DNA of 64,000 nucleotides from Mangrovivirga cuniculi. GTDB lineage: Bacteria; Bacteroidota; Bacteroidia; Cytophagales; Cyclobacteriaceae. This document shows positions 1 to 64,000 of the stretch, in pieces. The stretch covers positions 3,288,001 through 3,352,000 of the forward strand of contig NZ_CP028923.1 of the NCBI RefSeq assembly GCF_005166025.1. Reading direction: 5' to 3'. Positions within the stretch are counted from its first letter, which is position 1, and the number at the start of each line of letters is the position of its first letter. Under the pieces are notes generated by a model that was not told the DNA's origin, made no database searches, and worked only from the letters and a program-made list of their open reading frames with translations. The position numbers were made by a program, and so were the translations under genes.

Positions 1-2027
<2,027 letters not shown>

Positions 2028-2031
2028 AAAA

Positions 2032-2556
2032 ATGTTAGGCATAAACATAAAATTACTTCAAATAAGAAATTCCCAGCTGGTTAAATCACAATATTCAAAC
2101 CGGCCAAATCCTTCGTTCAGAAGTGCGAAAAACATTGGAGTAATTTTCACAATGGAGGGAAAAGAAAAGTTCACTGCTGTAAAATCTTTTGTCAAACAGT
2201 TGAATGAAATGCAAAAAAACGTAGAAGTATTGACCTTTGTTCCTAAAACTGAAGAGAATTACGAATTTAAATATGACTACTTTTCTGAAAATCATCTATC
2301 ATTTACTGGTATAATAGAGGCAGAAGAAGTTAAGAAATTTGAAAAGCAACCCTTTGATTATTTATATTTGCTTGATTTTAGTACTAATCCCTTTGTTAAA
2401 AATGTGGTGTTAAAATCAAATGCCGTTTCAAGAGTAGGTTTTTACACTGATGAAAACAGTCAGATTCTTGATTTTATGATCAATGTATCTGATAAGAATT
2501 ACCCCAGGGAATTTGAAGAATTATTAAAGTATACAAAAGATTTAAATCATCAATGA
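2032..2556 (+). CDS. DUF6913-like hypothetical protein
   Basis: A soluble protein of 174 residues without signal peptide or membrane segment. It resembles the small Bacteroidota family DUF6913, which I recall being found next to dapA; this assignment is from memory of the family and context, not a search. Visible features are a basic N-terminus, then an alternating beta/alpha pattern (IGVIFTMEGKEKFTAVKSFVKQL) and a YLYLLDFSTNPFVKNVVLKS stretch. It starts 4 nt after the ligA stop and its last bases overlap the dapA start (ATGA), so the three genes are probably co-transcribed. A later start at 2152 (MEGKEKF) is possible but would remove the conserved-looking NRPNPSFRSAKNIGVIF segment. Function unknown. 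Confidence 0.75.
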   Translation: MLGINIKLLQIRNSQLVKSQYSNRPNPSFRSAKNIGVIFTMEGKEKFTAVKSFVKQLNEMQKNVEVLTFVPKTEENYEFKYDYFSENHLSFTGIIEAEEVKKFEKQPFDYLYLLDFSTNPFVKNVVLKSNAVSRVGFYTDENSQILDFMINVSDKNYPREFEELLKYTKDLNHQ

Positions 2557-3440
2557 GCGATCAATTAAAAGGCACAGGTGTAGCGCTGGTAACGCCAATG
2601 ACCAGTGATAAAAAAGTAGATTTTGAAGGGTTAGGGAAATTACTTAAATATACTCATAAACGAGGCGTCGATTACTGGGTAGTTATGGGAACTACCGGTG
2701 AAACAGCCACTCTAAATTCAGATGAAAAAGCATCTGTACTCTCTTTTGTAAAAGAAAATAATCCGGACAATGTACCAATAGTTTATGGGATTGGTGGCAA
2801 TAACACTTCAGATGTTATACAGGAAATCAGAGATACTGATCTTAATGGTGTGGATGCTATTTTATCTGTCAGCCCTTATTACAATAAGCCTTCCCAGGAA
2901 GGTATATTCAGACATTATTCTGCCATAGCAGATGAAAGTCCTGTACCGGTAATCTTATATAATGTTCCCGGTAGAACATCATCAAATCTGACATCTGATA
3001 CAACTTTAAGGCTTGCTGATCATGACAATATAATTGGCGTCAAAGAAGCTTCAGGAGATCTTTTCCAATGTATGAGGATAGCAAAACATAAACCTGCTGA
3101 CTTCTTACTCATATCAGGAGATGACGGCCTGACCCTGCCTATTTATAGCATTGGAGGAGTCGGGGTAATAAGTGTGCTTGCGAATGCCTACCCTGGAGTA
3201 TTTAAAAGAATGAAAGAGGCCTATTGGAATTGTAATTTTGAAGCTGCCCAAAATGAGGCTTATAAATTAACTGAAGTAAGTCCATTAATGTATGTAGAAG
3301 GAAATCCGGTTGGAGTTAAACAGGCCTTAAAAATATTGGGAGTTTGTGATAATTATGTCAGGCTACCATTAGTTGAGTGCTCTGAATCACTTGCTGAGAA
3401 TATAGAGCAGGCTATGAAAGATGCCGGATTACTTGAGTAA
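2553..3440 (+). CDS. dapA: 4-hydroxy-tetrahydrodipicolinate synthase DapA
   Basis: Condenses pyruvate with aspartate semialdehyde, the committed step of diaminopimelate/lysine synthesis in the cytoplasm. The 295-residue length is standard for the TIM-barrel family. Diagnostic motifs are GTTGE (residues 46-50, substrate-binding threonines), Y136 in YNVPGRT and the Schiff-base lysine K164 in GVKEASGD. The start overlaps the stop of the preceding gene by 4 nt, consistent with translational coupling in a ligA-DUF6913-dapA group. No terminator hairpin is evident directly after the stop; the BIME-like repeat array begins about 90 nt downstream. Confidence 0.97.
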   Translation: MSDQLKGTGVALVTPMTSDKKVDFEGLGKLLKYTHKRGVDYWVVMGTTGETATLNSDEKASVLSFVKENNPDNVPIVYGIGGNNTSDVIQEIRDTDLNGVDAILSVSPYYNKPSQEGIFRHYSAIADESPVPVILYNVPGRTSSNLTSDTTLRLADHDNIIGVKEASGDLFQCMRIAKHKPADFLLISGDDGLTLPIYSIGGVGVISVLANAYPGVFKRMKEAYWNCNFEAAQNEAYKLTEVSPLMYVEGNPVGVKQALKILGVCDNYVRLPLVECSESLAENIEQAMKDAGLLE

Positions 3441-3530
3441 TAGTATGCTAAGAAAGTTATTATAATAAACTGGAGGTTATCATAAAATGATAGCATCTAT
3501 TGTTTATATTTTGACCCAAAACTTAAAATG

Positions 3531-3925
3531 CCGTGGTACGTGTCCTCACGGACCACATCAAGTACTAGGAGGGTACGTTCCAGGTTTAATGTTCCGTTTC
3601 GTGAAGACACGGACCAGGGCGTATCACCACAAAGCCGTGGTACGTGTCCTAACGGACCACTTCAAGTATTAGAATGGGATGTTACATGTATGTTCTGTTT
3701 CGTGGAGACACGAACCAGGGCGTATCACCACAAAGCCGTGGTACGTGTCCTCACGGACCACTTCAAGTATTAGGTAAATATGTTCCTGGTATGTTCCGTT
3801 TCGTGGAGACACGAACCAGGGCGTATCACCACAAAGCCATGGTACGTGTCCTCACGGACCACTTCAAGTATTAGGTAAATATGTTCCCGGTATGTTCCGT
3901 TTCGTGGAGACACAAACAGGGGCGA
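3531..3925. repeat. BIME-like palindrome array, left part (four units of 101-104 bp)
   Basis: Four near-identical units. Each carries hairpin A (arms GTGGT-A-CGTG / CACG-G-ACCAC around loop TCCT, starting at 3533, 3637, 3738 and 3839) and hairpin B in the opposite sense (TTCGTG / CACGAA around GAGA). The apex of A is GTGTCCTCAC; B read on the other strand is GTGTCTCCAC, so the two are inverted members of one REP-like family. Hairpin A has a constant A-G mismatch in the stem, recalling the bulge of enterobacterial REPs. Short open frames here repeat every unit and look spurious. The array ends in divergent sequence before the RAYT gene. Confidence 0.85.
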
Positions 3926-4085
3926 TGGTTAATTACGCTTGCCTGGTGCAAGAACACTCTAAGGGCTCGATATAGACACTCTCGATTCAATTACTTACCA
4001 CCAATACCGTAACCACTTCAAATAACAGGCTAGATTTCACTTAATGTAGAAAAGAAATGAATGAATCCATCCTTACTCTATACTA

Positions 4086-4634
4086 TCACAATTCATCTCG
4101 AATATCTTTTAAAAAAGAGAATTCATTAATTCCTTCTAAATAATATCTTGCTGAACTATACTTATAATCTGCTGGATTTTGTACTAAAGCATAATTTTCA
4201 GTCACCGGGTTATTATGAATGTAATCCAATTTCTGATTTATAACATCTATTGAATATACTGGTACAGCCAAAGGATCCCTTTGCCAAAACTCGTAAGACT
4301 TATTCACTTTTTTGACCTTGTACTTATTAAGCTCTTTACTGTTTTCAACAAGTAACTTCTTTTTAAATTGATGAGCTGTATACTTTAAAAAAGAACCTTT
4401 AACTGATTCCTTTCCATTGTCTTCATTGATTCTCCAAATTAAATGGATATGATTTGGCATTATTACAAAGGAAAATACGTCAATTTTATTATGTGAACTT
4501 AAAAAGCCCAGAGAATCAATAATAATTTCTTTATAACCATCATGTAATAATAGATTTTGCCACTTATTTATGGAGGCAGTCCAAAAATATATTTCTCCTA
4601 GTTTGATAGTTGAATTTCTTTGAATCGAAGACAT
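4086..4634 (-). CDS. REP-associated tyrosine transposase (RAYT, Y1 HUH family)
   Basis: A single-strand DNA transposase-like nuclease of the Y1 (IS200/IS605-related) superfamily, 182 residues, the normal RAYT size. The HUH metal site is H62/H64 in MPNHIHLIW. The candidate catalytic tyrosine is Y138 in KLDYIHNNPV, a motif typical of RAYTs, followed by DYKYSSARYY. RAYTs recognise REP hairpins and are thought to mobilise or maintain them as single-copy, host-tamed enzymes. Here the gene sits between two halves of an array of palindromes and is transcribed opposite to the neighbouring dapA, which fits that role closely. No frame damage is seen. Whether it is still active cannot be judged from sequence. 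Confidence 0.92.
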   Translation of the reverse strand: MSSIQRNSTIKLGEIYFWTASINKWQNLLLHDGYKEIIIDSLGFLSSHNKIDVFSFVIMPNHIHLIWRINEDNGKESVKGSFLKYTAHQFKKKLLVENSKELNKYKVKKVNKSYEFWQRDPLAVPVYSIDVINQKLDYIHNNPVTENYALVQNPADYKYSSARYYLEGINEFSFLKDIRDEL

Positions 4635-4764
4635 TTTATATTGAAGGTGATAGAGGTAATTAGATATTTGAACTGAAAATAATAATCATTGATATGTATA
4701 TGAAGCAATAAACGGCTAAGTGAAATTAATTTGATGTCTTGGTTCATGCATTACTACTTTAAAC

Positions 4765-5483
4765 ATTAGAATGATATGTTACATATGTATTCCGTTTCGT
4801 GGAGACACGAACCAGGGCGTATCACCACAAAGTCATGGTACGTGTCCTCACGGACCACTTCAAGTATTAGGTAAATATGTTCCCGGTATGTTCCGTTTCG
4901 TGGAGACACGAACCAGGGCGTATCACCACAAAGCCGTGGTACGTGTCCTCACGGACCACTTCAAACATTGGAATTAGATGTTACATGTATATTCCGGTTC
5001 GTGGGGACACGAACCAGGGCGGTTGGGGTTGTTTCCGTTTCGTGGAAACACGAAACAGGGTGGATGTTAATTCCGTTAGTCCGCTTCAAGAATACTTTAA
5101 GGACACAAAAGATACTCTCCATACACCTACTACCATGAATGCCGTGGTACGTGTCCTCACGGACCACTTCAAGTATTAGGTAAATATGTTCCCGGTATGT
5201 TCCGTTTCGTGGAGACACGAACCAGGGCGGTTAGGGTTGTTTCCGTTTCGTGGAAACACGAAACAGGGTGGATGTTAATTCCGTTAGTCCGCTTCAAGAA
5301 TACTTTAAGGACACAAAAGATACTCTCCATACACCTACTACCATGAATGCCGTGGTACGTGTCCTCACGGACCACTTCAAGTATTAGGTAAATATGTTCC
5401 CGGTATGTTCCGTTTCGTGGAGACACGAACCAGGGTGTATCACCACAAAGCCGTGGTACGTTTCCTCATGGACCACTTCAAAC
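4765..5483. repeat. BIME-like palindrome array, right part, with a 208-bp internal duplication
   Basis: The unit seen left of the RAYT gene continues here in the same orientation. Hairpin A occurs at 4835, 4936, 5144, 5352 and, degenerate, at 5453; hairpin B recurs between them. At about 5010-5217 and 5218-5425 a longer 208-bp unit is directly duplicated. It adds a variant hairpin with stem TTTCGTG around GAAA and a unique stretch (ccgcttcaagaatacttt...). Spacings of 101 and 208 bp show that the array grows by whole units. No protein-coding gene is supported in this stretch. Confidence 0.85.
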
Positions 5484-5498
5484 ATAAGACTTTATAAA

Positions 5499-5524
5499 CA
5501 AAAAAAGGACATCAAATGATGTCC
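5499..5524 (-). terminator. Rho-independent terminator of the PglF-like gene
   Basis: On the minus strand a perfect GGACATC/GATGTCC stem (5507-5524) is followed by a run of seven T. It lies about 30 nt beyond the stop of the dehydratase gene and separates it from the palindrome array. Confidence 0.85.
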
Positions 5525-5553
5525 CTTTGCTATATCTACTATTTTTAATAGTA

Positions 5554-7496
5554 TCAATTTATATTCAATCGATAAGAAATATCTTTTCTATCAAGAATTT
5601 CAAATTTGGAAGAGTTACTCTTGTATTCGGGTACGATCGCTTTCATCATACTAACTACGAGCATATCGTTCCTTTGATCTACAGCCATCTTTAGCTTTTT
5701 AAACTGTGTTTCTATACGATCAAAGTTATATTCCCTCACTTTAGCGATCATGATTTTCTCATGGTGAGTAGGAAGGGTATTTTCTTTAGTATTTAATAAT
5801 TCTTCATAAAGCTTCTCTCCTTCTCTCAAACCAGTATAAACAATTTCGATATCAACATTTGGTTCAAAACCTGAAAGTTTGATCATCTTTTTAGCCAGAT
5901 CCACTATTTTTACGGACTCTCCCATGTCAAATAGGAAAATTTCTCCACCATGACCCATCACTCCCGCTTCCAATACAAGTTGGCAAGCCTCCGGAATTGT
6001 CATAAAATACCTGGTAATATCAGGGTGTGTAACTGTTACAGGACCACCTTCCTTAATCTGTTGTTTAAAAAATGGAATTACAGAACCATTAGATCCAAGC
6101 ACATTGCCAAATCGAGTGGTAATAAATGCTGTATCAGATAAGTCATTCTCCTTGACATGATTGCTCAAGGACTGAACATAAATCTCTGCCAATCGCTTAC
6201 TTGCCCCATAACTGATGTTGGATTCACAGCTTTATCTGTGGATACCATCACAAACTTTTCAACTTTATATTTCACGGCGAGATCAGCAACATTCTTAGTT
6301 CCAAATACATTGGTAAATATTGCTTCAACAGGATTATTTTCCATTAAAGGCACATGCTTATAGGCAGCGGCATGAAATATTATCTCAGGATTGTGTTCAT
6401 CAATCACATCCTCAAGCCTGTCGATATTTGAAATATCACAAATGACCGAACAAGCCCTGTTAAATTTATTTTTATCCTTTATCTCTCTTTCGATTTCGTA
6501 GAGCGGTGATTCTGCCTGATCTAATAAAATTATCTCTCTCGGAGCTAACCTGGTAAGCTGTCTGACAATTTCAGAACCAATACTACCCGCAGCCCCTGTT
6601 ACAAGAATTTTTTTATCATAAATAGATTCTGCTACTTTACCATTATTCAGTTTAATACTGGCTCTTCCTAACAAGTCTTCGATCTTAACTTCCTTGATCT
6701 GTTTTACAGTCAATTCACCTTTCACCCATCTTTCGACCGGAGGAATTGTCATCACTTTAAGATCATTTTTTAAGGCCAGATCAACAATGTGGTTCTTTCT
6801 TTCAAGAGGAAGATTTTGAATTGCAATGATCAATTGATCATATTTATGTGCTTTAAATTCCGCAGTTTCGAAAAATTTGTCGGGACAAAATACCCCTACT
6901 CCATTGATAACCTTATTCCACATATAGGAATCATCATCAAGAAAAGCCCCTACCCTTGTGTTTTGCTTTTTATCATTGACCAGCAAATCTTTAGTAGTAC
7001 GACCCAGCTGGCCGGCACCGAAGATCACAACATTTCTGATTGAAGATTGCTTTGTCGAAAGTATTGTAAAGATATTTTTCACCAGTAATCGGTAAAAAAA
7101 CAAAAGCAAAAACGAATTCAGAAAAGTTATAATGATTACCGAAATGGGAATCACATTCGTGGTTTTACCAAGAAATGTTTGATATATGAAATTAAAAAGG
7201 AATGAAATACCCAGATTAATCAGGACAGCATAGAATATCCTTAACCCATCATGCAGACCGGTATATCTTACGATTCCGGCATAACTGCGGGTAAGAATTA
7301 TAGCCACACATGCTCCAGCAACGGACACTAATAGTCCTATTGTGAAATCGTGTGTGAGTAGTTGTTCAAAATCAAAATTGAACCTTAATAAGTAAGCTGA
7401 AAATGCGGCGATGGCTACTAAAGTCAAATCAATGAACAATATGATCCATCTAGGCAATATTCTCAGCCTATCAAACAGAGTATAAACGTTTCGCAT
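5554..7496 (-). CDS. Membrane-bound nucleoside-diphosphate-sugar 4,6-dehydratase (PglF/WbpM/CapD-like), frame broken near 6204-6207
   Basis: Predicted to dehydrate UDP-GlcNAc to the 4-keto-6-deoxy sugar, first step to a bacillosamine-type sugar. The first frame (7496-6165) has four N-terminal membrane segments, a CoA-binding-like Rossmann domain (VIFGAGQLGR), then the catalytic SDR domain with GAAGSIGSEI and STDKAVNPTSVMG. The second frame (6192-5554) carries the rest. One missing G in a GGGG run (6204-6207 on +) breaks it; restoring it gives VMGASKRLAEIYVQS, the SMK-type active-site signature of PglF and WbpM. The rebuilt length of about 646 residues is normal. It lies 24 nt downstream of the PID-CTERM-like gene. 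Most likely intact in the organism. Confidence 0.92.
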
Positions 7497-7520
7497 AGCA
7501 TGCGTTTTATAAGAAAAGAA

Positions 7521-7733
7521 CTATCCTTTCTTTCTGTAGTCGACAAACTTCTTTATTCCTAAAGCTGCACCGGCCGCCAGTAATAATTCCAATCCCCCAA
7601 AGGGCACGGCAGTAGGAGGTGGTGGTGGAGGTGGTGGTCCTCCCCCGGGTTGCGCTGAAACAACATACACCGATAAAACCATCATGAAAATCATGATAGT
7701 TATTATAAAATATTTGTTCGACCCTTTTTTCAT
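7521..7733 (-). CDS. Short secreted PID-CTERM/PEP-CTERM-like protein
   Basis: A 70-residue protein consisting almost wholly of sorting signals. It has an N-terminal signal peptide (MKKGSNKYFIITIMIFMMVLSVYVVSAQ), a Gly/Pro spacer with eight consecutive prolines, and a C-terminal tripartite tail: a PFGG motif, a hydrophobic LELLLAAGAALG helix and a basic end KKFVDYRKKG. This matches the Bacteroidota PID-CTERM pattern, in which P-I-D-G-G precedes the helix; here F replaces I-D. Such tails are presumed exosortase substrates, and an XrtF gene lies 6.5 kb upstream on the same strand. The start at 7733 was chosen because it begins the signal peptide; an ATG at 7796 would add 21 unlikely residues. 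It precedes the PglF-like gene by 24 nt. Confidence 0.72.
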   Translation of the reverse strand: MKKGSNKYFIITIMIFMMVLSVYVVSAQPGGGPPPPPPPPTAVPFGGLELLLAAGAALGIKKFVDYRKKG

Positions 7734-7796
7734 GCAATAAGTATTTGGTTGCAAGTTATGAAAATCACCCATATAAGCCAAACGGGTGATTTTCAT

Positions 7797-10700
7797 TTAT
7801 GCATTATACCAATTAATTTTTATAAACCTGAACGATACTGATTCAGAACCAAGGTCAATATTTAGAATATAGGTTCCGGCTTCGAATTCAGCTACATTGA
7901 GCTGTGTATTCCATGACCCGTTCTGAAGATCAAGTCTAGATTTTCTTATTCTTTTTCCATCTATCGTGATCACTTCTGCCTTCACATTATAGAAAGACTC
8001 ATGATCATCAATGTGTACATTCAATACATCAGTTGTTGGTACCGGATAGAGATCTAACTCAAGATTTAATGCTTCATCATCTATACCTGTGATAACGAAT
8101 ACTTCCTCGATTTCCCCTGTACACTCACCATTATTTACTACCAGCTTGTAAGTACCACTTTCATTAAATTCAAGATATTTACCAGTTTCACCAGTTAATA
8201 ACTCTCCATTGAAATACCATTGGTTACCATCTTCGTAGTTTGATACTAAATATCTGTCTTCAACCGTAATGGATGGAGTGATTTGATTACGAGGTACTGA
8301 TACTGTTTCTAACTGTACCCATTGATCACAACCAGGTCTTCTTCCTTTTATTACGAAAGAGTTTTCGCCAGTTTGAAGATCACTACCGTTTACAGCAACC
8401 ATCAATTCGTTACCTATTCCCTGAATCTCATCACTATATAGTGAGTCATCAGCAAATAATGCATAAACTGCATCAGATTCAGTTGCGAACGAAACAGAAG
8501 CTTCTGAATCATTGCAAGCTGAAGAAACAGTGTAATTCAATGTCTCGCTGAACGAAGAAGGTGCTAACCTGATCTCAAATCGATTGTCTCCATATGAAGT
8601 TCCCTCTTCAGTTACATCAAAACTAAACGAAGTTCCTTCTTCTATATTTTCTGTGCTTCCGGTGTAATTATCAACTAACTCAACCGCATAACCGGCTGCA
8701 AAGTCACTGATTCCATTAAAGGTTAATGTATATGTTCCCGGATCTGCATTCCATACTGTTAAAGGAATTGATCCGTTACAACCCGGTTCCGGAGTATTAT
8801 TTACCGCAAGATACTTTCCTTCCGGAGTAAGTGTCGATAGGTTAAATATCGAGTTGGATAATTTCCAGGCATCTATTGATGTATCAAACTCAGGAGTAGA
8901 TTCTGCATCCAGTCTTAAGATAGTTTCATCTGTATTTTCCCCATCAGTCATAGTGATCATCAATTGACCTTCAATCTCTGCAGACCTTTGGAATTGGCCT
9001 GAGGTAGTTGATGATTTATGAGATTCTTTTAGAGTCATTGAAGGTGTACCTGATCCATCAGTATATACCCAGAAGCCTTGCGCTTTTGCAATATACTGAG
9101 ATCCACCGTTGGTTGAACTTCCACCTGCAGTATAAGTAGAGTAGCTACCTGCTCCGGGATCCCAAACGTAAATAGTATTGGCAACGTCTGTATCACCATC
9201 GGCAGCAATAAGTTCCCAGTCAAGAGTAGCCGGAAAAGAGTTACCAACCATATTCCATCCGTCTGCATCTACATCTCCGGTATTCGTATAAGTGATATTA
9301 ACGGGTAGTGCACCGGAATGAACAGTACCTCGAGAATCAGCAATAACTGCACTGGAATTACCATATACAAACGTTGCGTATCCAACACCTTTCTCTAATA
9401 CTTGTGTATTTGAACCCGTTGGGTAAGGAATATATCCTTGTTCTTTAGCTCCGGTAACAGTTTCATCATAATAATATAATGAAGGATTACTGGTGGTAGT
9501 ACCCGATCCTGTAAAGTTTCCGGTGATTTCAAAATCATCCTGCCATTTAGCTACCGTATTATTATTGGTAAATGCAGTCATGAAATGATAATAATCAGTT
9601 CCTCCGTTACCAGGTATATATCTTTGAACTGTCACTTCTCCTACTACAGAAGCTCCTGTAGGTAGGGTAGATAACTCAGATTCATTAGTACCATCAGAAA
9701 CCATGATGAAAGTTCCATTTCCGGCGGACCCATCTGCATCAACCCTGTCGTTTTCAGAAAGAGTCAACCTTCCCAGTAATTGATGGGTTCCTGATTCTAT
9801 AAATAAGTCTGTCGTGGAAGCAGTAGTCCCTCCGGCAACCTCAATATTTGCAAAAGATGTTTGTGATGTTCCGAGAACCTGTTGCCCTCCTGTAGTGCCA
9901 TTAAATAAAACAGTATTCCCACTTGCATTAAAAGTTCCATTGTTTTCAAAGTTACCTGCAATTTCAAGAGTAGCCGCCCCCATTAAAGTTCCCTCAATTC
10001 TTATATCATGAAAAGTTGGTAATGTTGTTCCACCGAAGCTGGTTCCACCATTGAATACCACAACTCCATCTAATGGATCAAAAGAACCACTATTGATAAA
10101 GTCCCGGCAACCTGAAGTTCTCCCCCATCGGCTTCGGGAATTGCGGATAAAGAACCTGTGATTTCTAATCTATTTAAAGCAGCAGTTCCCGGGCCACTCA
10201 TTAATGTTGTGCCTGTGAAAGTTGTTGTTCCGGCTACTGTTATCGTATTATTCACTTCAAAATTACCTGCTATGGTTATATCAGTATCATTTGAAGGTAT
10301 GTCAACCGGAGAATATACATTTAGCTGTCCGAAATTAACCACTGCCTGTCCAGTTACTGTTGATAATTCAGCATCACCACCAGCAAATTCAAAAACTCCA
10401 TCGATAAAGTCAGTTCCCGCTGTAATAATCAAATCTCCTCTTAACCTGGCATAATTAGTAGTTATATCAAAAATACCATTGGTGATTTCAAGATTACCAT
10501 TTACAGAGAAAGTCTTGTTAGTTGATAACCTTGCAGACCCTTGTTTAGTAAGGTCATTTAATGCCAAGGCATTACCTGTCAATTCAGGTCCTGTAACAAT
10601 ATCAAGTGAGTTATTGTAAATAAGATTATATACTCCATCAAATAATGGAGCAGTAGTGATAGAACCATTTTCCCATCTTTCAATATAACCCTGATCAGAA

Positions 10701-12559
10701 ATGTTATATGTAGCTGCAGAATTATCAACTATACCAGCATATAAATTAAGTGTATCAATCGTTATTGAAGCATTAGTTGCAAGAGTAGCGCCATCTCTGC
10801 TCATTGTTAGAGTATTCAAAGACTGATCTGTACCAAATGCCAATTCAGCAGGCAATGAGCCAGCACCAGTTATTCTTAAATCAGTATTTGCGTTAGAAAA
10901 GAATGTACCGCCAGTCCTGGTATAATCTCCATTTATATTAAAGGAAGCATCATTAATCACGAAATTACCTGCTAACTGATCGAAAGTTCCTAAAACTGTT
11001 AGATCCCCACCCAGAGTCACTGAACCGGAAGAAGTTCTATTAACTGTAAAATTATTTAATTGAGAAGTTTCTATAAAAGGAATCGTACCTAATGCACCGG
11101 TTCCTCCTATTATTAAGTTTGATGTGGCTCCACCTCTTAAGAAACCATTTGTTGTTTCCACATTTCCATTAATAAATAAAGTATTAGGACCAATATCAAG
11201 AATTCCATTTGTCAATGAAAGCATTCTATTACCACCTATGGTAGTAGTTGCATTTAAACTAACATCTGTAGGATTATCAATTTCAAGGTTAGAATCTGTA
11301 GGAAAGCCATTCCCAATAACCTGACTGGAAGCACCATCATATACAATTAACGAACCTGCGGCATAAGTCCTGGTTCCAGAAGTTCTAATATTACCACCAG
11401 CTGTTCCTGCCTGAAGAGCTCCTGAAGCATTTGTTGAACCTAATCTTAAAGTAGCTACATTTAATGTGAAATCTCCCGATCCATTAAAAGCACTTTCATT
11501 TAACATTGATATATCTGACCCTGCTGAAATGACAAAATCAGGATCATTGGTTCCATCGAAAGAACCTCCTGTAATATTTACTGATTGTGTACTCGTACCA
11601 TCAAATATTAAACTACCATTACCTGAGGGATCGAAGATGCTCAAATTCCCTGATGTAAATGTAAGGTTACCGGCTAAATTGATATCACCTGTCCCTACAT
11701 TTGAAAAATAGGAGTTTTGAGTCGAAGAATAATTAAAATCACCATCTATGTCTAAAATAATATTACCGGTATTAGTTAGTGCTACTACTGAAGAACCAGT
11801 AATTGTTAAATTTCCTGACACTAAAATTGTAGTTGAGGCATCAGAAAGAACTAATAAATCTATGCCAGTGCTTTCTATTAAAAATTCACCTCTTATTTCA
11901 GTTGCAGAGGTCATTCCCACGTCATAAAGTCCCCCAGTATTTAGTGATGGGGTATTCCATGTTAAATTACCGAATGATTGACTAAGCCCTGTCGGACCCG
12001 CAGTAGAACTACCACTTACAATACAAGTTGAGGAAATATTCCAATTAGCTGTAGGGATAACCCCATTATTAACCTGATGATCATATATAGAATTAGCACC
12101 AAAGGTTAATGTATTTATAGAAGCACCTGAAATTGTACCCTGATTATTTAATGTACCATTAACTATTACCTGTGCTGATCCTCCAAATCCACTTGCGATA
12201 CTTAAAGACCCTTGATTTAATAGAGTTCCTTCAAGCAATAAATCTGTAAAACCACTTCTCCTAATAGATAACGTATTACCAGTTAATATAGTAATTTGAG
12301 CTCCTGTCTCCACAATAGTCTCATCAGTATTGATATTTGAAGCCACATCAATTATATCTCCACTTAAGATTGTTATTTGGCCATCTGCATTACTCGGAGC
12401 CGTACTAGCTGCCACCCAAGTAGCCCCATCATATGTTTCCCAGGTTGAAGCATCACTCCAGTTACCCGATTGGGCTGAGCGATAATCCCCAGCTGTTTGA
12501 GCTTCGATTGTAGCAAGTGTAATAAAAAGTAAAAAAGTAAATAGTATATGTTTCTTCAT
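7797..12559 (-). CDS. Giant T9SS-sorted secreted protein with beta-strand repeats, frame broken near 10,091
   Basis: A predicted outer-surface or adhesin-like protein. The first frame (12559-10070, 829 residues) starts with a signal peptide ending IEAQ, then DYRSAQSGNWSDASTWE, a common opening of Bacteroidota beta-strand-repeat proteins, and many G-N-L-T-I/S-G-T repeats. The second frame (10061-7797) continues these repeats and then ends in a T9SS type A sorting domain (LYPVPTTDVLNVHI ... GKRIRKSRLDL ... AGTYILNIDL). The frames differ by one base; an added A near 10,091-10,095 joins them as TLSNSGSFDPLDGVVVFNGG. The rebuilt protein has about 1,587 residues. Low similarity between repeats makes further function guessing unsafe. 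Its T9SS tail is a sorting route distinct from the nearby exosortase. Confidence 0.85.
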
Positions 12560-12616
12560 AAGGCCCTATTATAATAGTTCTTAATATTTATATACTTAAC
12601 AGGTCTTCTTAGTAAC

Positions 12617-12648
12617 CTAAATTAATATATAATAACCAATTATGTCAA
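12617..12648 (-). promoter_or_regulatory. Possible promoter of the T9SS protein gene
   Basis: On the minus strand TTGACA (12643-12648) is followed after 18 nt by TAATTTAG (12617-12624), one mismatch from the Bacteroidota -7 box TAnnTTTG, about 60 nt before the start codon. Pattern match only. Confidence 0.35.
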
Positions 12649-12652
12649 TTTT

Positions 12653-13773
12653 TTATAATAATCTTACAATTGTTTGATGTATCCGCTCTTTTTCTTTTTC
12701 GTCTAATGACGAACAACTAGGCAAACATACACCTTTTTCAAACAAATATTCAGAAGTTTTATCGCCATAATACGGAGCTCCCTCGAAAACCGGTTGTAAA
12801 TGCATCGGTTTCCATAAAGGACGTGCCTCGATATTCTCCTTTTCAAGTTCTAATCTCAATTCTTCTCTGTCAAATGGTGTATCTTCTAATAATGCTGTGG
12901 TCAACCAGTAATTACTAAAATAACCTTCCGGTTCTGTAAGAAAATCAAACCCATTCCCTGAAAACATATCCTTATACCATGAATTTACTGCTCTTCGTTG
13001 TTTGATACGCTCATCAAGAACTTCCATCTGACCTCTACCAATTCCTGCACTGATATTACTTAAGCGGTAATTATACCCTATCGTAGAATGCTGATAATGA
13101 GGAGCCTGGTCTCGCGCCTGGGTTGCTAAAAATTTAGATTTTTCTATCTGCTCTTTATCCTTGCTCATTAATGCACCCCCACCACTTGTGGTAATGATCT
13201 TATTGCCGTTAAAGCTAAATACTGCCAGATCTCCAAATGTGCCAGTCTTTTGACCATTTAAAGAAGCTCCAAGTGCCTCAGCAGCATCTTCTATCACCGG
13301 AATTTCATATTCCCTGGCAACCTTCATGATTTCCGGCATGTTTGCGGGCATTCCGTATAAGTGAACCGGAATGATTGCTTTTACTTTTTTACCTTTAGCA
13401 AGCCTGTCTTTTATCGCTTCTTCCAATGCATCAGGATCCATATTCCAGGTTTCCTTTTCCGAATCGATAAAAACCGGGGTGGCTCCCAAATACATTATGG
13501 GATTACAGGTACCTGCAAATGTGAAAGATGAGCAGATCACTTCATCTCCTCTTTCTACTCCTAAAAGAATCAAGGCAAGATGGATTGCTGCTGTACCACT
13601 TGATAATGCTGCTGTATGATATCCTTCTCCATGATAAGATGAAATACTTTCCTCGAAAGCCTGAAGGTTTGGCCCTACTGGAGATATCCAGTTTGTTTCA
13701 AATGCTTCATTTACATACTCTTGTTCTTTGCCCCCATATGAGGGGCAGATAGAAAAATCCTACTTTTCGTCAT
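12653..13773 (-). CDS. DegT/DnrJ/EryC1/StrS-type sugar aminotransferase (PglE-like), frame broken at 13731-13735
   Basis: A PLP-dependent transaminase expected to aminate a 4-keto nucleotide sugar; with the PglF-, PglD- and PglC-like genes it would make a bacillosamine-type sugar. The main frame begins at 13573, but coding continues upstream as MTKSRIFLSAPHMGGKEQEYVNEAF and GPNLQAFEESISSYHGEGYHTAALSSGTAAIHLAL if one G is restored to the run at 13731-13735. The true start is then ATG at 13773, overlapping the 3' end of the preceding gene by 14 nt. The PLP lysine is in FSFNGNKIITTSGGG; other motifs are EDAAEALGA and YNYRLSNISAGIGRGQM. The rebuilt length is about 373 residues, normal for the family. 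Confidence 0.92.
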
Positions 13774-14206
13774 TCTCTTTCTTTTGTTTTATATATAAGG
13801 CCGGAATTAAAAGAATCATTAATACCGGATTTAATATTAAGCGATGTATAAAATTAATCAGTGGTCCATTATAAGTCGGGAAATAAATCTTCAAGATAAC
13901 ATAAGGAATAAAAAACACGATAAAACCTGCTATTTGAACCATTACAGCAAAAATCACAAAGTCTCTTCTGCCAAAAATTCCTGCTATGATCGCAATAGCG
14001 AATATATCATTTAAAACAAAGCGAAGTGCCCTGTTAACCAGAAAATGAGATAGTTTATCCCAGTTTTTTGTTTCAATGCCAATTGACCCCCCTATTAGAT
14101 CTACCCAGCCATATTTTTGAGTAATGTAAACAACTGCCAGACCGGCAATCCCAGTCAATATCCAGATAACCCGCCAGATAAGAGAAATTTTAGTCTCTTT
14201 ACTCAT
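13760..14206 (-). CDS. Exosortase F system-associated membrane protein
   Basis: A 148-residue integral membrane protein with about four segments (LIWRVIWILTGIAGLAVVYI; FVLNDIFAIAIIAGIFG; VMVQIAGFIVFFIPYVIL; RLILNPVLMILLIPALYI) and a charged tail. Size, topology and the motifs RALRFVLNDIFAI and HRLILNPVLMILL match the family that accompanies XrtF in Bacteroidota. It overlaps the XrtF gene by 4 nt upstream and the aminotransferase by 14 nt downstream, so the three are tightly coupled. Its molecular role is unknown; partnership with XrtF is inferred from constant co-occurrence in that system. Confidence 0.85.
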   Translation of the reverse strand: MSKETKISLIWRVIWILTGIAGLAVVYITQKYGWVDLIGGSIGIETKNWDKLSHFLVNRALRFVLNDIFAIAIIAGIFGRRDFVIFAVMVQIAGFIVFFIPYVILKIYFPTYNGPLINFIHRLILNPVLMILLIPALYIKQKKENDEK

Positions 14207-14760
14207 ACACTTTCTTTGCGCTTAGGGGAAGAATGTTGAAATCGTTTTTCTGTCACCCACCACCACCATAATGCAAATACTGACACGTAAATTATTGCTG
14301 TAAAACCGAATTTGTGCATAAAATACATTTGATCAGGATAATGCTGAGATATAAAAAAAAGTAATCCTATTCTTCCTAAATTAAATAAGTGTATTACTAT
14401 CATCCCCAGCGGAATAAACCATATCCATTCTTTTTGCGGTGGTCTGAAAGATAAAACAAAAGAGATAAATACAATAAAAACATTCAATCCATTACAGCCC
14501 TCATAAACTGAGAGAATGGCTCGTTCTCCTTTTTGTATAAAAACATATTGGCCACTATCACTGCTTTCAGTTCCTATTTCTTCACCGGTCTGATTAAAAA
14601 GTGCAATCAATTTACTGGTTTGCATACTAACAAATTCAGTCATAGCATCTGGCTTATTCTCGAAACTCTCTACAAAGTATCCGTAGATAATATTAAATAC
14701 AAAATAGAGTACTAAAAATTTCCCCAGGAACAGTATAACGGGCTTAAACTCTTTTATCAT
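14203..14760 (-). CDS. xrtF: Exosortase family protein XrtF
   Basis: A putative transpeptidase/protease in the inner membrane that removes and processes PEP-CTERM-like sorting tails. The 185-residue size is that of the minimal exosortase/archaeosortase core. The conserved catalytic elements are all present: cysteine in SVYEGCNGLNVFIVFISFVLSF (about C99), arginine in FNLGRIGLLFFISQHYP and histidine in MYFMHKFGFTAIIYV. It is flanked by the PglD-like acetyltransferase (1 nt upstream) and the XrtF-associated gene (4-nt overlap). Its candidate substrate in this window is the 70-residue protein at 7521-7733. Exosortases elsewhere accompany exopolysaccharide loci, as here. Confidence 0.9.
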   Translation of the reverse strand: MIKEFKPVILFLGKFLVLYFVFNIIYGYFVESFENKPDAMTEFVSMQTSKLIALFNQTGEEIGTESSDSGQYVFIQKGERAILSVYEGCNGLNVFIVFISFVLSFRPPQKEWIWFIPLGMIVIHLFNLGRIGLLFFISQHYPDQMYFMHKFGFTAIIYVSVFALWWWWVTEKRFQHSSPKRKESV

Positions 14761-14761
14761 A

Positions 14762-15400
14762 TTAGATTTCTTTTGCAGGAATTCCTATTACGGTTTTTCC
14801 TGAAGCTATGTCTTTGGTAACGACCGCTCCACTGCCAACCTTTACTTCAGCAGCTATCTGGCAACCATTGATCAAATTTGCTCCGCTTCCTATCAGGCAT
14901 TTCTCTTCTATTACAGTAATACCTGCTATATTAACTCCTGGCATGATAGAACAAAAGTGACCAATTTCCACATCATGTCCAATAGTCGTATTTAAATTGA
15001 TCAGTACAAATTCACCGATCAGTACATCGGTAGTAATTCTTACTCCTGAACAAATAATAGATCCTTCCCCTACCTGTACATTTTCATTATCAGAAATATC
15101 GGCTCGTGGATGCACAAGATTAGGAAAATATAAGTGCGGCTGTCCCTTTAACCGATCGAATACTTCAAACTTTACAACCGGGTCACCAATAGCTAAAACA
15201 ATAGCAAGGGAATGGTCTATTTCATTTAATTCATCAATGCTACCCAATACATGTAACCCGGCAACCTCCGTACCCTTTGTTATTCCATCATCATAAAAAC
15301 CAATAACATCCCAGGTTTTACTAACCTGGTTTATATTTTCAATAAGGGAATGAATTTCTTTCCCTAATCCTCCTGCACCGATTATTGCCAGTTTACTCAA
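14762..15400 (-). CDS. Sugar O/N-acyltransferase of the PglD/NeuD family
   Basis: Expected to acetylate a UDP-4-amino sugar using acetyl-CoA. It has an N-terminal Rossmann-like PglD domain ([19 protein letters not shown]) and a C-terminal left-handed beta-helix of hexapeptide repeats. The catalytic-base histidine lies in [21 protein letters not shown], and the helix ends [24 protein letters not shown]. At 212 residues it has the usual family length. Its start overlaps the end of the sugar-transferase gene by 4 nt and its stop is adjacent to the xrtF start, so it is part of one operon with the PglC-like, XrtF and PglE-like genes. A serine/sialic O-acetyltransferase role cannot be excluded from sequence. 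Confidence 0.9.
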
Positions 15401-16005
15401 TTTTCAGATCCTTTAAATTTCTCCATTGTCACTGATGTATTACTATTGATTCCCTCAGCAACAAACACTTTCTTTATTGTTAAAATAAGAATTTTAAGGT
15501 CTAAAGTAAAGGATAAGTTTTCAACGTAGAAAACATCGTATTCAAATTTCTTTTCCCAGCTAATTGCATTCCTTCCATTCACCTGTGCCCATCCTGTTAT
15601 TCCCGGCCTTACCTCATGGCGTCTGGCCTGTTCGTTACTATATAAAGGTAGGTATTCTATTAATAAAGGTCTTGGACCAATCAAAGACATATCTCCTTTT
15701 AAAACATTCACTAATTGGGGTAATTCATCAAGTGAAGTTTTTCGGACAAATTTACCGAGCCCATGGAGACGTTGTTCATCAGGTAATAAGTTTCCTTCCT
15801 GATCTGTGGCGTCATTCATTGTTTTAAACTTGATCAGCTTAAATATTTCTCCATTCTTACCGGGTCTGGGTTGAACAAAAAAGGCTTTGCCATTTTGACT
15901 TAAAGCAAGAAGAATCCAGACGATGAGAAATATCGGTGAGGCAATAATGAGTCCGATCAGACTCAGTGTAAAATCTATTAATCTTTTGAAAAAATCCCTG
16001 TACAT
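15397..16005 (-). CDS. Undecaprenyl-phosphate sugar-1-phosphate transferase (PglC-like initiating transferase)
   Basis: Starts glycan assembly by moving a sugar-1-phosphate from its UDP donor onto undecaprenyl phosphate at the inner membrane. A single N-terminal hydrophobic segment ([24 protein letters not shown]) is followed by the cytoplasmic catalytic domain: [47 protein letters not shown] with the catalytic DE pair, and [18 protein letters not shown]. At 202 residues it is of the short PglC monotopic type, not the long WbaP/WcaJ type. First gene of a minus-strand operon with PglD-like, XrtF, XrtF-associated and PglE-like genes; gene order suggests the substrate is the bacillosamine-type sugar made by these neighbours. 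Confidence 0.93.
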
Positions 16006-16020
16006 GTTCAGGACAAAAGT

Positions 16021-16110
16021 AATTAATTGGGGGGAAAGTGTACAGTTATTCGTTATTAAGTTATTGGTTATTGGTTACTAGGAAATTAGTTATTAAGGAT
16101 TAGTTACTGG
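16021..16110. repeat. TTATTGGTTA-type AT-rich degenerate repeat
   Basis: Imperfect runs of short units such as GTTATTGGTTA and TTAGTTA upstream of the PglC-like gene. Similar runs occur at 16560-16620, 16855-16916, 19145-19235, 19330-19445, 21645-21690, 49525-49570 and inside the 304-bp tandem units, sometimes as their reverse complement TAACCAATAAC. No protein or known regulatory role is evident. Confidence 0.6.
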
Positions 16111-16516
16111 TTGATTTTTCAATTTTTTACCTTGATAGGATTTTTCTTTATTGATTTGACTATTAAGGAATTTAATATATCCATTTAAGACTTTTAAAAT
16201 TTCCTGGATTTTATTCCTGACTTCTACTAATTGTTCATCACTGATATAATCACAAGATCTTGCTTCAATTAGATGATCCAGACATTCTGCCATAGAACCT
16301 CTCGCATTAAATAAAAACTTGGTAATATCCTTATAGTGATACCCCCCATCCTTCTGCTATATTAGCATTGTAAGATCTAGCAGCTCTGATAAGCTGTGAT
16401 GTTAATAAGTATTTTTCATCTGCTGGAAAGTTTTTCAATATCTCTTGCCTCAGAAAGACCTTAAAACTATATCCTTTTTTCCAACACTCCAGGTCTTCAA
16501 ATCCTTTGTAATTCAC
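16093..16516 (-). pseudogene. Four-helix-bundle protein (23S rRNA intervening-sequence type), frame broken at 16342-16347
   Basis: A small protein of the family first seen in 23S rRNA intervening sequences and common in Bacteroidota polysaccharide regions; function unknown. The first frame (16516-16331) reads MNYKGFEDLECWKKGYSF ... LIRAARSYNANIAEGWG. The second (16293-16093) reads MAECLDHLIEARSCDYISDEQLVEVRNKIQEI. A run of six C on + (16342-16347) is one base too long. With five, the gene continues as AEGWGYHYKDITKFLFNARGSMAECLDHLIEARSC, the family's conserved NIAEG-x-G-x-Y pattern. The rebuilt length is about 140 residues. The break may be an assembly error like others in this window or true decay, since the gene is dispensable. 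It stands alone between AT-rich repeats. Confidence 0.75.
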
Positions 16517-16690
16517 ATTAATTTCCTTTTGGTCGAATTATAGATGATCCAATATAATTATTGTTCTTTCATAAACCAATAACTTAATAACCATTAACTA
16601 ATAACTAATAGCTACTAGCAGTTATTCGACATATTCCGCAGGGCATTTCGAACGAAATTATTTGCGATTTAAAATCGCATTCATTTATTA

Positions 16691-16719
16691 TTCCAGATGC
16701 GCTGCGTTAACATCTGGAA
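16691..16719. repeat. Hairpin with GCGCTGCGTTAAC loop
   Basis: An 8-bp stem TTCCAGAT/ATCTGGAA encloses a 13-nt loop resembling, in sequence and in its AT closing pairs, the loops at 49702-49733 and in the 304-bp tandem units. A third palindrome class in the window. Confidence 0.6.
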
Positions 16720-16733
16720 GAGCAATATTGCAT

Positions 16734-16787
16734 ATTTAAATATCTTGTAGGGGCATAGCATGCTACGCCCCTACAAGATATTTAAAT
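16734..16787. repeat. 54-bp palindrome with GTAGGGGC arms, one mismatch
   Basis: An inverted repeat centred on GCATGC, arms TTTGTAGGGGC-like, flanked by TTTAAAT. Identical in length and core to the perfect palindrome at 49636-49689, but with one A-C mismatch in the arm and a different AT-rich base of the stem. Confidence 0.85.
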
Positions 16788-16937
16788 CGTAATTCTTATC
16801 TTCATTTAGGTATTTTTCAAGTATTACAATACTAATCAGGAATGCTCATCTAATCACAAACAACCAGAAACTAATAACTATTCCCTATTTTCTAATCACT
16901 AATAACTATTTACAAAAACCTTCCTTATCTTAGCATC

Positions 16938-18146
16938 ATGAATAGAAAACCTCGTATTCTAAGAGTTACCACTGTAGCACTATCGCTGAAAACCCTTCTG
17001 AAAGGTCAGATGAAATTCATGGGTGAAAATGGTTTTGAAGTGCTCATGACCAGTGCGCCTGATGACGATATAGATTCCCTGGAAGAGTACGAGAATACCA
17101 GGCATATTTCTATACCTATGACGAGGGAGATCACACCTCTTCAGGACTTAAGGGCTCTTAGAGAAATGGTCTCACTTATCAGGTCTTACAAGCCGGATAT
17201 TATTCATACTCATACCCCGAAAGCTGGATTAATCGGGATGCTGGCAAGCAAAATTTCCGGGGTCCCTGTTAGATTACATACTGTTGCGGGAATGCCTTTA
17301 ATGGAAAAGAAGGGCATTTTAAAGAAGGTTTTAGTAGCTGTTGAAAAGATAACTTATAAAACTGCAACACGGGTATATCCTAATTCAAACACCCTTGCCA
17401 AATATATAATCGACAATAAATTCACTAATAGCAATAAGATCAGTGTGATCGGAAATGGTTCGAGTAATGGAATTGACACCGAACACTTTAGTCCTTCCAC
17501 TGAAATTAACACTGAAGCCAGAATACTTAAATCAAAGCATGAATTGGATGGGAACCTGGTATTGGGATTTGTTGGCAGAATAGTTGGAGATAAAGGTATA
17601 AACGAACTGGTAGCTGCTTTTGAAGCTATCCACCGAGAAAACCCAAGGACTAAACTTTTATTAGTTGGCCCTTTTGAGCCAGAGCTTGATCCACTAAAAA
17701 CAGAAACTGAGAACTTAATTAAAAATCACCCATCTATAATTACTACCGGATTTCAAAAAGATATCCGTCCTTACCTTGAATTGATGGACATATTTGTTTT
17801 TCCTTCTTATCGCGAAGGTTTCCCTAATGTGGTTATGCAGGCAGGTTGCTTTAATCTACCCTGTATAGTCTCTGACATTAATGGTTGTAATGAAATAATC
17901 GAAGATGGGATAAATGGAATTATCGTTCCTCCAAAGAATACAGAACAATTAAAAAAAGCTATTTTCAAACTTATAAATGATCCTGATCTTCGAGATCAAA
18001 TGACTTCTAAAATAAGAGAATCGATTGTTTCAAGATATGATCAAAAAGTAGTTTGGGAAAAGATATTGGATGAATACCATGAAAATTTAAAAAGTATTAA
18101 TCTAACCTACAAAACAGGAAGTAAAAATCAATTTACTGCAACCTGA
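16938..18146 (+). CDS. Glycosyltransferase family 4 (WbpH/PglA-like)
   Basis: A retaining GT-B transferase, 402 residues, acting at the cytoplasmic face of the inner membrane on a lipid-linked glycan. The N-terminal domain has RILRVTTVALSLKTLLKGQ and IIHTHTPKAGLIGMLAS; the C-terminal domain has GFVGRIVGDKGI and the nucleotide-sugar-binding EGFPNVVMQAG with the E-x7-E pair. The pattern resembles transferases that add the second sugar onto diacetylbacillosaminyl-PP-undecaprenol, and it lies beside the PglC/D/E-like genes. That acceptor is inferred, not shown. Single gene on + between minus-strand operons; its 3' end overlaps the convergent deacetylase by 19 bp. Confidence 0.9.
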   Translation: MNRKPRILRVTTVALSLKTLLKGQMKFMGENGFEVLMTSAPDDDIDSLEEYENTRHISIPMTREITPLQDLRALREMVSLIRSYKPDIIHTHTPKAGLIGMLASKISGVPVRLHTVAGMPLMEKKGILKKVLVAVEKITYKTATRVYPNSNTLAKYIIDNKFTNSNKISVIGNGSSNGIDTEHFSPSTEINTEARILKSKHELDGNLVLGFVGRIVGDKGINELVAAFEAIHRENPRTKLLLVGPFEPELDPLKTETENLIKNHPSIITTGFQKDIRPYLELMDIFVFPSYREGFPNVVMQAGCFNLPCIVSDINGCNEIIEDGINGIIVPPKNTEQLKKAIFKLINDPDLRDQMTSKIRESIVSRYDQKVVWEKILDEYHENLKSINLTYKTGSKNQFTAT

Positions 18147-19132
18147 TTCATCTTCTCTATCAGAATTGATGTTTCATTCATATTCAGACTGATCATTCCT
18201 TCTGTTTTCTTCAATTCAAGGAAATGCTCCAGAATTTCTTTTAGATCTCTCATATTTTCTTTGGGATGATGCCCGAAATTATGAGGATGCCACCACAAAT
18301 GGTATACCTCTTTGTTCTTCGCAGCCGTAGTCATTTCCTTTTTGATCTTATCGATCTTCAATCTGTTCAGTTTTTCTTCTTTTGGAGACCAGGCTCTAAG
18401 TAAGCGACTGGCAGGCAGTAAATATGGCTTTTCAGAATTCGCAATAGATTCTAGTTTATAACTGGCCTTTTTACCAATAGGAAAAAACGCATCCAGTCCT
18501 CTTACCAACCGTTTTATTTTCGGTTCTTTATGAGTATTAATATTCCAGAACCAGTCAACCGGATTTGAACGAACGCTGGTTATCCCCTCCTCCCTACAAA
18601 TTTCAAGATACTCTTCATTGAACTGATTACGAGGAAATACCAGGCTTTTTAATTCAATTCCCAAATCAGAGGCTATGGCTTTATGAGCTTCGAGATCAGC
18701 TCTGAATTGTTCTGGCTTTTGGCCAGGTTCATTACAATAATAGTGCGCGAAGGAATGGGTCGCCATTTCCTGGCCGGGGACATTATTAATTAGTTTAACC
18801 AGGCTTTGAGCAAAATGAATAGGATCTTCCATTTCTGATTTCCCCGGTTTATTTTCTTTTATATAGTTATACGCTGAGAGAGCCTGATTTTCATACCCGG
18901 GAAGATTTGAAGGAGCAAACTTTTTAATATCCTTTAACCCATCGGCAAATAACATCCCTACGGTTGCCCAGGTAACATGAGTTTCATGTTGCTCGAACAT
19001 TTTAAGATAGTCAGGAATGATCCTGCGGGTTACCATAAAATACTTTTGAAGCTTATTTAGATCCCATTTTTCGAACCCTCCCCAGATTAATTCAAAGTCG
19101 AGGCTTATTGTGAAGATACCATTATTTACCAT
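18128..19132 (-). CDS. Polysaccharide deacetylase family protein (NodB-like)
   Basis: Predicted to remove acetyl groups from amino sugars of a polysaccharide, or an inactive relative. 334 residues, no signal peptide. The N-terminal SLDFELIWGG holds D-F-E at the first metal motif, where classical enzymes have DD. The second motif is MATHSFAHYYC with H-S-x-x-H. VFPRNQFNEEYLEICREEGI corresponds to motif 3, and HLWWHPHNFGHHP is a late histidine-rich motif. This variant set is seen in Bacteroidota polysaccharide loci. The gene is convergent with, and overlaps by 19 bp, the GT4 gene. Metal binding looks feasible; substrate unknown. Confidence 0.88.
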   Translation of the reverse strand: MVNNGIFTISLDFELIWGGFEKWDLNKLQKYFMVTRRIIPDYLKMFEQHETHVTWATVGMLFADGLKDIKKFAPSNLPGYENQALSAYNYIKENKPGKSEMEDPIHFAQSLVKLINNVPGQEMATHSFAHYYCNEPGQKPEQFRADLEAHKAIASDLGIELKSLVFPRNQFNEEYLEICREEGITSVRSNPVDWFWNINTHKEPKIKRLVRGLDAFFPIGKKASYKLESIANSEKPYLLPASRLLRAWSPKEEKLNRLKIDKIKKEMTTAAKNKEVYHLWWHPHNFGHHPKENMRDLKEILEHFLELKKTEGMISLNMNETSILIEKMNQVAVN

Positions 19133-19440
19133 GATGCAAATATGGAGAAAATGGTGGTTAGTTACTAATGTTGGGGATTGGTTATTGGTTACAAGTTATT
19201 AGTTACCAGTTATTAGTTATTGATTGTGAATCCCCTCATTCAAATAGGAATTACTCTTCTAGATTAGAACCGCTTAACTTCTAAACAAGGATTGACCAGG
19301 ATTAAAAAATAATTAAATGAATTACATTTGACTCAATTAAGGCAATTTAATAACAATTCTCTAATAACGAGTAACCAATTTCCTAATAACTATTCTCCAA
19401 TAACCATTCTCCAATAACTAATAACTTAATTTCCTAATAA
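19133..19440. repeat. 308-bp AT-rich intergenic region of TTATTGGTTA-type repeats
   Basis: Both ends of this gap are made of short units, TTATTGGTTATTAGTTA on the left and the complementary CTAATAACCAATAAC type on the right, so the region could fold back on itself. No gene, promoter or terminator is evident. Confidence 0.55.
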
Positions 19441-20652
19441 CTAATTCATCATCGACTCCATCCGTGCCCTCATCCTTGCTTTACGCTGTTTCTCTTTCCA
19501 CGCAGCATAAGCAGCTTTCATTTTCTTATCATCGAGCATTTTTACTATAACGAATAAGAACAAAAGCATTACCTGGCTTTTTTGTCGGATGGCAATACCC
19601 AGATTACCAGATATTTGGGCAAGTGCGATGGAAACTGTTATGAAGCTGAGAAAGGCGGTTTTAACTGTAAAGTCCCCGGTAAATAGATATTTAAGACCTC
19701 CTTTAGCAAAAAACATAATAGTCACAGCAAGAAGGAATACATTTTCAAAAGACACAATGAGCCCAAGCATTCCCGGAGCATCAAAGAAGAGTGGTCTGTA
19801 TAAAAATGTAAAAACCTGTAATGGAAGAGAATAACTCGAAATATCAATTCCAGAGGTGGCCTTTGCTAATTCCGCGGCTCTATGATCTAAGTTCAATCCC
19901 GAGGCAATTTCTTCGCCTTGTTCTATACCAACCATCGCAAGTACATCCTGGTAAATAAAAGCAAATGCCCCAGCTGCAATAATAATTACCCCTATTTTCA
20001 TTCCTGTAGTCACCCCTTTATTACTAAATGTAAATCCAATTATTGCCGATATTAACATGACAAACATAATATGAGGACGAATATGATATATTAACAACCC
20101 TGCCAATAGCAATATTTTCCATCGTCCTTTTATATTATTCAGACCATAAAAGAAAAGCCCGATACCAAAAAAATTATTGAACCTTTTCCAAATGATCCGG
20201 ACCAGAAATGCAGGTTAGGTAATAGGAAAAATAAAGTAACCAGATCAAACCCAAAAAAGAATGGTTAAACTTTATTCTTTCTTTAAAAAAAGGTAAAAAT
20301 AAATAAAGCCAAGCATCCCAAAAAAGGAGAAAAGAGCCATCATGGCTTCATAGCTAAAACCAAACCATTTCACAAAAGGATACCCGATCCATTCGATAAA
20401 TGTAGTACTGGTTCCGTAAAAATCCATCCATTCAGGCCCTCTAAAATTATACAATATTTTTTTGTAATAATATTGCGAATCTGATGGATTAAATACTGCA
20501 TACAAATAATATGCAAAAGATAGAAATAGATGATAAGGAATTAAGTTCTTTAAAAAATTAAGATCAATTTTAGGATTATTGCTTTGATAATTATTAATAA
20601 TACTCAAGCTAATCCCCCAGGTTATTGCTATGATCAGTAATCCGTATATCAT
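19441..20652 (-). CDS. Wzy/EpsG-like polysaccharide polymerase, frame broken at three A/T runs
   Basis: A multi-spanning inner-membrane protein expected to polymerise exopolysaccharide repeat units. The first frame (20652-20272) begins MIYGLLIIAITWGISLSII; the last (20112-19441) has several membrane helices and ends in a basic KEKQRKARMRARMESMMN. In between, three runs each appear one base short: 20285-20291, 20253-20258 and 20167-20173. Correcting all three restores the original frame and reads KERIKFNHSF, then LPNLHFWSGSFGKGSIIFFGIGLFFYGLNNIKGRWKILLLAG, a motif I associate with this Bacteroidota family. The rebuilt length is about 404 residues. It lies immediately downstream of the GNAT gene. 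Polymerase function is inferred from topology and locus. Confidence 0.75.
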
Positions 20653-21639
20653 TTAAAAAAGTTCAAGATCTCCAAGTGACGGACTCCATTGATTAAAATC
20701 CAGCCATTCCTTTTCATTCACCTCCTGAATATGTCTCCAGGTCACTATGGGGCCAATTGATGGATTCATCGTCGCACTAATTAGTTTTTTACCAGGATAG
20801 TGTTCTACGCTGCCAAAAGTTATCGCTACTGCTTTAATATTTTTTGCTTCTGATTTTATTGCCTTATTGATATCAGACTTGTTGACACCTTTTGCTGCAA
20901 AGATATCACAAATCCTTAACTCTTTACCCCATCTGTTTTCTTTAACTCGATAATTGATATATAACCCACTATCAGTAATCGAAAAATATTTTGCAACCGG
21001 AACCTTTGCGTATCTCCACTTAATATATTCATTTGAATAAACAGTTCTCCATATTCCTGGCAGGTATCCTGTTAAACCAATATATTTTTCAGGATTTGAA
21101 TGATCGATCACATCAATCAATTCATTATTTTCTTTACCCAGTAATTCATATCCGGATCCGGATGCTTTTTTATTCTTTATATAATTGAAGGCCATTTTAA
21201 AAGGGGAAAGAATTTTGATCCCAATAGGAAGCTTTCCTGCTTTTACCCATCCCATTTTAATATAACCAGGCATGCTTTTTTCATTGGGAGTATTAAATAC
21301 CATATTGATCCCCATTTCTTTGCAATGATCTAATGCAGCAAGGGTTAGTTTTTTAAAGATACCTTTACCCTGGTGATCAGGATGAGTAGCTGTATCTACT
21401 GCTCTTATCGCTTCAACAGTTTCTATTCCATTCGTCCATCTCCATCTCATAAAGGCCCTCACACCCACTAATTCTTGACCTTCAAAGGCTAATAATACCG
21501 GTGATTCACCAAAAGGATTATCTACATGCTTCCATTGCCAGTATTTTTCAGATTTTGGCATTAGGCCCTCACCGAGGGATAGTTTGAGTAACTTGATAAT
21601 TGCTGGGATATCTGAATGGGTACCGGGGCGAATTGTCAT
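20653..21639 (-). CDS. GNAT family N-acetyltransferase
   Basis: An acyl-CoA-dependent N-acyltransferase, 328 residues, longer than a single GNAT domain. The N-terminal half has the acetyl-CoA loop AIRAVDTATHPDHQGKGIFKKLTLAALDHCKEMG, followed by VFNTPNEKSMPGYIKMGWVKAG. The C-terminal half (GIWRTVYSNEYIKWRYAKVPVAKYFSI) looks like a degenerate second GNAT-like fold, as in other Bacteroidota polysaccharide-locus members. Directly upstream of the Wzy-like gene with no gap, so probably co-translated. The acceptor is unknown; a sugar amine of the local glycan is plausible. Confidence 0.85.
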   Translation of the reverse strand: MTIRPGTHSDIPAIIKLLKLSLGEGLMPKSEKYWQWKHVDNPFGESPVLLAFEGQELVGVRAFMRWRWTNGIETVEAIRAVDTATHPDHQGKGIFKKLTLAALDHCKEMGINMVFNTPNEKSMPGYIKMGWVKAGKLPIGIKILSPFKMAFNYIKNKKASGSGYELLGKENNELIDVIDHSNPEKYIGLTGYLPGIWRTVYSNEYIKWRYAKVPVAKYFSITDSGLYINYRVKENRWGKELRICDIFAAKGVNKSDINKAIKSEAKNIKAVAITFGSVEHYPGKKLISATMNPSIGPIVTWRHIQEVNEKEWLDFNQWSPSLGDLELF

Positions 21640-22003
21640 TTTTTAAACGTTATTAGGGATTGGTTATAAGTTATTGGTATAGTTATCTGTTTAATTTTTA
21701 AAATAATACTTAAATATGAAATAAAACCACCTTCTATTAAAAAATAATTGCCATAGCATTATCTTTTACTACAAGAGGGAAAAGTAACAAGCAAGCGGGT
21801 TTAAAAAAGTCAACCGCAAAGGCGCTAAGAACGCAAAGTAATCAGCAAGCTGATTATTAATTGGTACCAAAATCCCTATAATGAACTATTTCATCATTGA
21901 TAACAATGAAAATGCAACATTTTATTTTCTTAGGGCCCTTTACTCCCTATAACAATGAATGTCAGGGACTTAACTTTGCAGTGTGTTTAATAAAAAGTTT
22001 TTT
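21640..22003. other. 364-bp intergenic region with the left arm of a GxxExxY-flanking repeat
   Basis: No gene is supported. It contains an AT repeat near the left edge and the CGCAAAG-rich repeat described at 21812-21857. The remainder is low-complexity AT-rich DNA. Confidence 0.5.
21812..21857. repeat. CGCAAAG-rich repeat plus AATCAGC hairpin, left arm around GxxExxY gene
   Basis: Reads accgcaaaggcgctaagaacg followed by an AATCAGC-AA-GCTGATT hairpin. The complement of this pattern, with its own small hairpin, occurs at 22516-22569 on the far side of the GxxExxY gene. Related copies lie at 50271-50340, 50572-50696 and in the 304-bp tandem units. Confidence 0.65.
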
Positions 22004-22381
22004 TTATAATTGATTCACTATTCTTTTAATTCCATCCTTTATTAATGGAACATTGAAATTAATAAGCAAACCTAATTTTGTATTAGTCAATCGCAAATAT
22101 GACAATAGTTGGGCAGTATGAATTGGTTCAAAATCCTGAACAGATTTTATCTCCAATATCAATTTATCTTCTACAATTACATCAAGCCTAAGACCGGAAT
22201 CCAATTGTTGGTTCTTATAAGACAGGGGTAAAGAAATTTGGCTTTTAACGAATAATCCTAGTTGTTGCAATTCATAAACCAGGCATTTTTCATAAACTGA
22301 TTCCAAAAGTCCTGGGCCTAATTCTTTATGCACCTCGATAGCAGCTTTAATTACTACATTTGATAGCTCATTTTCGTTCAT
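22004..22381 (-). CDS. GxxExxY protein (PD-(D/E)XK nuclease-like)
   Basis: A small protein of 125 residues from a widespread family named for the motif G-x-x-E-x-x-Y, here GLLESVYEKCLVYEL. It carries a PD-(D/E)XK-type signature: the conserved ELGPGLLE helix, then LRLDVIVEDKLILEIKSV with D, E and K spaced as in the nuclease fold. Nuclease activity of the family is presumed, not established. The start at 22381 (MNENELSN) was chosen because the ten residues before it (MFTIQPILLF) are atypical. Unlike its neighbours it has no link to polysaccharide synthesis. Inverted CGCAAAG-rich repeats bracket it, suggesting it arrived or is maintained as a small mobile unit. Confidence 0.88.
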   Translation of the reverse strand: MNENELSNVVIKAAIEVHKELGPGLLESVYEKCLVYELQQLGLFVKSQISLPLSYKNQQLDSGLRLDVIVEDKLILEIKSVQDFEPIHTAQLLSYLRLTNTKLGLLINFNVPLIKDGIKRIVNQL

Positions 22382-22515
22382 AAATAATAGTATTGGTTGT
22401 ATTGTAAACAATGTGTAAGCATTTTCTTAGCGCCCCTTATTCGCCCTGGAGGAAATACTATCATCATTGCCAGGATCAATGATTTAGAGATACTTTCTCT
22501 TCAATTCGATTTAAA

Positions 22516-22569
22516 TCTTTGCGTCCTCTGCGTCTTTGCGGTGTATTAAATTAAAAAAGCGAAGCTTTT
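22516..22569. repeat. CGCAAAG-rich repeat plus AAAAGC hairpin, right arm around GxxExxY gene
   Basis: Reads tctttgcgtcctctgcgtct then gcggtgt, the inverted counterpart of the repeat at 21812, followed by an AAAAGC-GAA-GCTTTT hairpin (22555-22569) that overlaps the stop codon of the GT4 gene by two bases. Confidence 0.65.
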
Positions 22570-23683
22570 ATATACTATTCAGTGTTTCTAAGTAGAGCTC
22601 CTCGAGTTGATTAACCATAGTCTGCAAACTAAAACTCTCCACTACTCTTTCCCTTGCTCCTTGTTGAAGTGATTTAAGTTTATCCGGATTATTCACCAGC
22701 TCATTAATTTTACCCGATAATTCCTGCCAGTTCTCAACTTCAACCATACTACCTGACTTTCCATCTTCAACCACTTCCTTAATCCCTCCGGCATCAGTAG
22801 TTACTATTGCACATTCCATGCTCATTGCTTCTAGAAGCGCTATTGGCAAGCCCTCAAATTCTGAGGTCATCATAAAAATATCCATAGCTGAAAACCAATC
22901 AATTGTATTTGTCTGAAGACCGGGCATAAAAACCTTATCTTCAAGCCCAAGACGTTTCCTTTCTTCCAGGATCTCCTGTTTTAATGGACCGTCTCCAACT
23001 ATAACACCATAAATATCTTGATTTTCTTTAGAAGCTTCAGCAAATACTTTTAACCATTCTTTCAATCGCTTTTGAAATCTGAATACTGCGACGGTTCCTA
23101 TCAATATTCCTGACTCAGGCACACCAATCTTTATCCTAATTAAATTAGCAGCATTACTATTTCTTTGAAATTTCTCCGTATTAACACCATTCAATATTGT
23201 TTTAACAGGAATGGATGGTGAGATATTATGTTTAATAGATTCTGCAACATCTCCAGATACGGCAACCCCAATATTATGCCAGTTAAAAGTAAGTTTATTT
23301 AAAGAATATGTAATTCTATGATATCGTTCTTGCTTATTATGTTCTGTGTAAAGAACAGGAATATCGGAGATCTTATGAACTACCCGGCCTAAAAATCCTG
23401 CCCAGGGTAAGTGGCAATGAATAATATCAATATTATTTTCCTGACAATAATTCATGACGCTCTTTGCCTTTAACATTATCTTAATATTATTGGAAGCATC
23501 AAAACAAGTTACTTTTCCTTCTGCCCCTTCTATAGCACTTACCATTTGATCTTTCCAGGGAAGAAAATAGATATAATGAAATTCAAACTGTTCTTTATTG
23601 TGAATCTTCAAAGTTTCAGGAAGAAGCATTTCCGCTCCGCCCCTACCTAAAGACTTAATTATATGCAGGACTTTAATTTTCAT
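22568..23683 (-). CDS. Glycosyltransferase family 4
   Basis: A GT-B retaining transferase of 371 residues for polysaccharide assembly. Motifs: MKIKVLHIIKSLGRGGAEMLLPE with the glycine-rich loop, IIHCHLPWAGFLGRVVH, VFRFQKRLKEWLKVFAEA in the donor domain, and SEFEGLPIALLEAMSMECAIVTTDAGGIKEVV, the GT4 E-x7-E signature. It has no membrane segment. It is transcribed away from the MBOAT module, from which it is separated by about 150 bp containing a likely promoter for the other strand. Donor and acceptor sugars cannot be told. Confidence 0.92.
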   Translation of the reverse strand: MKIKVLHIIKSLGRGGAEMLLPETLKIHNKEQFEFHYIYFLPWKDQMVSAIEGAEGKVTCFDASNNIKIMLKAKSVMNYCQENNIDIIHCHLPWAGFLGRVVHKISDIPVLYTEHNKQERYHRITYSLNKLTFNWHNIGVAVSGDVAESIKHNISPSIPVKTILNGVNTEKFQRNSNAANLIRIKIGVPESGILIGTVAVFRFQKRLKEWLKVFAEASKENQDIYGVIVGDGPLKQEILEERKRLGLEDKVFMPGLQTNTIDWFSAMDIFMMTSEFEGLPIALLEAMSMECAIVTTDAGGIKEVVEDGKSGSMVEVENWQELSGKINELVNNPDKLKSLQQGARERVVESFSLQTMVNQLEELYLETLNSI

Positions 23684-23790
23684 TTAGCGAAGATAAATAA
23701 TGAGTTCTTGCGCTAAAAAGAAGTTTAGCTAAATATTCTTTTTACTAAGATATTATTCCATCTATATGTTTTTCTATTTATTTTATATTC

Positions 23791-23798
23791 TATTTTTG
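23791..23798 (+). promoter_or_regulatory. Candidate -7 box upstream of the MBOAT gene
   Basis: TATTTTTG fits the Bacteroidota -7 consensus TAnnTTTG and lies 35 nt before the ATG at 23833. A convincing TTTG box 19-21 nt upstream is not visible, only a T-rich run. Confidence 0.4.
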
Positions 23799-23832
23799 CA
23801 CGAGAGATAATAGCAACCCGTTCAGGAAAATA

Positions 23833-25269
23833 ATGATTTTTAATTCTTTAGAGTTTGCAATTTTTTTACCCCTGATTTTTTTTCTTTATTGGTTTGTTTT
23901 TAACAAATCTCTAAAAGCTCAAAATATATTATTAGTTGTATCTAGCTATGTGTTTTACGGTTGGTGGGACTGGCGATTTCTTTCCTTAATTCTTTTTAGC
24001 ACACTAGTTGATTACTCTATTGGATTACAACTTCGAAAAGAAGAGGTGAAGACTAAAAGAAAGGTTCTTTTATGGACAAGCATATTAGTTAACCTGGGAT
24101 TTCTTGGGTTTTTCAAATATTTCAATTTCTTTCTTGACAATTTCAAACAAGCATTTACTTTTTTCGGATATCAAATTGATGGCTATAGCTTAAATATCAT
24201 ACTCCCCGTCGGGATTAGCTTCTATACTTTCCAAACATTAAGTTATACCATTGATGTTTATAAAAGAAAACTTGAACCTTCTAAAGACTTTATCTCTTTT
24301 ACTGCATTTGTTTGTTTTTTCCCGCAATTAGTAGCCGGACCTATCGAACGTGCAGTTAATTTACTTCCTCAGTTTTATAAAAAAAGAACCTTTAACTATA
24401 CTAAAGCAGTAAACGGATTAAGACAAATTTTATGGGGATTATTTAAAAAAGTGGTAATCGCAGATAATTGTGCAGTGGTTGTAAACAAAATATTTGCTAA
24501 TTATGAAAACTATAATGGCAGTACTCTTATTTTAGGAGCTGTATTTTTTGCTTTTCAAATTTACGGAGATTTCTCTGGTTATTCAGATATTGCTATAGGC
24601 ACTTCCAGATTATTTGGATTTGACCTGATGAAAAACTTTAACTTCCCATACTTCAGTAGAGATATAGCAGAATTTTGGAGACGATGGCATATTTCGTTGT
24701 CAACTTGGTTTAGAGATTATCTTTATATTCCATTAGGAGGTAGTAAAGGAGGAACTTGGATGAAAGTCAGAAATACATTTATTATCTTCCTGGTAAGTGG
24801 ATTTTGGCATGGTGCTAATTGGACTTTTATAATTTGGGGTGGATTAAATGCGTTATACTTCCTGCCATTACTATTAACTAAAAGAAACAGAAAAAATACA
24901 GATGAGATAAGTAAGGGACGTATATTACCCTCAGTTAAAGACTCTGTCTCGATATTATTTACATTTGCCATTACAGTTTTAGCCTGGATATTTTTCAGAG
25001 CTGATACTGTGGATCACGCTTTAAATTATTTGGCTAACATTCTTTCTTATGATCTTTTCTCTCTGCCCCAAATAGCCCCATATAAAACTTTAGGATTACT
25101 TTTTGTATTTCTAACTATAGAATGGCTGGGTAGAAATAATAATTTCGCAATTGAAAAATTTGGTGAGCGTTGGTATAAACCTTTGAGATGGGCTACATAC
25201 TACTTGTTAATTTTTTCGATCTTTTATTTTGCCGGAGATCAACAGGAATTTATTTACTTTCAGTTTTAA
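23833..25269 (+). CDS. MBOAT family O-acyltransferase (AlgI-like)
   Basis: A polytopic inner-membrane acyltransferase of 478 residues that likely feeds acetyl groups to a secreted polysaccharide, as AlgI does for alginate. Opening MIFNSLEFAIFLPLIFFLYW is typical of the family. The MBOAT core has AEFWRRWHISLSTWFRDYLYIPLGGSKGG and the catalytic histidine in SGFWHGANWTFIIWGGLNAL. VLPVGISFYTFQTLSYTIDVYK is another family block. The next gene starts 6 nt later and encodes an SGNH-like partner, the arrangement expected for a two-component O-acetylation system. Its substrate is presumably the polymer from this locus. Confidence 0.95.
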   Translation: MIFNSLEFAIFLPLIFFLYWFVFNKSLKAQNILLVVSSYVFYGWWDWRFLSLILFSTLVDYSIGLQLRKEEVKTKRKVLLWTSILVNLGFLGFFKYFNFFLDNFKQAFTFFGYQIDGYSLNIILPVGISFYTFQTLSYTIDVYKRKLEPSKDFISFTAFVCFFPQLVAGPIERAVNLLPQFYKKRTFNYTKAVNGLRQILWGLFKKVVIADNCAVVVNKIFANYENYNGSTLILGAVFFAFQIYGDFSGYSDIAIGTSRLFGFDLMKNFNFPYFSRDIAEFWRRWHISLSTWFRDYLYIPLGGSKGGTWMKVRNTFIIFLVSGFWHGANWTFIIWGGLNALYFLPLLLTKRNRKNTDEISKGRILPSVKDSVSILFTFAITVLAWIFFRADTVDHALNYLANILSYDLFSLPQIAPYKTLGLLFVFLTIEWLGRNNNFAIEKFGERWYKPLRWATYYLLIFSIFYFAGDQQEFIYFQF

Positions 25270-25275
25270 AAAACT

Positions 25276-26151
25276 ATGAATAAATTTATAAAGCAAGTAA
25301 TTAATTTTCTACTAATTCTAGTGATATATTGTACATTCACAGGAGGATTCAACTATTACCATGCTTTTATTAAACAATTAAAATTTGAACAAACTAATAT
25401 ACTTATAGCCGGAGATTCTCATACTCAAAAAGCCTTAAACCCATCTTTATTTAAATCAGCAAGAAATGTTAGTCAACCTGCTGAACCATATGTGATCACT
25501 TATTGGAAATTAAATAGAATATTTAAAAGCAATATTCCGGATACCTTAATTTTGGCTTTCACTCATCATAGTATTTCTGGTTTCAACGATATTAAATTTT
25601 CGACTAATAAATGGGCTGCTAAGGAAATGTTCAATAGATCTTATTCAATAGAAAGATTTGCAGAAATTCAAAACGATGTTAAAATTGACTGGCACCTTAA
25701 AAATATAATTAAACTCAAAAACATATTACTATTCCCTAAAACAAACCATCATTCTAATTTTATTGGAAAAGGTTATAATAATTTTTCAAAAAGCGATATA
25801 AACGACTTCAAAACTGCTATAAAAAGACATTTTTATAATAATGATTCTATATATAGCTTCTCTAAAACATCTATTGAATATTTAAATAAAATCATTCATC
25901 TATGTAATGAAAAAAATGTGAAGATTATTCTGGTTTCACCTCCAGTACATGAAAAATATTTTAATCTAATCCCGGATATATATCTCAAAAAATTTGATAG
26001 CCTGAAAACTTCATTTAAAAATCAACAAATAAGTGTTTTTGACCAATCTGATATTTCCCTTCCAGAATCAATGTATTTAAATTCAGATCATTTAAATAGC
26101 GAAGGAGCTGTATTTTTCACAAGTAAAGTGAAAGATTACATTCAAGATTAA
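25276..26151 (+). CDS. SGNH-hydrolase-like acyltransferase partner of the MBOAT protein
   Basis: A 291-residue protein with one N-terminal signal-anchor (KQVINFLLILVIYCTFTGGF) and an extracytoplasmic domain. SGNH-fold landmarks are GDSHTQKALNP (block I serine) and SDHLNSEGAVFF (Asp-His pair near the C-terminus), with KIILVSPPVHEKYF between. This is the layout of periplasmic acetyl-transfer partners such as AlgJ/AlgX or DltD. With the MBOAT gene directly upstream, a role in O-acetylating the exported glycan is likely. It has no close match that I recognise by name, and the family assignment rests on motifs and context. Confidence 0.72.
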   Translation: MNKFIKQVINFLLILVIYCTFTGGFNYYHAFIKQLKFEQTNILIAGDSHTQKALNPSLFKSARNVSQPAEPYVITYWKLNRIFKSNIPDTLILAFTHHSISGFNDIKFSTNKWAAKEMFNRSYSIERFAEIQNDVKIDWHLKNIIKLKNILLFPKTNHHSNFIGKGYNNFSKSDINDFKTAIKRHFYNNDSIYSFSKTSIEYLNKIIHLCNEKNVKIILVSPPVHEKYFNLIPDIYLKKFDSLKTSFKNQQISVFDQSDISLPESMYLNSDHLNSEGAVFFTSKVKDYIQD

Positions 26152-26302
26152 ATAAGAAATAACAATAAGTATTATAAATTTCATACAATTCCCTACACTA
26201 CTAAAAATTCATTTAGTCGGAAATCATATTGAATTTTATTAATGACCAACCCTATCAGAAAAGTGGCATGATTTTGGCCAAGTAACCTAAAAAGAGATAA
26301 TT

Positions 26303-27352
26303 ATGAGAATTATATTAATATCATTTATAACAACATTATTGATCATCTCCTGTAAAGCTCAAAAAGGAGTTTCATTATCAAAGAATTCTGATCTACAAGA
26401 ATTTATTACCGAATTAGAAAACGGGACAGAATACACATTTGAAAAGCAATCTTTCAATAGAGAAGAACCTTTAATAATAGAAGGTAAAGAAGGGTTAGTA
26501 CTTGATTTTTCAGGATCAACAATCATATCAAATACCAGCGGTGAAAATGTAAAGCCTTTGCACAAAAAAGAAAGAAATTGGCCTCGAAACCGATCCCACG
26601 TAATAATAAAAAATTCAAAAAACATTAAGATTTTGAATTTAAATATTGATGGACCACATTCAAATGGTGGAACAAGTGAAAAAGCATATGTTAGAAGGTT
26701 AGAAGCTCAACATGCGTATGAAATTATTAATTCTAAAAATATAGTTATTGAAGGAGCTAATATTAAAGAAATTTATGGTGATGGCATTTACATTAGTAAA
26801 AGATCTTCGCAAATTTTAATTCAAAATTGCAATATCTCTAAAAATGGAAGGCAAGGTATAGCAATTACTGAAGGATTTAATATTGAAATCAAAAACAATG
26901 AATTTAATGAGATTAGAAGAGCCCATATAGATCTTGAGTGTAACCATAATTCGGATACCATAAAAAATATTACAATATCAGGTAATGTTTTCGGGAGTAA
27001 AAGATTAAAATGGATTGCTGCAGCTTCTTCAAAAGGTATTGTTACCGAGGTGACGGTTAAAAATAATAAGATTAATTCTACGGCTGACATCTACTTGGGA
27101 AATGTTAAAAATAAGAGAAAGCAAGGCCCTTACTACTTTTACGATAACAGTTCTCATAAAGGATATGGAAATCCACAAGGAATCATTTGGAAATTATTTA
27201 ATGTTAACGGATTTACAGCAGAAGGAAATCAAATTAGAGCACAAGCTTATAGAGATATGCATCTAGTAGGTGGTAGAAATGTTACAAATTTACACCTAAA
27301 CAATAATTTTGTTTCACATGGCTCTCCAAGTTTTAAAAAATTAGGCAATTAA
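26303..27352 (+). CDS. Right-handed parallel beta-helix lipoprotein
   Basis: A 349-residue predicted lipoprotein: MRIILISFITTLLIISC gives a lipobox with C17. Behind it are repeated strands of the pectate-lyase type (GLVLDFSGSTII; HVIIKNSKNIKILNLNIDG; IVIEGANIKEIYGDGIYIS; ILIQNCNISKNGRQGIAI; IEIKNNEFNEIRRAHIDLE). Such folds bind, cleave or epimerise polysaccharide. The charged DGI and ARRAHIDLE-like region could be a catalytic groove, but no family catalytic set is recognised. It follows the MBOAT-SGNH pair by 150 bp on the same strand and is closed off by a strong terminator. An RBS-like AAGAGA precedes the start. Confidence 0.78.
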   Translation: MRIILISFITTLLIISCKAQKGVSLSKNSDLQEFITELENGTEYTFEKQSFNREEPLIIEGKEGLVLDFSGSTIISNTSGENVKPLHKKERNWPRNRSHVIIKNSKNIKILNLNIDGPHSNGGTSEKAYVRRLEAQHAYEIINSKNIVIEGANIKEIYGDGIYISKRSSQILIQNCNISKNGRQGIAITEGFNIEIKNNEFNEIRRAHIDLECNHNSDTIKNITISGNVFGSKRLKWIAAASSKGIVTEVTVKNNKINSTADIYLGNVKNKRKQGPYYFYDNSSHKGYGNPQGIIWKLFNVNGFTAEGNQIRAQAYRDMHLVGGRNVTNLHLNNNFVSHGSPSFKKLGN

Positions 27353-27361
27353 TAACTTTAT

Positions 27362-27420
27362 AATTACACTTAAAATTGATGACACTAAGCCTTACTTATC
27401 AATTTTAAGTGTAATTGTTT
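27362..27420. terminator. Bidirectional terminator with a 19-bp perfect stem
   Basis: Arms 27362-27380 and 27398-27416 are perfectly complementary around a 17-nt loop and are followed by T-rich sequence on both strands. It lies between the convergent beta-helix gene and the long minus-strand operon, ending transcription from both. Confidence 0.85.
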
Positions 27421-27551
27421 TTATATTAATTAACTTTTAAATGTCGTTGAATAAGAAAGAATACTTTTATTTTAGTTGAAATTTAATTTCTATAGATTTT
27501 ATTTTAGAGAGTCTTATTAAATATAAGTTTTAATATTAGAAAGAATCTAAA

Positions 27552-28652
27552 TCAGATAATTTTATTATCATCATTCAATGCCTTGAAATAAAAGCTGATA
27601 AATTCATCAGAGATTTTATAATTATTGTATTTCAATTCTATTAATGCTTTTGCATTAGAAACTATTTTGTTTCTTAATTCAGGGTTATTCATGAGGATAA
27701 TTATACTTTCAACAAAAGTCTCCTCATCATTTTTTTTAATTAATTTCCCGGTAATATCTTCTTTAATTATTTCTTTAATTCCTCCGACATCGTATGCAAC
27801 TACAGGAATATTACAAAACATCGCTTCAAGTATAACGCCAGGTAATCCTTCAATTATACTTGGCAACACAAATATATCACCTCCTGAAATATAATCTAAT
27901 GGATTATTTACATAACCATAAAAAGTAACACTTTGTTGTAGGTTCAATTTCTCAACTTTTTCCTCTGTTTTTTTTCTCAAGGGACCATCTCCAATAAGGT
28001 GAAGATGGGAATTATTCTTTTTCAATAACCGATCAAAAATTCTTATTAAACCTTCATGATTTTTTTCAAATGTAAATCCGCCTACGTGGATGATGTTGAA
28101 TTGCTTAGTTTCATACTTGGAAGGTGTAAAATTGATTTTATCTATATCCAATCCTATAGGAATTACTTTTGTCTTTGGCGTTGTTGAAGGAAATAAATTA
28201 TTAAGATCTTCCATGGAAGACTTAGATACAGAAGCTATAATATTGGTATATCTATAAAAAAATGAATTGATAAATTTTGTGATTGGAGAATTAATATAAT
28301 TACTAACCATACTGGCGTTTCTAAAACAGATTGGTTGTTTCCAGCTATGCAACAATTTTGATAAAACAGAATATTTTAATGTATCACCTGCATTTGCCTG
28401 TACAATATCAGGTGCGAATTCAGAAATTATTTTATTTAATGCTTTGTATGCTTTAAAGTCCCACCATCTTTTACTCTTTTGACCATTTAAGGGAATCAAT
28501 AATTTTTCAGAAACAGGCATTTCTGCATCCCCATCAAATAAATAAACTATTAAAACATCATGACCTGAATTAATTTGATACTGTGCTAATTGACAGGTAA
28601 ATATTTCAGCTCCCCTTAGTTGCTTTTTTTGTATAAGGTGAAGGATCTTCAT
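27552..28652 (-). CDS. Glycosyltransferase family 4
   Basis: Last gene of the long minus-strand operon, 366 residues. N-terminal MKILHLIQKKQLRGAEIFTCQLA holds the R-G-A-E acceptor-side motif; the donor domain has IIHVGGFTFEKNHEGLIRIF, HLIGDGPLRKKTEEK and SIIEGLPGVILEAMFCNIPVVAYDVGGIKEII, the GT4 signature. The start overlaps the upstream glycosyltransferase by 4 nt, so translation is coupled. Base composition is more AT-rich than the housekeeping genes of the window, as across this operon, which is typical of frequently exchanged polysaccharide genes. Linkage specificity unknown. Confidence 0.92.
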   Translation of the reverse strand: MKILHLIQKKQLRGAEIFTCQLAQYQINSGHDVLIVYLFDGDAEMPVSEKLLIPLNGQKSKRWWDFKAYKALNKIISEFAPDIVQANAGDTLKYSVLSKLLHSWKQPICFRNASMVSNYINSPITKFINSFFYRYTNIIASVSKSSMEDLNNLFPSTTPKTKVIPIGLDIDKINFTPSKYETKQFNIIHVGGFTFEKNHEGLIRIFDRLLKKNNSHLHLIGDGPLRKKTEEKVEKLNLQQSVTFYGYVNNPLDYISGGDIFVLPSIIEGLPGVILEAMFCNIPVVAYDVGGIKEIIKEDITGKLIKKNDEETFVESIIILMNNPELRNKIVSNAKALIELKYNNYKISDEFISFYFKALNDDNKII

Positions 28653-29806
28653 CTTCTACTTGAATCTATAATTTCCTGATAATAAGTAAATACTTTCTCG
28701 TGAATATCCTCAATCTTGAACTTACTCCTAAATCTTTGAAGACTTTTCTTCCCCATTTCAGCTCTCAGCTTTTCATTATTTATTAAATGACAAAGCTTAT
28801 CTGACAAATCCAAATGGTCATTCTTTCTAAACAGCAATGCATTACCATCCTTATCTACCACCTCATTTAACACTGGAATATCAGTACAAATTATGGGTAA
28901 AGCTGCTGCCTGAGCCTCTATTAAAGATCCACCAAGACCTTCATAAAAAGAGGGAAAAACAAATATATCTGTAACTGCTAAAAATTTTGCCACATCATTT
29001 CTATGTCCCATCCAGTGCATATCTGCACCAAGTCTGTTTGCCTTTAGAAATGATTTTATATCTTCACTCACATTACCTTCCCGACCAAAAAACAAAAAAG
29101 AGACTTTTGATTTTTCTTTAATATTAAGGCTCTTTATTGCATTTAATAAAACAAGATGTCCTTTCTGAAACTCCTGTCGCCCAACATGGGTTATTATAAT
29201 ATTGTCTTCCGGGATATCTAACTCTTTAAGAACTTCTCCTTTTAATTCTTCTTTTGATTGAATTAATTGATTTTCTTGTCTCCCTCGATAAATAACCTTC
29301 ATCTTCGTTGGATGAATTCCCAATTCTTTTTGATAATGATTATGAACAACTTTAGTAATGGGAATAAATTTATCCGTAAACAACTTACCTGTGATCATAT
29401 CAAGATACTTATAAAAGTAAAATGCTTTTTTTGATATCCTGCTATCAGTTAACCTTACCGTGTCATAAGTACAATTTACAAGACTTTCTATATGGACAAA
29501 AGAAGTGAATAGTTTAGCAATTCTTGTTCTCAGAGATGCTTTAAACAATACTGTATGCACCAAATCGGGATTAAACTCCCGGATTAAGCCGGCAATTTCT
29601 TTAGACTGGTTAAAAAATCCTTTTTCTTTAACAAAGTGCACATCAAAACCAGCCTTTAGTATTTCTTCTTCAATTCCAACTTGTCGATGTTCCAGTACAG
29701 CTATTTTTAAATCAACGCCTTTATCTCTTAGGTAATACCATAAATGAGCATTTGATCGTTCAGCCCCTCCAGTGCCCAGGCTGTCCTGTATAAAAAGAAT
29801 CTTCAT
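28649..29806 (-). CDS. Glycosyltransferase family 4
   Basis: A GT-B retaining transferase of 385 residues. MKILFIQDSLGTGGAERSNAHLWYYL gives the GGAE loop. Further motifs are LVHTVLFKASLRTRIAKLF, ITHVGRQEFQKGHLVLLNAI in the donor domain and FPSFYEGLGGSLIEAQAAALPIICTDIPVLNEVV with the conserved glutamates. It lies between a sulfotransferase (2 nt upstream) and another GT4 (4-nt overlap), within the nonulosonate/sulfated-glycan operon, so it presumably adds a sugar to the lipid-linked repeat unit. Sugar specificity is not readable from the sequence. Confidence 0.92.
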   Translation of the reverse strand: MKILFIQDSLGTGGAERSNAHLWYYLRDKGVDLKIAVLEHRQVGIEEEILKAGFDVHFVKEKGFFNQSKEIAGLIREFNPDLVHTVLFKASLRTRIAKLFTSFVHIESLVNCTYDTVRLTDSRISKKAFYFYKYLDMITGKLFTDKFIPITKVVHNHYQKELGIHPTKMKVIYRGRQENQLIQSKEELKGEVLKELDIPEDNIIITHVGRQEFQKGHLVLLNAIKSLNIKEKSKVSFLFFGREGNVSEDIKSFLKANRLGADMHWMGHRNDVAKFLAVTDIFVFPSFYEGLGGSLIEAQAAALPIICTDIPVLNEVVDKDGNALLFRKNDHLDLSDKLCHLINNEKLRAEMGKKSLQRFRSKFKIEDIHEKVFTYYQEIIDSSRR

Positions 29807-29807
29807 A

Positions 29808-30671
29808 TTATTGCTTTACCGGTTTGAAATATCCGAATTCTTTTAACTCTTCGCTGGCTAAATCATTTATTACTTTCCAATCATTTAAGTCCAATCGATT
29901 ATAACTTTTCTGATTTTGATTAGATATTTTAGCTGACTTACCATGAACTTGAAAAGTATCTGAAAAATCACTTTCATTTAAATTTGAGACACCCAAAAAC
30001 TCTGTCACCTTATTTACTTCGCTTTTGGGATCGGCGGTTAAATCTTCGTAAGTTATTTCGATAAAATTAGGTATCTGGTTTTTAGCTTCATTCACTTTGT
30101 TAACACTCCGTTTCCATTGTTCAATAGCAAAAGAGATATCGTATTGATCTCCAACCTCGCCTTTTATTTCAGGCATCACTTCAGCTTTTCGCCTAATTCC
30201 TTCAGCGGAAGCATATCCATCTCTAACTAAGTGAATTACAAAAACATTATCTAAATTTCTGGTGAAGAATTCTATTCGGGCAGTGTTAGAGATAGATTTC
30301 TCTACAATAATTTTGTTTGACTTATTAACAAAATGAGACCAATGCCGTATCATCCTTTTAATAATCCGATTTGAATTATTTGAATGAACCTCCATATCCT
30401 TTTCACACTTCACCCACATTCTTCTCCAGCCAAAGTCTTCAGGCCTGGGAAGCACATCAGTCAGCATCACACCCTCGTCAGGTAAAACCGTAAGTTCGCT
30501 TGATTTGGATAAAATTTCAGTTAAAAGAGTGGTTCCGGAATTATAACAACCAACTATAAAAACCCACTTTTCAGGATTAACGTCAAATCCTGTATGATAA
30601 AAGATATCACTGACTATTTTATTCTTCCTGAAACGAGTGAAAAATCTATGTTTAATTGTCTTTTTAGCCAC
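29808..30671 (-). CDS. Sulfotransferase family protein (PAPS-dependent)
   Basis: Expected to transfer sulfate from PAPS to the glycan being built. The 5'-phosphosulfate loop is FIVGCYNSGTTLLTEILSKS near residues 39-57; the 3'-phosphate-binding region is VFVIHLVRDGYASAEGIRRKAEV; a later ITYEDLTADPKSEVNKVTEFLG block is typical of carbohydrate sulfotransferases. 287 residues, no membrane segment. Its start shares one base with the end of the deacetylase. It is one of two sulfotransferases in the operon (the other at 32306-33169), suggesting sulfation at two positions or residues. Confidence 0.88.
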   Translation of the reverse strand: MAKKTIKHRFFTRFRKNKIVSDIFYHTGFDVNPEKWVFIVGCYNSGTTLLTEILSKSSELTVLPDEGVMLTDVLPRPEDFGWRRMWVKCEKDMEVHSNNSNRIIKRMIRHWSHFVNKSNKIIVEKSISNTARIEFFTRNLDNVFVIHLVRDGYASAEGIRRKAEVMPEIKGEVGDQYDISFAIEQWKRSVNKVNEAKNQIPNFIEITYEDLTADPKSEVNKVTEFLGVSNLNESDFSDTFQVHGKSAKISNQNQKSYNRLDLNDWKVINDLASEELKEFGYFKPVKQ

Positions 30672-31450
30672 TAATTTAAAAGCTTATGTCCGGCTTTTAT
30701 CAAAGGTAATAATTTACTGTGCCACCCCGATAAAATAAACTTAAACTTAGTCATTGGGGTTGAATCATTCACACTTAAACGAGATATTCTTAACGGATCA
30801 GGGTTTTTACCATTTACTTTATGATCAAAAAGAAAAGCATACTTAATACCGAATTCCTTTAGAATTGATTCGGCCAGTTCATTGAAATTGCCATTCGGGT
30901 AGGCAAAAGTCTCAAACCCATTCAATTTGTTTCTATCAAAGAAGTCTTTGGTTTTACTTAGTTCTTCCCTTAATTCATCTTCTGTGCATTGATCAACCAT
31001 CGGGTGAGTATAACTGTGATTTGCTATTATCACTCCGTTATCCTGCATTTCTAATAATTGATCAATTGTTAGTTGTTTCTTCTTGTAAACAGGTTTATCA
31101 CTATTTTGCTTTAATGTTTCTAAAAAGCTTAGACGGTCTTTATTGGGGATTGATTTTAACCAATTTAATTCGTTATTATTACCTTGATTATCTGAATAAT
31201 AAAAATATTCATCCCACCAAAAAGGTTTATCCGTATCGATCAAGGAAGGAATTATAAAAAGAATAGAGGGAATATTATATTTTTTTAAAAGAGGAAAAGC
31301 ATTATCATAGAATGACATATCACCATCATCTACAGTAATGAGAACATCAGTTCTATTACTAATTAATTTCAGGTGTTTATTAAACTCATTTTTAGCACTA
31401 AACTTATGATAAGCTAATATTTTAGATTTTAAACTGAAATCAAAATTCAT
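30671..31450 (-). CDS. Polysaccharide deacetylase family protein
   Basis: A classical NodB-type deacetylase of 259 residues. Motif 1 is LITVDDGDMSFYDNAF with the catalytic and metal-binding aspartates; motif 2 is IIANHSYTHPMVDQ with H-S-x-x-H; motif 3 is ETFAYPNGNFNE. No signal peptide is visible, so it would act on a cytoplasmic lipid-linked intermediate unless exported otherwise. It overlaps the GT2 gene upstream by 4 nt and the sulfotransferase downstream by 1 nt. Deacetylation followed by N-sulfation, as in heparin-like polymers, is one possible use of this pairing; this is inference. Confidence 0.9.
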   Translation of the reverse strand: MNFDFSLKSKILAYHKFSAKNEFNKHLKLISNRTDVLITVDDGDMSFYDNAFPLLKKYNIPSILFIIPSLIDTDKPFWWDEYFYYSDNQGNNNELNWLKSIPNKDRLSFLETLKQNSDKPVYKKKQLTIDQLLEMQDNGVIIANHSYTHPMVDQCTEDELREELSKTKDFFDRNKLNGFETFAYPNGNFNELAESILKEFGIKYAFLFDHKVNGKNPDPLRISRLSVNDSTPMTKFKFILSGWHSKLLPLIKAGHKLLN

Positions 31451-32313
31451 CTTTCAAATTTAAAAGTTGCAGGATTCAATGATTTCCCCTTAACACCTAG
31501 AATTCCATCTAATAAACCAATTAACCGATATTTAAACTTTTTCAAATTTCCCTTTAATAAGGTCCCGATAATTCTCTTAGACTCTATTACTAAAAAATCA
31601 AAAACCTCAAATGAATTAGCGTGCAATTTCAAATAATGCACATGATTTCTAGTCTGGTAATAGCCACGCCATAATGAACTAGTTTGTCCCATAGCACCCG
31701 AATGATCAATTTCATGATAAATATTTTCAATACAATGAATTTTATATCCGGCCTTTCGAATTCTTTGACAATACTCAATGTCATCATACATCATAAACCA
31801 ATCTTCAACAGGAGTACCAACTTTTTTAATGATTTCAGCTTTAAATATGCAACCATCAAAAAGACCAAAATCTAATTCAACTAGTTTTGAATTAGAAAAA
31901 TCGGGTTTAGTTCTTTTTCCAAGCTTAATACTAAAACCATCCAAGCACAAAAAATCAGAAGAATATTTATAAAAATTCTTTATTACATATTCACTCAACT
32001 CCGGGCTGGGAACGCTATCGTCTTCAAACAACATTAGATTATCAGAATCGATAAAACTATCAGATAAATAATATTTAAAACCATAAGCTAGTGCAGCACC
32101 GTGTCCAATATTATTTCCTGTATTTAATATTTTAAGGTTATCAAAATTGCGATAATAATTAAGCACTTCGTCTGTACTATCTGTACTCCCATTATTAATA
32201 ATATATAAAATTGAAGGCTTAATTGTCTGATTCAGAATAGAATCTATGACATTGCTCAATCTATCGCTACGATTAAATGTTACTAAAAACGCTTTATATT
32301 TTATTTTATCCAT
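31447..32313 (-). CDS. Glycosyltransferase family 2 (rhamnosyltransferase-like)
   Basis: An inverting GT-A transferase of 288 residues. KAFLVTFNRSDRLSNVIDSILNQTIKPSILYIINNGSTDSTDE is the nucleotide-binding start; LMLFEDDSVP serves as the DxD-like metal motif; WFMMYDDIEYCQRIRKAGYKIHCIENIYHEI is the acceptor-side ED region seen in GlfT2/rhamnosyltransferase relatives. The start at 32313 (MDKIKYKAF) is preferred over 32340 because the nine extra residues read through the preceding gene. It overlaps the upstream sulfotransferase stop. Donor sugar unknown. Confidence 0.88.
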   Translation of the reverse strand: MDKIKYKAFLVTFNRSDRLSNVIDSILNQTIKPSILYIINNGSTDSTDEVLNYYRNFDNLKILNTGNNIGHGAALAYGFKYYLSDSFIDSDNLMLFEDDSVPSPELSEYVIKNFYKYSSDFLCLDGFSIKLGKRTKPDFSNSKLVELDFGLFDGCIFKAEIIKKVGTPVEDWFMMYDDIEYCQRIRKAGYKIHCIENIYHEIDHSGAMGQTSSLWRGYYQTRNHVHYLKLHANSFEVFDFLVIESKRIIGTLLKGNLKKFKYRLIGLLDGILGVKGKSLNPATFKFER

Positions 32314-33169
32314 TATATTCTTTCCAGGGAACTGAAACAATATTATTCAATGAACTAATATCATTACTAAATATCTTTCGATACTTTTTCTTTTCAGAAA
32401 TAGATAATGTTTCCTTCTTAGTCCCTAATGTTTTAATATTTGTATTATAAAAATGAAGAATTTTTGTCTTTGTCTTTTTAGGAAAGGAATTCCAGATCAG
32501 TTGCAAAGGTTTAAATTTGCTTAATACAGGAACAAGTCTATTGAAAAACTTTCCATCCTTTGATTCAAAATGTTTTTTAGTTACGTCAACTTTTGATCTT
32601 GAATTGATATTTAGAAAACTATATAATTTTTCCATTTCAAAGTGAGGATTCGCTTCTAATTCCTCAAGAAACATAAAATGGAAGTTTTCGATCGGAAAAA
32701 AGTCTAAATATTTTTTAATATTGGAGTAATATAAACTATTCCCTAAAACTCGTTCTTTTATTTTATTAAAAGATTTTTCAGACGATTCTTTATAAAGTAC
32801 ATCATCCAGGGTCAAACTTATTTCATCAATCCTTTTTATCATTTTATAATGAGAAAATGCTCTTTCAACAGGTTCTCTCATAATAACAATCAATTTAAGA
32901 TCTGGATTATAATTGTATAATCTTTCAGGAACAAGATCATTGACAAAATACCTTGAAGCTACTTTACCCTTTAACCCTTCAAAATTATCAAAATAATTAT
33001 TATGATAAACATCAACTTTATCCGGATCAAAATCTTCAGCATTAAAATAATGCAATTCTTTTTCAAATGGCATTTGAACCTCTGGATTACCCTTTAGATA
33101 ATGAAAAAGACTTGTGGTTCCTGACTTAGGAGCACCTAAGCAAATAAAGTTCATTTTATTACTTTTCAT
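32306..33169 (-). CDS. Sulfotransferase domain protein (heparan-type fold)
   Basis: A PAPS-dependent carbohydrate sulfotransferase of 287 residues. FICLGAPKSGTTSLFHYLKGNPEVQMP is the 5'-phosphosulfate loop with the catalytic-region lysine; KELHYFN follows as in heparan N/O-sulfotransferases; LKLIVIMREPVERAFSHYKM is the 3'-phosphate motif. A tail of SISEKKKYRKIF and SLNNIV ends the protein. It is distinct in sequence from the other sulfotransferase of the operon. Abutting a GT2 on each side, it probably sulfates the residue added by a neighbour. Confidence 0.9.
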   Translation of the reverse strand: MKSNKMNFICLGAPKSGTTSLFHYLKGNPEVQMPFEKELHYFNAEDFDPDKVDVYHNNYFDNFEGLKGKVASRYFVNDLVPERLYNYNPDLKLIVIMREPVERAFSHYKMIKRIDEISLTLDDVLYKESSEKSFNKIKERVLGNSLYYSNIKKYLDFFPIENFHFMFLEELEANPHFEMEKLYSFLNINSRSKVDVTKKHFESKDGKFFNRLVPVLSKFKPLQLIWNSFPKKTKTKILHFYNTNIKTLGTKKETLSISEKKKYRKIFSNDISSLNNIVSVPWKEYNG

Positions 33170-33170
33170 T

Positions 33171-34043
33171 TTATAAAATCCTTAAATACCATTTAAAAAA
33201 GTATTTTAACCTGGTAATTCTAAAATTAATTGAATTTGGATAATCGGCCTTTCTTATGTTAAACAAAGCTCTCCTGTAAGCTAATATATATTTTGATTTA
33301 TAATCCAGGCTGCTTTTAATATTGGAAAAATACTCATACTGAATATTAGCTAAAAATGATTTTGTTTTAAAATTACTTGTTGAGATACGGTTTTCATCAT
33401 GAACTCTTATCATCGCTGTGGGTTTTTCCCATTTACCAGGAACAACATTATAATGAAAACATAATCTACCCCAAAGTTCAGAATCTTGATGCAATCTTAA
33501 ATCTTCTCGAAAAGCCTGAATTTCATTAAATATATCTTTCCTGATTGTTATACAATTTGTACAAAATGAACCAGCTCCTGGTATTAATAATTTATGAAAT
33601 AAGTTAATTCCCGAATAAGGTTGATGAAATCTTGCAAATTTATTTAATGATTTGACTTTCTTTTCAGAATAATATTGCGCACAACTGTAAACTCCATAGA
33701 CATTCGAATTATTAAATAATTCAGCCTCATTACTGAATCTTCCTGGCAAATACCAATCATCAGCATCTAAAAAGGATATATATTCACAATTAGAATATTC
33801 AATCCCCAAGTTTCTACTTGGGCCTGCTCCTTTGTTTTCTCTATTTGGATGTGTGAATAATTTTACTTTGTCATATCTATCAGCCAAACTTTTACAAAGT
33901 TCTAATGCATTATCAGGACTTCTATCTTCTATTAATAATATTTCTCCAACTTCCTTTTGGTTAATTGCAGATTTGACAGCATTCTCTAAATACTTTTCTG
34001 CATTATAAACTGGAATAATAACAGAAACTTTAAAGTGGGACAT
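33171..34043 (-). CDS. Glycosyltransferase family 2
   Basis: A GT-A inverting transferase of 290 residues. FKVSVIIPVYNAEKYLENAVKSAINQKEVGEILLIEDRSPDNA begins the nucleotide-binding fold; SFLDADDWYLPGRF contains the D-A-D metal-binding motif; RLHQDSELWGRLCFHYNVVPGKWEKPTAMIRVHDENRIS carries the acceptor-side base region. No membrane segments. It sits 1 nt after the sulfotransferase start on the same strand and 26 nt downstream of the acyltransferase, in the same operon. Confidence 0.92.
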   Translation of the reverse strand: MSHFKVSVIIPVYNAEKYLENAVKSAINQKEVGEILLIEDRSPDNALELCKSLADRYDKVKLFTHPNRENKGAGPSRNLGIEYSNCEYISFLDADDWYLPGRFSNEAELFNNSNVYGVYSCAQYYSEKKVKSLNKFARFHQPYSGINLFHKLLIPGAGSFCTNCITIRKDIFNEIQAFREDLRLHQDSELWGRLCFHYNVVPGKWEKPTAMIRVHDENRISTSNFKTKSFLANIQYEYFSNIKSSLDYKSKYILAYRRALFNIRKADYPNSINFRITRLKYFFKWYLRIL

Positions 34044-34069
34044 AGCTAAATTTAAAGGATGAAACAGTA

Positions 34070-34765
34070 CTATTTATTAATATCAATTTGATTTACAGGG
34101 AGTTCAAATAAATTTCTTTTCTTTAAGATCTTCTCTGTTGACCAATTCCACCATTCAAGTTTTTCTATCCTATCTATTGTTTCCTGATTAAATCTATATT
34201 TTATGACTTTGGCAGGGGATCCCACGGCTATAGCATAAGGAGGTATTTCACCGTTTACAACGCTATTTGCAGCAATTATTGCTCCATTCCCAATTTTGGC
34301 TCCGGATAAAATAACACTTTGAGTACCTATCCATACATCATTTCCAATGATTATATCTCCTTTAGAATAAATATCATCTTCAACCTTACCACCCAATATA
34401 TTTGTATTTATATAATAACTTGTTAATCTATCAAAATGATGATTAAATTCTTGAATAGAAACATTTCTTGCTATGCTACAGAAAGAGCCAATATTTACAG
34501 AGTTTACACTTGCAAGAATATCCATGTTAGGCCCATTAAGTGAAGTATACCTGCCAATGTTAACGGGAGATTTACCAGTAATTTTAACTCCTCCTATTAT
34601 TTTACAACCTTCTGCAATATTAACCTTACCCTTTATTTCAGATTTTCTTATAATAGCATTTTGGTCTATGGAGTATCCTTTTTCTAAATTTATATGGTTA
34701 AATCTTTTAAATTCAAAAAACAATTTATTTATAATCCGGTATTTTATTTTAGCTATTAATCTCAT
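34070..34765 (-). CDS. Left-handed beta-helix acyltransferase (CatB/NodL-like)
   Basis: An acetyl-CoA-dependent O-acetyltransferase of 231 residues. Hexapeptide repeats run through the middle (NAIIRKSEIKGKVNIAEGCKIIGGVKI; VNIGSFCSIARNVSI), followed by the catalytic-histidine loop QEFNHHFDRLTS and the family-typical WIGTQSVILSGAKIGNGAIIAANSVVNGEIPPYAIAVGSPAKVIKYRF. This is the xenobiotic/sugar acetyltransferase type, so it could acetylate a sugar of the repeat unit. It overlaps the upstream gene by 17 nt. Its substrate is not known. Confidence 0.9.
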   Translation of the reverse strand: MRLIAKIKYRIINKLFFEFKRFNHINLEKGYSIDQNAIIRKSEIKGKVNIAEGCKIIGGVKITGKSPVNIGRYTSLNGPNMDILASVNSVNIGSFCSIARNVSIQEFNHHFDRLTSYYINTNILGGKVEDDIYSKGDIIIGNDVWIGTQSVILSGAKIGNGAIIAANSVVNGEIPPYAIAVGSPAKVIKYRFNQETIDRIEKLEWWNWSTEKILKKRNLFELPVNQIDINK

Positions 34766-36203
34766 CTAATATAACTTTATAATCTTTTTCTGTATTCGTT
34801 TCCTTTCTATCATTTTTCCCAAGACTAATAACAGTATCAATTAAAGATAAAACTTCATCACTATTTTCAAGACAGCCATTAAATATAGTCTGATTGAGTT
34901 CAAGATCTTTATATATTTCCAAACCTATTTCATCACATATTATTGAAGGTACACCTACCATTGATGCTTCAGATATTGAACCGCTATAACGTGAAATATG
35001 AACGGAGGCAATTTCTAATAATTGTGGCAACTCAAGTTCATTAGGGATATCAAAATTAACCTTTTTTAGAATATTAAATTCCTTCAACTCCTTTTCAAAA
35101 TCGTTTTTCTCAGACAAAGTCATTCTAGGATGATACCTAATCCACCATTCATACCTATCACTACTTTTATAAATAACTTCAAGAATATCTTTCTCTAGAA
35201 CAGGATTAAGAGGTTGAACCGTGATTAATATTACCGGTTTATCAACATTAATTGAAATAGATTTCTCTTTTAAAAAATCAATCCATGGATTTCCACCATA
35301 GATTACCTTTTTATTTGGTCTAATCCAATTTTCAATATTTTTTCCAGAAACTTTATCCCAAACCCAATAGATATCAGGAAGCATTTCAAAATCACTTAAA
35401 AGTTTACGATTATAAGTGTACATTGGATGAAGTTCTCCCTGTGCTCCATGCTGCATGTCAATTGACATTACCCCCAGACGAGAGGCCGCTAGATTCATAC
35501 CCAACATTTCATTATTATAATAACATAAGCCAAAACTTAATTCAGGATTAACCTTTTTAAAAATAAATGAATAAATCTTGGCCCAAACAATTACAGTAAA
35601 AAGAATACTTAAAATTTTATTTAGAAGTAACTGTTTATCTAGATCATATCTTTCTTGGACTTCTAATAAGATATTATTTAAATCCGTTTCATCATTTTTT
35701 AAAGAAACAGAAGGGAAATTTGTGAAAAATTTAAAAAAGGGAAACAAATAAGTTAGTTTAAAAACCCTTTCTCTTCTATAAAGTTTTGAATTATTGGTAA
35801 CTGAATACTCAAACAAATAACCTCTTCCCCCATGAATTTCCAGTTGATCAATAATTGGATCAAAATACCTGTTAACAGAATGTTTATTGTAAAATACGCG
35901 ATGCCCTTTCGCTCCAGAGAATACAACTTTTGATTTACTCAAATTGTAATAAAACAGGAGATTAAAAATTGAGTAACAAAATCTAATTAGCGACAGGAGC
36001 TTGTTTCTAAATTTTCCGTATAGAGTATTTCTTACTTTTTTTTGAGAACTCTTTTTTTTGTTTCTATTGAACTGAAGAAAAAAAATCGACTTCTTAATAA
36101 TTGGCCATATTTTAATCCCCTCAATTTCAATTCTTTCAACTTTATACTTTTGTTCGAGATTTAAAAGAAACTTCACTAATGCAATCCGGTCTTTATATTG
36201 CAT
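34749..36203 (-). CDS. Uncharacterised capsule-type GT-B-like protein
   Basis: A 484-residue soluble protein I do not recognise by name. An N-terminal basic domain (FNRNKKKSSQKKVRNTLYGKF) is followed by a Rossmann-like half and then features shared with capsule polysaccharide and polysialyltransferase-like GT-B enzymes: GVMSIDMQHGAQGELHPMY (the QHG motif), IYWVWDKVSGKNIENWIRP, VILITVQPLNPVLEKDILEVI and a late HISRYSGSISEASMVGVPSIICD with an S-G-S donor loop. This suggests a glycosyltransferase acting on the polymer. Overlaps flank it on both sides (11 nt with the flippase, 17 nt with the acyltransferase). The catalytic class is inferred. Confidence 0.6.
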   Translation of the reverse strand: MQYKDRIALVKFLLNLEQKYKVERIEIEGIKIWPIIKKSIFFLQFNRNKKKSSQKKVRNTLYGKFRNKLLSLIRFCYSIFNLLFYYNLSKSKVVFSGAKGHRVFYNKHSVNRYFDPIIDQLEIHGGRGYLFEYSVTNNSKLYRRERVFKLTYLFPFFKFFTNFPSVSLKNDETDLNNILLEVQERYDLDKQLLLNKILSILFTVIVWAKIYSFIFKKVNPELSFGLCYYNNEMLGMNLAASRLGVMSIDMQHGAQGELHPMYTYNRKLLSDFEMLPDIYWVWDKVSGKNIENWIRPNKKVIYGGNPWIDFLKEKSISINVDKPVILITVQPLNPVLEKDILEVIYKSSDRYEWWIRYHPRMTLSEKNDFEKELKEFNILKKVNFDIPNELELPQLLEIASVHISRYSGSISEASMVGVPSIICDEIGLEIYKDLELNQTIFNGCLENSDEVLSLIDTVISLGKNDRKETNTEKDYKVILDEINS

Positions 36204-37601
36204 GTATTTTATTGTTAATTTTATAAATAAATAACGTGCCTATACCAAGAGTTATGAAGGAAATAAAAATTTTGTATTGCTGCTCAAACTCAACAGTTAT
36301 TTTAGCAAAAACAGTTAATATAATTGTTAAGAGCAACCAAAACATAGGATAAAATTTAGCATCAGAATTATCCGAAAAAACTTTGAAATAATACCCTGAA
36401 TAACCCATTACCATATAAGAAACAAAGGTTGTATATGCTGCAACCTCAAATCCGAAAATTGGTATAAAACATATGTTCAATAATAAATTAATAATACCTG
36501 CTCCAAATGTCACTCTCCAGAGTAAATTGGTTTTTTCTATATACATTAGTTTTGCGTTAGCTCCAAAATACATTGGCCTGTAATTATAAGCCATAACAAT
36601 TATGACCCCCAAATAATACATCGATGCCAATTCTACATTTTTAATTAGTAATCCGAATAACTCTTTCATCCATATTGAAAGAATAAAAGTTATAATCAGG
36701 AATGAGATCTGAAGAATAAATATTAAGCCTGCGGCTGACTTATCATCATTTTTTTTATAATATCCATTTAACAGTGGACCAACGGCTAATCCACTGGCGG
36801 TACCCAATGAATTTGTGAATTTCCCTACAGTATATGCGATATTATATCTTCCAATATTTGCAGTAGGAACTTTCATCACATCCATTATCAATTTGTCACT
36901 ACTTTCCAGTAAATACGAAGAATAGTAATGAGGAACCATGGGTAAACTTATTTTCAAAGCAGAACGAATATATCTCCATTTAAAATTAAATATTGGAGTT
37001 AATTTCAATATATAATTCAGAGGAAAAAAATAGGATAAATTACGTAATACACCAACTATAAATGATGACCAGAACCATCCCATATATCCCAGCTTATAAT
37101 GAACTATAAATAAAATGTTAAGCCCCACAGATAAAACACCTAAAATAATTGTTCTGATAGCTATTTGTAAAGGCATTTGCTTTAGCTGATAGTATGTGCT
37201 ACACAAATTTGATGTTGGACCAAAGAATAAAATTGGACCAATGTTTAGAAATACAATTAAATATCTATTATTATGGGCTTCCTCTGGAACAATAAAATAT
37301 ATTAATGTGGCTAATAAAAAAGAATATATGATATTCCATAAAGAAAGAAACCCATATATTTGTCTCCACCCCCATTTATAAAAATTAGGTGATTTAAAAA
37401 AGAGTTTACTAAAACTACCCTTAATCCAATCATGGAAAATACAGATAATGCCGCAGTATATGCTGTTAATATTCCAGCCACTCCATAATCTATATCTGTT
37501 AATTCTTTTGTTATTAATGGTAGCGAAAAAAAAGAGGCCACTTTCGTTACCTGGGGAGCTAATCCATAAATTGCTGTATGTGAAAATAGCTTTTTAAGCA
37601 T
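36193..37601 (-). CDS. Wzx-type oligosaccharide flippase, frame broken at 37396-37401
   Basis: Expected to flip the undecaprenol-linked repeat unit across the inner membrane. The first frame (37601-37311) begins LFSHTAIYGLAPQVTKVASFFSLPLITKEL, the usual opening of polysaccharide flippases; the second (37206-36193) holds the remaining membrane helices. A run of six A on + (37396-37401) is one short. With seven, the text continues as VNSFFKSPNFYKWGWRQIYGFLSLWNIIYSFLLATLIYFIVPEEAHNNRYLIVFLNIGPILFFGPTSNLCSTYYQLKQMP, rejoining the second frame. The rebuilt length is about 470 residues with roughly 12-14 helices. It overlaps the SGNH hydrolase gene by 8 nt. Confidence 0.88.
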
Positions 37602-38238
37602 TTGAAAGTTTTTCCAAAATTAATTTATAAATATATCTTTGGCCTTTAGAATTTAGGTGAATAGAATCCGACATAATAAACTCTCTAGGAATATCATTTA
37701 GGTCAATAAATTTATCTAAATAAAGTTCCTTCAAAATAGAATTATATTTTGCAATGCTTTGAGTTATACCAGGAACTTTCTTTTCATATTTTTCAGATGC
37801 GGGCAAAATTGATAGTGCATATATATTACTATCTTTTAAACTCATTTTTATACGACCATTTTTTTCTTTAAAATCTTCTGGTGATGTATAGCTGGTTTTA
37901 CGAATTTTACGTAATGATTTTGAATTTTTCTTTATTAGTTTAAGAAGAACATTTGATATAAAAGGAATTCTTTTTATTAAATCAAGCTCAAAATGTTTCA
38001 ATGACCTTGGAGCACAATCAACTATCCCACTTTGAATAATTACAATATCTGGCTTAAACATTTTATGATAAGAAACCTGCCTTAATAAATCGCCTATTGT
38101 TCCTCCACCTATAGAAACTTGATGGACTAAAAAAACCTCTTTCAATAGATATGGCCAAGTTTCCTCAAATTCACAGGTCTCAGGTAATTCTCTTGGTAAG
38201 CCTAATGAATCTGTAAAAACCAAAATTCTTTTTACCAT
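37594..38238 (-). CDS. SGNH/GDSL hydrolase family protein
   Basis: A 214-residue esterase/acyl-transfer type protein without signal peptide. Block I is RILVFTDSLGLPRELPE (D-S-L variant of GDSL); block III is DIVIIQSGIVDCAPR (in place of GxND); block V is SDSIHLNSKGQRYIY, with the catalytic Asp-His. Cytoplasmic placement suggests removal or transfer of an acyl group on a sugar precursor. Located between the cytidylyltransferase and the flippase, so it may edit the nonulosonate or the lipid-linked unit. Substrate unknown. Confidence 0.78.
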   Translation of the reverse strand: MVKRILVFTDSLGLPRELPETCEFEETWPYLLKEVFLVHQVSIGGGTIGDLLRQVSYHKMFKPDIVIIQSGIVDCAPRSLKHFELDLIKRIPFISNVLLKLIKKNSKSLRKIRKTSYTSPEDFKEKNGRIKMSLKDSNIYALSILPASEKYEKKVPGITQSIAKYNSILKELYLDKFIDLNDIPREFIMSDSIHLNSKGQRYIYKLILEKLSNA

Positions 38239-38248
38239 CCAACTATAG

Positions 38249-39058
38249 TTAAATTTGATTTTTATAAATCTTTTCCTTCCGCTTTATTATTTGGTCATGA
38301 TTTTTCCTATAAAAATCATTTATCCTTTTGATTACTAAATCATCAACAGTTGCTTGGACCTTATCTGAATTAATGAATTTCAAATTTGGATTTTTTTCAA
38401 ATAAGGAATCAACATCATAAATATTGGGAATATAATTAGATGAAAAGTTTTTAAAAATTTCATTCATAAGAATAAAATCTTCCTGATAATCTATGGTTAA
38501 TCTAAAATTTGATTCAATATTTTTCAAAGTTTGGTCAATACATTTCACATTAAATACCTCCGGTCTATTTATTAAGTACCCCCATATTTCTGTATCAACT
38601 TCCTCTTTAATCTCACAAATTAACTCCAAAGCTTTAACATTAAGCCCATATACAGAACAACCAATAGGTAGACCCTCAGTATAAATAAAATCCGTATTTA
38701 GGTTATTTTTAAATTCATTAACTACTAGATTTGCATTTTCAATAGAAAACAAGGGATTCTCACCAGTTATACTCACAATATAATCCAACCCATAAAATCT
38801 AGCAGCATTATACATCCTACCCAAAACATCTTCCTCTGATCCTAAAAAATAATGAATATTATTATCCAGGCATATATCAGTTAGAATACTATCCTGAGAA
38901 TTAGTTGAAGTACATAATACTGCCTTATCAATATTTTTGATTTGCTTAGCTCTGTTGATTACATGCTCGACTACAGATTTACCATTTAAATCCATGATTA
39001 ACTTAAGTGGTAATCTCGAAGATTTTAGTCTTGCGGTAATTAATACACCTATTTTCAT
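38249..39058 (-). CDS. SpsF/NeuA-like cytidylyltransferase
   Basis: A nucleotidyltransferase of 269 residues expected to activate a sugar acid with CTP. It opens MKIGVLITARLKSSRLPLKLI, the SpsF-type variant of the NTP-binding loop (compare ARxxSxRLPxK), then DLNGKSVVEHVINRAKQI and SEEDVLGRMYNAARFYGLDYIVSITGENPLF. It overlaps the upstream NeuB-family synthase by 4 nt, so the two form an SpsE/SpsF-like pair: synthase followed by CMP-activating enzyme. Legionaminate or a related nonulosonate is the likely substrate; which one cannot be read from sequence. Confidence 0.85.
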   Translation of the reverse strand: MKIGVLITARLKSSRLPLKLIMDLNGKSVVEHVINRAKQIKNIDKAVLCTSTNSQDSILTDICLDNNIHYFLGSEEDVLGRMYNAARFYGLDYIVSITGENPLFSIENANLVVNEFKNNLNTDFIYTEGLPIGCSVYGLNVKALELICEIKEEVDTEIWGYLINRPEVFNVKCIDQTLKNIESNFRLTIDYQEDFILMNEIFKNFSSNYIPNIYDVDSLFEKNPNLKFINSDKVQATVDDLVIKRINDFYRKNHDQIIKRKEKIYKNQI

Positions 39059-40122
39059 TTCTCTTTTACAAAAAATTGTGACACATCTGGTTTTTTAAAT
39101 TTATAATCTACAAGATTATAATTGATAGGAGTATCTTTATCTATTTTTTGATTGGTAACTTCTCCCAAAAAGGAAAAAATTTCATTTTGCTTTACAGGTA
39201 CGCTATTGTTTGTTCTTTTATATGCTAGATCAGTGATTTGAATTTCATGACCTTCTTCTAAGTCTTTTGCAACTACTAGTGCTTTTTTCATTGGTCCAAC
39301 ATCACCATAAGCCTTTTCACTATCACTCATATCCAATCTTCTATCAAACGAAAAAGCTTCATAGGCAACATTCATTAAGTTTCGAATTTGTTTTAATTGA
39401 TCTAAACTTACGGCTGCCTGAGAATCAATTCGTTTTTTACTAGTATCTAGTGTAAAATGTTTTTCAAGAATATTAAAACCTGAAGCTACTCCCATTGTGC
39501 TGATAAACGAATTATACTCATCTTTTGGATCCGTATGATCAGCGTATCCTACAGGCAATTTATATAAGTCTCTTAATACAGATAATTTTGATAAAATAGC
39601 ATCTTTATAGTTTGTTGGATAAGATTGAAATCCATGCATTAATATTATGTTTTGCTTACCTTTATTTTTCAAATATGATATAGCAAATTCTATTTCATCA
39701 AACGTAGAACCACCTGTACCAAGAAAAACTGAGGATGTGAATTTTGAAGCTTCCTCTAATAAAAATATATCATTAATTCCAGTTGCATGTATTTCAATGC
39801 CTAATACACTATTTTTGTCCTTCTTATTTACCCATCTTATTGCTTTTACATCATTACACAAGTAAATAGGATTAATACCTTTTTTTAAACAATAAGAATG
39901 AATTTCATTCCAATCATTTTCTGGAATAATCATATTATCAAGCACCTCATATGCTTCATGATCTTTAATGAAATAATCATCAAGATCAAATAATAAATGA
40001 AATTTCAGTGTATCTACCCCAGCTTTGATTCCCTCATCTATTAACTTAAATAAGTAATTCACATCTCCTTGGTGATGAAATGCAGTTTCTCCTATTAAAT
40101 ATGGTTTTTTATAAAAATGCAT
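39055..40122 (-). CDS. Second NeuB-family sugar-acid synthase (divergent, SpsE-like, with SAF domain)
   Basis: Predicted to condense phosphoenolpyruvate with an amino-sugar to give a nine-carbon sugar acid. The TIM-barrel half has YLIGETAFHHQGDVNYLFKLIDEGIKAGVDTLKFHLLFD, then LGTGGSTFDEIEFAISYL, ILMHGFQSYPT and VGYADHTDP, and EKHFTLDTSKKRIDSQAAVSLDQL, matching NeuB motifs with substitutions (H-G-F-Q-S-Y-P instead of H-C-N-T-Q-Y-P). The C-terminal KALVVAKDLEEGHEIQITDLAYKR is an SAF/antifreeze-like domain. It differs clearly from the other NeuB at 42276-43298. It overlaps the PtmE-like gene by 1 nt and the cytidylyltransferase by 4 nt. Confidence 0.88.
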   Translation of the reverse strand: MHFYKKPYLIGETAFHHQGDVNYLFKLIDEGIKAGVDTLKFHLLFDLDDYFIKDHEAYEVLDNMIIPENDWNEIHSYCLKKGINPIYLCNDVKAIRWVNKKDKNSVLGIEIHATGINDIFLLEEASKFTSSVFLGTGGSTFDEIEFAISYLKNKGKQNIILMHGFQSYPTNYKDAILSKLSVLRDLYKLPVGYADHTDPKDEYNSFISTMGVASGFNILEKHFTLDTSKKRIDSQAAVSLDQLKQIRNLMNVAYEAFSFDRRLDMSDSEKAYGDVGPMKKALVVAKDLEEGHEIQITDLAYKRTNNSVPVKQNEIFSFLGEVTNQKIDKDTPINYNLVDYKFKKPDVSQFFVKEK

Positions 40123-41168
40123 TATATTTTCAATTTCATAATATCGCTTTGAGCTTTATTGTAATCTTCATGTTTACCTATATCCAGCCAATACCCTATT
40201 AATGGATATGAATGAACTTTATTGGAGCTTTTTATCAGTTTTTCCATCAAATCAGTCGCATTGAAAAACTCATTTTCAGGAATTAAGTCTAATACATTTT
40301 TTTTAATTAAATAAATCCCCCCATTTGAATAGTATGTATATGTTGGTTTTTCTTTAAAATCATGAACCTGGCTATCATTCGTTTCCAATACTGCATAAGG
40401 GATATCTACCTTGTATGGAATTGTTACAACAGACATATCAGCCCCCGACTCTAAAAATTGTATATAAAAATCTTCATAATCCAGATCGGTTAATAAATCA
40501 GAATTTGTTACTAATACGGTATCATGTTTGAAATTTTTTATTTTTTTTACAGCCCCAATGGTGCCTAATGGCTCATCCTCTGTTACATATTGAATGGTTA
40601 CACCTTTATAGGATCCATCCTCGAAATATTCCTTTATCTGATCTCCAAGATATCTAATAGATAACCACAAGTCATCAATACCAAAACTATTTAACCTATC
40701 AATATTATGTTCAATAATTGGTTTTTCACCAACTTTCAATAAAGGTTTTGGAGTATTATCAGTAAGTGGCCTTAATCTAGCCCCTCTGCCACCGGCCATG
40801 ATCACGGCATCAATAGGAAGGTAAGATTTCTTTTTTCTAAAGTTAACGACATTAACAACCGTATGATCTTTTTCTACAACAGGAATTATTTTATAATTAT
40901 TTTTTCTATAATCAATAACTTCAGAAATATTATTCTCACCTTTTTTGAAAAATTTCGGATTTGATTGAATAATATCATCCACCTGAGCATCAATCTGTAT
41001 CCCTTTAATTAACCCCCTTCTTACATCTCCATCAGTTAAAGATCCGATCAATTTATTACTTTCGTCAACTACGAACAAAATTGCATCACTTGCTAAATCA
41101 TTTAGCTGTACTAACGCATCTTTTATTTTTGTTCCTTTAGTAATTAAGTGCCTTCTAAAATCCGTCAT
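40122..41168 (-). CDS. CBS-domain sugar nucleotidyltransferase (PtmE-like)
   Basis: Two N-terminal CBS motifs (KDALVQLNDLASDAILFVVDESNKLIGSLTDGDVRRGLIKG and VIDYRKNNYKIIPVVEKDHTVVNVVNF) precede a nucleotidyltransferase domain (DAVIMAGGRGARLRPLTDNTPKPLLKVGEKPIIEHNI). In Campylobacter legionaminate synthesis a protein of this architecture, PtmE, makes GDP-glucosamine, the entry substrate of a GDP-based route. Its presence beside LegB-, NeuB- and NeuC-like genes argues for that route here. 348 residues; overlaps the NeuC-like gene by 14 nt and the second synthase by 1 nt. CBS domains may sense adenine nucleotides. Confidence 0.88.
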   Translation of the reverse strand: MTDFRRHLITKGTKIKDALVQLNDLASDAILFVVDESNKLIGSLTDGDVRRGLIKGIQIDAQVDDIIQSNPKFFKKGENNISEVIDYRKNNYKIIPVVEKDHTVVNVVNFRKKKSYLPIDAVIMAGGRGARLRPLTDNTPKPLLKVGEKPIIEHNIDRLNSFGIDDLWLSIRYLGDQIKEYFEDGSYKGVTIQYVTEDEPLGTIGAVKKIKNFKHDTVLVTNSDLLTDLDYEDFYIQFLESGADMSVVTIPYKVDIPYAVLETNDSQVHDFKEKPTYTYYSNGGIYLIKKNVLDLIPENEFFNATDLMEKLIKSSNKVHSYPLIGYWLDIGKHEDYNKAQSDIMKLKI

Positions 41169-42266
41169 AGTCTTTTATTATATTGATCACTTTTTGGATA
41201 GAATTTTCCTGAAAGTATTCATTATTACCTTTAAATTCACCCTTTGGTATAATTTCTTTCACTTTAAAAAGTATATCTTTATAATCAAAGTCAACATCGA
41301 TAGTATTTAAACTTCTAGCTCTCCCCTTTTGTCTATCTCCAATATTAACAACATATTTATTGAAAGTAGCAGCTTCAATTATACCGCTTGAACTATTCCC
41401 CAATAATAATTTAGCGTATTGCATAGCTGCATAATAGTTTTCTGAGCCAAAATTCTCTATTAAAGAGACATCAGTGGGAAATTCAGATTTCAGCTTTTTC
41501 CACATATTTCGAAAAATAGATCCTTTAGTATCACTATTTGGCATCGTTATTACCAGATGAAAACCTTTAATTAGTTCAAATGCTGCTTTATAAATTTCTT
41601 CAGCAAAAACTTCATTACTATCAATATTTTTAGTTTCAGGATGAATTGTAATTAATATAAACTCCTTTTCAGGAATATTATATTTGGTTCTAAAATCATT
41701 TTCAGATATTAAAGAAGATTTATTTATTTTATCCAGAGCAATTGATCCTACATTATAAACTCCTTGTGAAGAGCCAATTAATTCAATAACTCTTTTACAA
41801 TATAATTCGGATGAAGTAAAATGAATATGTGAAGCGAGAGTTATTTGATGCCTGTAAATATTATCAATCGCACCAAGAGATTCTTCTCCCCGTGAAAATG
41901 AGCGAATCTAATATTATAGGGTATTCCTGCTTGTACTGCCGCATTCATTTCATATCTATCCCCTAAACAAAGTACAATATCAAAGTTATTATTATCCCAA
42001 AAATCTACGAACTTCTGAACCGTTAATCCATATGATGTTGAGATTGAATTCATATCATCATTTGCGATAACAGTATTAATCTCATGAATAGGAACTGAAA
42101 ATTCTGATTTTATTTCATCTATAGTAAAACCATGAAATTTTGAAAGATGAGTACCAAAGGCAATTATTTCAAAATTTATTAGCTCCGAAATCTCCTTAAG
42201 CAATTGTTTATATATTCCAAAGTCGGCTCTTGAACTTGTTAGTACGCCTAATTTCATAAATTTCAA
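41155..42266 (-). CDS. neuC: UDP/GDP-GlcNAc 2-epimerase, hydrolysing (NeuC/LegG-like), frame broken at 41888-41891
   Basis: Hydrolyses a nucleotide-activated amino sugar with inversion at C2, supplying the substrate of the nonulosonate synthase. The first frame (42266-41841) has GVLTSSRADFGIYKQLLKEI and CLGDRYEMNAAVQAGIPYNIRFAHFHG; the last (41544-41155) has LLGNSSSGIIEAATFNKYVVNIGDRQKGR, the donor-binding end. Four G on the minus strand at 41888-41891 should be five; the gene then reads HFHGGEESLGAIDNIYRHQITLASHIHFTSSELY and continues through 41545-41840 in one frame. The rebuilt length of about 370 residues is normal. It lies between the LegI-like synthase and the PtmE-like gene. Confidence 0.9.
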
Positions 42267-42275
42267 TTTTTGAAA

Positions 42276-43298
42276 TCAATTAGATATATCTCTCCACTCC
42301 AACATATGATTTGCTTCAAGATCAGTTGTAACCCTTTTACCGACTATCCGCTCCCATTCCATAGGAGAAATCCCATCGCCTGGTCTAAGGCTAATTAAGT
42401 TAGATTCCCGTATTTCATCTCCTTTTTTTAAAGGCCTAATAATATGAATACTTTTGCGAGCAATCTTTTTATTTTCCAATTCACTTGGAGTAACCTCTTT
42501 TATCCCTGATCCTGAAGTGGCTAGTTCTATATTTCTAATTGCATGCACCATACTTGTCAATTCATTTGGTTCAAGTGATGCAACATGATCAGGGCCATCC
42601 ATTGTTCTATCAAGGGTAAAATGCTTCTCAATAACTGAAGCACCTAAAGCTACAGCAGCTGTAGGAACCTCAATCCCCAAGGTATGATCTGAATATCCAA
42701 CATTGACTCCAAAAGCAGTTTTTATAGCATTCATTGCCAGGAGATTAACATCTTTCAATGGTGTAGGATATTGAGTATTGCAATGCAAGACAGTTAGTTT
42801 ATCTTTTTTTAAACCATTCTCCATTAATAGTTGAATGGCAGCTTCGATCTCGCCGTAATTAGCCATACCTGTTGACAATATCAATTTTGCCCCTGTTTGA
42901 GCAAGAGCTTTCAAATAAGGGTAGTTTGTTATTTCCCCACTTGGACATTTAAATAAATCAACTCCTATTTTCTGTAAATATTCTATACTCTCAACATCAA
43001 AAGGACTTGAAGTGAATTTTATACCGCATTTCTCTGCAAACCCTTTTAGTTCAATATGATCAGAATGAGAAAGCTCTAACTTCTTCAACATTTCATATTG
43101 TGAAATTTGATCATCATTAAGATTCAAAGATTGATAATCAGCTTTTTTAGCCTTAAAACTAACAATTTTTTCAGCTTTAAATGTCTGAAACTTAACATAA
43201 TCAGCTCCTGCTTCAGCTGCAGTTTCTACAAGTTTTTTAGCAATCTCAATATTACCGTTATGATTTACTCCTGCTTCAGCAATTATCAATGTTCTCAT
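42276..43298 (-). CDS. neuB: N-acetylneuraminate/diacetyllegionaminate synthase (NeuB/LegI-like)
   Basis: Condenses PEP with a ManNAc-type sugar to form a nonulosonic acid. All family motifs are present in order: IAEAGVNHNGNIEIAKKLVETAAEAGADYVKFQTFKAE, KFTSSPFDVESIEYLQKIGVDLFKCPSGEITNYP, LSTGMANYGEIE, VLHCNTQYPTPLKDVNL, GYSDHTLGIEVPTAAVALGASVIEKHFTLDRTMDGPDHVASLEP. A C-terminal SAF domain (ARKSIHIIRPLKKGDEI) completes the 340 residues. It follows the LegB-like dehydratase by 10 nt and precedes the NeuC-like epimerase by 9 nt. LegI function is favoured by that LegB neighbour, but NeuB cannot be excluded. Confidence 0.95.
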   Translation of the reverse strand: MRTLIIAEAGVNHNGNIEIAKKLVETAAEAGADYVKFQTFKAEKIVSFKAKKADYQSLNLNDDQISQYEMLKKLELSHSDHIELKGFAEKCGIKFTSSPFDVESIEYLQKIGVDLFKCPSGEITNYPYLKALAQTGAKLILSTGMANYGEIEAAIQLLMENGLKKDKLTVLHCNTQYPTPLKDVNLLAMNAIKTAFGVNVGYSDHTLGIEVPTAAVALGASVIEKHFTLDRTMDGPDHVASLEPNELTSMVHAIRNIELATSGSGIKEVTPSELENKKIARKSIHIIRPLKKGDEIRESNLISLRPGDGISPMEWERIVGKRVTTDLEANHMLEWRDISN

Positions 43299-43308
43299 CT
43301 AGATTATT

Positions 43309-44301
43309 CTAAATATTATAAATATCCGCTTTATAATTTTTTAGGTTTTCTGTTTGAGAAAACCAGCTTATTGTTTCAGCCAATCCTGTCTCCAAGGTAT
43401 AATTCGGCGTCCAATCAGTAAGTTCTTTAATTTTCTTCGCCGAACCAAACAACCTGAAAACTTCACTTTTTTCCGGTCTTAATCTCTCATTATCTGTAAC
43501 AATTCTAGCTTGAGGATTAATTTGATCAATCATTGTCTGAGCTAATTCCTGCATTGATATTTCAGATTCTGTCGCTATGTTTACGTGCTCACCTATAGTT
43601 TTATCAGATTTTGCTATTTCTATAAATCCTCTTGCAGTATCCTCAACATACAATAAATCCCTGGTTGGCCTTAAATCACCAAGTTTAATTTCTTGCTTTT
43701 TATTCAATAATTGTGAAATAATTGTTGGGATGATAGCCCTTGCTGATTGTCTGGGGCCATAGGTATTAAATGGCCTGACAATGGTGAGAGGAAGATCAAA
43801 GCTTCTGTAAAAAGATTCTGCTATACAATCTGCACCAATCTTTGATGCTGAATAAGGTGATTGGGGTTGTTTGGGATGATCTTCTGTTATTGGAACAAAC
43901 TGGGCCGTTCCATATACTTCAGAGGTAGATGTAACAAGTACTCTTTCTAAACCTAGATCCTTTGCTGCTTGAATGATGTTAAGGGTACCCTTAACATTCG
44001 TGTCAACATAAGAATCGGGAGAATGATAGCTAAAAGGGATTGCGATTAAAGCAGCTAAATGAAAAACCATATCCACACCTTTCATAGCAGTCCTAACTCC
44101 ATTTGGATCTCGAATATCCCCGGAGAATATCTCTATTTGAGATAAAGTATCCCTTGACAAAGTCTCAAGCCAGCCCCATGAATTAAATGAATTATAATAA
44201 ACAAATGCTTTTACTTTATAGCCTTCTTTAATCAGTAATTCAGTTAAGTGGCTGCCAATAAATCCATCTGCCCCAGTAATTAAAACTTTTTTTTCTTGCA
44301 T
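43309..44301 (-). CDS. legB: NAD-dependent 4,6-dehydratase LegB-like
   Basis: An extended SDR enzyme of 330 residues that would make the 4-keto-6-deoxy sugar nucleotide for legionaminate. VLITGADGFIGSHLTELLIKEGYKVKAFVYYNSFNSWGWLE is the NAD+-binding segment and a LegB-typical sequence; TSTSEVYGTAQFVPITEDHPKQPQSPYSASKIGAD carries Ser, Tyr and Lys of the catalytic set; FNTYGPRQSARAIIPTIISQLL follows. In known pathways LegC (aminotransferase) usually follows; none is adjacent here. It lies 3 nt downstream of the Wzc-like kinase in the same operon. Confidence 0.93.
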   Translation of the reverse strand: MQEKKVLITGADGFIGSHLTELLIKEGYKVKAFVYYNSFNSWGWLETLSRDTLSQIEIFSGDIRDPNGVRTAMKGVDMVFHLAALIAIPFSYHSPDSYVDTNVKGTLNIIQAAKDLGLERVLVTSTSEVYGTAQFVPITEDHPKQPQSPYSASKIGADCIAESFYRSFDLPLTIVRPFNTYGPRQSARAIIPTIISQLLNKKQEIKLGDLRPTRDLLYVEDTARGFIEIAKSDKTIGEHVNIATESEISMQELAQTMIDQINPQARIVTDNERLRPEKSEVFRLFGSAKKIKELTDWTPNYTLETGLAETISWFSQTENLKNYKADIYNI

Positions 44302-44304
44302 ATT

Positions 44305-46707
44305 TTATTCTTCGTAATAACCTCCTTGTGATGATTTCTTATTCCCATAGCCATAGCCATAACCATAACCATAGCCATAACCATAGCCGTAGCCATACCC
44401 CATACCACCTTTTCTAATATCATTAAGTATGATACTCACATTTCTTAGCAATCCTTTTTCATAAATTTCCTGAGAGGTTCTAAGCACATTTTTTGGAGAA
44501 TAACCCTGCCGGACTATATAAAGAGTATGATCAGCATGTTTAGTAATTTCCAATGCATCTGCAACTATTCCAACTGGTGGTGTATCAATTATGATATTAT
44601 CAAAATCATGATGTAATTCTTTTAATAAGCTACCGAATTGCTTGCTCATTAACAATTCACTTGGGTTTGGTGGTACCGGTCCACCTGAAATAAGGAATAA
44701 ATTTTCAATCTCAGATTCCTGAATAACATTTTGCATTTCAGACATTCCTGACAAATATGTACTTAACCCCTGGTCATTGGATAAATTCAAATCATCGTAA
44801 ATCCTTGGTTTACGCAAATCAGCTCCAATTATCACAGTTTTTCTTCCCGCATAGGCCATAATAGTCGCAAGATTTAAACTGGTAAATGTTTTCCCTTCTC
44901 CCGCAATAGAGGAAGTCACCATGATAACCTTTTTATCTTTCTGACCTATAAAGTAATTCAAGTTCGTACGAACTGATCGAAAGGCCTCGGAAATGGCTGA
45001 CTTAGGTTTTTGAGCAACCACCAAAGATCCTTCAATATCTGTATGACCAATACCTCCAATAACAGGGATTGTTGTTATTCTATCAATATCTTCTTTAGAC
45101 TGAATTTTATTATCTAATAATTCCAGTAATACAAATAAAGCTAATGGAAGAATTAGCCCGATTGTTCCTGCTATTGCATAATTTCTGGTAGGCTGAGGTA
45201 CTATCGCGCCTCCTCGTTGCATAGGTGGGTTAACCATATCTACATCAGCAGTTGTACTAGCTACTGAAATCCCTGCTTCTGCACGTTTCTGCAGAAGATA
45301 TGTATATAAACCTTCCAGTAAGTTATAATTACGTTGAATATTAATCAGCTTTCTCTGGGCAATGGGTAACTTATATAATTCTCTTTCTAAGCCTGAAATA
45401 AGTGTATTTAAATGATTGACAGTAATATCATTTGTCTGCCTTAAATTTCTTACACTTTCAATAATATTTGATTGTATATTTTTTATTCGCTGTTTGCCTT
45501 GAATGTATAAAGGGTTTTTTTCACCTCCATTAACCAGGGCAGTATTCATTTCTAACTGAATGTCTACAATCTTATTAACAAGATTTGTTAACAAAGCGTC
45601 TTCAATCCCCACAGATGATGGTAAAATAATCTGGTCTAAATTCTCTCCGTTTTCAATGTATTTCACCAAGTAATCATAATAGGTTTCTTTGGCTATAATT
45701 TCAGTTTTTCTTGATTCCAGATCATCAATTTTTTGATATATCCTTTCAGCTTCTGCATCAAGATTGGTTATTCCATTGCTTTGTTTAAACCTTTCCAATT
45801 GCCCTTCAAAAAACACAAGAGAATCAGAAATATTTTCCAACTGTTCATCAATAAATTGAATAGATCTGCTTGCTGCCTGGCTCTTTTTCTTTATTGAATA
45901 ATTGACATAATTCTCAACTATGCCTCTAATAAATGCAATATCTTTATGGGGATAAGGGCCTGTCATAGAAATATCAACAACACCACTACCTTGCTCAGCC
46001 CAACTCACCTTAAGCCTTCTAACATATCCCCAGACCATACTAGATGGTTTTTTAAAACTTAGGGTATAGTTAATATTCTTATAAGAATTTATTGAAACAT
46101 TCGTTTTACGCCCAACTAATTTAATTCCCTTATAGCTAATTGTATCACCAATTTGAAATTGGGTGAAATCTGAATTATCTAATTCTTCGCCTGAATTATT
46201 AGCAAGTCCAAAATATCGATCATTAATTATTGATAATTTTAAAGATTTGCCATACGCTTTATTTTTATTGCCTACCAGGTAAAATTCAAAGGGGAAATTA
46301 TTATAGAAATCTTTGGTTTTAAAATCACCTACTCTCAAAACTGAAACTTCAAAATTAAGATTTTCAAGGGTTTGATTTACGAGAGGATAAGAACGTAAAA
46401 TATATAACTCATTCAGGTAATTTTTATAATTATTTACAAATGGATTATTATATAAAAGCTTAGCTCCATTTAATTCACTTTGAGTCTCCTTTATAATTAC
46501 GGAAGAAGTGACGTTATATATTCTTATAGTATATAGATTGATAAAATAAGCTATTGTTAAGGCGGCTAGTACTGATAAAATAATCAAATACCAGAATTTT
46601 AAGGACCTAGAAAAAACTCTTTTTATATCTATATGAAATCCTCCTCCGGGTGATTTTACAGTAGTATCTTGTTCACTTTCGAAATCTTTAAAATCTATAT
46701 CAGCCAC
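44305..46707 (-). CDS. Polysaccharide co-polymerase/BY-kinase (Wzc-like) with Tyr-Gly tail
   Basis: Controls chain length and export by cycles of tyrosine phosphorylation. N-terminal Wzz domain with transmembrane segment near residues 38-58, a long coiled-coil periplasmic region (VVDIQLEMNTALVNG and nearby), second membrane segment in NYAIAGTIGLILPLALFVLLELL, then the BY-kinase: Walker A SSIAGEGKT (residues about 599-607), Walker A' VIIGADLRKPRI, Walker B NIIIDTPPVGIVADA. The C-terminus has nine consecutive Tyr-Gly pairs followed by GGYYEE, likely autophosphorylation sites, encoded by an imperfect hexanucleotide repeat. 800 residues; 4 nt downstream of the Wza gene. Confidence 0.95.
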   Translation of the reverse strand: MADIDFKDFESEQDTTVKSPGGGFHIDIKRVFSRSLKFWYLIILSVLAALTIAYFINLYTIRIYNVTSSVIIKETQSELNGAKLLYNNPFVNNYKNYLNELYILRSYPLVNQTLENLNFEVSVLRVGDFKTKDFYNNFPFEFYLVGNKNKAYGKSLKLSIINDRYFGLANNSGEELDNSDFTQFQIGDTISYKGIKLVGRKTNVSINSYKNINYTLSFKKPSSMVWGYVRRLKVSWAEQGSGVVDISMTGPYPHKDIAFIRGIVENYVNYSIKKKSQAASRSIQFIDEQLENISDSLVFFEGQLERFKQSNGITNLDAEAERIYQKIDDLESRKTEIIAKETYYDYLVKYIENGENLDQIILPSSVGIEDALLTNLVNKIVDIQLEMNTALVNGGEKNPLYIQGKQRIKNIQSNIIESVRNLRQTNDITVNHLNTLISGLERELYKLPIAQRKLINIQRNYNLLEGLYTYLLQKRAEAGISVASTTADVDMVNPPMQRGGAIVPQPTRNYAIAGTIGLILPLALFVLLELLDNKIQSKEDIDRITTIPVIGGIGHTDIEGSLVVAQKPKSAISEAFRSVRTNLNYFIGQKDKKVIMVTSSIAGEGKTFTSLNLATIMAYAGRKTVIIGADLRKPRIYDDLNLSNDQGLSTYLSGMSEMQNVIQESEIENLFLISGGPVPPNPSELLMSKQFGSLLKELHHDFDNIIIDTPPVGIVADALEITKHADHTLYIVRQGYSPKNVLRTSQEIYEKGLLRNVSIILNDIRKGGMGYGYGYGYGYGYGYGYGYGNKKSSQGGYYEE

Positions 46708-46711
46708 AGAA

Positions 46712-47503
46712 TTAATTAATTAAGTTAATAGCTAACAAAACAACTGACACAGTAGAGACAAACAATGCCAAATTTTGACCGAAATATCTTCTCATTGGAC
46801 GTTGCCTTAATGGTGGAATTATTAAAATATCCCCTTGATGAATATAGTAATAAGGTGAAGTCATAATATCCTCCTCAAGCAAATTGACATATACCACTTT
46901 AGTTACACCCCCATTAGATCGTATTAATTTTACTTGACTTCTATCAGCAAGTTCACCAAGCCCACCTGCTAATGCTATAGCTTCCGGTAAGGTGACTCTA
47001 TGGTTCTGTACTGTTATCGTTTGTTCATTATCTACTTCTCCTAAAATTGAATATCTAAAATTTAAAATACGAATTCTCACTACAGGTTCAGCTACGTATT
47101 GTCCAGCTAATTCTTTAATTTCATCTTGTACCTCAAATATTGTTTTACCGGAAACTTTAAGCCTACCCACTACAGGATAATCGATCATACCTTCCGGATC
47201 GACTAATTCACCTATCATACTCTGATTTCGATTTGCTGCACCTTGATTTCCTTGATTTTGAGCTCTGGCAAAAAAGTCATATTCTTCGCCTGTCAAACTT
47301 TGAATTCGGATAGACAACACATCCTCTGGCTGAATTAAATAAGTATATTCAGGAAGATTGTAGGTTCGTACTACCGTATCCGTGGGAAGTGAATGTTGTC
47401 TTGCATTCACATCATCGTGTTGCATGTATTGTACCTTCTTATTGGTAACACATGAACTCGTAATTATGATCAAAAATAAAAATGCCGTATTAAAAAATTT
47501 CAT
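46712..47503 (-). CDS. Wza-like polysaccharide export lipoprotein (SLBB)
   Basis: The outer-membrane export channel subunit. MKFFNTAFLFLIIITSSC gives a lipoprotein signal with the lipobox cysteine at residue 18. The PES domain has EYTYLIQPEDVLSIRIQSLTGEEYDFF, DYPVVGRLKVSGKTIFEVQDEIKELAGQYV and an SLBB domain (YSILGEVDNEQTITVQNHRVTLPEAIALAGGLGELADRSQVKLIR). A final membrane helix (YFGQNLALFVSTVSVVLLAINLIN) is typical of Bacteroidota Wza. Start at 47503 chosen because it begins the signal peptide, leaving 8 nt after kdsA; an upstream ATG at 47533 would overlap kdsA. Confidence 0.93.
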   Translation of the reverse strand: MKFFNTAFLFLIIITSSCVTNKKVQYMQHDDVNARQHSLPTDTVVRTYNLPEYTYLIQPEDVLSIRIQSLTGEEYDFFARAQNQGNQGAANRNQSMIGELVDPEGMIDYPVVGRLKVSGKTIFEVQDEIKELAGQYVAEPVVRIRILNFRYSILGEVDNEQTITVQNHRVTLPEAIALAGGLGELADRSQVKLIRSNGGVTKVVYVNLLEEDIMTSPYYYIHQGDILIIPPLRQRPMRRYFGQNLALFVSTVSVVLLAINLIN

Positions 47504-47511
47504 TAACGGTT

Positions 47512-48339
47512 TTATTCGTTTGACAATGACCAAATGGTCTTTAATTGTGTTAAAAATTTAGCCATCTCTGCAAGTGGAACCATATTTGGTCCGTCACTCA
47601 ATGCTTTTGATGGTTCTGGGTGCGTCTCGATAAAAAATCCATCCACCCCAGCAGCAGCCGCTGCTTTTGCTAAATATGGAGCAAACTGTCGCTGACCTCC
47701 ACTCTTACCTCCAAGTCCTCCCGGTTGCTGTACACTATGTGTTACATCAAATACTACCGGAGCAAACTGCCTCATTACAGGAAGTGAACGCATATCCACT
47801 ACCAGGTTATTATATCCAAAAGTAGTTCCTCGCTCTGTTAAAAATGCTTTGTCGGAATTGATCGAGTTTACTTTTTCTGCAGCAAACTGCATACCCTGGG
47901 GATCCATAAACTGACCCTTTTTGATATTAACAGCCTTACCACTCTTACCGGCTTCCATCAACAAACTGGTCTGCCTGCATAAAAAGGCCGGAATCTGAAG
48001 AACATCAGCAACCTCAGAAACAGGTGCTACTTCATGGGTTTCATGGATATCAGTAACGATAGGAAGATCAAATTCGTCTTTAATTCTTTGTAAGATCCTG
48101 AGAGCTTCATCTACTCCAATACTTCGAAAAGAATCTGCACTGGTCCTGTTCGCTTTATCATAAGAGGCTTTAAAAACATAACTGAACCCGGTTTCTTCTG
48201 AAACCTTTTTCATGTGTTCGGCCACCTCTGCGCAAATATCCCAATTCTCAACAGCACATGGGCCTGATAATAATACAGGCTTTTCCCCTCCTAAAATTAC
48301 TTTATCTGTTATTTTTACTGGTTGCTTATATCTCTCCAT
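47512..48339 (-). CDS. kdsA: 3-deoxy-8-phosphooctulonate synthase KdsA
   Basis: Condenses arabinose-5-phosphate with PEP to KDO-8-phosphate for lipopolysaccharide or KDO-containing capsule. Motifs: LLSGPCAVENWDICAEVAEHM, FKASYDKANRTSADSFRSIGVDEALRIL, PIVTDIHETHEVAPVSEVADVLQIPAFLCRQTSLL, KKGQFMDPQGM, TERGTTFGYNNLVVDMRSLP, FDVTHSVQQPGG. 275 residues, normal length. First gene of the long minus-strand polysaccharide operon, with a good -7 box just upstream. Its partner phosphatase, kdsC, lies separately at 60199-60735. Confidence 0.97.
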   Translation of the reverse strand: MERYKQPVKITDKVILGGEKPVLLSGPCAVENWDICAEVAEHMKKVSEETGFSYVFKASYDKANRTSADSFRSIGVDEALRILQRIKDEFDLPIVTDIHETHEVAPVSEVADVLQIPAFLCRQTSLLMEAGKSGKAVNIKKGQFMDPQGMQFAAEKVNSINSDKAFLTERGTTFGYNNLVVDMRSLPVMRQFAPVVFDVTHSVQQPGGLGGKSGGQRQFAPYLAKAAAAAGVDGFFIETHPEPSKALSDGPNMVPLAEMAKFLTQLKTIWSLSNE

Positions 48340-48355
48340 GAAGACTTATTTTGAG

Positions 48356-48363
48356 CAAATCTA
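48356..48363 (-). promoter_or_regulatory. Candidate -7 box of the kdsA-led polysaccharide operon
   Basis: On the minus strand TAGATTTG fits the consensus TAnnTTTG and lies 16 nt before the kdsA start. The -33 element is not clear. If correct it would drive the whole 48339-27552 gene run. Confidence 0.45.
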
Positions 48364-48467
48364 ACTGTTTTTGGCTTTAAATACTAATAAGCCTAACGAC
48401 AGTATTCTATATGAAATATAATTATTTAGCTCCTTTTTTGAAAATTATGAAATTCTGACAAACACTT

Positions 48468-49430
48468 TCAGGAATACTTCTCAACATACCACTGATAAAC
48501 CTTTTCGAGTCCTTCCCTGAATTTCACTGTTGGTTTATAATCCAGATGATCGCTGATCTTTGATATATCTGCCTTACTATGCTTTACATCTCCGGGTCTT
48601 TCCGGTCCGTAAATCGCTTCGATATCTTTTCCTGTTATTTCCCTGAGCATCTCGACCATTTCATTTAATGTAGTCTGCTCACCACAGGCCATATTGTAGA
48701 TTTCGTTTAGAGCATTTTTATTTTCGGTAAATATCCCTCGAATATTAGCCTGTACCGCATTATCTACAAAGGTAAAGTCCCTTGAAGTTTTTCCATCACC
48801 ATTGATCGTTGGCTCCTTTCCCTCTATAAATGCTTTACAAAAAATCGGAATAACCGCAGCATACGGATTATCAGGATTTTGCTTTGGCCCAAACACGTTA
48901 AAGTATCTGAATCCGATGTAATTCAATCCATAAGCTTTTTGAAAAACATCAGCATAAAGTTCAACTGCATATTTTGTTACTGCATAGGGACTTAAGGGCT
49001 TGCCGATGTTATCTTCAACTTTAGGAAGTTCTTTGCTATCTCCATAGGTACTGGAAGAACAAGCCAGGATTACCCGATCAATATCATTCTTAACCGCAGC
49101 ATGAAGGATATTAATTGTTCCATCGACATTGACTTCGTTGGAAAGCATCGGATTTTCAATCGAACGTGGAACTGATCCTAAAGCTGCCTGGTGTGAGATC
49201 GCATCATATCCGGCAGTCAGTTCGACCATCTTATCGTAGTTCCTTATGTCTTCCTTTTGAAATTCAAATTTTGGATTTGATTTGTAAGGTTCTATGTTTT
49301 CATAATAACCATTTGACAGGTCATCAATTACCAAAACTTTAGAAACTCTTTCATCTTTGAGAAGTGCTTCTACCAGGTTTGAACCGATAAATCCGGCACC
49401 ACCAGTAACAACGATTTTCTTTTGATTCAT
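48468..49430 (-). CDS. NAD-dependent epimerase (UDP-GlcNAc/GlcNAcA 4-epimerase type, WbpP/TviC-like)
   Basis: An extended SDR enzyme of 320 residues. KKIVVTGGAGFIGSNLVEALLKDERVSKVLVIDDLSNGYYENI gives the NAD-binding fold; ACSSSTYGDSKELPKVEDNIGKPLSPYAVTKYAVELY holds S-x(n)-YxxxK; FRYFNVFGPKQNPDNPYAAVIP and TINGDGKTSRDFTFVDNAV are typical of WbpP and TviC, which act on N-acetylated UDP-sugars. It would provide UDP-GalNAc-type donors. About 130 bp upstream of kdsA on the same strand; the presence of a candidate promoter between them suggests separate transcription. Confidence 0.92.
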   Translation of the reverse strand: MNQKKIVVTGGAGFIGSNLVEALLKDERVSKVLVIDDLSNGYYENIEPYKSNPKFEFQKEDIRNYDKMVELTAGYDAISHQAALGSVPRSIENPMLSNEVNVDGTINILHAAVKNDIDRVILACSSSTYGDSKELPKVEDNIGKPLSPYAVTKYAVELYADVFQKAYGLNYIGFRYFNVFGPKQNPDNPYAAVIPIFCKAFIEGKEPTINGDGKTSRDFTFVDNAVQANIRGIFTENKNALNEIYNMACGEQTTLNEMVEMLREITGKDIEAIYGPERPGDVKHSKADISKISDHLDYKPTVKFREGLEKVYQWYVEKYS

Positions 49431-49635
49431 TCTTTAGCTTATTCCTAAAAAGTAATTCCCGATCCACACCTATCAACTTCACTTCTATTCAAAAAGCAAA
49501 CTTATTAATTATTAATGAAAATGTGGGTATTGATTAGGGGATTAGTTATTGGGGGTTGGTTATTCGTTGAGCATTGAGCATCCCTGATTAGTGTTGTATT
49601 TCTGAATAGATATCTAGAATATAATTAGTCTCAAA

Positions 49636-49689
49636 ATTTAAATGTTTTGTAGGGGCGTAGCATGCTACGCCCCTACAAAACATTTAAAT
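49636..49689. repeat. Perfect 54-bp palindrome with GTAGGGGCGTAGC arm
   Basis: Every base pairs across the centre at 49662/49663 (GCATGC core). Arms contain TTTTGTAGGGGCGTAGC. A near-identical element is at 16734-16787. As DNA it could extrude a cruciform; as RNA it is a long hairpin without a U tract. Confidence 0.9.
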
Positions 49690-49701
49690 CGAAAATTCGC
49701 T

Positions 49702-49733
49702 ATTCGAGATGTTAGCGATAGCGTATCTCGAAT
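49702..49733. repeat. Hairpin ATTCGAGAT/ATCTCGAAT with GTTAGCGATAGCGT loop
   Basis: A 9-bp stem and 14-nt loop. The loop is the exact complement of that in the three hairpins of the 304-bp tandem units (55197, 55501, 55805), though the stems differ, and resembles the loop at 16691. Confidence 0.75.
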
Positions 49734-50270
49734 CTAAGATAAATGCAGTTTGGAATTGCTGATATTGAGGTTGGACATGCCTTGTGGAATATGTTGAACA
49801 GCTGGTTTTTCAGTGCTTTCTGATTGTCTTTGTCTGAACTAGGATTTATAGGATGTAAGGATTGTAGGATGAATTTTCTTCGTGGTTGGTATTAAAGATT
49901 CTTATGACATTAAATAAATAGATAATTTTTCTATTTTGATTCCTCTATAAGAAATGGGTTTAAAATATTATTGTCCTTTTTTCTTGATAAAAAATGGACC
50001 AAAAAATCAAGACAATACCAAACCTCCTGCCTCTCAAAGCTCCCCACCCTCGCGATATTGTCATACCCACCGCGCCTTTCTAAGTTGCATTTTATTGGAT
50101 TGTAATTTCAGTATTCCTTTTGCTTCTCGTTTTCCGAACTTTTTGTGAAAACTTTTCTTTATGTCCTAAGCTTCCAGACGACAATCTTCAATCTTTGATG
50201 TTTGAATGAACTGTATCTATTGAGAAAAATGTTTCTACTTCGATTAATTAAAGCATCTTGATGAATTCTC

Positions 50271-50340
50271 TCATGTCCTCTGTGGTAAAGATTTAAACAG
50301 CTTGCTGTTTTTCTTTGCGGCCTTACATCTTTGCGGTGAT
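50271..50340. repeat. CTTTGCGG-type intergenic repeat with AAACAGC hairpin
   Basis: Contains cctctgtggtaaagat, a small AAACAGC-TT-GCTGTTT hairpin and catctttgcggtga. The same module appears at 50572-50696 and three times in 55047-55940, and as single arms around the GxxExxY gene. Confidence 0.6.
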
Positions 50341-50722
50341 TTTTTTTATTCGAGTCAGGGGTAATACTTTTAATTTTTAAAATCTGTATTTAGAGAATTA
50401 GATAACAACCCATACCCGTCATTTCGCTCGTCTTGTCCTGTGAGCCGAAAGGCGTATCAGCAAGGAGAAATCTGTTTGTAAGGGGCAGAACTTAATAAAG
50501 TTATTTTGTTATAATTATAAGGCACCAGCGCGACGCTGGCGCCAGTGAGAGAGTATTATAAATTTCCTCAGCAATTTCCTCCGTGTTCTTTGGGCTATCC
50601 GTGGTGAAAAATCAAAACAGCTTGCTGTTTTCCCATGACGAAGCTATCGCTTGTCAGGGTCTTTGACTTTGTGACCTTAGCTTCTTTGTGGTGTATTAAT
50701 TAGATAATTAGCGGTGTATTAC

Positions 50723-50749
50723 AAAAAAACCCGGTCATTGCTGACCGGG
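50723..50749 (-). terminator. Rho-independent terminator of the phytase gene
   Basis: Stem CCCGGTCA/TGACCGGG with four-base loop (50730-50749), followed on the minus strand by seven T. The same stem and its right flank recur at 55967-55996 behind the AIM24 gene. Confidence 0.88.
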
Positions 50750-50773
50750 ATATGATTGGTTGTTAATTTTAAT

Positions 50774-50833
50774 CTGGTTCGTGAAGACACAAACCAGGGC
50801 GACAGAGTTCTGGTTCGTTAGGACTCAAACCAG
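50774..50833. repeat. Two tandem REP-like hairpins with CTGGTT stems
   Basis: 50774-50797 has CTGGTT arms with apex GTGAAGACAC; 50810-50833 has the same arms with a degenerate apex GTTAGGACTC. Both are followed by AGGG as are the B hairpins of the RAYT array, so they probably belong to the same family. Confidence 0.7.
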
Positions 50834-50880
50834 GGTAACAGAGTTTCATCGTGGTGTGCCCAAAAATGCTAAACTTATTG

Positions 50881-52017
50881 TCACTGAACTTCAGTATTTT
50901 CATTTATTGCCAGATCAATAACCTTTTGAAAATCTTTCCAGTCATAGATCTGAAATGTCTTATCATCTGACATGGCAACGAAAAATCCATTTTGAAATTC
51001 CTCATTGACAGCGACAGATGTCACCTCATTGCCATCACTTTCTAAATTCATTGTCGGTATTGCACAGATTTTTTTATGGTTGTGTGGATCACTTAATGTT
51101 CCTTCTCTTGGAAAAACAATGAATCTTCCTGCCTGCTGATCACTTAAAATCAAATAGCCGGTTTTATCACCTTTTTTATAGATGCTGATTCCCTCGTGAT
51201 CATCTTTTATACCTTCGGTGGCAAAAAGTGCGAGTTCTGTATTGCTGCTATCCGGATGGGCGTAATATTTTCTTACACCAACATTTTCATCTGAGTAGTA
51301 AACAAATCCCAATTCATTATCCACTGCAATCGCTTCAATCTCTTTAACCCCACTAAACTGACCGAATTTCCTAACTAACTTCCCTTTTACTACTCCACTA
51401 TCGTTGACAGATAGCTTATATTGCCACAAATAATCATTTTTAGGACCTGATTTTCTTCCCACTATTGCATAAATCTCCTTTGTTTCAGGATTTGTATATA
51501 AAGCAATTCCCATTGGATCTTTTAATGTATCTCCTTCAAAAACAGGGATACCACCTTTGTCGATTGGCTTCATTTCCGGAAGAGAAAATACCCGGATCTT
51601 ATTTGTATACCGCTCTGTAGTGACAGCAATATCCAATTCATTACCAACATACTCTAATCCATAAGCTATATCAACATTATTTGGTCTTTGAATACCTGTA
51701 ACTGTTTTAATAGTATCAAGATTTCCCTTCAGGTCAAATACAAATAATCCTCCATCTCCTGCTTCTCCACCCTTATCAGTACCAATAATCAGGCTTTTAG
51801 ATGGGGCTTCCTGATTGATCCAAATAGCAGGATCATCAGTATCATGTTTAACTGTATCTGTAACATAAGTGGGTTTTAATCTGGTTGAAATCGAATCTGA
51901 AACTTTTTCTTCAGTAATATTTGCTCCGTTAGATTTACCGCAACTCATTAATGAGGTTATAATCAGAAGGATCCATCCTGCAAACAAATAAATCCTGGTG
52001 TGTGTCTTGATCATCAT
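50881..52017 (-). CDS. Beta-propeller phytase lipoprotein
   Basis: Hydrolyses phytate to release phosphate, at the cell surface or in the periplasm. A lipoprotein signal (AGWILLIITSLMSC, cysteine near residue 26) precedes the propeller: VKHDTDDPAIWINQEAPSKSLIIGTDKGGEAGDGGLFVFDLKG, GIQRPNNVDIAYGLEY, DPMGIALYTNPETKEIYAIVG, DDHEGISIYKKGDKTGYLILSDQQAGRFIVFPRE. These are the calcium- and phosphate-binding blade motifs of this phytase class. 378 residues. It lies 74 bp downstream of a TonB receptor on the same strand and is closed by its own terminator, so the two probably form a phytate-use operon. Confidence 0.93.
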   Translation of the reverse strand: MMIKTHTRIYLFAGWILLIITSLMSCGKSNGANITEEKVSDSISTRLKPTYVTDTVKHDTDDPAIWINQEAPSKSLIIGTDKGGEAGDGGLFVFDLKGNLDTIKTVTGIQRPNNVDIAYGLEYVGNELDIAVTTERYTNKIRVFSLPEMKPIDKGGIPVFEGDTLKDPMGIALYTNPETKEIYAIVGRKSGPKNDYLWQYKLSVNDSGVVKGKLVRKFGQFSGVKEIEAIAVDNELGFVYYSDENVGVRKYYAHPDSSNTELALFATEGIKDDHEGISIYKKGDKTGYLILSDQQAGRFIVFPREGTLSDPHNHKKICAIPTMNLESDGNEVTSVAVNEEFQNGFFVAMSDDKTFQIYDWKDFQKVIDLAINENTEVQ

Positions 52018-52091
52018 GATTTTAATTCTTCTTTCTTTCCCAAATAAAAATGCGTGAACCGGTCACCCGGTCCACACTCATTCATTAAAAA

Positions 52092-54881
52092 TTAATTATT
52101 GGCTTTAAATAAATCGTATTTAACACCTAAAGTGAATCTCGAATTGTAATATTCTACCTGCATCGTTCTGGAAGGAATTCCCTGATAGTATCTTAGTGGT
52201 TGATTTGTCAGATTATTCGCTTCTGCAAAAACTCTCCAATTCTTATTAAAAGCATATGAAGCATTGGCATCAAGGAAAAATTGCTTATCGTAAAATCTAT
52301 CCTCGAAAGAGTCTCCACCTAATTCGTCAATATAGTCATCAGCATAGTTAGCTGAGATTCTCAACACCAACTTGCTTGTTTCATAGCTTAATGATCCATT
52401 GAACATATGTGTTGCAGTACCTGGTAATTCAAGATCATCATCTTCTCTTCCCTCAATTCCTTCTGTAGATGATTGAGTGTATGTATAATTCACGTACAAG
52501 CCCAGTCCTTTCCATATCTGTTTTTGAAAAGCTACTTCAACACCAAATACCTGTGCATTTCCGCCGTTATCAAAGGTTGTGTATTCCAGACCATCACCAA
52601 ATTGAGGATCATCATAATTATCAATTGATCTGCTATAGTTAAAGTCATCTATATTCTTATAAAACAGACCTCCTGACATCATACCAATTGATTCGAAATA
52701 TCTCTCAGCCATCAAATCAAAATTCATTGCAGTTGCTGGTTTTAAAGCAGGGTTTCCTCTTACTAATTCTTCATCATCGGGAGAAAATTCAGCATAAGGA
52801 ACCAAGTCATAATAGTTTGGTCTGGCAAGGGTATTTGTCCATGCGAATCGAAGAACTGTCTTATTATTCGGGTCATATTTCACATGTATACCAGGTAGGT
52901 AGTTTGTATAACTATCAGATCCATTCGTCTGGAAAAAAGTTTCCTCATCAACATTGAGGGCATATCCGGTATAATCAATCTCTGTATGTTCAACTCTGAA
53001 CCCAAAGATCACTGAAAGATTCTCCGTAAACTGCTGATCGACCATCGCATAAGCTGCATATAATTGCTCATCAGCAGTATAGTTACCAGGAAGATATTCA
53101 TCTAAAGCATCTTCTTTGTTAAATAACGCCGGGTTATTCAAATCTAATCTTGCTAGAAAATCTTGCGATACAAAATCACCTGGCTGGTATTTGCTTCCAG
53201 GAAGAAAATCAGGATCATTTAAATTTCTTAGTTCAGAAATTGCTCCCAGAGTGCTTCCAAAAGCTTCCATATCTACAGGTTCATAGAAAAAGAAATTATT
53301 TTCTCTCTCTTTATGCTTATTCCTGTATCTAAGTCCTGATTTTACTACTGATTTTTTTCCAACAGGAAATTTGAAATCTAATCTTGAATTGATATCTCTG
53401 TCAAATGTATATTGATATTCTTCAGAAATCTCTCTGAATTCGATTCCGTACTGATCATTAATATCATTTAAGGATACAATCGGGAATTCAGGGTTCGTTA
53501 CATTCATAGTTACGGGCAATCCACTAGATCGATAGCTGATGTAGCGCTCGTTTGGTCTCTCTTCAGAGGCTTTCGCATAATTTACCGACCAATCGATGAT
53601 CAATCCATTTAATATATGCTCACCTCTTAATTGAATATTTCTATTTCGCTGATCTTCTAATCTTCTGTTCTTATTTCTACTGCTATTATCACCTCCTTTG
53701 GTTTCGTATTCAACACGTCCTGGTAATTGATAAACTCCGTTTGATATTTCCGTAACTAATCCATCTTGAAATGCCTCATCAAGATCACTGTATCCATTTG
53801 CGAACCTGTTTTCCCAGTCATCTCTCCAATTGTACATTGTAGAAAGGAAAATAGTATTGTTTTCATTTATCTGGTAATCCATATCCAGTGAAACACTTCT
53901 TCGCGCTCTTCTTACGAAGTAATTTCTTGATTCAAACTCTCCCAGAACGGCATCTCCCTGCTCATTTTCAAACCATTCACCTTCTACATTCTCAGAGCCA
54001 AAGTCATTGTCGTAATAAGAAGCGGAAAGCACTGCTCCAAGCTTCCCTCCTGCAAAACGGTCTCCAATTACCAGGCCTCCAGTGTAGATCGGCTTTTCAG
54101 TAAGAAAATTTAAACCACTACCTGCAGTTAATGAAAGCCTGAAATCTTCAGGAGCCTGTCTTGTGATCAGGTTAACGGCGCCTCCTATTGCATCAGCATC
54201 CATATCAGGAAGTACTGCTTTGTTTACCTCTACAGTCTGAATCATATCTGAGGGGATTAAATCAAGCTGAATCTGCCTGTTATCTCCTTCTGCAGAAGGG
54301 ATACGTTCTCCGTTGATCATTACTGAATTCAACTGAGGAGCCATACCTCTAATGATAATATCACGTGCTTCACCCTGATCATTCTGAATAGTTATCCCTG
54401 GAATTCTTTTAAGTGCATCTCCCATGTTGGCATCAGGGAAACGTCCCATCTGATCGGCAGAAACAACATTTGTGATGTTAGAGTTATTTTTCTGCTTATT
54501 CAGAGCCTTGGCCTGTCCGCGAAGTCGGTCACCGATGACTACAACTTCATCTCCTACAGTAATCGAAGGAAAAAGTGCGTAGGTAAGAGTGGTCGTTTCA
54601 CCTGATTCTATTGATATATCCTCTTTAATTGACTCATAGCCAATATAAGTTAGAGTAAGCTGGTATTTCCCTTCCGGTAATGCCTGCATGATCAGGTCAC
54701 CTGAGGCATCAGTTATGTTTCCTTTTTTTATTGGTCCTTCGAGCAATACGGTTGCTCCAGGCATTGGAAGGCCAAATTCATCAACCACTTTTACCTGTAC
54801 TCTTCCATTATCCTGAGCGATAACAGGAAAGCACAGAATGAAAGTCAGTGCTGTTAAAATTGATTGTAGAAATGTTTTCAT
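52092..54881 (-). CDS. TonB-dependent receptor with CarboxypepD-reg domain
   Basis: An outer-membrane active-transport channel of 929 residues. MKTFLQSILTALTFILCFPVIAQ is the signal peptide; the start at 54881 is chosen for it, over an ATG at 54917 that would add 12 residues. A CarboxypepD-reg-like domain follows (VKVVDEFGLPMPGATVLLEG). The plug contains KRIPGITIQNDQGEARDIIIRGM and VEVNKAVLPDMDADAIGGAVNLITR. The barrel ends in a phenylalanine-rich strand RFTLGVKYDLFKAN. It precedes the phytase gene, suggesting uptake of phytate or its products. A 304-bp tandem repeat stands upstream. Confidence 0.94.
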   Translation of the reverse strand: MKTFLQSILTALTFILCFPVIAQDNGRVQVKVVDEFGLPMPGATVLLEGPIKKGNITDASGDLIMQALPEGKYQLTLTYIGYESIKEDISIESGETTTLTYALFPSITVGDEVVVIGDRLRGQAKALNKQKNNSNITNVVSADQMGRFPDANMGDALKRIPGITIQNDQGEARDIIIRGMAPQLNSVMINGERIPSAEGDNRQIQLDLIPSDMIQTVEVNKAVLPDMDADAIGGAVNLITRQAPEDFRLSLTAGSGLNFLTEKPIYTGGLVIGDRFAGGKLGAVLSASYYDNDFGSENVEGEWFENEQGDAVLGEFESRNYFVRRARRSVSLDMDYQINENNTIFLSTMYNWRDDWENRFANGYSDLDEAFQDGLVTEISNGVYQLPGRVEYETKGGDNSSRNKNRRLEDQRNRNIQLRGEHILNGLIIDWSVNYAKASEERPNERYISYRSSGLPVTMNVTNPEFPIVSLNDINDQYGIEFREISEEYQYTFDRDINSRLDFKFPVGKKSVVKSGLRYRNKHKERENNFFFYEPVDMEAFGSTLGAISELRNLNDPDFLPGSKYQPGDFVSQDFLARLDLNNPALFNKEDALDEYLPGNYTADEQLYAAYAMVDQQFTENLSVIFGFRVEHTEIDYTGYALNVDEETFFQTNGSDSYTNYLPGIHVKYDPNNKTVLRFAWTNTLARPNYYDLVPYAEFSPDDEELVRGNPALKPATAMNFDLMAERYFESIGMMSGGLFYKNIDDFNYSRSIDNYDDPQFGDGLEYTTFDNGGNAQVFGVEVAFQKQIWKGLGLYVNYTYTQSSTEGIEGREDDDLELPGTATHMFNGSLSYETSKLVLRISANYADDYIDELGGDSFEDRFYDKQFFLDANASYAFNKNWRVFAEANNLTNQPLRYYQGIPSRTMQVEYYNSRFTLGVKYDLFKANN

Positions 54882-55046
54882 ATTCGGTTTTGTTGAGTGT
54901 TTGTAATTGTGCTGCAAGTTATACTCGTGCTTTTATCCGAATATGAAATAAATTTTAAGTCTCCTATACTTTAATTTATATCGTAGGACTGAATATTTAC
55001 AATGAAGAAATATTTGGTTGTTGATTAATTAACAATGGAGGGGGGG

Positions 55047-55940
55047 GTGAATAGTTATTAGTTAATGGTTATTGTTTGAGCATCCCACTAATAACTATTC
55101 TCTAATAACCAATAACCTATCTTCAAACTGCCATCATTGTCTTCGTCCTTTGGAAACGGTAAAAACAGATCTAAGATCCTTTTACATTTTAACTTACGAA
55201 ATACGCTATCGCTAACATTTCGAAGAGCAGTTAAATTGCGTCAGCAATTTCCTCCGTGTCCTTTGCGTTCTCTGTGGTAAAGATTTAAACAGCTTGATGT
55301 TTTTCTTTCAGACCTTAGAGTCTGTGCGGTGATATTTTGTTTTAGGTGGTGTGAATAATTATTGGTTAATGGTTATTGTTTGAGCATCCCACTAATAACT
55401 ATTCTCTAATAACCAATAACCTATCTTCAAACTGCCATCATTGTCTTCGTCCTTTGGAAACGGTAAAAACAGATCTTAGATCCTTTTACATTTTAACTTA
55501 CGAAATACGCTATCGCTAACATTTCGAAGAGCAGTGAAATTGCGTCAGCAATTTCCTCCGTGTCCTTTGCGTTCTCTGTGGTAAAGATTTAAACAGCTTG
55601 ATGTTTTTCTTTCAGACCTTAGAGTCTGTGCGGTGATATTTTGTTTAAGGTGGTGTGAATAAATATTGGTTAATGGTTATTGTTTGAGCATCCCACTAAT
55701 AACTATTCTCTAATAACCAATAACCTATCTTCAAACTGCCATCATTGTCTTCGTCCTTTGGAAACGGTAAAAACAGATCTTAGATCCTTTTACATTTTAA
55801 CTTACGAAATACGCTATCGCTAACATTTCGAAGAGCAGTGAAATTGCGTCAGCAATTTCCTCCGTGTCCTCTGCGTTCTCTGTGGTAAAGATTTAAACAG
55901 CTTGATGTTTTTCTTTCAGACCTTAGAGTCTGTGCGGTGT
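55047..55940. repeat. Three tandem copies of a 304-bp non-coding unit
   Basis: Copies start at 55047, 55351 and 55655, with a few substitutions between them. Each unit contains an AT repeat (TAACCAATAAC type), a CGAAAT/ATTTCG hairpin with a 14-nt ACGCTATCGCTAAC loop, and a CTTTGCGG-type module with an AAACAGCTTGATGTTT near-hairpin. The last copy runs into sequence shared with the phytase terminator region. No open frame or coding signal is seen in this 1.1-kb gap (54918-56024). Confidence 0.92.
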
Positions 55941-55966
55941 ATTAATAAGATAATTAGTGGTATATT

Positions 55967-55996
55967 AAAAAAAATCCCGGTCATTGCTGACCGGGA
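55967..55996 (-). terminator. Rho-independent terminator of the AIM24 gene
   Basis: Stem TCCCGGTCA/TGACCGGGA (55975-55996) followed on the minus strand by eight T. Identical stem to the terminator at 50723-50749. Confidence 0.88.
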
Positions 55997-56024
55997 TCTG
56001 ATTGGTGGTTAATTATATTTTATA

Positions 56025-56825
56025 TTAAAAGTTATTATCTCCATCCAGTAGGTTTCCGATTCCGCCAAGGATACTACCTTCTCCTTTTTGCTTTCCTCCT
56101 CCTTGAGGTGCCGCTGCAAATACTCTCGATGCAAGACGACTAAATGGCAGAGATTGAATATAAACTGCTCCAGGTCCTCTCAGGGTAGCATAAAAAAGTC
56201 CTTCTCCTCCGAAAATAGAGTTCTTTATTCCGCCAACGAACTCAATATCGTAATCTACTGTTTGTGAAAAGCCTACCAGGCAGCCTGTATCAACCTTTAA
56301 TACTTCGCCCGGTTGTAGCTCTTTTCGAACGATCGTTCCTCCTGCATGCACAAACGCCATACCATCACCTTCCAATTTCTGCATAATGAATCCTTCACCT
56401 CCAAAGAATCCTCGACCTAATTTCTTAGAAAACTCAACACCTACGGTTACTCCTTTTGCAGCACAAAGAAAAGCATCTTTCTGGCAAATAAATTTACCTC
56501 CTTTTTCTGCTAGATCGATAGGAATTATGCGACCTGGATATGGCGAGGCAAAACTCACCTTTTTCTTTCCGCTTCCCTGGTTTAGGTAAGCAGTCATAAA
56601 TAAACTTTCACCGGTTAAAAGTCTTTTACCAGCTGAAAATAATTTACCTAATACTCCTGAGTCCTGGTTAGAACCGTCTCCAAATATGGTTTCCATCTGG
56701 ATACCAGTTTCCATCATCATAAAACTTCCTGCTTCAGCAACAACAGCTTCCTGAGGATCAAGTTCGATCTCGACAAACTGCATTTCCTCACCGAATATTT
56801 CGTAATCTATTTCGTGCGATCTCAT
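56025..56825 (-). CDS. AIM24 family protein
   Basis: A 266-residue beta-rich protein of the TIGR00266/AIM24 family, whose bacterial role is not established. Family features: [44 protein letters not shown] at the N-terminus, [65 protein letters not shown] and [36 protein letters not shown]. The C-terminus is glycine-rich. Transcribed alone between the tandem repeat and a palindrome-rich gap. Length is normal. Confidence 0.95.
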
Positions 56826-57211
56826 ATCTAGTTTTGGTTTGGTTTGATTTTCAACTTATCTTAAAAATAATAATCAAGGAGAAAATTTGATAATATTGAG
56901 GTGGTTTTTACATGAGTGGTTAAGCAATCACTTAGGCAATTGTTGAAGTATATGAAATAACTTCTCATTCATTTTTGTCTTGACAGTATTTCTGCTTGGC
57001 TGTGTCTCCACAGGCAAGGTAATCTATCAATTCGGATCACAGATCCTATGATAACAGTACGACATTGCAAATGTCGAACAGCTGCTTTTTATTGAGAAGA
57101 TTCTTAAATCAACTAATATAACATAATTATTCAATGCTCTTTGGAATTTGCAATTCCGAAGCCTTATCCTTGGATTTGTAATCCATTGTTTACATTAAAA
57201 TTTTGTTTTTT
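56826..57211. other. 386-bp intergenic region with palindromes
   Basis: No gene seen. It contains the REP-like and TGY-loop hairpins listed at 56995-57184. Confidence 0.6.
56995..57184. repeat. REP-like hairpin plus four TGY-loop hairpins
   Basis: One REP-like hairpin at 56995-57018 (stem CTTG-x-CTGTG/CACAG-x-CAAG, loop TCTC, G-G mismatch) followed by stems with a three-base TGY/RCA loop: 57034-57046 (GGATC), 57061-57075 (GACATT), 57143-57157 (GGAATT), 57172-57184 (GGATT). The same order recurs inside 60791-61773. Confidence 0.75.
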
Positions 57212-57592
57212 TCACCTTCCACCATAATACACATTATCTTTTCTGCGCTTAACGATCATTCTTCGGAAAGAATATCCTAAAAAGCCTCCCAGTATACCAC
57301 TAATACCGGCAATCAAGGCTGTGATAACATGTAAATATATTCCAGAGGTCAAACCAAAAATCCCTGCAATTCGATTACTAAGAATAGCTTCGTTAGCACT
57401 ATCAATCAGAAAAGTCATTAACAATGAGGCTAAAACAGAACCAAAAAATGCTGCGGTGATCACATTTCCAAGTTTCAATTCGAAGATGGCAAAAACGAGG
57501 ATTGAAAAGATCATCGGACTATACCATGGCAAATATGAATGCAAAAAATAAATTAATACTCCAACTAAGACGGTTAATCCAAATGTCTTCAT
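57212..57592 (-). CDS. Hypothetical small membrane protein
   Basis: A 126-residue integral membrane protein with four predicted helices: FGLTVLVGVLIYFLHSYLPWY, MIFSILVFAIFELKLG, AAFFGSVLASLLMTFLID and LHVITALIAGISGILGGFLGYSF, ending in a basic RRMIVKRRKDNVYYGGR tail. I do not recognise a family with a known function. Its start overlaps the end of the penicillin-acylase gene by 4 nt (ATGA), so the two are translationally coupled. Confidence 0.7.
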   Translation of the reverse strand: MKTFGLTVLVGVLIYFLHSYLPWYSPMIFSILVFAIFELKLGNVITAAFFGSVLASLLMTFLIDSANEAILSNRIAGIFGLTSGIYLHVITALIAGISGILGGFLGYSFRRMIVKRRKDNVYYGGR

Positions 57593-60021
57593 TTTGTTTC
57601 TTGTTTAATGTCTAGCTTTAAAGTTTTTCCAATCAGATTTTCCTCTGTCTCTGCAAAATTCAATCGGTAATACTTACCCTGTGCCCAGTCTCTAATGTAT
57701 TGATTATATCGTACACTTCCCGGATTCCCACTTTGACCTCCTGCGATGATGGCATATGCTTCGATATTTCCAGGCTCAAGAGAAACAATCATTCGCCATG
57801 CAGGACCATGATTTTCACTGGTTGCATTTACAATATTTTTACCTCCACCGATATTCAGGTGTTCTTCATTGAAAGATTTAAACATCGGAACCAAATGCTC
57901 AGCATAGGTATCTTTATAGGAAGCCCAGGTAAGAGAGTCATTTCTTTGAGATCTTAATGTATCAATTACTGCTATCGATCTAATAAAACTTTCCCTGATC
58001 GAATCACCTAGTGATATATTAAATGTGTCAAGGTATGGCTCTATTGTTCCATTAATTAATAAAGAGGATATCACACCGTACTCAGGCATTTTTGTCGGAC
58101 CCTCAAAATTCTTTATTGGCTTCCAGATCATATCATCGAGCGTATCATACCAGATATCAAAGTAAACCGGTGCTACTTTCTCCGGGTCAGCCATAAAATT
58201 CCATTCCTTGAGAGTATTATAAACCTCCAGCTGCCTTTCATTAAATCCTGACTGGTCAAGTGTATCTAATAACCATGGCAATATTTCTCTGGCTTTCAAG
58301 TCCAGATTATTTTTCTGAAGTTCTTTCATGTCTTCAATGGTGATTTCCTCCATCGAAGAAAGCTTATCATTGATCACCCTATTTCTATAATATTCAAAAT
58401 CACCTCCTAAATACCAATATGGATAATCAGGAGTAGTCGGAACCTGGTTAGCAGAACTTACAAATCCCCTATCAGGATTTAATGACGATGCATTATATTC
58501 CATAGGAATGTATTCAGACCAGTCATATATACTTGAAGTACCGTCCATTATAAACTTGCCCTGTTCAGGAAATTTAACAGGAAATTTGCCTTGAATGGTC
58601 ATGGCAATATCACCATTAGTGGAAGCAAAAACGAAATTCTGTGCAGGAGAAATATAATGCTCTAAAGACTCCCTGTAGTCATCATAATTTTCGGCTGAAT
58701 TCAATCCGAGAAAGGTTTTTAATTCATTGCTTTTTTCATGAGCAATCCATTTCATCGCAAAACCGATTCTCGTACTGTCTCCTTTGAAGGATTGATCATA
58801 CATTACAGGTCCGTGATGAGTGTAAATAACAGTATCTTTAAAATCGTCTTTCCCTTTAATTTTAATTGTTTCTATTTTAGATCTTGTTGGGTAGTATTTT
58901 CCCTGGTGGTAGTATTGCTTTCTTTCTTTGTTTTTAAACTGAATAGAATACCAATCCACTAAATCTCTCCTTGCATTAGTTACTCCCCAGGATATATCCC
59001 TGTTAAATCCGCTAATTACAGTCGGAGCCCCGGGTAATGAAGCTCCCATAACATCGTATCCCGGTGATTTTAAATGGACCATATACCAGATAGCTGGAAG
59101 TCTGAGTTTCAAATGCGGATCATTTGCAAGGATAGGATACCCTGACTTTGTTTTCGAACCCGAAACTGCCCAGTTATTCGAGCCATTATCCTTATCGGGT
59201 TGATCAAGCATATTTTTAGGATATACCTCTGCAAGTGAATCAATAGTTGACGACTCATATTTATAGCCCTCAAAATCCCATTTTCTATCAGGATTAATTA
59301 CAGGATCCTCATTCTCCATTCTATCTGGATACAACAGATCAAAGAGATCTTTACCCAGCTTACTATATAAATTTGTGTATTGAAAATCGTTATTTCTATA
59401 AGCCAGGTCATTAGCCATCATTTTGAGTAATAGGGCAGTTTTCAGCGGGGACCAATTTTCAGGCTCATAATTTAATATTTTATACTCAACGGGATAATCC
59501 TTTTCTTCCAGTTCAGAAATATATTGATTTACCCCCGATGTATAAGCTAGAACTGCCTCACGGGTTTCGGGATCACTAAGAAGTTCTTGAACAGCATTTT
59601 CTGCAGAACCTGGCAAGCCCTTTCTCCTTATTGAACGATCATAATCTAATGCTACATCACCTACGATTTCAGATATTCGGCCTGCTGCCCCTCTAACCTG
59701 GAAATCCATTTGCCATAGACGGTCACGGGCAGTAACATAACCCTGGGCAAAAAACATATCGTACCTATTGTCAGCGAAAATATGAGGAATATTCAAACTG
59801 TCATATACTACTGAAACGGACCCTTTTAAAGAATCCACTGTTATTTCAAAACTCTTTTCGTTGGAATCCACCGGTTCGGAATTTTGCCAGAAACCTTCAT
59901 TTACAGACATTATTTTACCGGGTGGAGGAATATTAGTATCTCCTAATGAAATTGGATTTGAAAGAAAATATACCCATGCCAGGCACAGGGCTAGAGCGAA
60001 AAAAAATCTTAGCCAGTTCAT
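57589..60021 (-). CDS. Penicillin acylase family protein (Ntn hydrolase)
   Basis: An N-terminal-nucleophile amidohydrolase, likely periplasmic, that may cleave acyl-homoserine lactones, penicillins or other amides. MNWLRFFFALALCLAWVYFLSNPISLG is the signal anchor and fixes the start at 60021. The alpha chain has DNRYDMFFAQGYVTARDRLWQMDFQVRGAAGRISEIVG. Self-cleavage should occur before the serine in DNGSNNWAVSGSKTKSGYPILANDPHL. The beta chain has SPAQNFVFASTNGDIAMTIQGKFPVK and QSGNPGSVRYNQYIRDWAQGKYY. 810 residues is normal. Overlaps the downstream small membrane protein by 4 nt. Confidence 0.94.
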   Translation of the reverse strand: MNWLRFFFALALCLAWVYFLSNPISLGDTNIPPPGKIMSVNEGFWQNSEPVDSNEKSFEITVDSLKGSVSVVYDSLNIPHIFADNRYDMFFAQGYVTARDRLWQMDFQVRGAAGRISEIVGDVALDYDRSIRRKGLPGSAENAVQELLSDPETREAVLAYTSGVNQYISELEEKDYPVEYKILNYEPENWSPLKTALLLKMMANDLAYRNNDFQYTNLYSKLGKDLFDLLYPDRMENEDPVINPDRKWDFEGYKYESSTIDSLAEVYPKNMLDQPDKDNGSNNWAVSGSKTKSGYPILANDPHLKLRLPAIWYMVHLKSPGYDVMGASLPGAPTVISGFNRDISWGVTNARRDLVDWYSIQFKNKERKQYYHQGKYYPTRSKIETIKIKGKDDFKDTVIYTHHGPVMYDQSFKGDSTRIGFAMKWIAHEKSNELKTFLGLNSAENYDDYRESLEHYISPAQNFVFASTNGDIAMTIQGKFPVKFPEQGKFIMDGTSSIYDWSEYIPMEYNASSLNPDRGFVSSANQVPTTPDYPYWYLGGDFEYYRNRVINDKLSSMEEITIEDMKELQKNNLDLKAREILPWLLDTLDQSGFNERQLEVYNTLKEWNFMADPEKVAPVYFDIWYDTLDDMIWKPIKNFEGPTKMPEYGVISSLLINGTIEPYLDTFNISLGDSIRESFIRSIAVIDTLRSQRNDSLTWASYKDTYAEHLVPMFKSFNEEHLNIGGGKNIVNATSENHGPAWRMIVSLEPGNIEAYAIIAGGQSGNPGSVRYNQYIRDWAQGKYYRLNFAETEENLIGKTLKLDIKQETK

Positions 60022-60198
60022 AATGTTCTTTGGTCCCTCATTAAATTGCGTAAGAATTAACAAAAAACAAAAAAATCTTATTTTGCTTTTACAAACTCTT
60101 TGATAAGTATCACAAAATATTCATTTAATACATCATAAAAAAGTGTATTGATTTTTATAAAGAGTTAAACTACTTATTTTCTATCAAAACAATAAAAA

Positions 60199-60735
60199 AT
60201 GAATAATTCGATTTACTCTAAGGCAAGAAAAATAAAAGTTGTACTATTTGATGTTGATGGCGTACTGACTGATGGTGGGATTATTTATGATAATGATGGA
60301 ATGGAGTATAAACGATTCCATGTTAGAGACGGGCAAATAATCCGATTTTTAAAAGAATCTAATATCACAGTCGGTGCAATTACCGGGAGAAATTCTAAAG
60401 TAGTGAAAAACAGATGTGATGAATTGAAGCTGGACTTTCACTCTCATGGAGCCAAAAATAAACTGGATATTTATAAAAAAATCAAGCTTGATCACAAGGC
60501 CTCAGATGATGAAGTTTGCTTTATTGGTGATGATGTGATCGATCTGCCTATACTAACTATGGTCGGGCTTTCAGCTACCCCAGCAGATGCACCATCTTAT
60601 ATGGATAAGTATGTGGATTACAGATGTGAGACTAAAGGAGGATACGGCGTATTGAGAGAAGTAGCTGACCTGATCTTGCTCAGCCAGGGCAAACTTCACG
60701 ATATTTTAGATCGAATGGCGACTAAAGGAGAGTAA
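60199..60735 (+). CDS. kdsC: KDO-8-phosphate phosphatase KdsC-like HAD hydrolase
   Basis: Dephosphorylates KDO-8-phosphate to KDO. 178 residues, the KdsC size. HAD motif I is VVLFDVDGVLTDG with D18 and D20; ITGRNSKVVKNRCDELKLDFHSHGAKNKL is the motif II region with the KdsC-typical loop; FIGDDVIDLPILTMVGLSATPADA is motif III/IV. The terminal GGYGVLREVADLIL is the conserved active-site tail of the tetramer. It reads divergently from the penicillin-acylase gene. A related HAD phosphatase such as a cytidylyltransferase-linked type is less likely. Confidence 0.92.
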   Translation: MNNSIYSKARKIKVVLFDVDGVLTDGGIIYDNDGMEYKRFHVRDGQIIRFLKESNITVGAITGRNSKVVKNRCDELKLDFHSHGAKNKLDIYKKIKLDHKASDDEVCFIGDDVIDLPILTMVGLSATPADAPSYMDKYVDYRCETKGGYGVLREVADLILLSQGKLHDILDRMATKGE

Positions 60736-60790
60736 GGAACAGATTTGAGAGTGAGGGTGAGAGTGTGAAGATCCGGTTTACTTGCCTATG

Positions 60791-61773
60791 CTTGACTGTG
60801 TCTCCACAGGCAAGATGATTTAGAAGGCAGGAACATTTGAAACCAGAGACTGCTTTTATACATTTCAGGTGAGGACACCTGAAATCAGAGGCTGATATGA
60901 TATGATAATTCTATTGAAGCAGCAGGAAAATATCCCTCTTCAATTCAAAATACTGCCTATGCTTGACTGTGTCCTCACAGGCAAGGTGATCTATCGATTC
61001 AGATCACAGATCTTTTAATAGCAGTTACACATTGCAAATGTCTAACAGCTGCTTTCCTTTATGAGATTACCCTGATTCATTCGAAGTTCCTACTTTCAGC
61101 GTTACAAACGCTGTTCTCAATCCACCCTCGTTACGCTGCGCTAAACAAGGGCGATGGGGCATTTTATAGATTGTATCATCTATAATTGATGAATCTCTAT
61201 TCGACAGATTAAAATATGCACATTCATATAAAGAATTGCTAAAAAAATAAAAGCTGTTATCGTCCTCGTTTGCAACGAGGATGTGTGAGGTTGGCGATTG
61301 TATCGCCGAAAAAAAGGTCTACTTTCACATTTCAGGTGAGGACACCTGAAATCAGAGGCTGATGTGATATGATGATTCTATTGAAATGGCAGGGAGTATC
61401 TCTCTTCAATTCAAAATACTGCCTATGTTTGACTGTGTCTACACAGGCAAGGTGATCTATCGATTCGGATTACAAATCCTATGATAAAAGCACGACATTG
61501 CAAATGTCGATCAGCTGCTTTTAATTATGAAGATTCCTAAATTAACTGAGATTACATAATTCTTTAATGCTCTTTGGAATTTGCAATTCTGAAGCCTTTT
61601 TCATGTTGACATTTCATGTGGAGACACATGAAATCAGAGGCTGTGTTTACATTTCAGGTGAGGACACCTGAAATCAGAGGTTGATGTGATATGATGATTC
61701 TATTGAAGCAGCAGGAAAAATCTCTCTTCAATTCAAAATACTGCCACAGCTTGGCTGTGTCTCCACAGGCAAG
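60791..61773. repeat. Dense palindrome array (two alternating hairpin families)
   Basis: REP-like GTG-TCYY-CAC hairpins lie at 60791-60814, 60863-60884, 60962-60985, 61330-61351, 61428-61451, 61612-61633, 61652-61673 and 61750-61773; stems are of CTTG-CTGTG, TTTCAGGTG or TTTCATGTG type. TGY-loop hairpins lie at 61001-61013, 61029-61041, 61097-61113, 61264-61280, 61293-61307, 61467-61479, 61494-61508 and 61577-61589. Sequences between hairpins, such as ctattgaagcagcaggaaaa, also repeat. This fills nearly the whole 1.1-kb gap between kdsC and the Hc1-like gene; no gene is supported in it. Confidence 0.88.
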
Positions 61774-61814
61774 GTGATCTAATGAAATCAGTAACTACAT
61801 TTAAAATTATGCAA

Positions 61815-61840
61815 CAAAAAAGGCGACCAAATGGTCGCCT
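61815..61840 (-). terminator. Rho-independent terminator of the Hc1-like gene
   Basis: Stem GGCGACC/GGTCGCC with AAAT loop (61822-61839) and six T after it on the minus strand, about 26 nt beyond the stop codon. Confidence 0.88.
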
Positions 61841-61865
61841 TATATCTTTGAATGCATCAAAACGA

Positions 61866-62042
61866 TTACGCTTTGTTTTTGATGTCCTGAACTTCTACTC
61901 TAATTTCTTGAGCTAAATTCTTTAATTCCTGCATTCCTTTTCTAACTCTAGTTCCAGCCGCTTGATTGCTTTTGTCATAGAATTTCTCAAAGTCTCCTTC
62001 TAACGATTGAACCAAGTCTAAAAGTTGCTCGTATCTTTTCAT
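61866..62042 (-). CDS. Histone H1-like protein (Hc1 family)
   Basis: A 58-residue, highly charged, helical protein: MKRYEQLLDLVQSLEGDFE, then KFYDKSNQAAGTRVRKGMQ, ELKNLAQEIRVEVQDIKNKA. This matches the short Hc1-like histone family of Bacteroidota, which is presumed to bind DNA in the nucleoid; the family role is from memory. The helical region has an alternation of acidic and basic faces. It is a complete single-gene unit, with a promoter-like sequence upstream (62095-62124) and a strong terminator behind. AAACAAAAGAA precedes the ATG at 62042. Confidence 0.9.
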   Translation of the reverse strand: MKRYEQLLDLVQSLEGDFEKFYDKSNQAAGTRVRKGMQELKNLAQEIRVEVQDIKNKA

Positions 62043-62094
62043 TTTCTTTTGTTTAAGGTTGTTGATAAAACAATTAATTAATGATTTACAGTGG

Positions 62095-62124
62095 GCAATA
62101 TAGCTGAATTCTGCCTGAAATCAA
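62095..62124 (-). promoter_or_regulatory. Candidate promoter of the Hc1-like gene
   Basis: On the minus strand TTG (62122-62124) is followed after 19 nt by TATATTGC (62095-62102), close to the Bacteroidota -33/-7 spacing and consensus, about 53 nt before the start codon. Confidence 0.4.
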
Positions 62125-62147
62125 GGAAAAAGCCGTTTTTTTTGAAA

Positions 62148-63398
62148 TTAAGAATTAAACTCGGCAAATTCTTTGATCTGATGGTACTCTCCGGAGTCAA
62201 TTTTGGATTTTACCGCTTCGAATGCAGCGATAGTTTTCTCCACATCATCCAGTGTATGTGCTGCTGTAGGGATAATCCTAAGCATTATCACATCTTTTGG
62301 AACTACCGGATATACTACCACAGAGCAGAAAATCTTAAAATTCTCTCTCATATCATGAGTTAACCCTGTTGCATCTGGTAATCCACCTTTTAGAATTACA
62401 GGAGTAACCGGTGATTGAGTAGTACCTATATTAAACCCTCTCTCTTTAAGACCACCTTGCAATGCATCAACGATCTTCCAGAGATTTTCTTTTAATTCTG
62501 GTCTTGTTCTTAATAATTCAAGTCTTTTCTTTGCTCCGATCACCAATGGCATTGGTAATGACTTAGCAAAGATCTGAGATCTTGTATTATATCTTAAAAA
62601 GTTAATTATATCTTTATTACCTGCTACGAAAGCACCGATACTCGCCATTGATTTTGCGAATGTTGAGAAATAAAGGTCGATTTCATCCTGAACACCCATC
62701 ATCTCTCCTACTCCGGCACCTGTTTCACCCATCGTCCCAAAACCATGGGCATCATCGACAAATAATCTGAAATCGTATTTCTTTTTAAGATCTGCTATTT
62801 CTTTTAACGCACCACAATTACCTGACATACCGAAAACACCTTCAGTAATAACAAGGATTCCTCCTCCGGTTTCATTCACTAATTTAGTAGCGCGATTAAG
62901 TTGAGTCTCCAGACTCTCCATATCATTGTGCTTGTAAACAAATCGTTTCCCCATATGAAGACGAACACCATCTAAAATACAAGCATGGCTTTCCGCATCA
63001 TATACAATAACGTCTTTTCTATCTACAACAGCATCAATAATTGATAGTACACCCTGGTATCCGAAGTTTAACAACATAACAGCTTCCTTCTTAATGAAAT
63101 CAGCTAGTTGCTCTTCAAGTTCTTCATGGTGCTTAGTATTTCCTGACATCATTCGGGCTCCCATTGGATAAGCAAGGCCCCACTCCTGAGCTGCTTCAGC
63201 ATCAGCTTTTCTTACTTCAGGATGATTAGCAAGACCTAAGTAGTTGTTCAAACTCCAGGTCAAAACTTCTTTACCCTGAAAGCGCATACGTGGCGCAATC
63301 TCTCCTTCCAATTTCGGGAACATATAATATCCCTCACTTCTCTGCCCGTGCCTTCCTAGAGGCCCCATGTCAGCCAGTAATTTCTCAAATAGATCCAC
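62148..63398 (-). CDS. Serine palmitoyltransferase-like alpha-oxoamine synthase
   Basis: A PLP enzyme of 416 residues, expected to condense serine with acyl-CoA as the first step of sphingolipid synthesis; glycine C-acetyltransferase relatives are similar. Motifs: TWSLNNYLGLANHPEVRKAD, YPMGARMMSGNTKHHEELE, VYDAESHACILDGVRL (histidine stacking on PLP), ITEGVFGMSGNCGALKEI, LFVDDAHGFGTMGETG (Asp-His), LYFSTFAKSMASIGAFVAG with the Schiff-base lysine. The STFAKS variant is what I associate with Bacteroidota SPT. Preceded by a near-ideal promoter at 63432-63462; reads divergently from accC. Confidence 0.88.
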   Translation of the reverse strand: MDLFEKLLADMGPLGRHGQRSEGYYMFPKLEGEIAPRMRFQGKEVLTWSLNNYLGLANHPEVRKADAEAAQEWGLAYPMGARMMSGNTKHHEELEEQLADFIKKEAVMLLNFGYQGVLSIIDAVVDRKDVIVYDAESHACILDGVRLHMGKRFVYKHNDMESLETQLNRATKLVNETGGGILVITEGVFGMSGNCGALKEIADLKKKYDFRLFVDDAHGFGTMGETGAGVGEMMGVQDEIDLYFSTFAKSMASIGAFVAGNKDIINFLRYNTRSQIFAKSLPMPLVIGAKKRLELLRTRPELKENLWKIVDALQGGLKERGFNIGTTQSPVTPVILKGGLPDATGLTHDMRENFKIFCSVVVYPVVPKDVIMLRIIPTAAHTLDDVEKTIAAFEAVKSKIDSGEYHQIKEFAEFNS

Positions 63399-63431
63399 AG
63401 CTATTTATATTTAGATTGTTAAATCAAGCTT

Positions 63432-63462
63432 CAAAATTAGTAAAACACATCCGTAAACCAAA
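63432..63462 (-). promoter_or_regulatory. Promoter of the SPT-like gene
   Basis: On the minus strand TTTG (63459-63462), 19 nt, then TAATTTTG (63432-63439): an exact match to the Bacteroidota TTTG-19-TAnnTTTG promoter, ending 34 nt before the start codon. Confidence 0.65.
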
Positions 63463-63624
63463 AATTGCCCCCATATTTTAGTGCTTTTGGGGATAGATTA
63501 ACAAAATTTCGTTAATTAGCATATGCTTTATCAAAAGCTCATTTATTTTACTTTATAACCGTAAACCTTAACGATATTCATCTATTAGGGTTTTCACTTA
63601 ACATATTGACCCAGTTACACCTGT

Positions 63625-64000
63625 ATGAAAAAGATAAATAAAGTACTAATTGCAAATCGCGGGGAAATCGCCCTTAGAATTATCCGTTCTCTTAAGGAAA
63701 TTGATGTAAAAACAGTAGCTATTTATTCAGAAGCTGACAGAAACGCTCTTCACGTAAGAGAAGCTGATGAAGCTGTTTTACTCGGGCCTCCTCCATCCAA
63801 TCAGTCTTATTTATTAGGAGACAAGATCATTGAAGTTTGTAAAGACCTGAAAGTTGACGCAATACATCCGGGGTATGGTTTCCTTTCTGAAAATGCCAAT
63901 TTCGCAAGAAGTGTCAATAGTGCTGGAATCATCTTTATTGGCCCGTCTCCAGAATCAATTGAGGTAATGGGTGATAAAATCTCTGCAAAAAATGCAGTTA
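63625..64000 (+). CDS. accC: Acetyl-CoA carboxylase biotin carboxylase subunit AccC (5' part)
   Basis: Carboxylates biotin on its carrier protein using ATP and bicarbonate, the first step of fatty-acid synthesis; it could equally be the equivalent subunit of a related acyl-CoA carboxylase. Visible are the first 125 residues: [53 protein letters not shown], then [42 protein letters not shown]. Motifs ANRGEIA and [10 protein letters not shown] are signatures of the family's N-terminal domain. The gene runs off the window edge, so the ATP-grasp domain is not seen. Confidence 0.92.

Follow-up and report, generated by a model that had tools for sequence, protein, structure and literature searches.

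A RAYT gene and the hairpins around it, lying between dapA and an epimerase gene of Mangrovivirga cuniculi, very probably form a RAYT/REP system ('REPtron') of Bacteroidota type that works in the manner proposed below. The hairpins share a foot and loop kept across one clade of RAYT enzymes. The window, that is, the whole stretch of DNA analysed, comprises 64,000 nt at positions 3,288,001-3,352,000 of a single-contig genome of 4,661,901 bases, and unlabeled coordinates refer to it.

The intergenic region between dapA (2553-3440), on one side of the array, and the gene of an epimerase-like protein for nucleotide sugars (the epimerase gene) spans ∼2.1 kb (3441..5553) and holds both the array and the RAYT gene (4086..4634, minus strand), an open frame of 182 aa. 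To the left of the gene, a tandem array at 3530..3921 has 3.9 units of 101 bp, each with a plus-strand A hairpin followed by a minus-strand B hairpin; distances are 58 nt from A to B and 43 nt from B to A, which gives the alternation and regular spacing of REPs that characterize a BIME. The right tandem array (4756..5021) has 2.6 units of 101 bp, and 2.4 units of 208 bp occupy 4933..5435, each consisting of A, B, a second B-like hairpin whose foot strand has the loop TTTC, and a spacer. Nine A and 11 B hairpins are found at up to 3 mismatches, with a mean of 0.00 in 100 shuffled sequences. The first A hairpin (3532..3556, plus strand) has the foot GCC, and the others start at 3636, 3737, 3838, 4834, 4935, 5143, 5351, and 5452; one B hairpin lies at 3796..3823 (minus strand, with the foot CGCC on that strand), and the others start at 3594, 3695, 3897, 4792, 4893, 4994, 5035, 5202, 5243, and 5410, with the TTTC loop on the foot strand in the copies at 5035 and 5243. 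The window contains 25 occurrences of the apex GTGTCYYCAC, where 0.12 would be expected; 7 of the 9 A and 9 of the 11 B hairpins have it in exact form. The first-pass annotation, made from the sequence letters, was right in proposing a RAYT with cognate hairpins in a BIME-like tandem array, and its nine A and about eleven B hairpins with a common apex are all recovered. The extent that it gave, 3531-5483, also holds, except that repeated sequence runs on to about 5492, and its units of ∼101 bp do lie on both sides of the gene, but part of the array is built of the 208-bp unit with its extra B-like hairpin and spacer.

Both flanks of the gene are made of array sequence. The 3' flank (3928..4029) is a diverged copy of the spacer of the 208-bp unit that ends in an A hairpin with a deleted apex (local alignment score of 72; best of 200 shuffles, 37), and the 5' flank (4753..4800) corresponds to the A-to-B spacer of an array unit (score of 64; best of 200 shuffles, 29). 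If the decayed A copy is counted, an outward-facing hairpin pair encloses the RAYT gene, and the same is seen in relatives, for example at L061, L063, L065, L090, L091, L103, L105, and L108. In both ligA (16-2027) and the epimerase gene (5554-7496), the reading frame is broken in two, by sequencing indels or real frameshifts; the epimerase pieces form a single frame in a congener (L255). Elsewhere in the window, three near-identical tandem units of 304 bp (98% matches) occupy 55047-55943.

The protein has the HUH pair H62/H64, W117-Q118, and the catalytic Y138, in the motifs NHIH, WQ, and YIHNNP and with an HUH-Y spacing of 77, in agreement with the intact HUH and Tyr motifs of a Y1 transposase read earlier. 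H62, H64, and Y138, the Y1 HUH core, are invariant in all 31 aligned RAYTs, as is K84, the equivalent of E. coli K82. Window residues H62/H64, K84, H88, W117, Q118, and Y138 align with H59/H61, K82, H86, W94, Q95, and Y115 of the E. coli enzyme, and K84 and H88 sit on the helix that matches its DNA-reading helix. The NCBIfam model NF047646 (REP_Tyr_transpos) matches residues 11-160 with 77.2 bits, against a cut-off of 80, and an E value of 1.2e-21; it also matches 31 of 31 aligned relatives at an E value of 0.001. Pfam Y1_Tnp gives 19.5 bits against a cut-off of 23. Seven NF047646 matches are found in the window's own genome: five pass the cut-off, the window gene falls just short of it, and L007 is weak (29.7 bits). 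The AF2 model has a mean pLDDT of 93, and its top PDB match is 4ER8, the E. coli RAYT (Foldseek E value of 3.2e-9); in structure comparison, the Z score is 14.4 for 4ER8 and about 10 for IS200/IS605 enzymes. Thg1-like folds (Z of about 8) were also considered, and we read their similarity as a common palm-like fold rather than kinship. With an NF047646 score just below the cut-off, the window protein is judged to be a RAYT by its Y1 HUH core, a predicted fold nearest to 4ER8, and the recurrence of its hairpins.

A tree of 51 RAYTs assigns the window enzyme to a 29-member clade (support of 100/100) in which two members are identical. Within 1 kb, an exact GTG-TCYY-CAC hairpin with at least 5 of 7 lower pairs accompanies 24 of these 29 and none of the 22 RAYTs outside, which include the own-genome paralogues L001-L005. 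Dropping the pairing filter gives 96 apex sites, of which 87 form 5 or more of the 7 lower pairs, over the 114,614 bases of the 29 clade loci and none over the 108,743 bases of the 22 outside loci; the reversed apex pattern, used as a control, is absent from both sets of loci. At the five exceptions the hairpin is the same but its loop or tip differs: L096 and L104 have the loop TCT, L102 and L107 the loop CCCY on a GTC/GAC tip, and L093 both TCCA and TCTG. Hairpins of the sister enzymes L067, L068, L110, L112, and L114 have TTNN loops. The clade extends beyond the family list to Pedobacter aquatilis (L059), Niabella ginsengisoli (L066), and Sphingobacteriales MAGs (L061, L062). Duplicates, fragments, unread frames, and members of another family (L007, L058, L060, L064, L072, L079, L082-L085, L109, L111, and L113) were dropped before the tree was built; among them, L058, L060, L064, L072, L079, L082, and L084 do carry the apex. 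The RAYT paralogues of the window's own genome were considered as users of these hairpins and rejected, with no exact apex at L001-L005 or L007; L001 and L004 have hairpins of their own types on both sides.

The general plan of the hairpins is a GCC foot, a 10-bp stem, and a loop mostly of 4 nt. In the predicted fold of the A hairpin (3530-3560, −9.6 kcal/mol, z of −3.6), the stem contains the A-G mismatch that the first-pass annotation had pointed out. Folding, which it had suggested as a check, bears out A, but the B hairpin alone folds no better than shuffled sequences (3790-3830, z of −0.9). Stem evolution was analyzed in 88 distinct hairpins from 99 sites at clade RAYT loci, in which the three tip pairs and the loop pattern are invariant by search design. 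Their foot letters are G in 77, C in 76, and C in 76, mostly as NGCC. Stem cells are paired in 92.4% of cases, a value raised by the preselection for at least 5 of 7 lower pairs, against 29 to 40% in slid controls. Cells with a double change number 152, compared to 38.9 after shuffling, with none of 500 shuffles as high, and two-sided changes are seen in seven of the ten stem pairs. Compensatory changes in the stem together with a constant foot indicate that the lower stem is conserved for its pairing and the foot for its sequence. These hairpins have neither the GT[AG]G at the 5' foot of canonical REPs (GTAG class) nor the CGTC, TGTC, or CCTC foot of CGTC-tagged repeats.

Copies of the hairpins are dispersed over the genome. 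At an E value of ≤0.1, with 150 of 470 candidates scored, our model R1 gave at least 47 matches, 19 in the array and 28 outside; none of the 26 outside copies with sequence lies inside an open reading frame of at least 100 aa, compared to 256 of 400 random places. The flanking hairpins of this RAYT therefore recur extragenically in its genome, as those of RAYTs do. The dispersed copies are B-type, single or directly repeated; one lies in the window at 50769..50802 (minus strand, GCC CTGGTTTGTG TCTT CACGAACCAG; R1 E value of 3.9e-7) beside a degenerate direct copy, within a tandem repeat at 50773-50845. The genome-wide search proposed earlier, in which a lack of further hairpins would have told against the first-pass annotation, found B-type hairpins dispersed (at least 28 outside the array), but A-type hairpins in the array alone, with none outside it among 95 exact apex sites and 26 of the 28 outside R1 matches. 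No inverted neighbor accompanies any of the 28 dispersed matches among partners strong enough for the model, and the closest dispersed pairs, 45, 130, 210, and 360 nt apart, are all on the same strand. The REPIN arrangement claimed by the first-pass annotation consequently fits the array but not the dispersed copies, where the inverted pair is not the unit.

Two other hairpin families, C (ATTTCAGGTG-TCYY-CACCTGAAAT) and D (CTTGACTGTG-TCYY-CACAGGCAAG), have the A/B tip but a TG foot. They form inverted pairs 38 to 42 nt apart at seven places in the same genome, and in the window C/D hairpins lie at 56990-57025, 60780-60900, 60955-61000, 61325-61360, 61605-61690, and 61745-61785. Some adjoin hairpins of the type found beside paralogue L001.

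In 148 genomes of the family, searched with R1 at an E value of ≤0.01 and up to 47 candidates scored per genome, at least 62 have matches. These comprise all 23 genomes whose clade RAYT is placed on the tree and 39 of the 125 others (Fisher P = 1e-10). The figure for the 23 is partly built in, hairpins next to these RAYTs having served to train R1, and some of the 125 may hold clade RAYTs off the tree, such as G103 (L285). By hand comparison, the R1 count exceeds the number of exact-apex sites at the RAYT locus in all 23 genomes (in G059 by one). At L285, the RAYT frame of 238 aa seems to contain an in-frame tip-type hairpin at about 1080; in-gene hairpin insertions are reported for subclass 2.4 (PMC6006769).

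Fourteen R1-rich genomes (G001, G021, G036, G043, G048, G057, G065, G070, G072, G097, G098, G108, G121, and G143) have 6 to 83 matches each and no clade-profile score above 134 bits. On this scale, full-length clade and sister enzymes reach at least 196 bits, outsiders reach at most 125, and broken clade copies score 46 to 138, so that remnants of clade RAYTs are possible in these genomes. The 30 RAYT loci taken from them show no exact apex (0/30). Hairpins that R1 recognizes can therefore persist or spread without a detected intact clade RAYT, and one reading of these orphans is that the enzyme was lost or decayed after the spread. One of these genomes, with no clade RAYT detected, has a 127-bp tandem array of tip-type hairpins (L192, G097:C9:186847-187261).

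Such orphan hairpins, like the position of dispersed copies outside long open reading frames, would also be expected if the hairpins were RNA elements, terminators or 3'-end stabilizers maintained by selection on transcripts, with the RAYT as a bystander. We consider this quite improbable: an Rfam search of 3400-5600 at an E value of ≤0.1 gave no match, the loop changes with the RAYT clade, and the exact apex stands beside one RAYT clade and is absent beside others.

The hairpins could also be moved by something other than a RAYT, either an IS200-like transposase (subclass 1.2-like) or a DDE element carrying them as MITE passengers, and for this we see very little chance. A neighbor of one hairpin locus in G043 suggested an IS200-like mobilizer for the genomes lacking a clade RAYT, an idea that we rejected; one IS200-like gene does adjoin three such hairpins (L161/L225), but the apex occurs at just 1 of 30 IS200-like gene loci, and the gene has no match in the window's own genome or in its two congeners. 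A MITE-like element of ∼100 bp with the ends TATACTACGGTAC and GTACCGTAGTATA and two tip-type hairpins inside is present in G098 (L176-L189, L194, and L195). In the 16 copies retrieved, the hairpins are its passengers and direct repeats of 9 bp flank it, judged by eye to be exact in 13 and to differ at one position in 3. No MITE ends were seen by eye around the window array.

The history of the site was followed in the two congeners (L255 and L256), whose dapA-epimerase gaps measure about 67 and 79 bp by tblastn ends and contain neither an exact-apex hairpin nor a RAYT match (2/2). Relatives with the array but free of the RAYT at this site would, by the first-pass annotation, have counted against the association, and both congeners lack array and RAYT there. 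Their own clade RAYTs are located elsewhere in their genomes; identity to the congeners is 90 and 84% for dapA and 69 and 58% for the RAYT. An empty site in both points to an insertion in the lineage of the window or to a loss in both others. One congener, G063, is Mangrovivirga halotolerans (Cytophagales), with its RAYT at L058/L087; the gene next to that RAYT has no match in the window's own genome.

Binding, nicking, mobility, and the mode of array growth we infer for the RAYT/REP system as follows. The hairpins would extrude in single-stranded DNA, for which replication is the usual moment in the superfamily. On the folded strand, the RAYT would bind the GCC foot and the tip loop, with K84 and H88 of helix 78-97 placed near the loop; Y138 would nick beside the foot and rejoin ends, thereby copying or moving hairpins. 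The lower stem would be needed chiefly as a stem and would drift by compensatory change; stems free to drift would then differ among genomes, with the loop kept per enzyme clade. With the gene inside an outward-facing pair, exchange or slippage among near-identical units could yield the 101-bp and 208-bp arrays. That these near-identical units, which do resemble products of slippage or recombination, are a plain slippage-grown tandem repeat with the RAYT there by chance is hardly credible, since related RAYTs of other genera adjoin the same hairpin kind, mostly in just 2 to 5 copies.

Within the proposed RAYT/REP system, one residue may have a part in the choice of loop. Across the 203 columns of an alignment of 31 RAYTs, residue 88 scores best against loop class and is uniform within each class, with H for loops starting in TC (24/24), Q for TT (5/5), and S for CC (2/2). 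It lies four residues past K84, and the equivalent of K84, E. coli K82, contacts a REP base from helix α3 (PMC8266576). The prediction was fixed before we retrieved 30 further RAYTs, 25 of which have H, Q, or S at this position. Under a strict GCC foot rule, six genes were scorable and all six were as predicted. The foot was then relaxed to two of three letters and 9 of 10 pairs were required, the pairing threshold being set by hand after the output had been seen, which gave 14 scorable genes, with 11 H/Q/S genes left without a scorable hairpin. Ten were correct (L267, L268, L269, L272, L277, L278, L282, L283, L285, and L289), one was mixed (L290, TCA and GCA), and three were non-hits, namely, L273 (H, GCT), L275 (Q, TGC), and L280 (Q; the strand chosen by foot reads ACAA/AAAA, the opposite one TTGT/TTTT). 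Lowering the threshold to 8 of 10 pairs makes L270, L276, and L279 scorable as well, all non-hits, giving 10 of 17. Five genes with another residue had no prediction: L274 (Y, ACT), L295 (K, TGC), L291, L293, and L294. The TTGT loops of L278 stand on quite different stems. Counter-cases are L093, outside alignment A2, which has R88 with the loops TCCA and TCTG, and the window itself, where 2 of the 11 B copies have a TTTC loop.

On a tree of 47 rows that left out L275, L280, and L290 (scorable but not clean) and L295, there are three independent pairs on starred branches, of which a mean of 1.7 agree, 0 oppose, and 1.3 show no difference (sign test P of 0.5 to 1). Kin enzymes share their states and there are about two independent switches, so the sign test cannot reach significance here. 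We therefore put forward only tentatively, and with considerable doubt, a code in which residue 88 of helix α3 reads the first two loop bases (H for TC, Q for TT, and S for CC), the GCC foot identifies the strand, and the stem drifts freely. As a proposal drawn from sequence comparison, the loop code appears worth testing; the case for residue 88 as the determinant falls short of proof.

The kind of system is known, since Bacteroidetes RAYTs with atypical hairpins are already published in PMC6006769, where TnpAREP subclass 2.6, equal to Bertels group 5, is mostly from Bacteroidetes and has hairpin copies elsewhere in the genome. The first-pass annotation's view of a gammaproteobacterial arrangement newly met in Bacteroidota does not stand for this reason; an earlier survey, by its own criteria, had RAYTs with abundant REPs in gammaproteobacteria only (PMC2817692). 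By its description, the window enzyme fits subclass 2.6: its NHIH, WQ, and YIHNNP motifs, 182 aa, and Cytophagales host agree with the NH[LIV]H, WQ, and YIH[QN]NP motifs, median of 179 aa, and phylum given in PMC6006769, and its HUH-Y spacing of 77 differs from the median of 82. Subclass 2.6 hairpins lack GT[AG]G, as do those described here. The enzyme subclass, the phylum, the absence of GTRG, and the recurrence of hairpins are thus already known from that paper. Its passages on subclass 2.6 give no consensus for these hairpins, for which the window and its relatives show a GCC foot, a 10-bp stem, and a clade-set loop.

The E. coli RAYT/TnpAREP with REP y/z (4ER8; PMC8266576) has the same fold, as judged from the predicted model, and its REPs also have a foot and a stem mismatch, the latter in A only here, but that foot is GTAG and not GCC. 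In the group 3 REPtrons of Stenotrophomonas and Marinomonas, loop bases decide activity in assays (PMC8266576), and these systems differ in their GTAG foot and enzyme group. On the loop contacts, the same paper states "we can only speculate" and points to helix α3. CGTC-tagged repeats (PMC3733652) are likewise short palindromic repeats with Bacteroidetes among their hosts, but they have a CGTC, TGTC, or CCTC foot, stems of 8 to 9 bp, and no association with a transposase gene. The inverted pairs and tandem units, flanks included, beside a RAYT recall the REPINs of P. fluorescens SBW25 (PMC3116915), unlike which the dispersed copies here are single or direct B hairpins. Among openly readable papers on RAYT, REPIN, and TnpAREP, we saw none that gives the GCC foot or the loop code.

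On how a RAYT chooses its hairpin, the many natural enzyme-hairpin pairs of one group assembled here separate the constant parts (foot and loop) from the free one (stem). With one residue of helix α3 singled out, the question can be reduced to a one-residue swap assay: if the code is true, exchanging residue 88 should change the enzyme's target, and enzymes of the clade should accept hairpins from other members even when the stems are very different. R1 provides a search model for Bacteroidota REPs, with matches in at least 62 of 148 genomes of one family, where PMC6006769 used manual inspection for subclass 2.6. What is new is the combination of a constant foot and loop with a free stem, which may allow the hairpin of each enzyme to be predicted.
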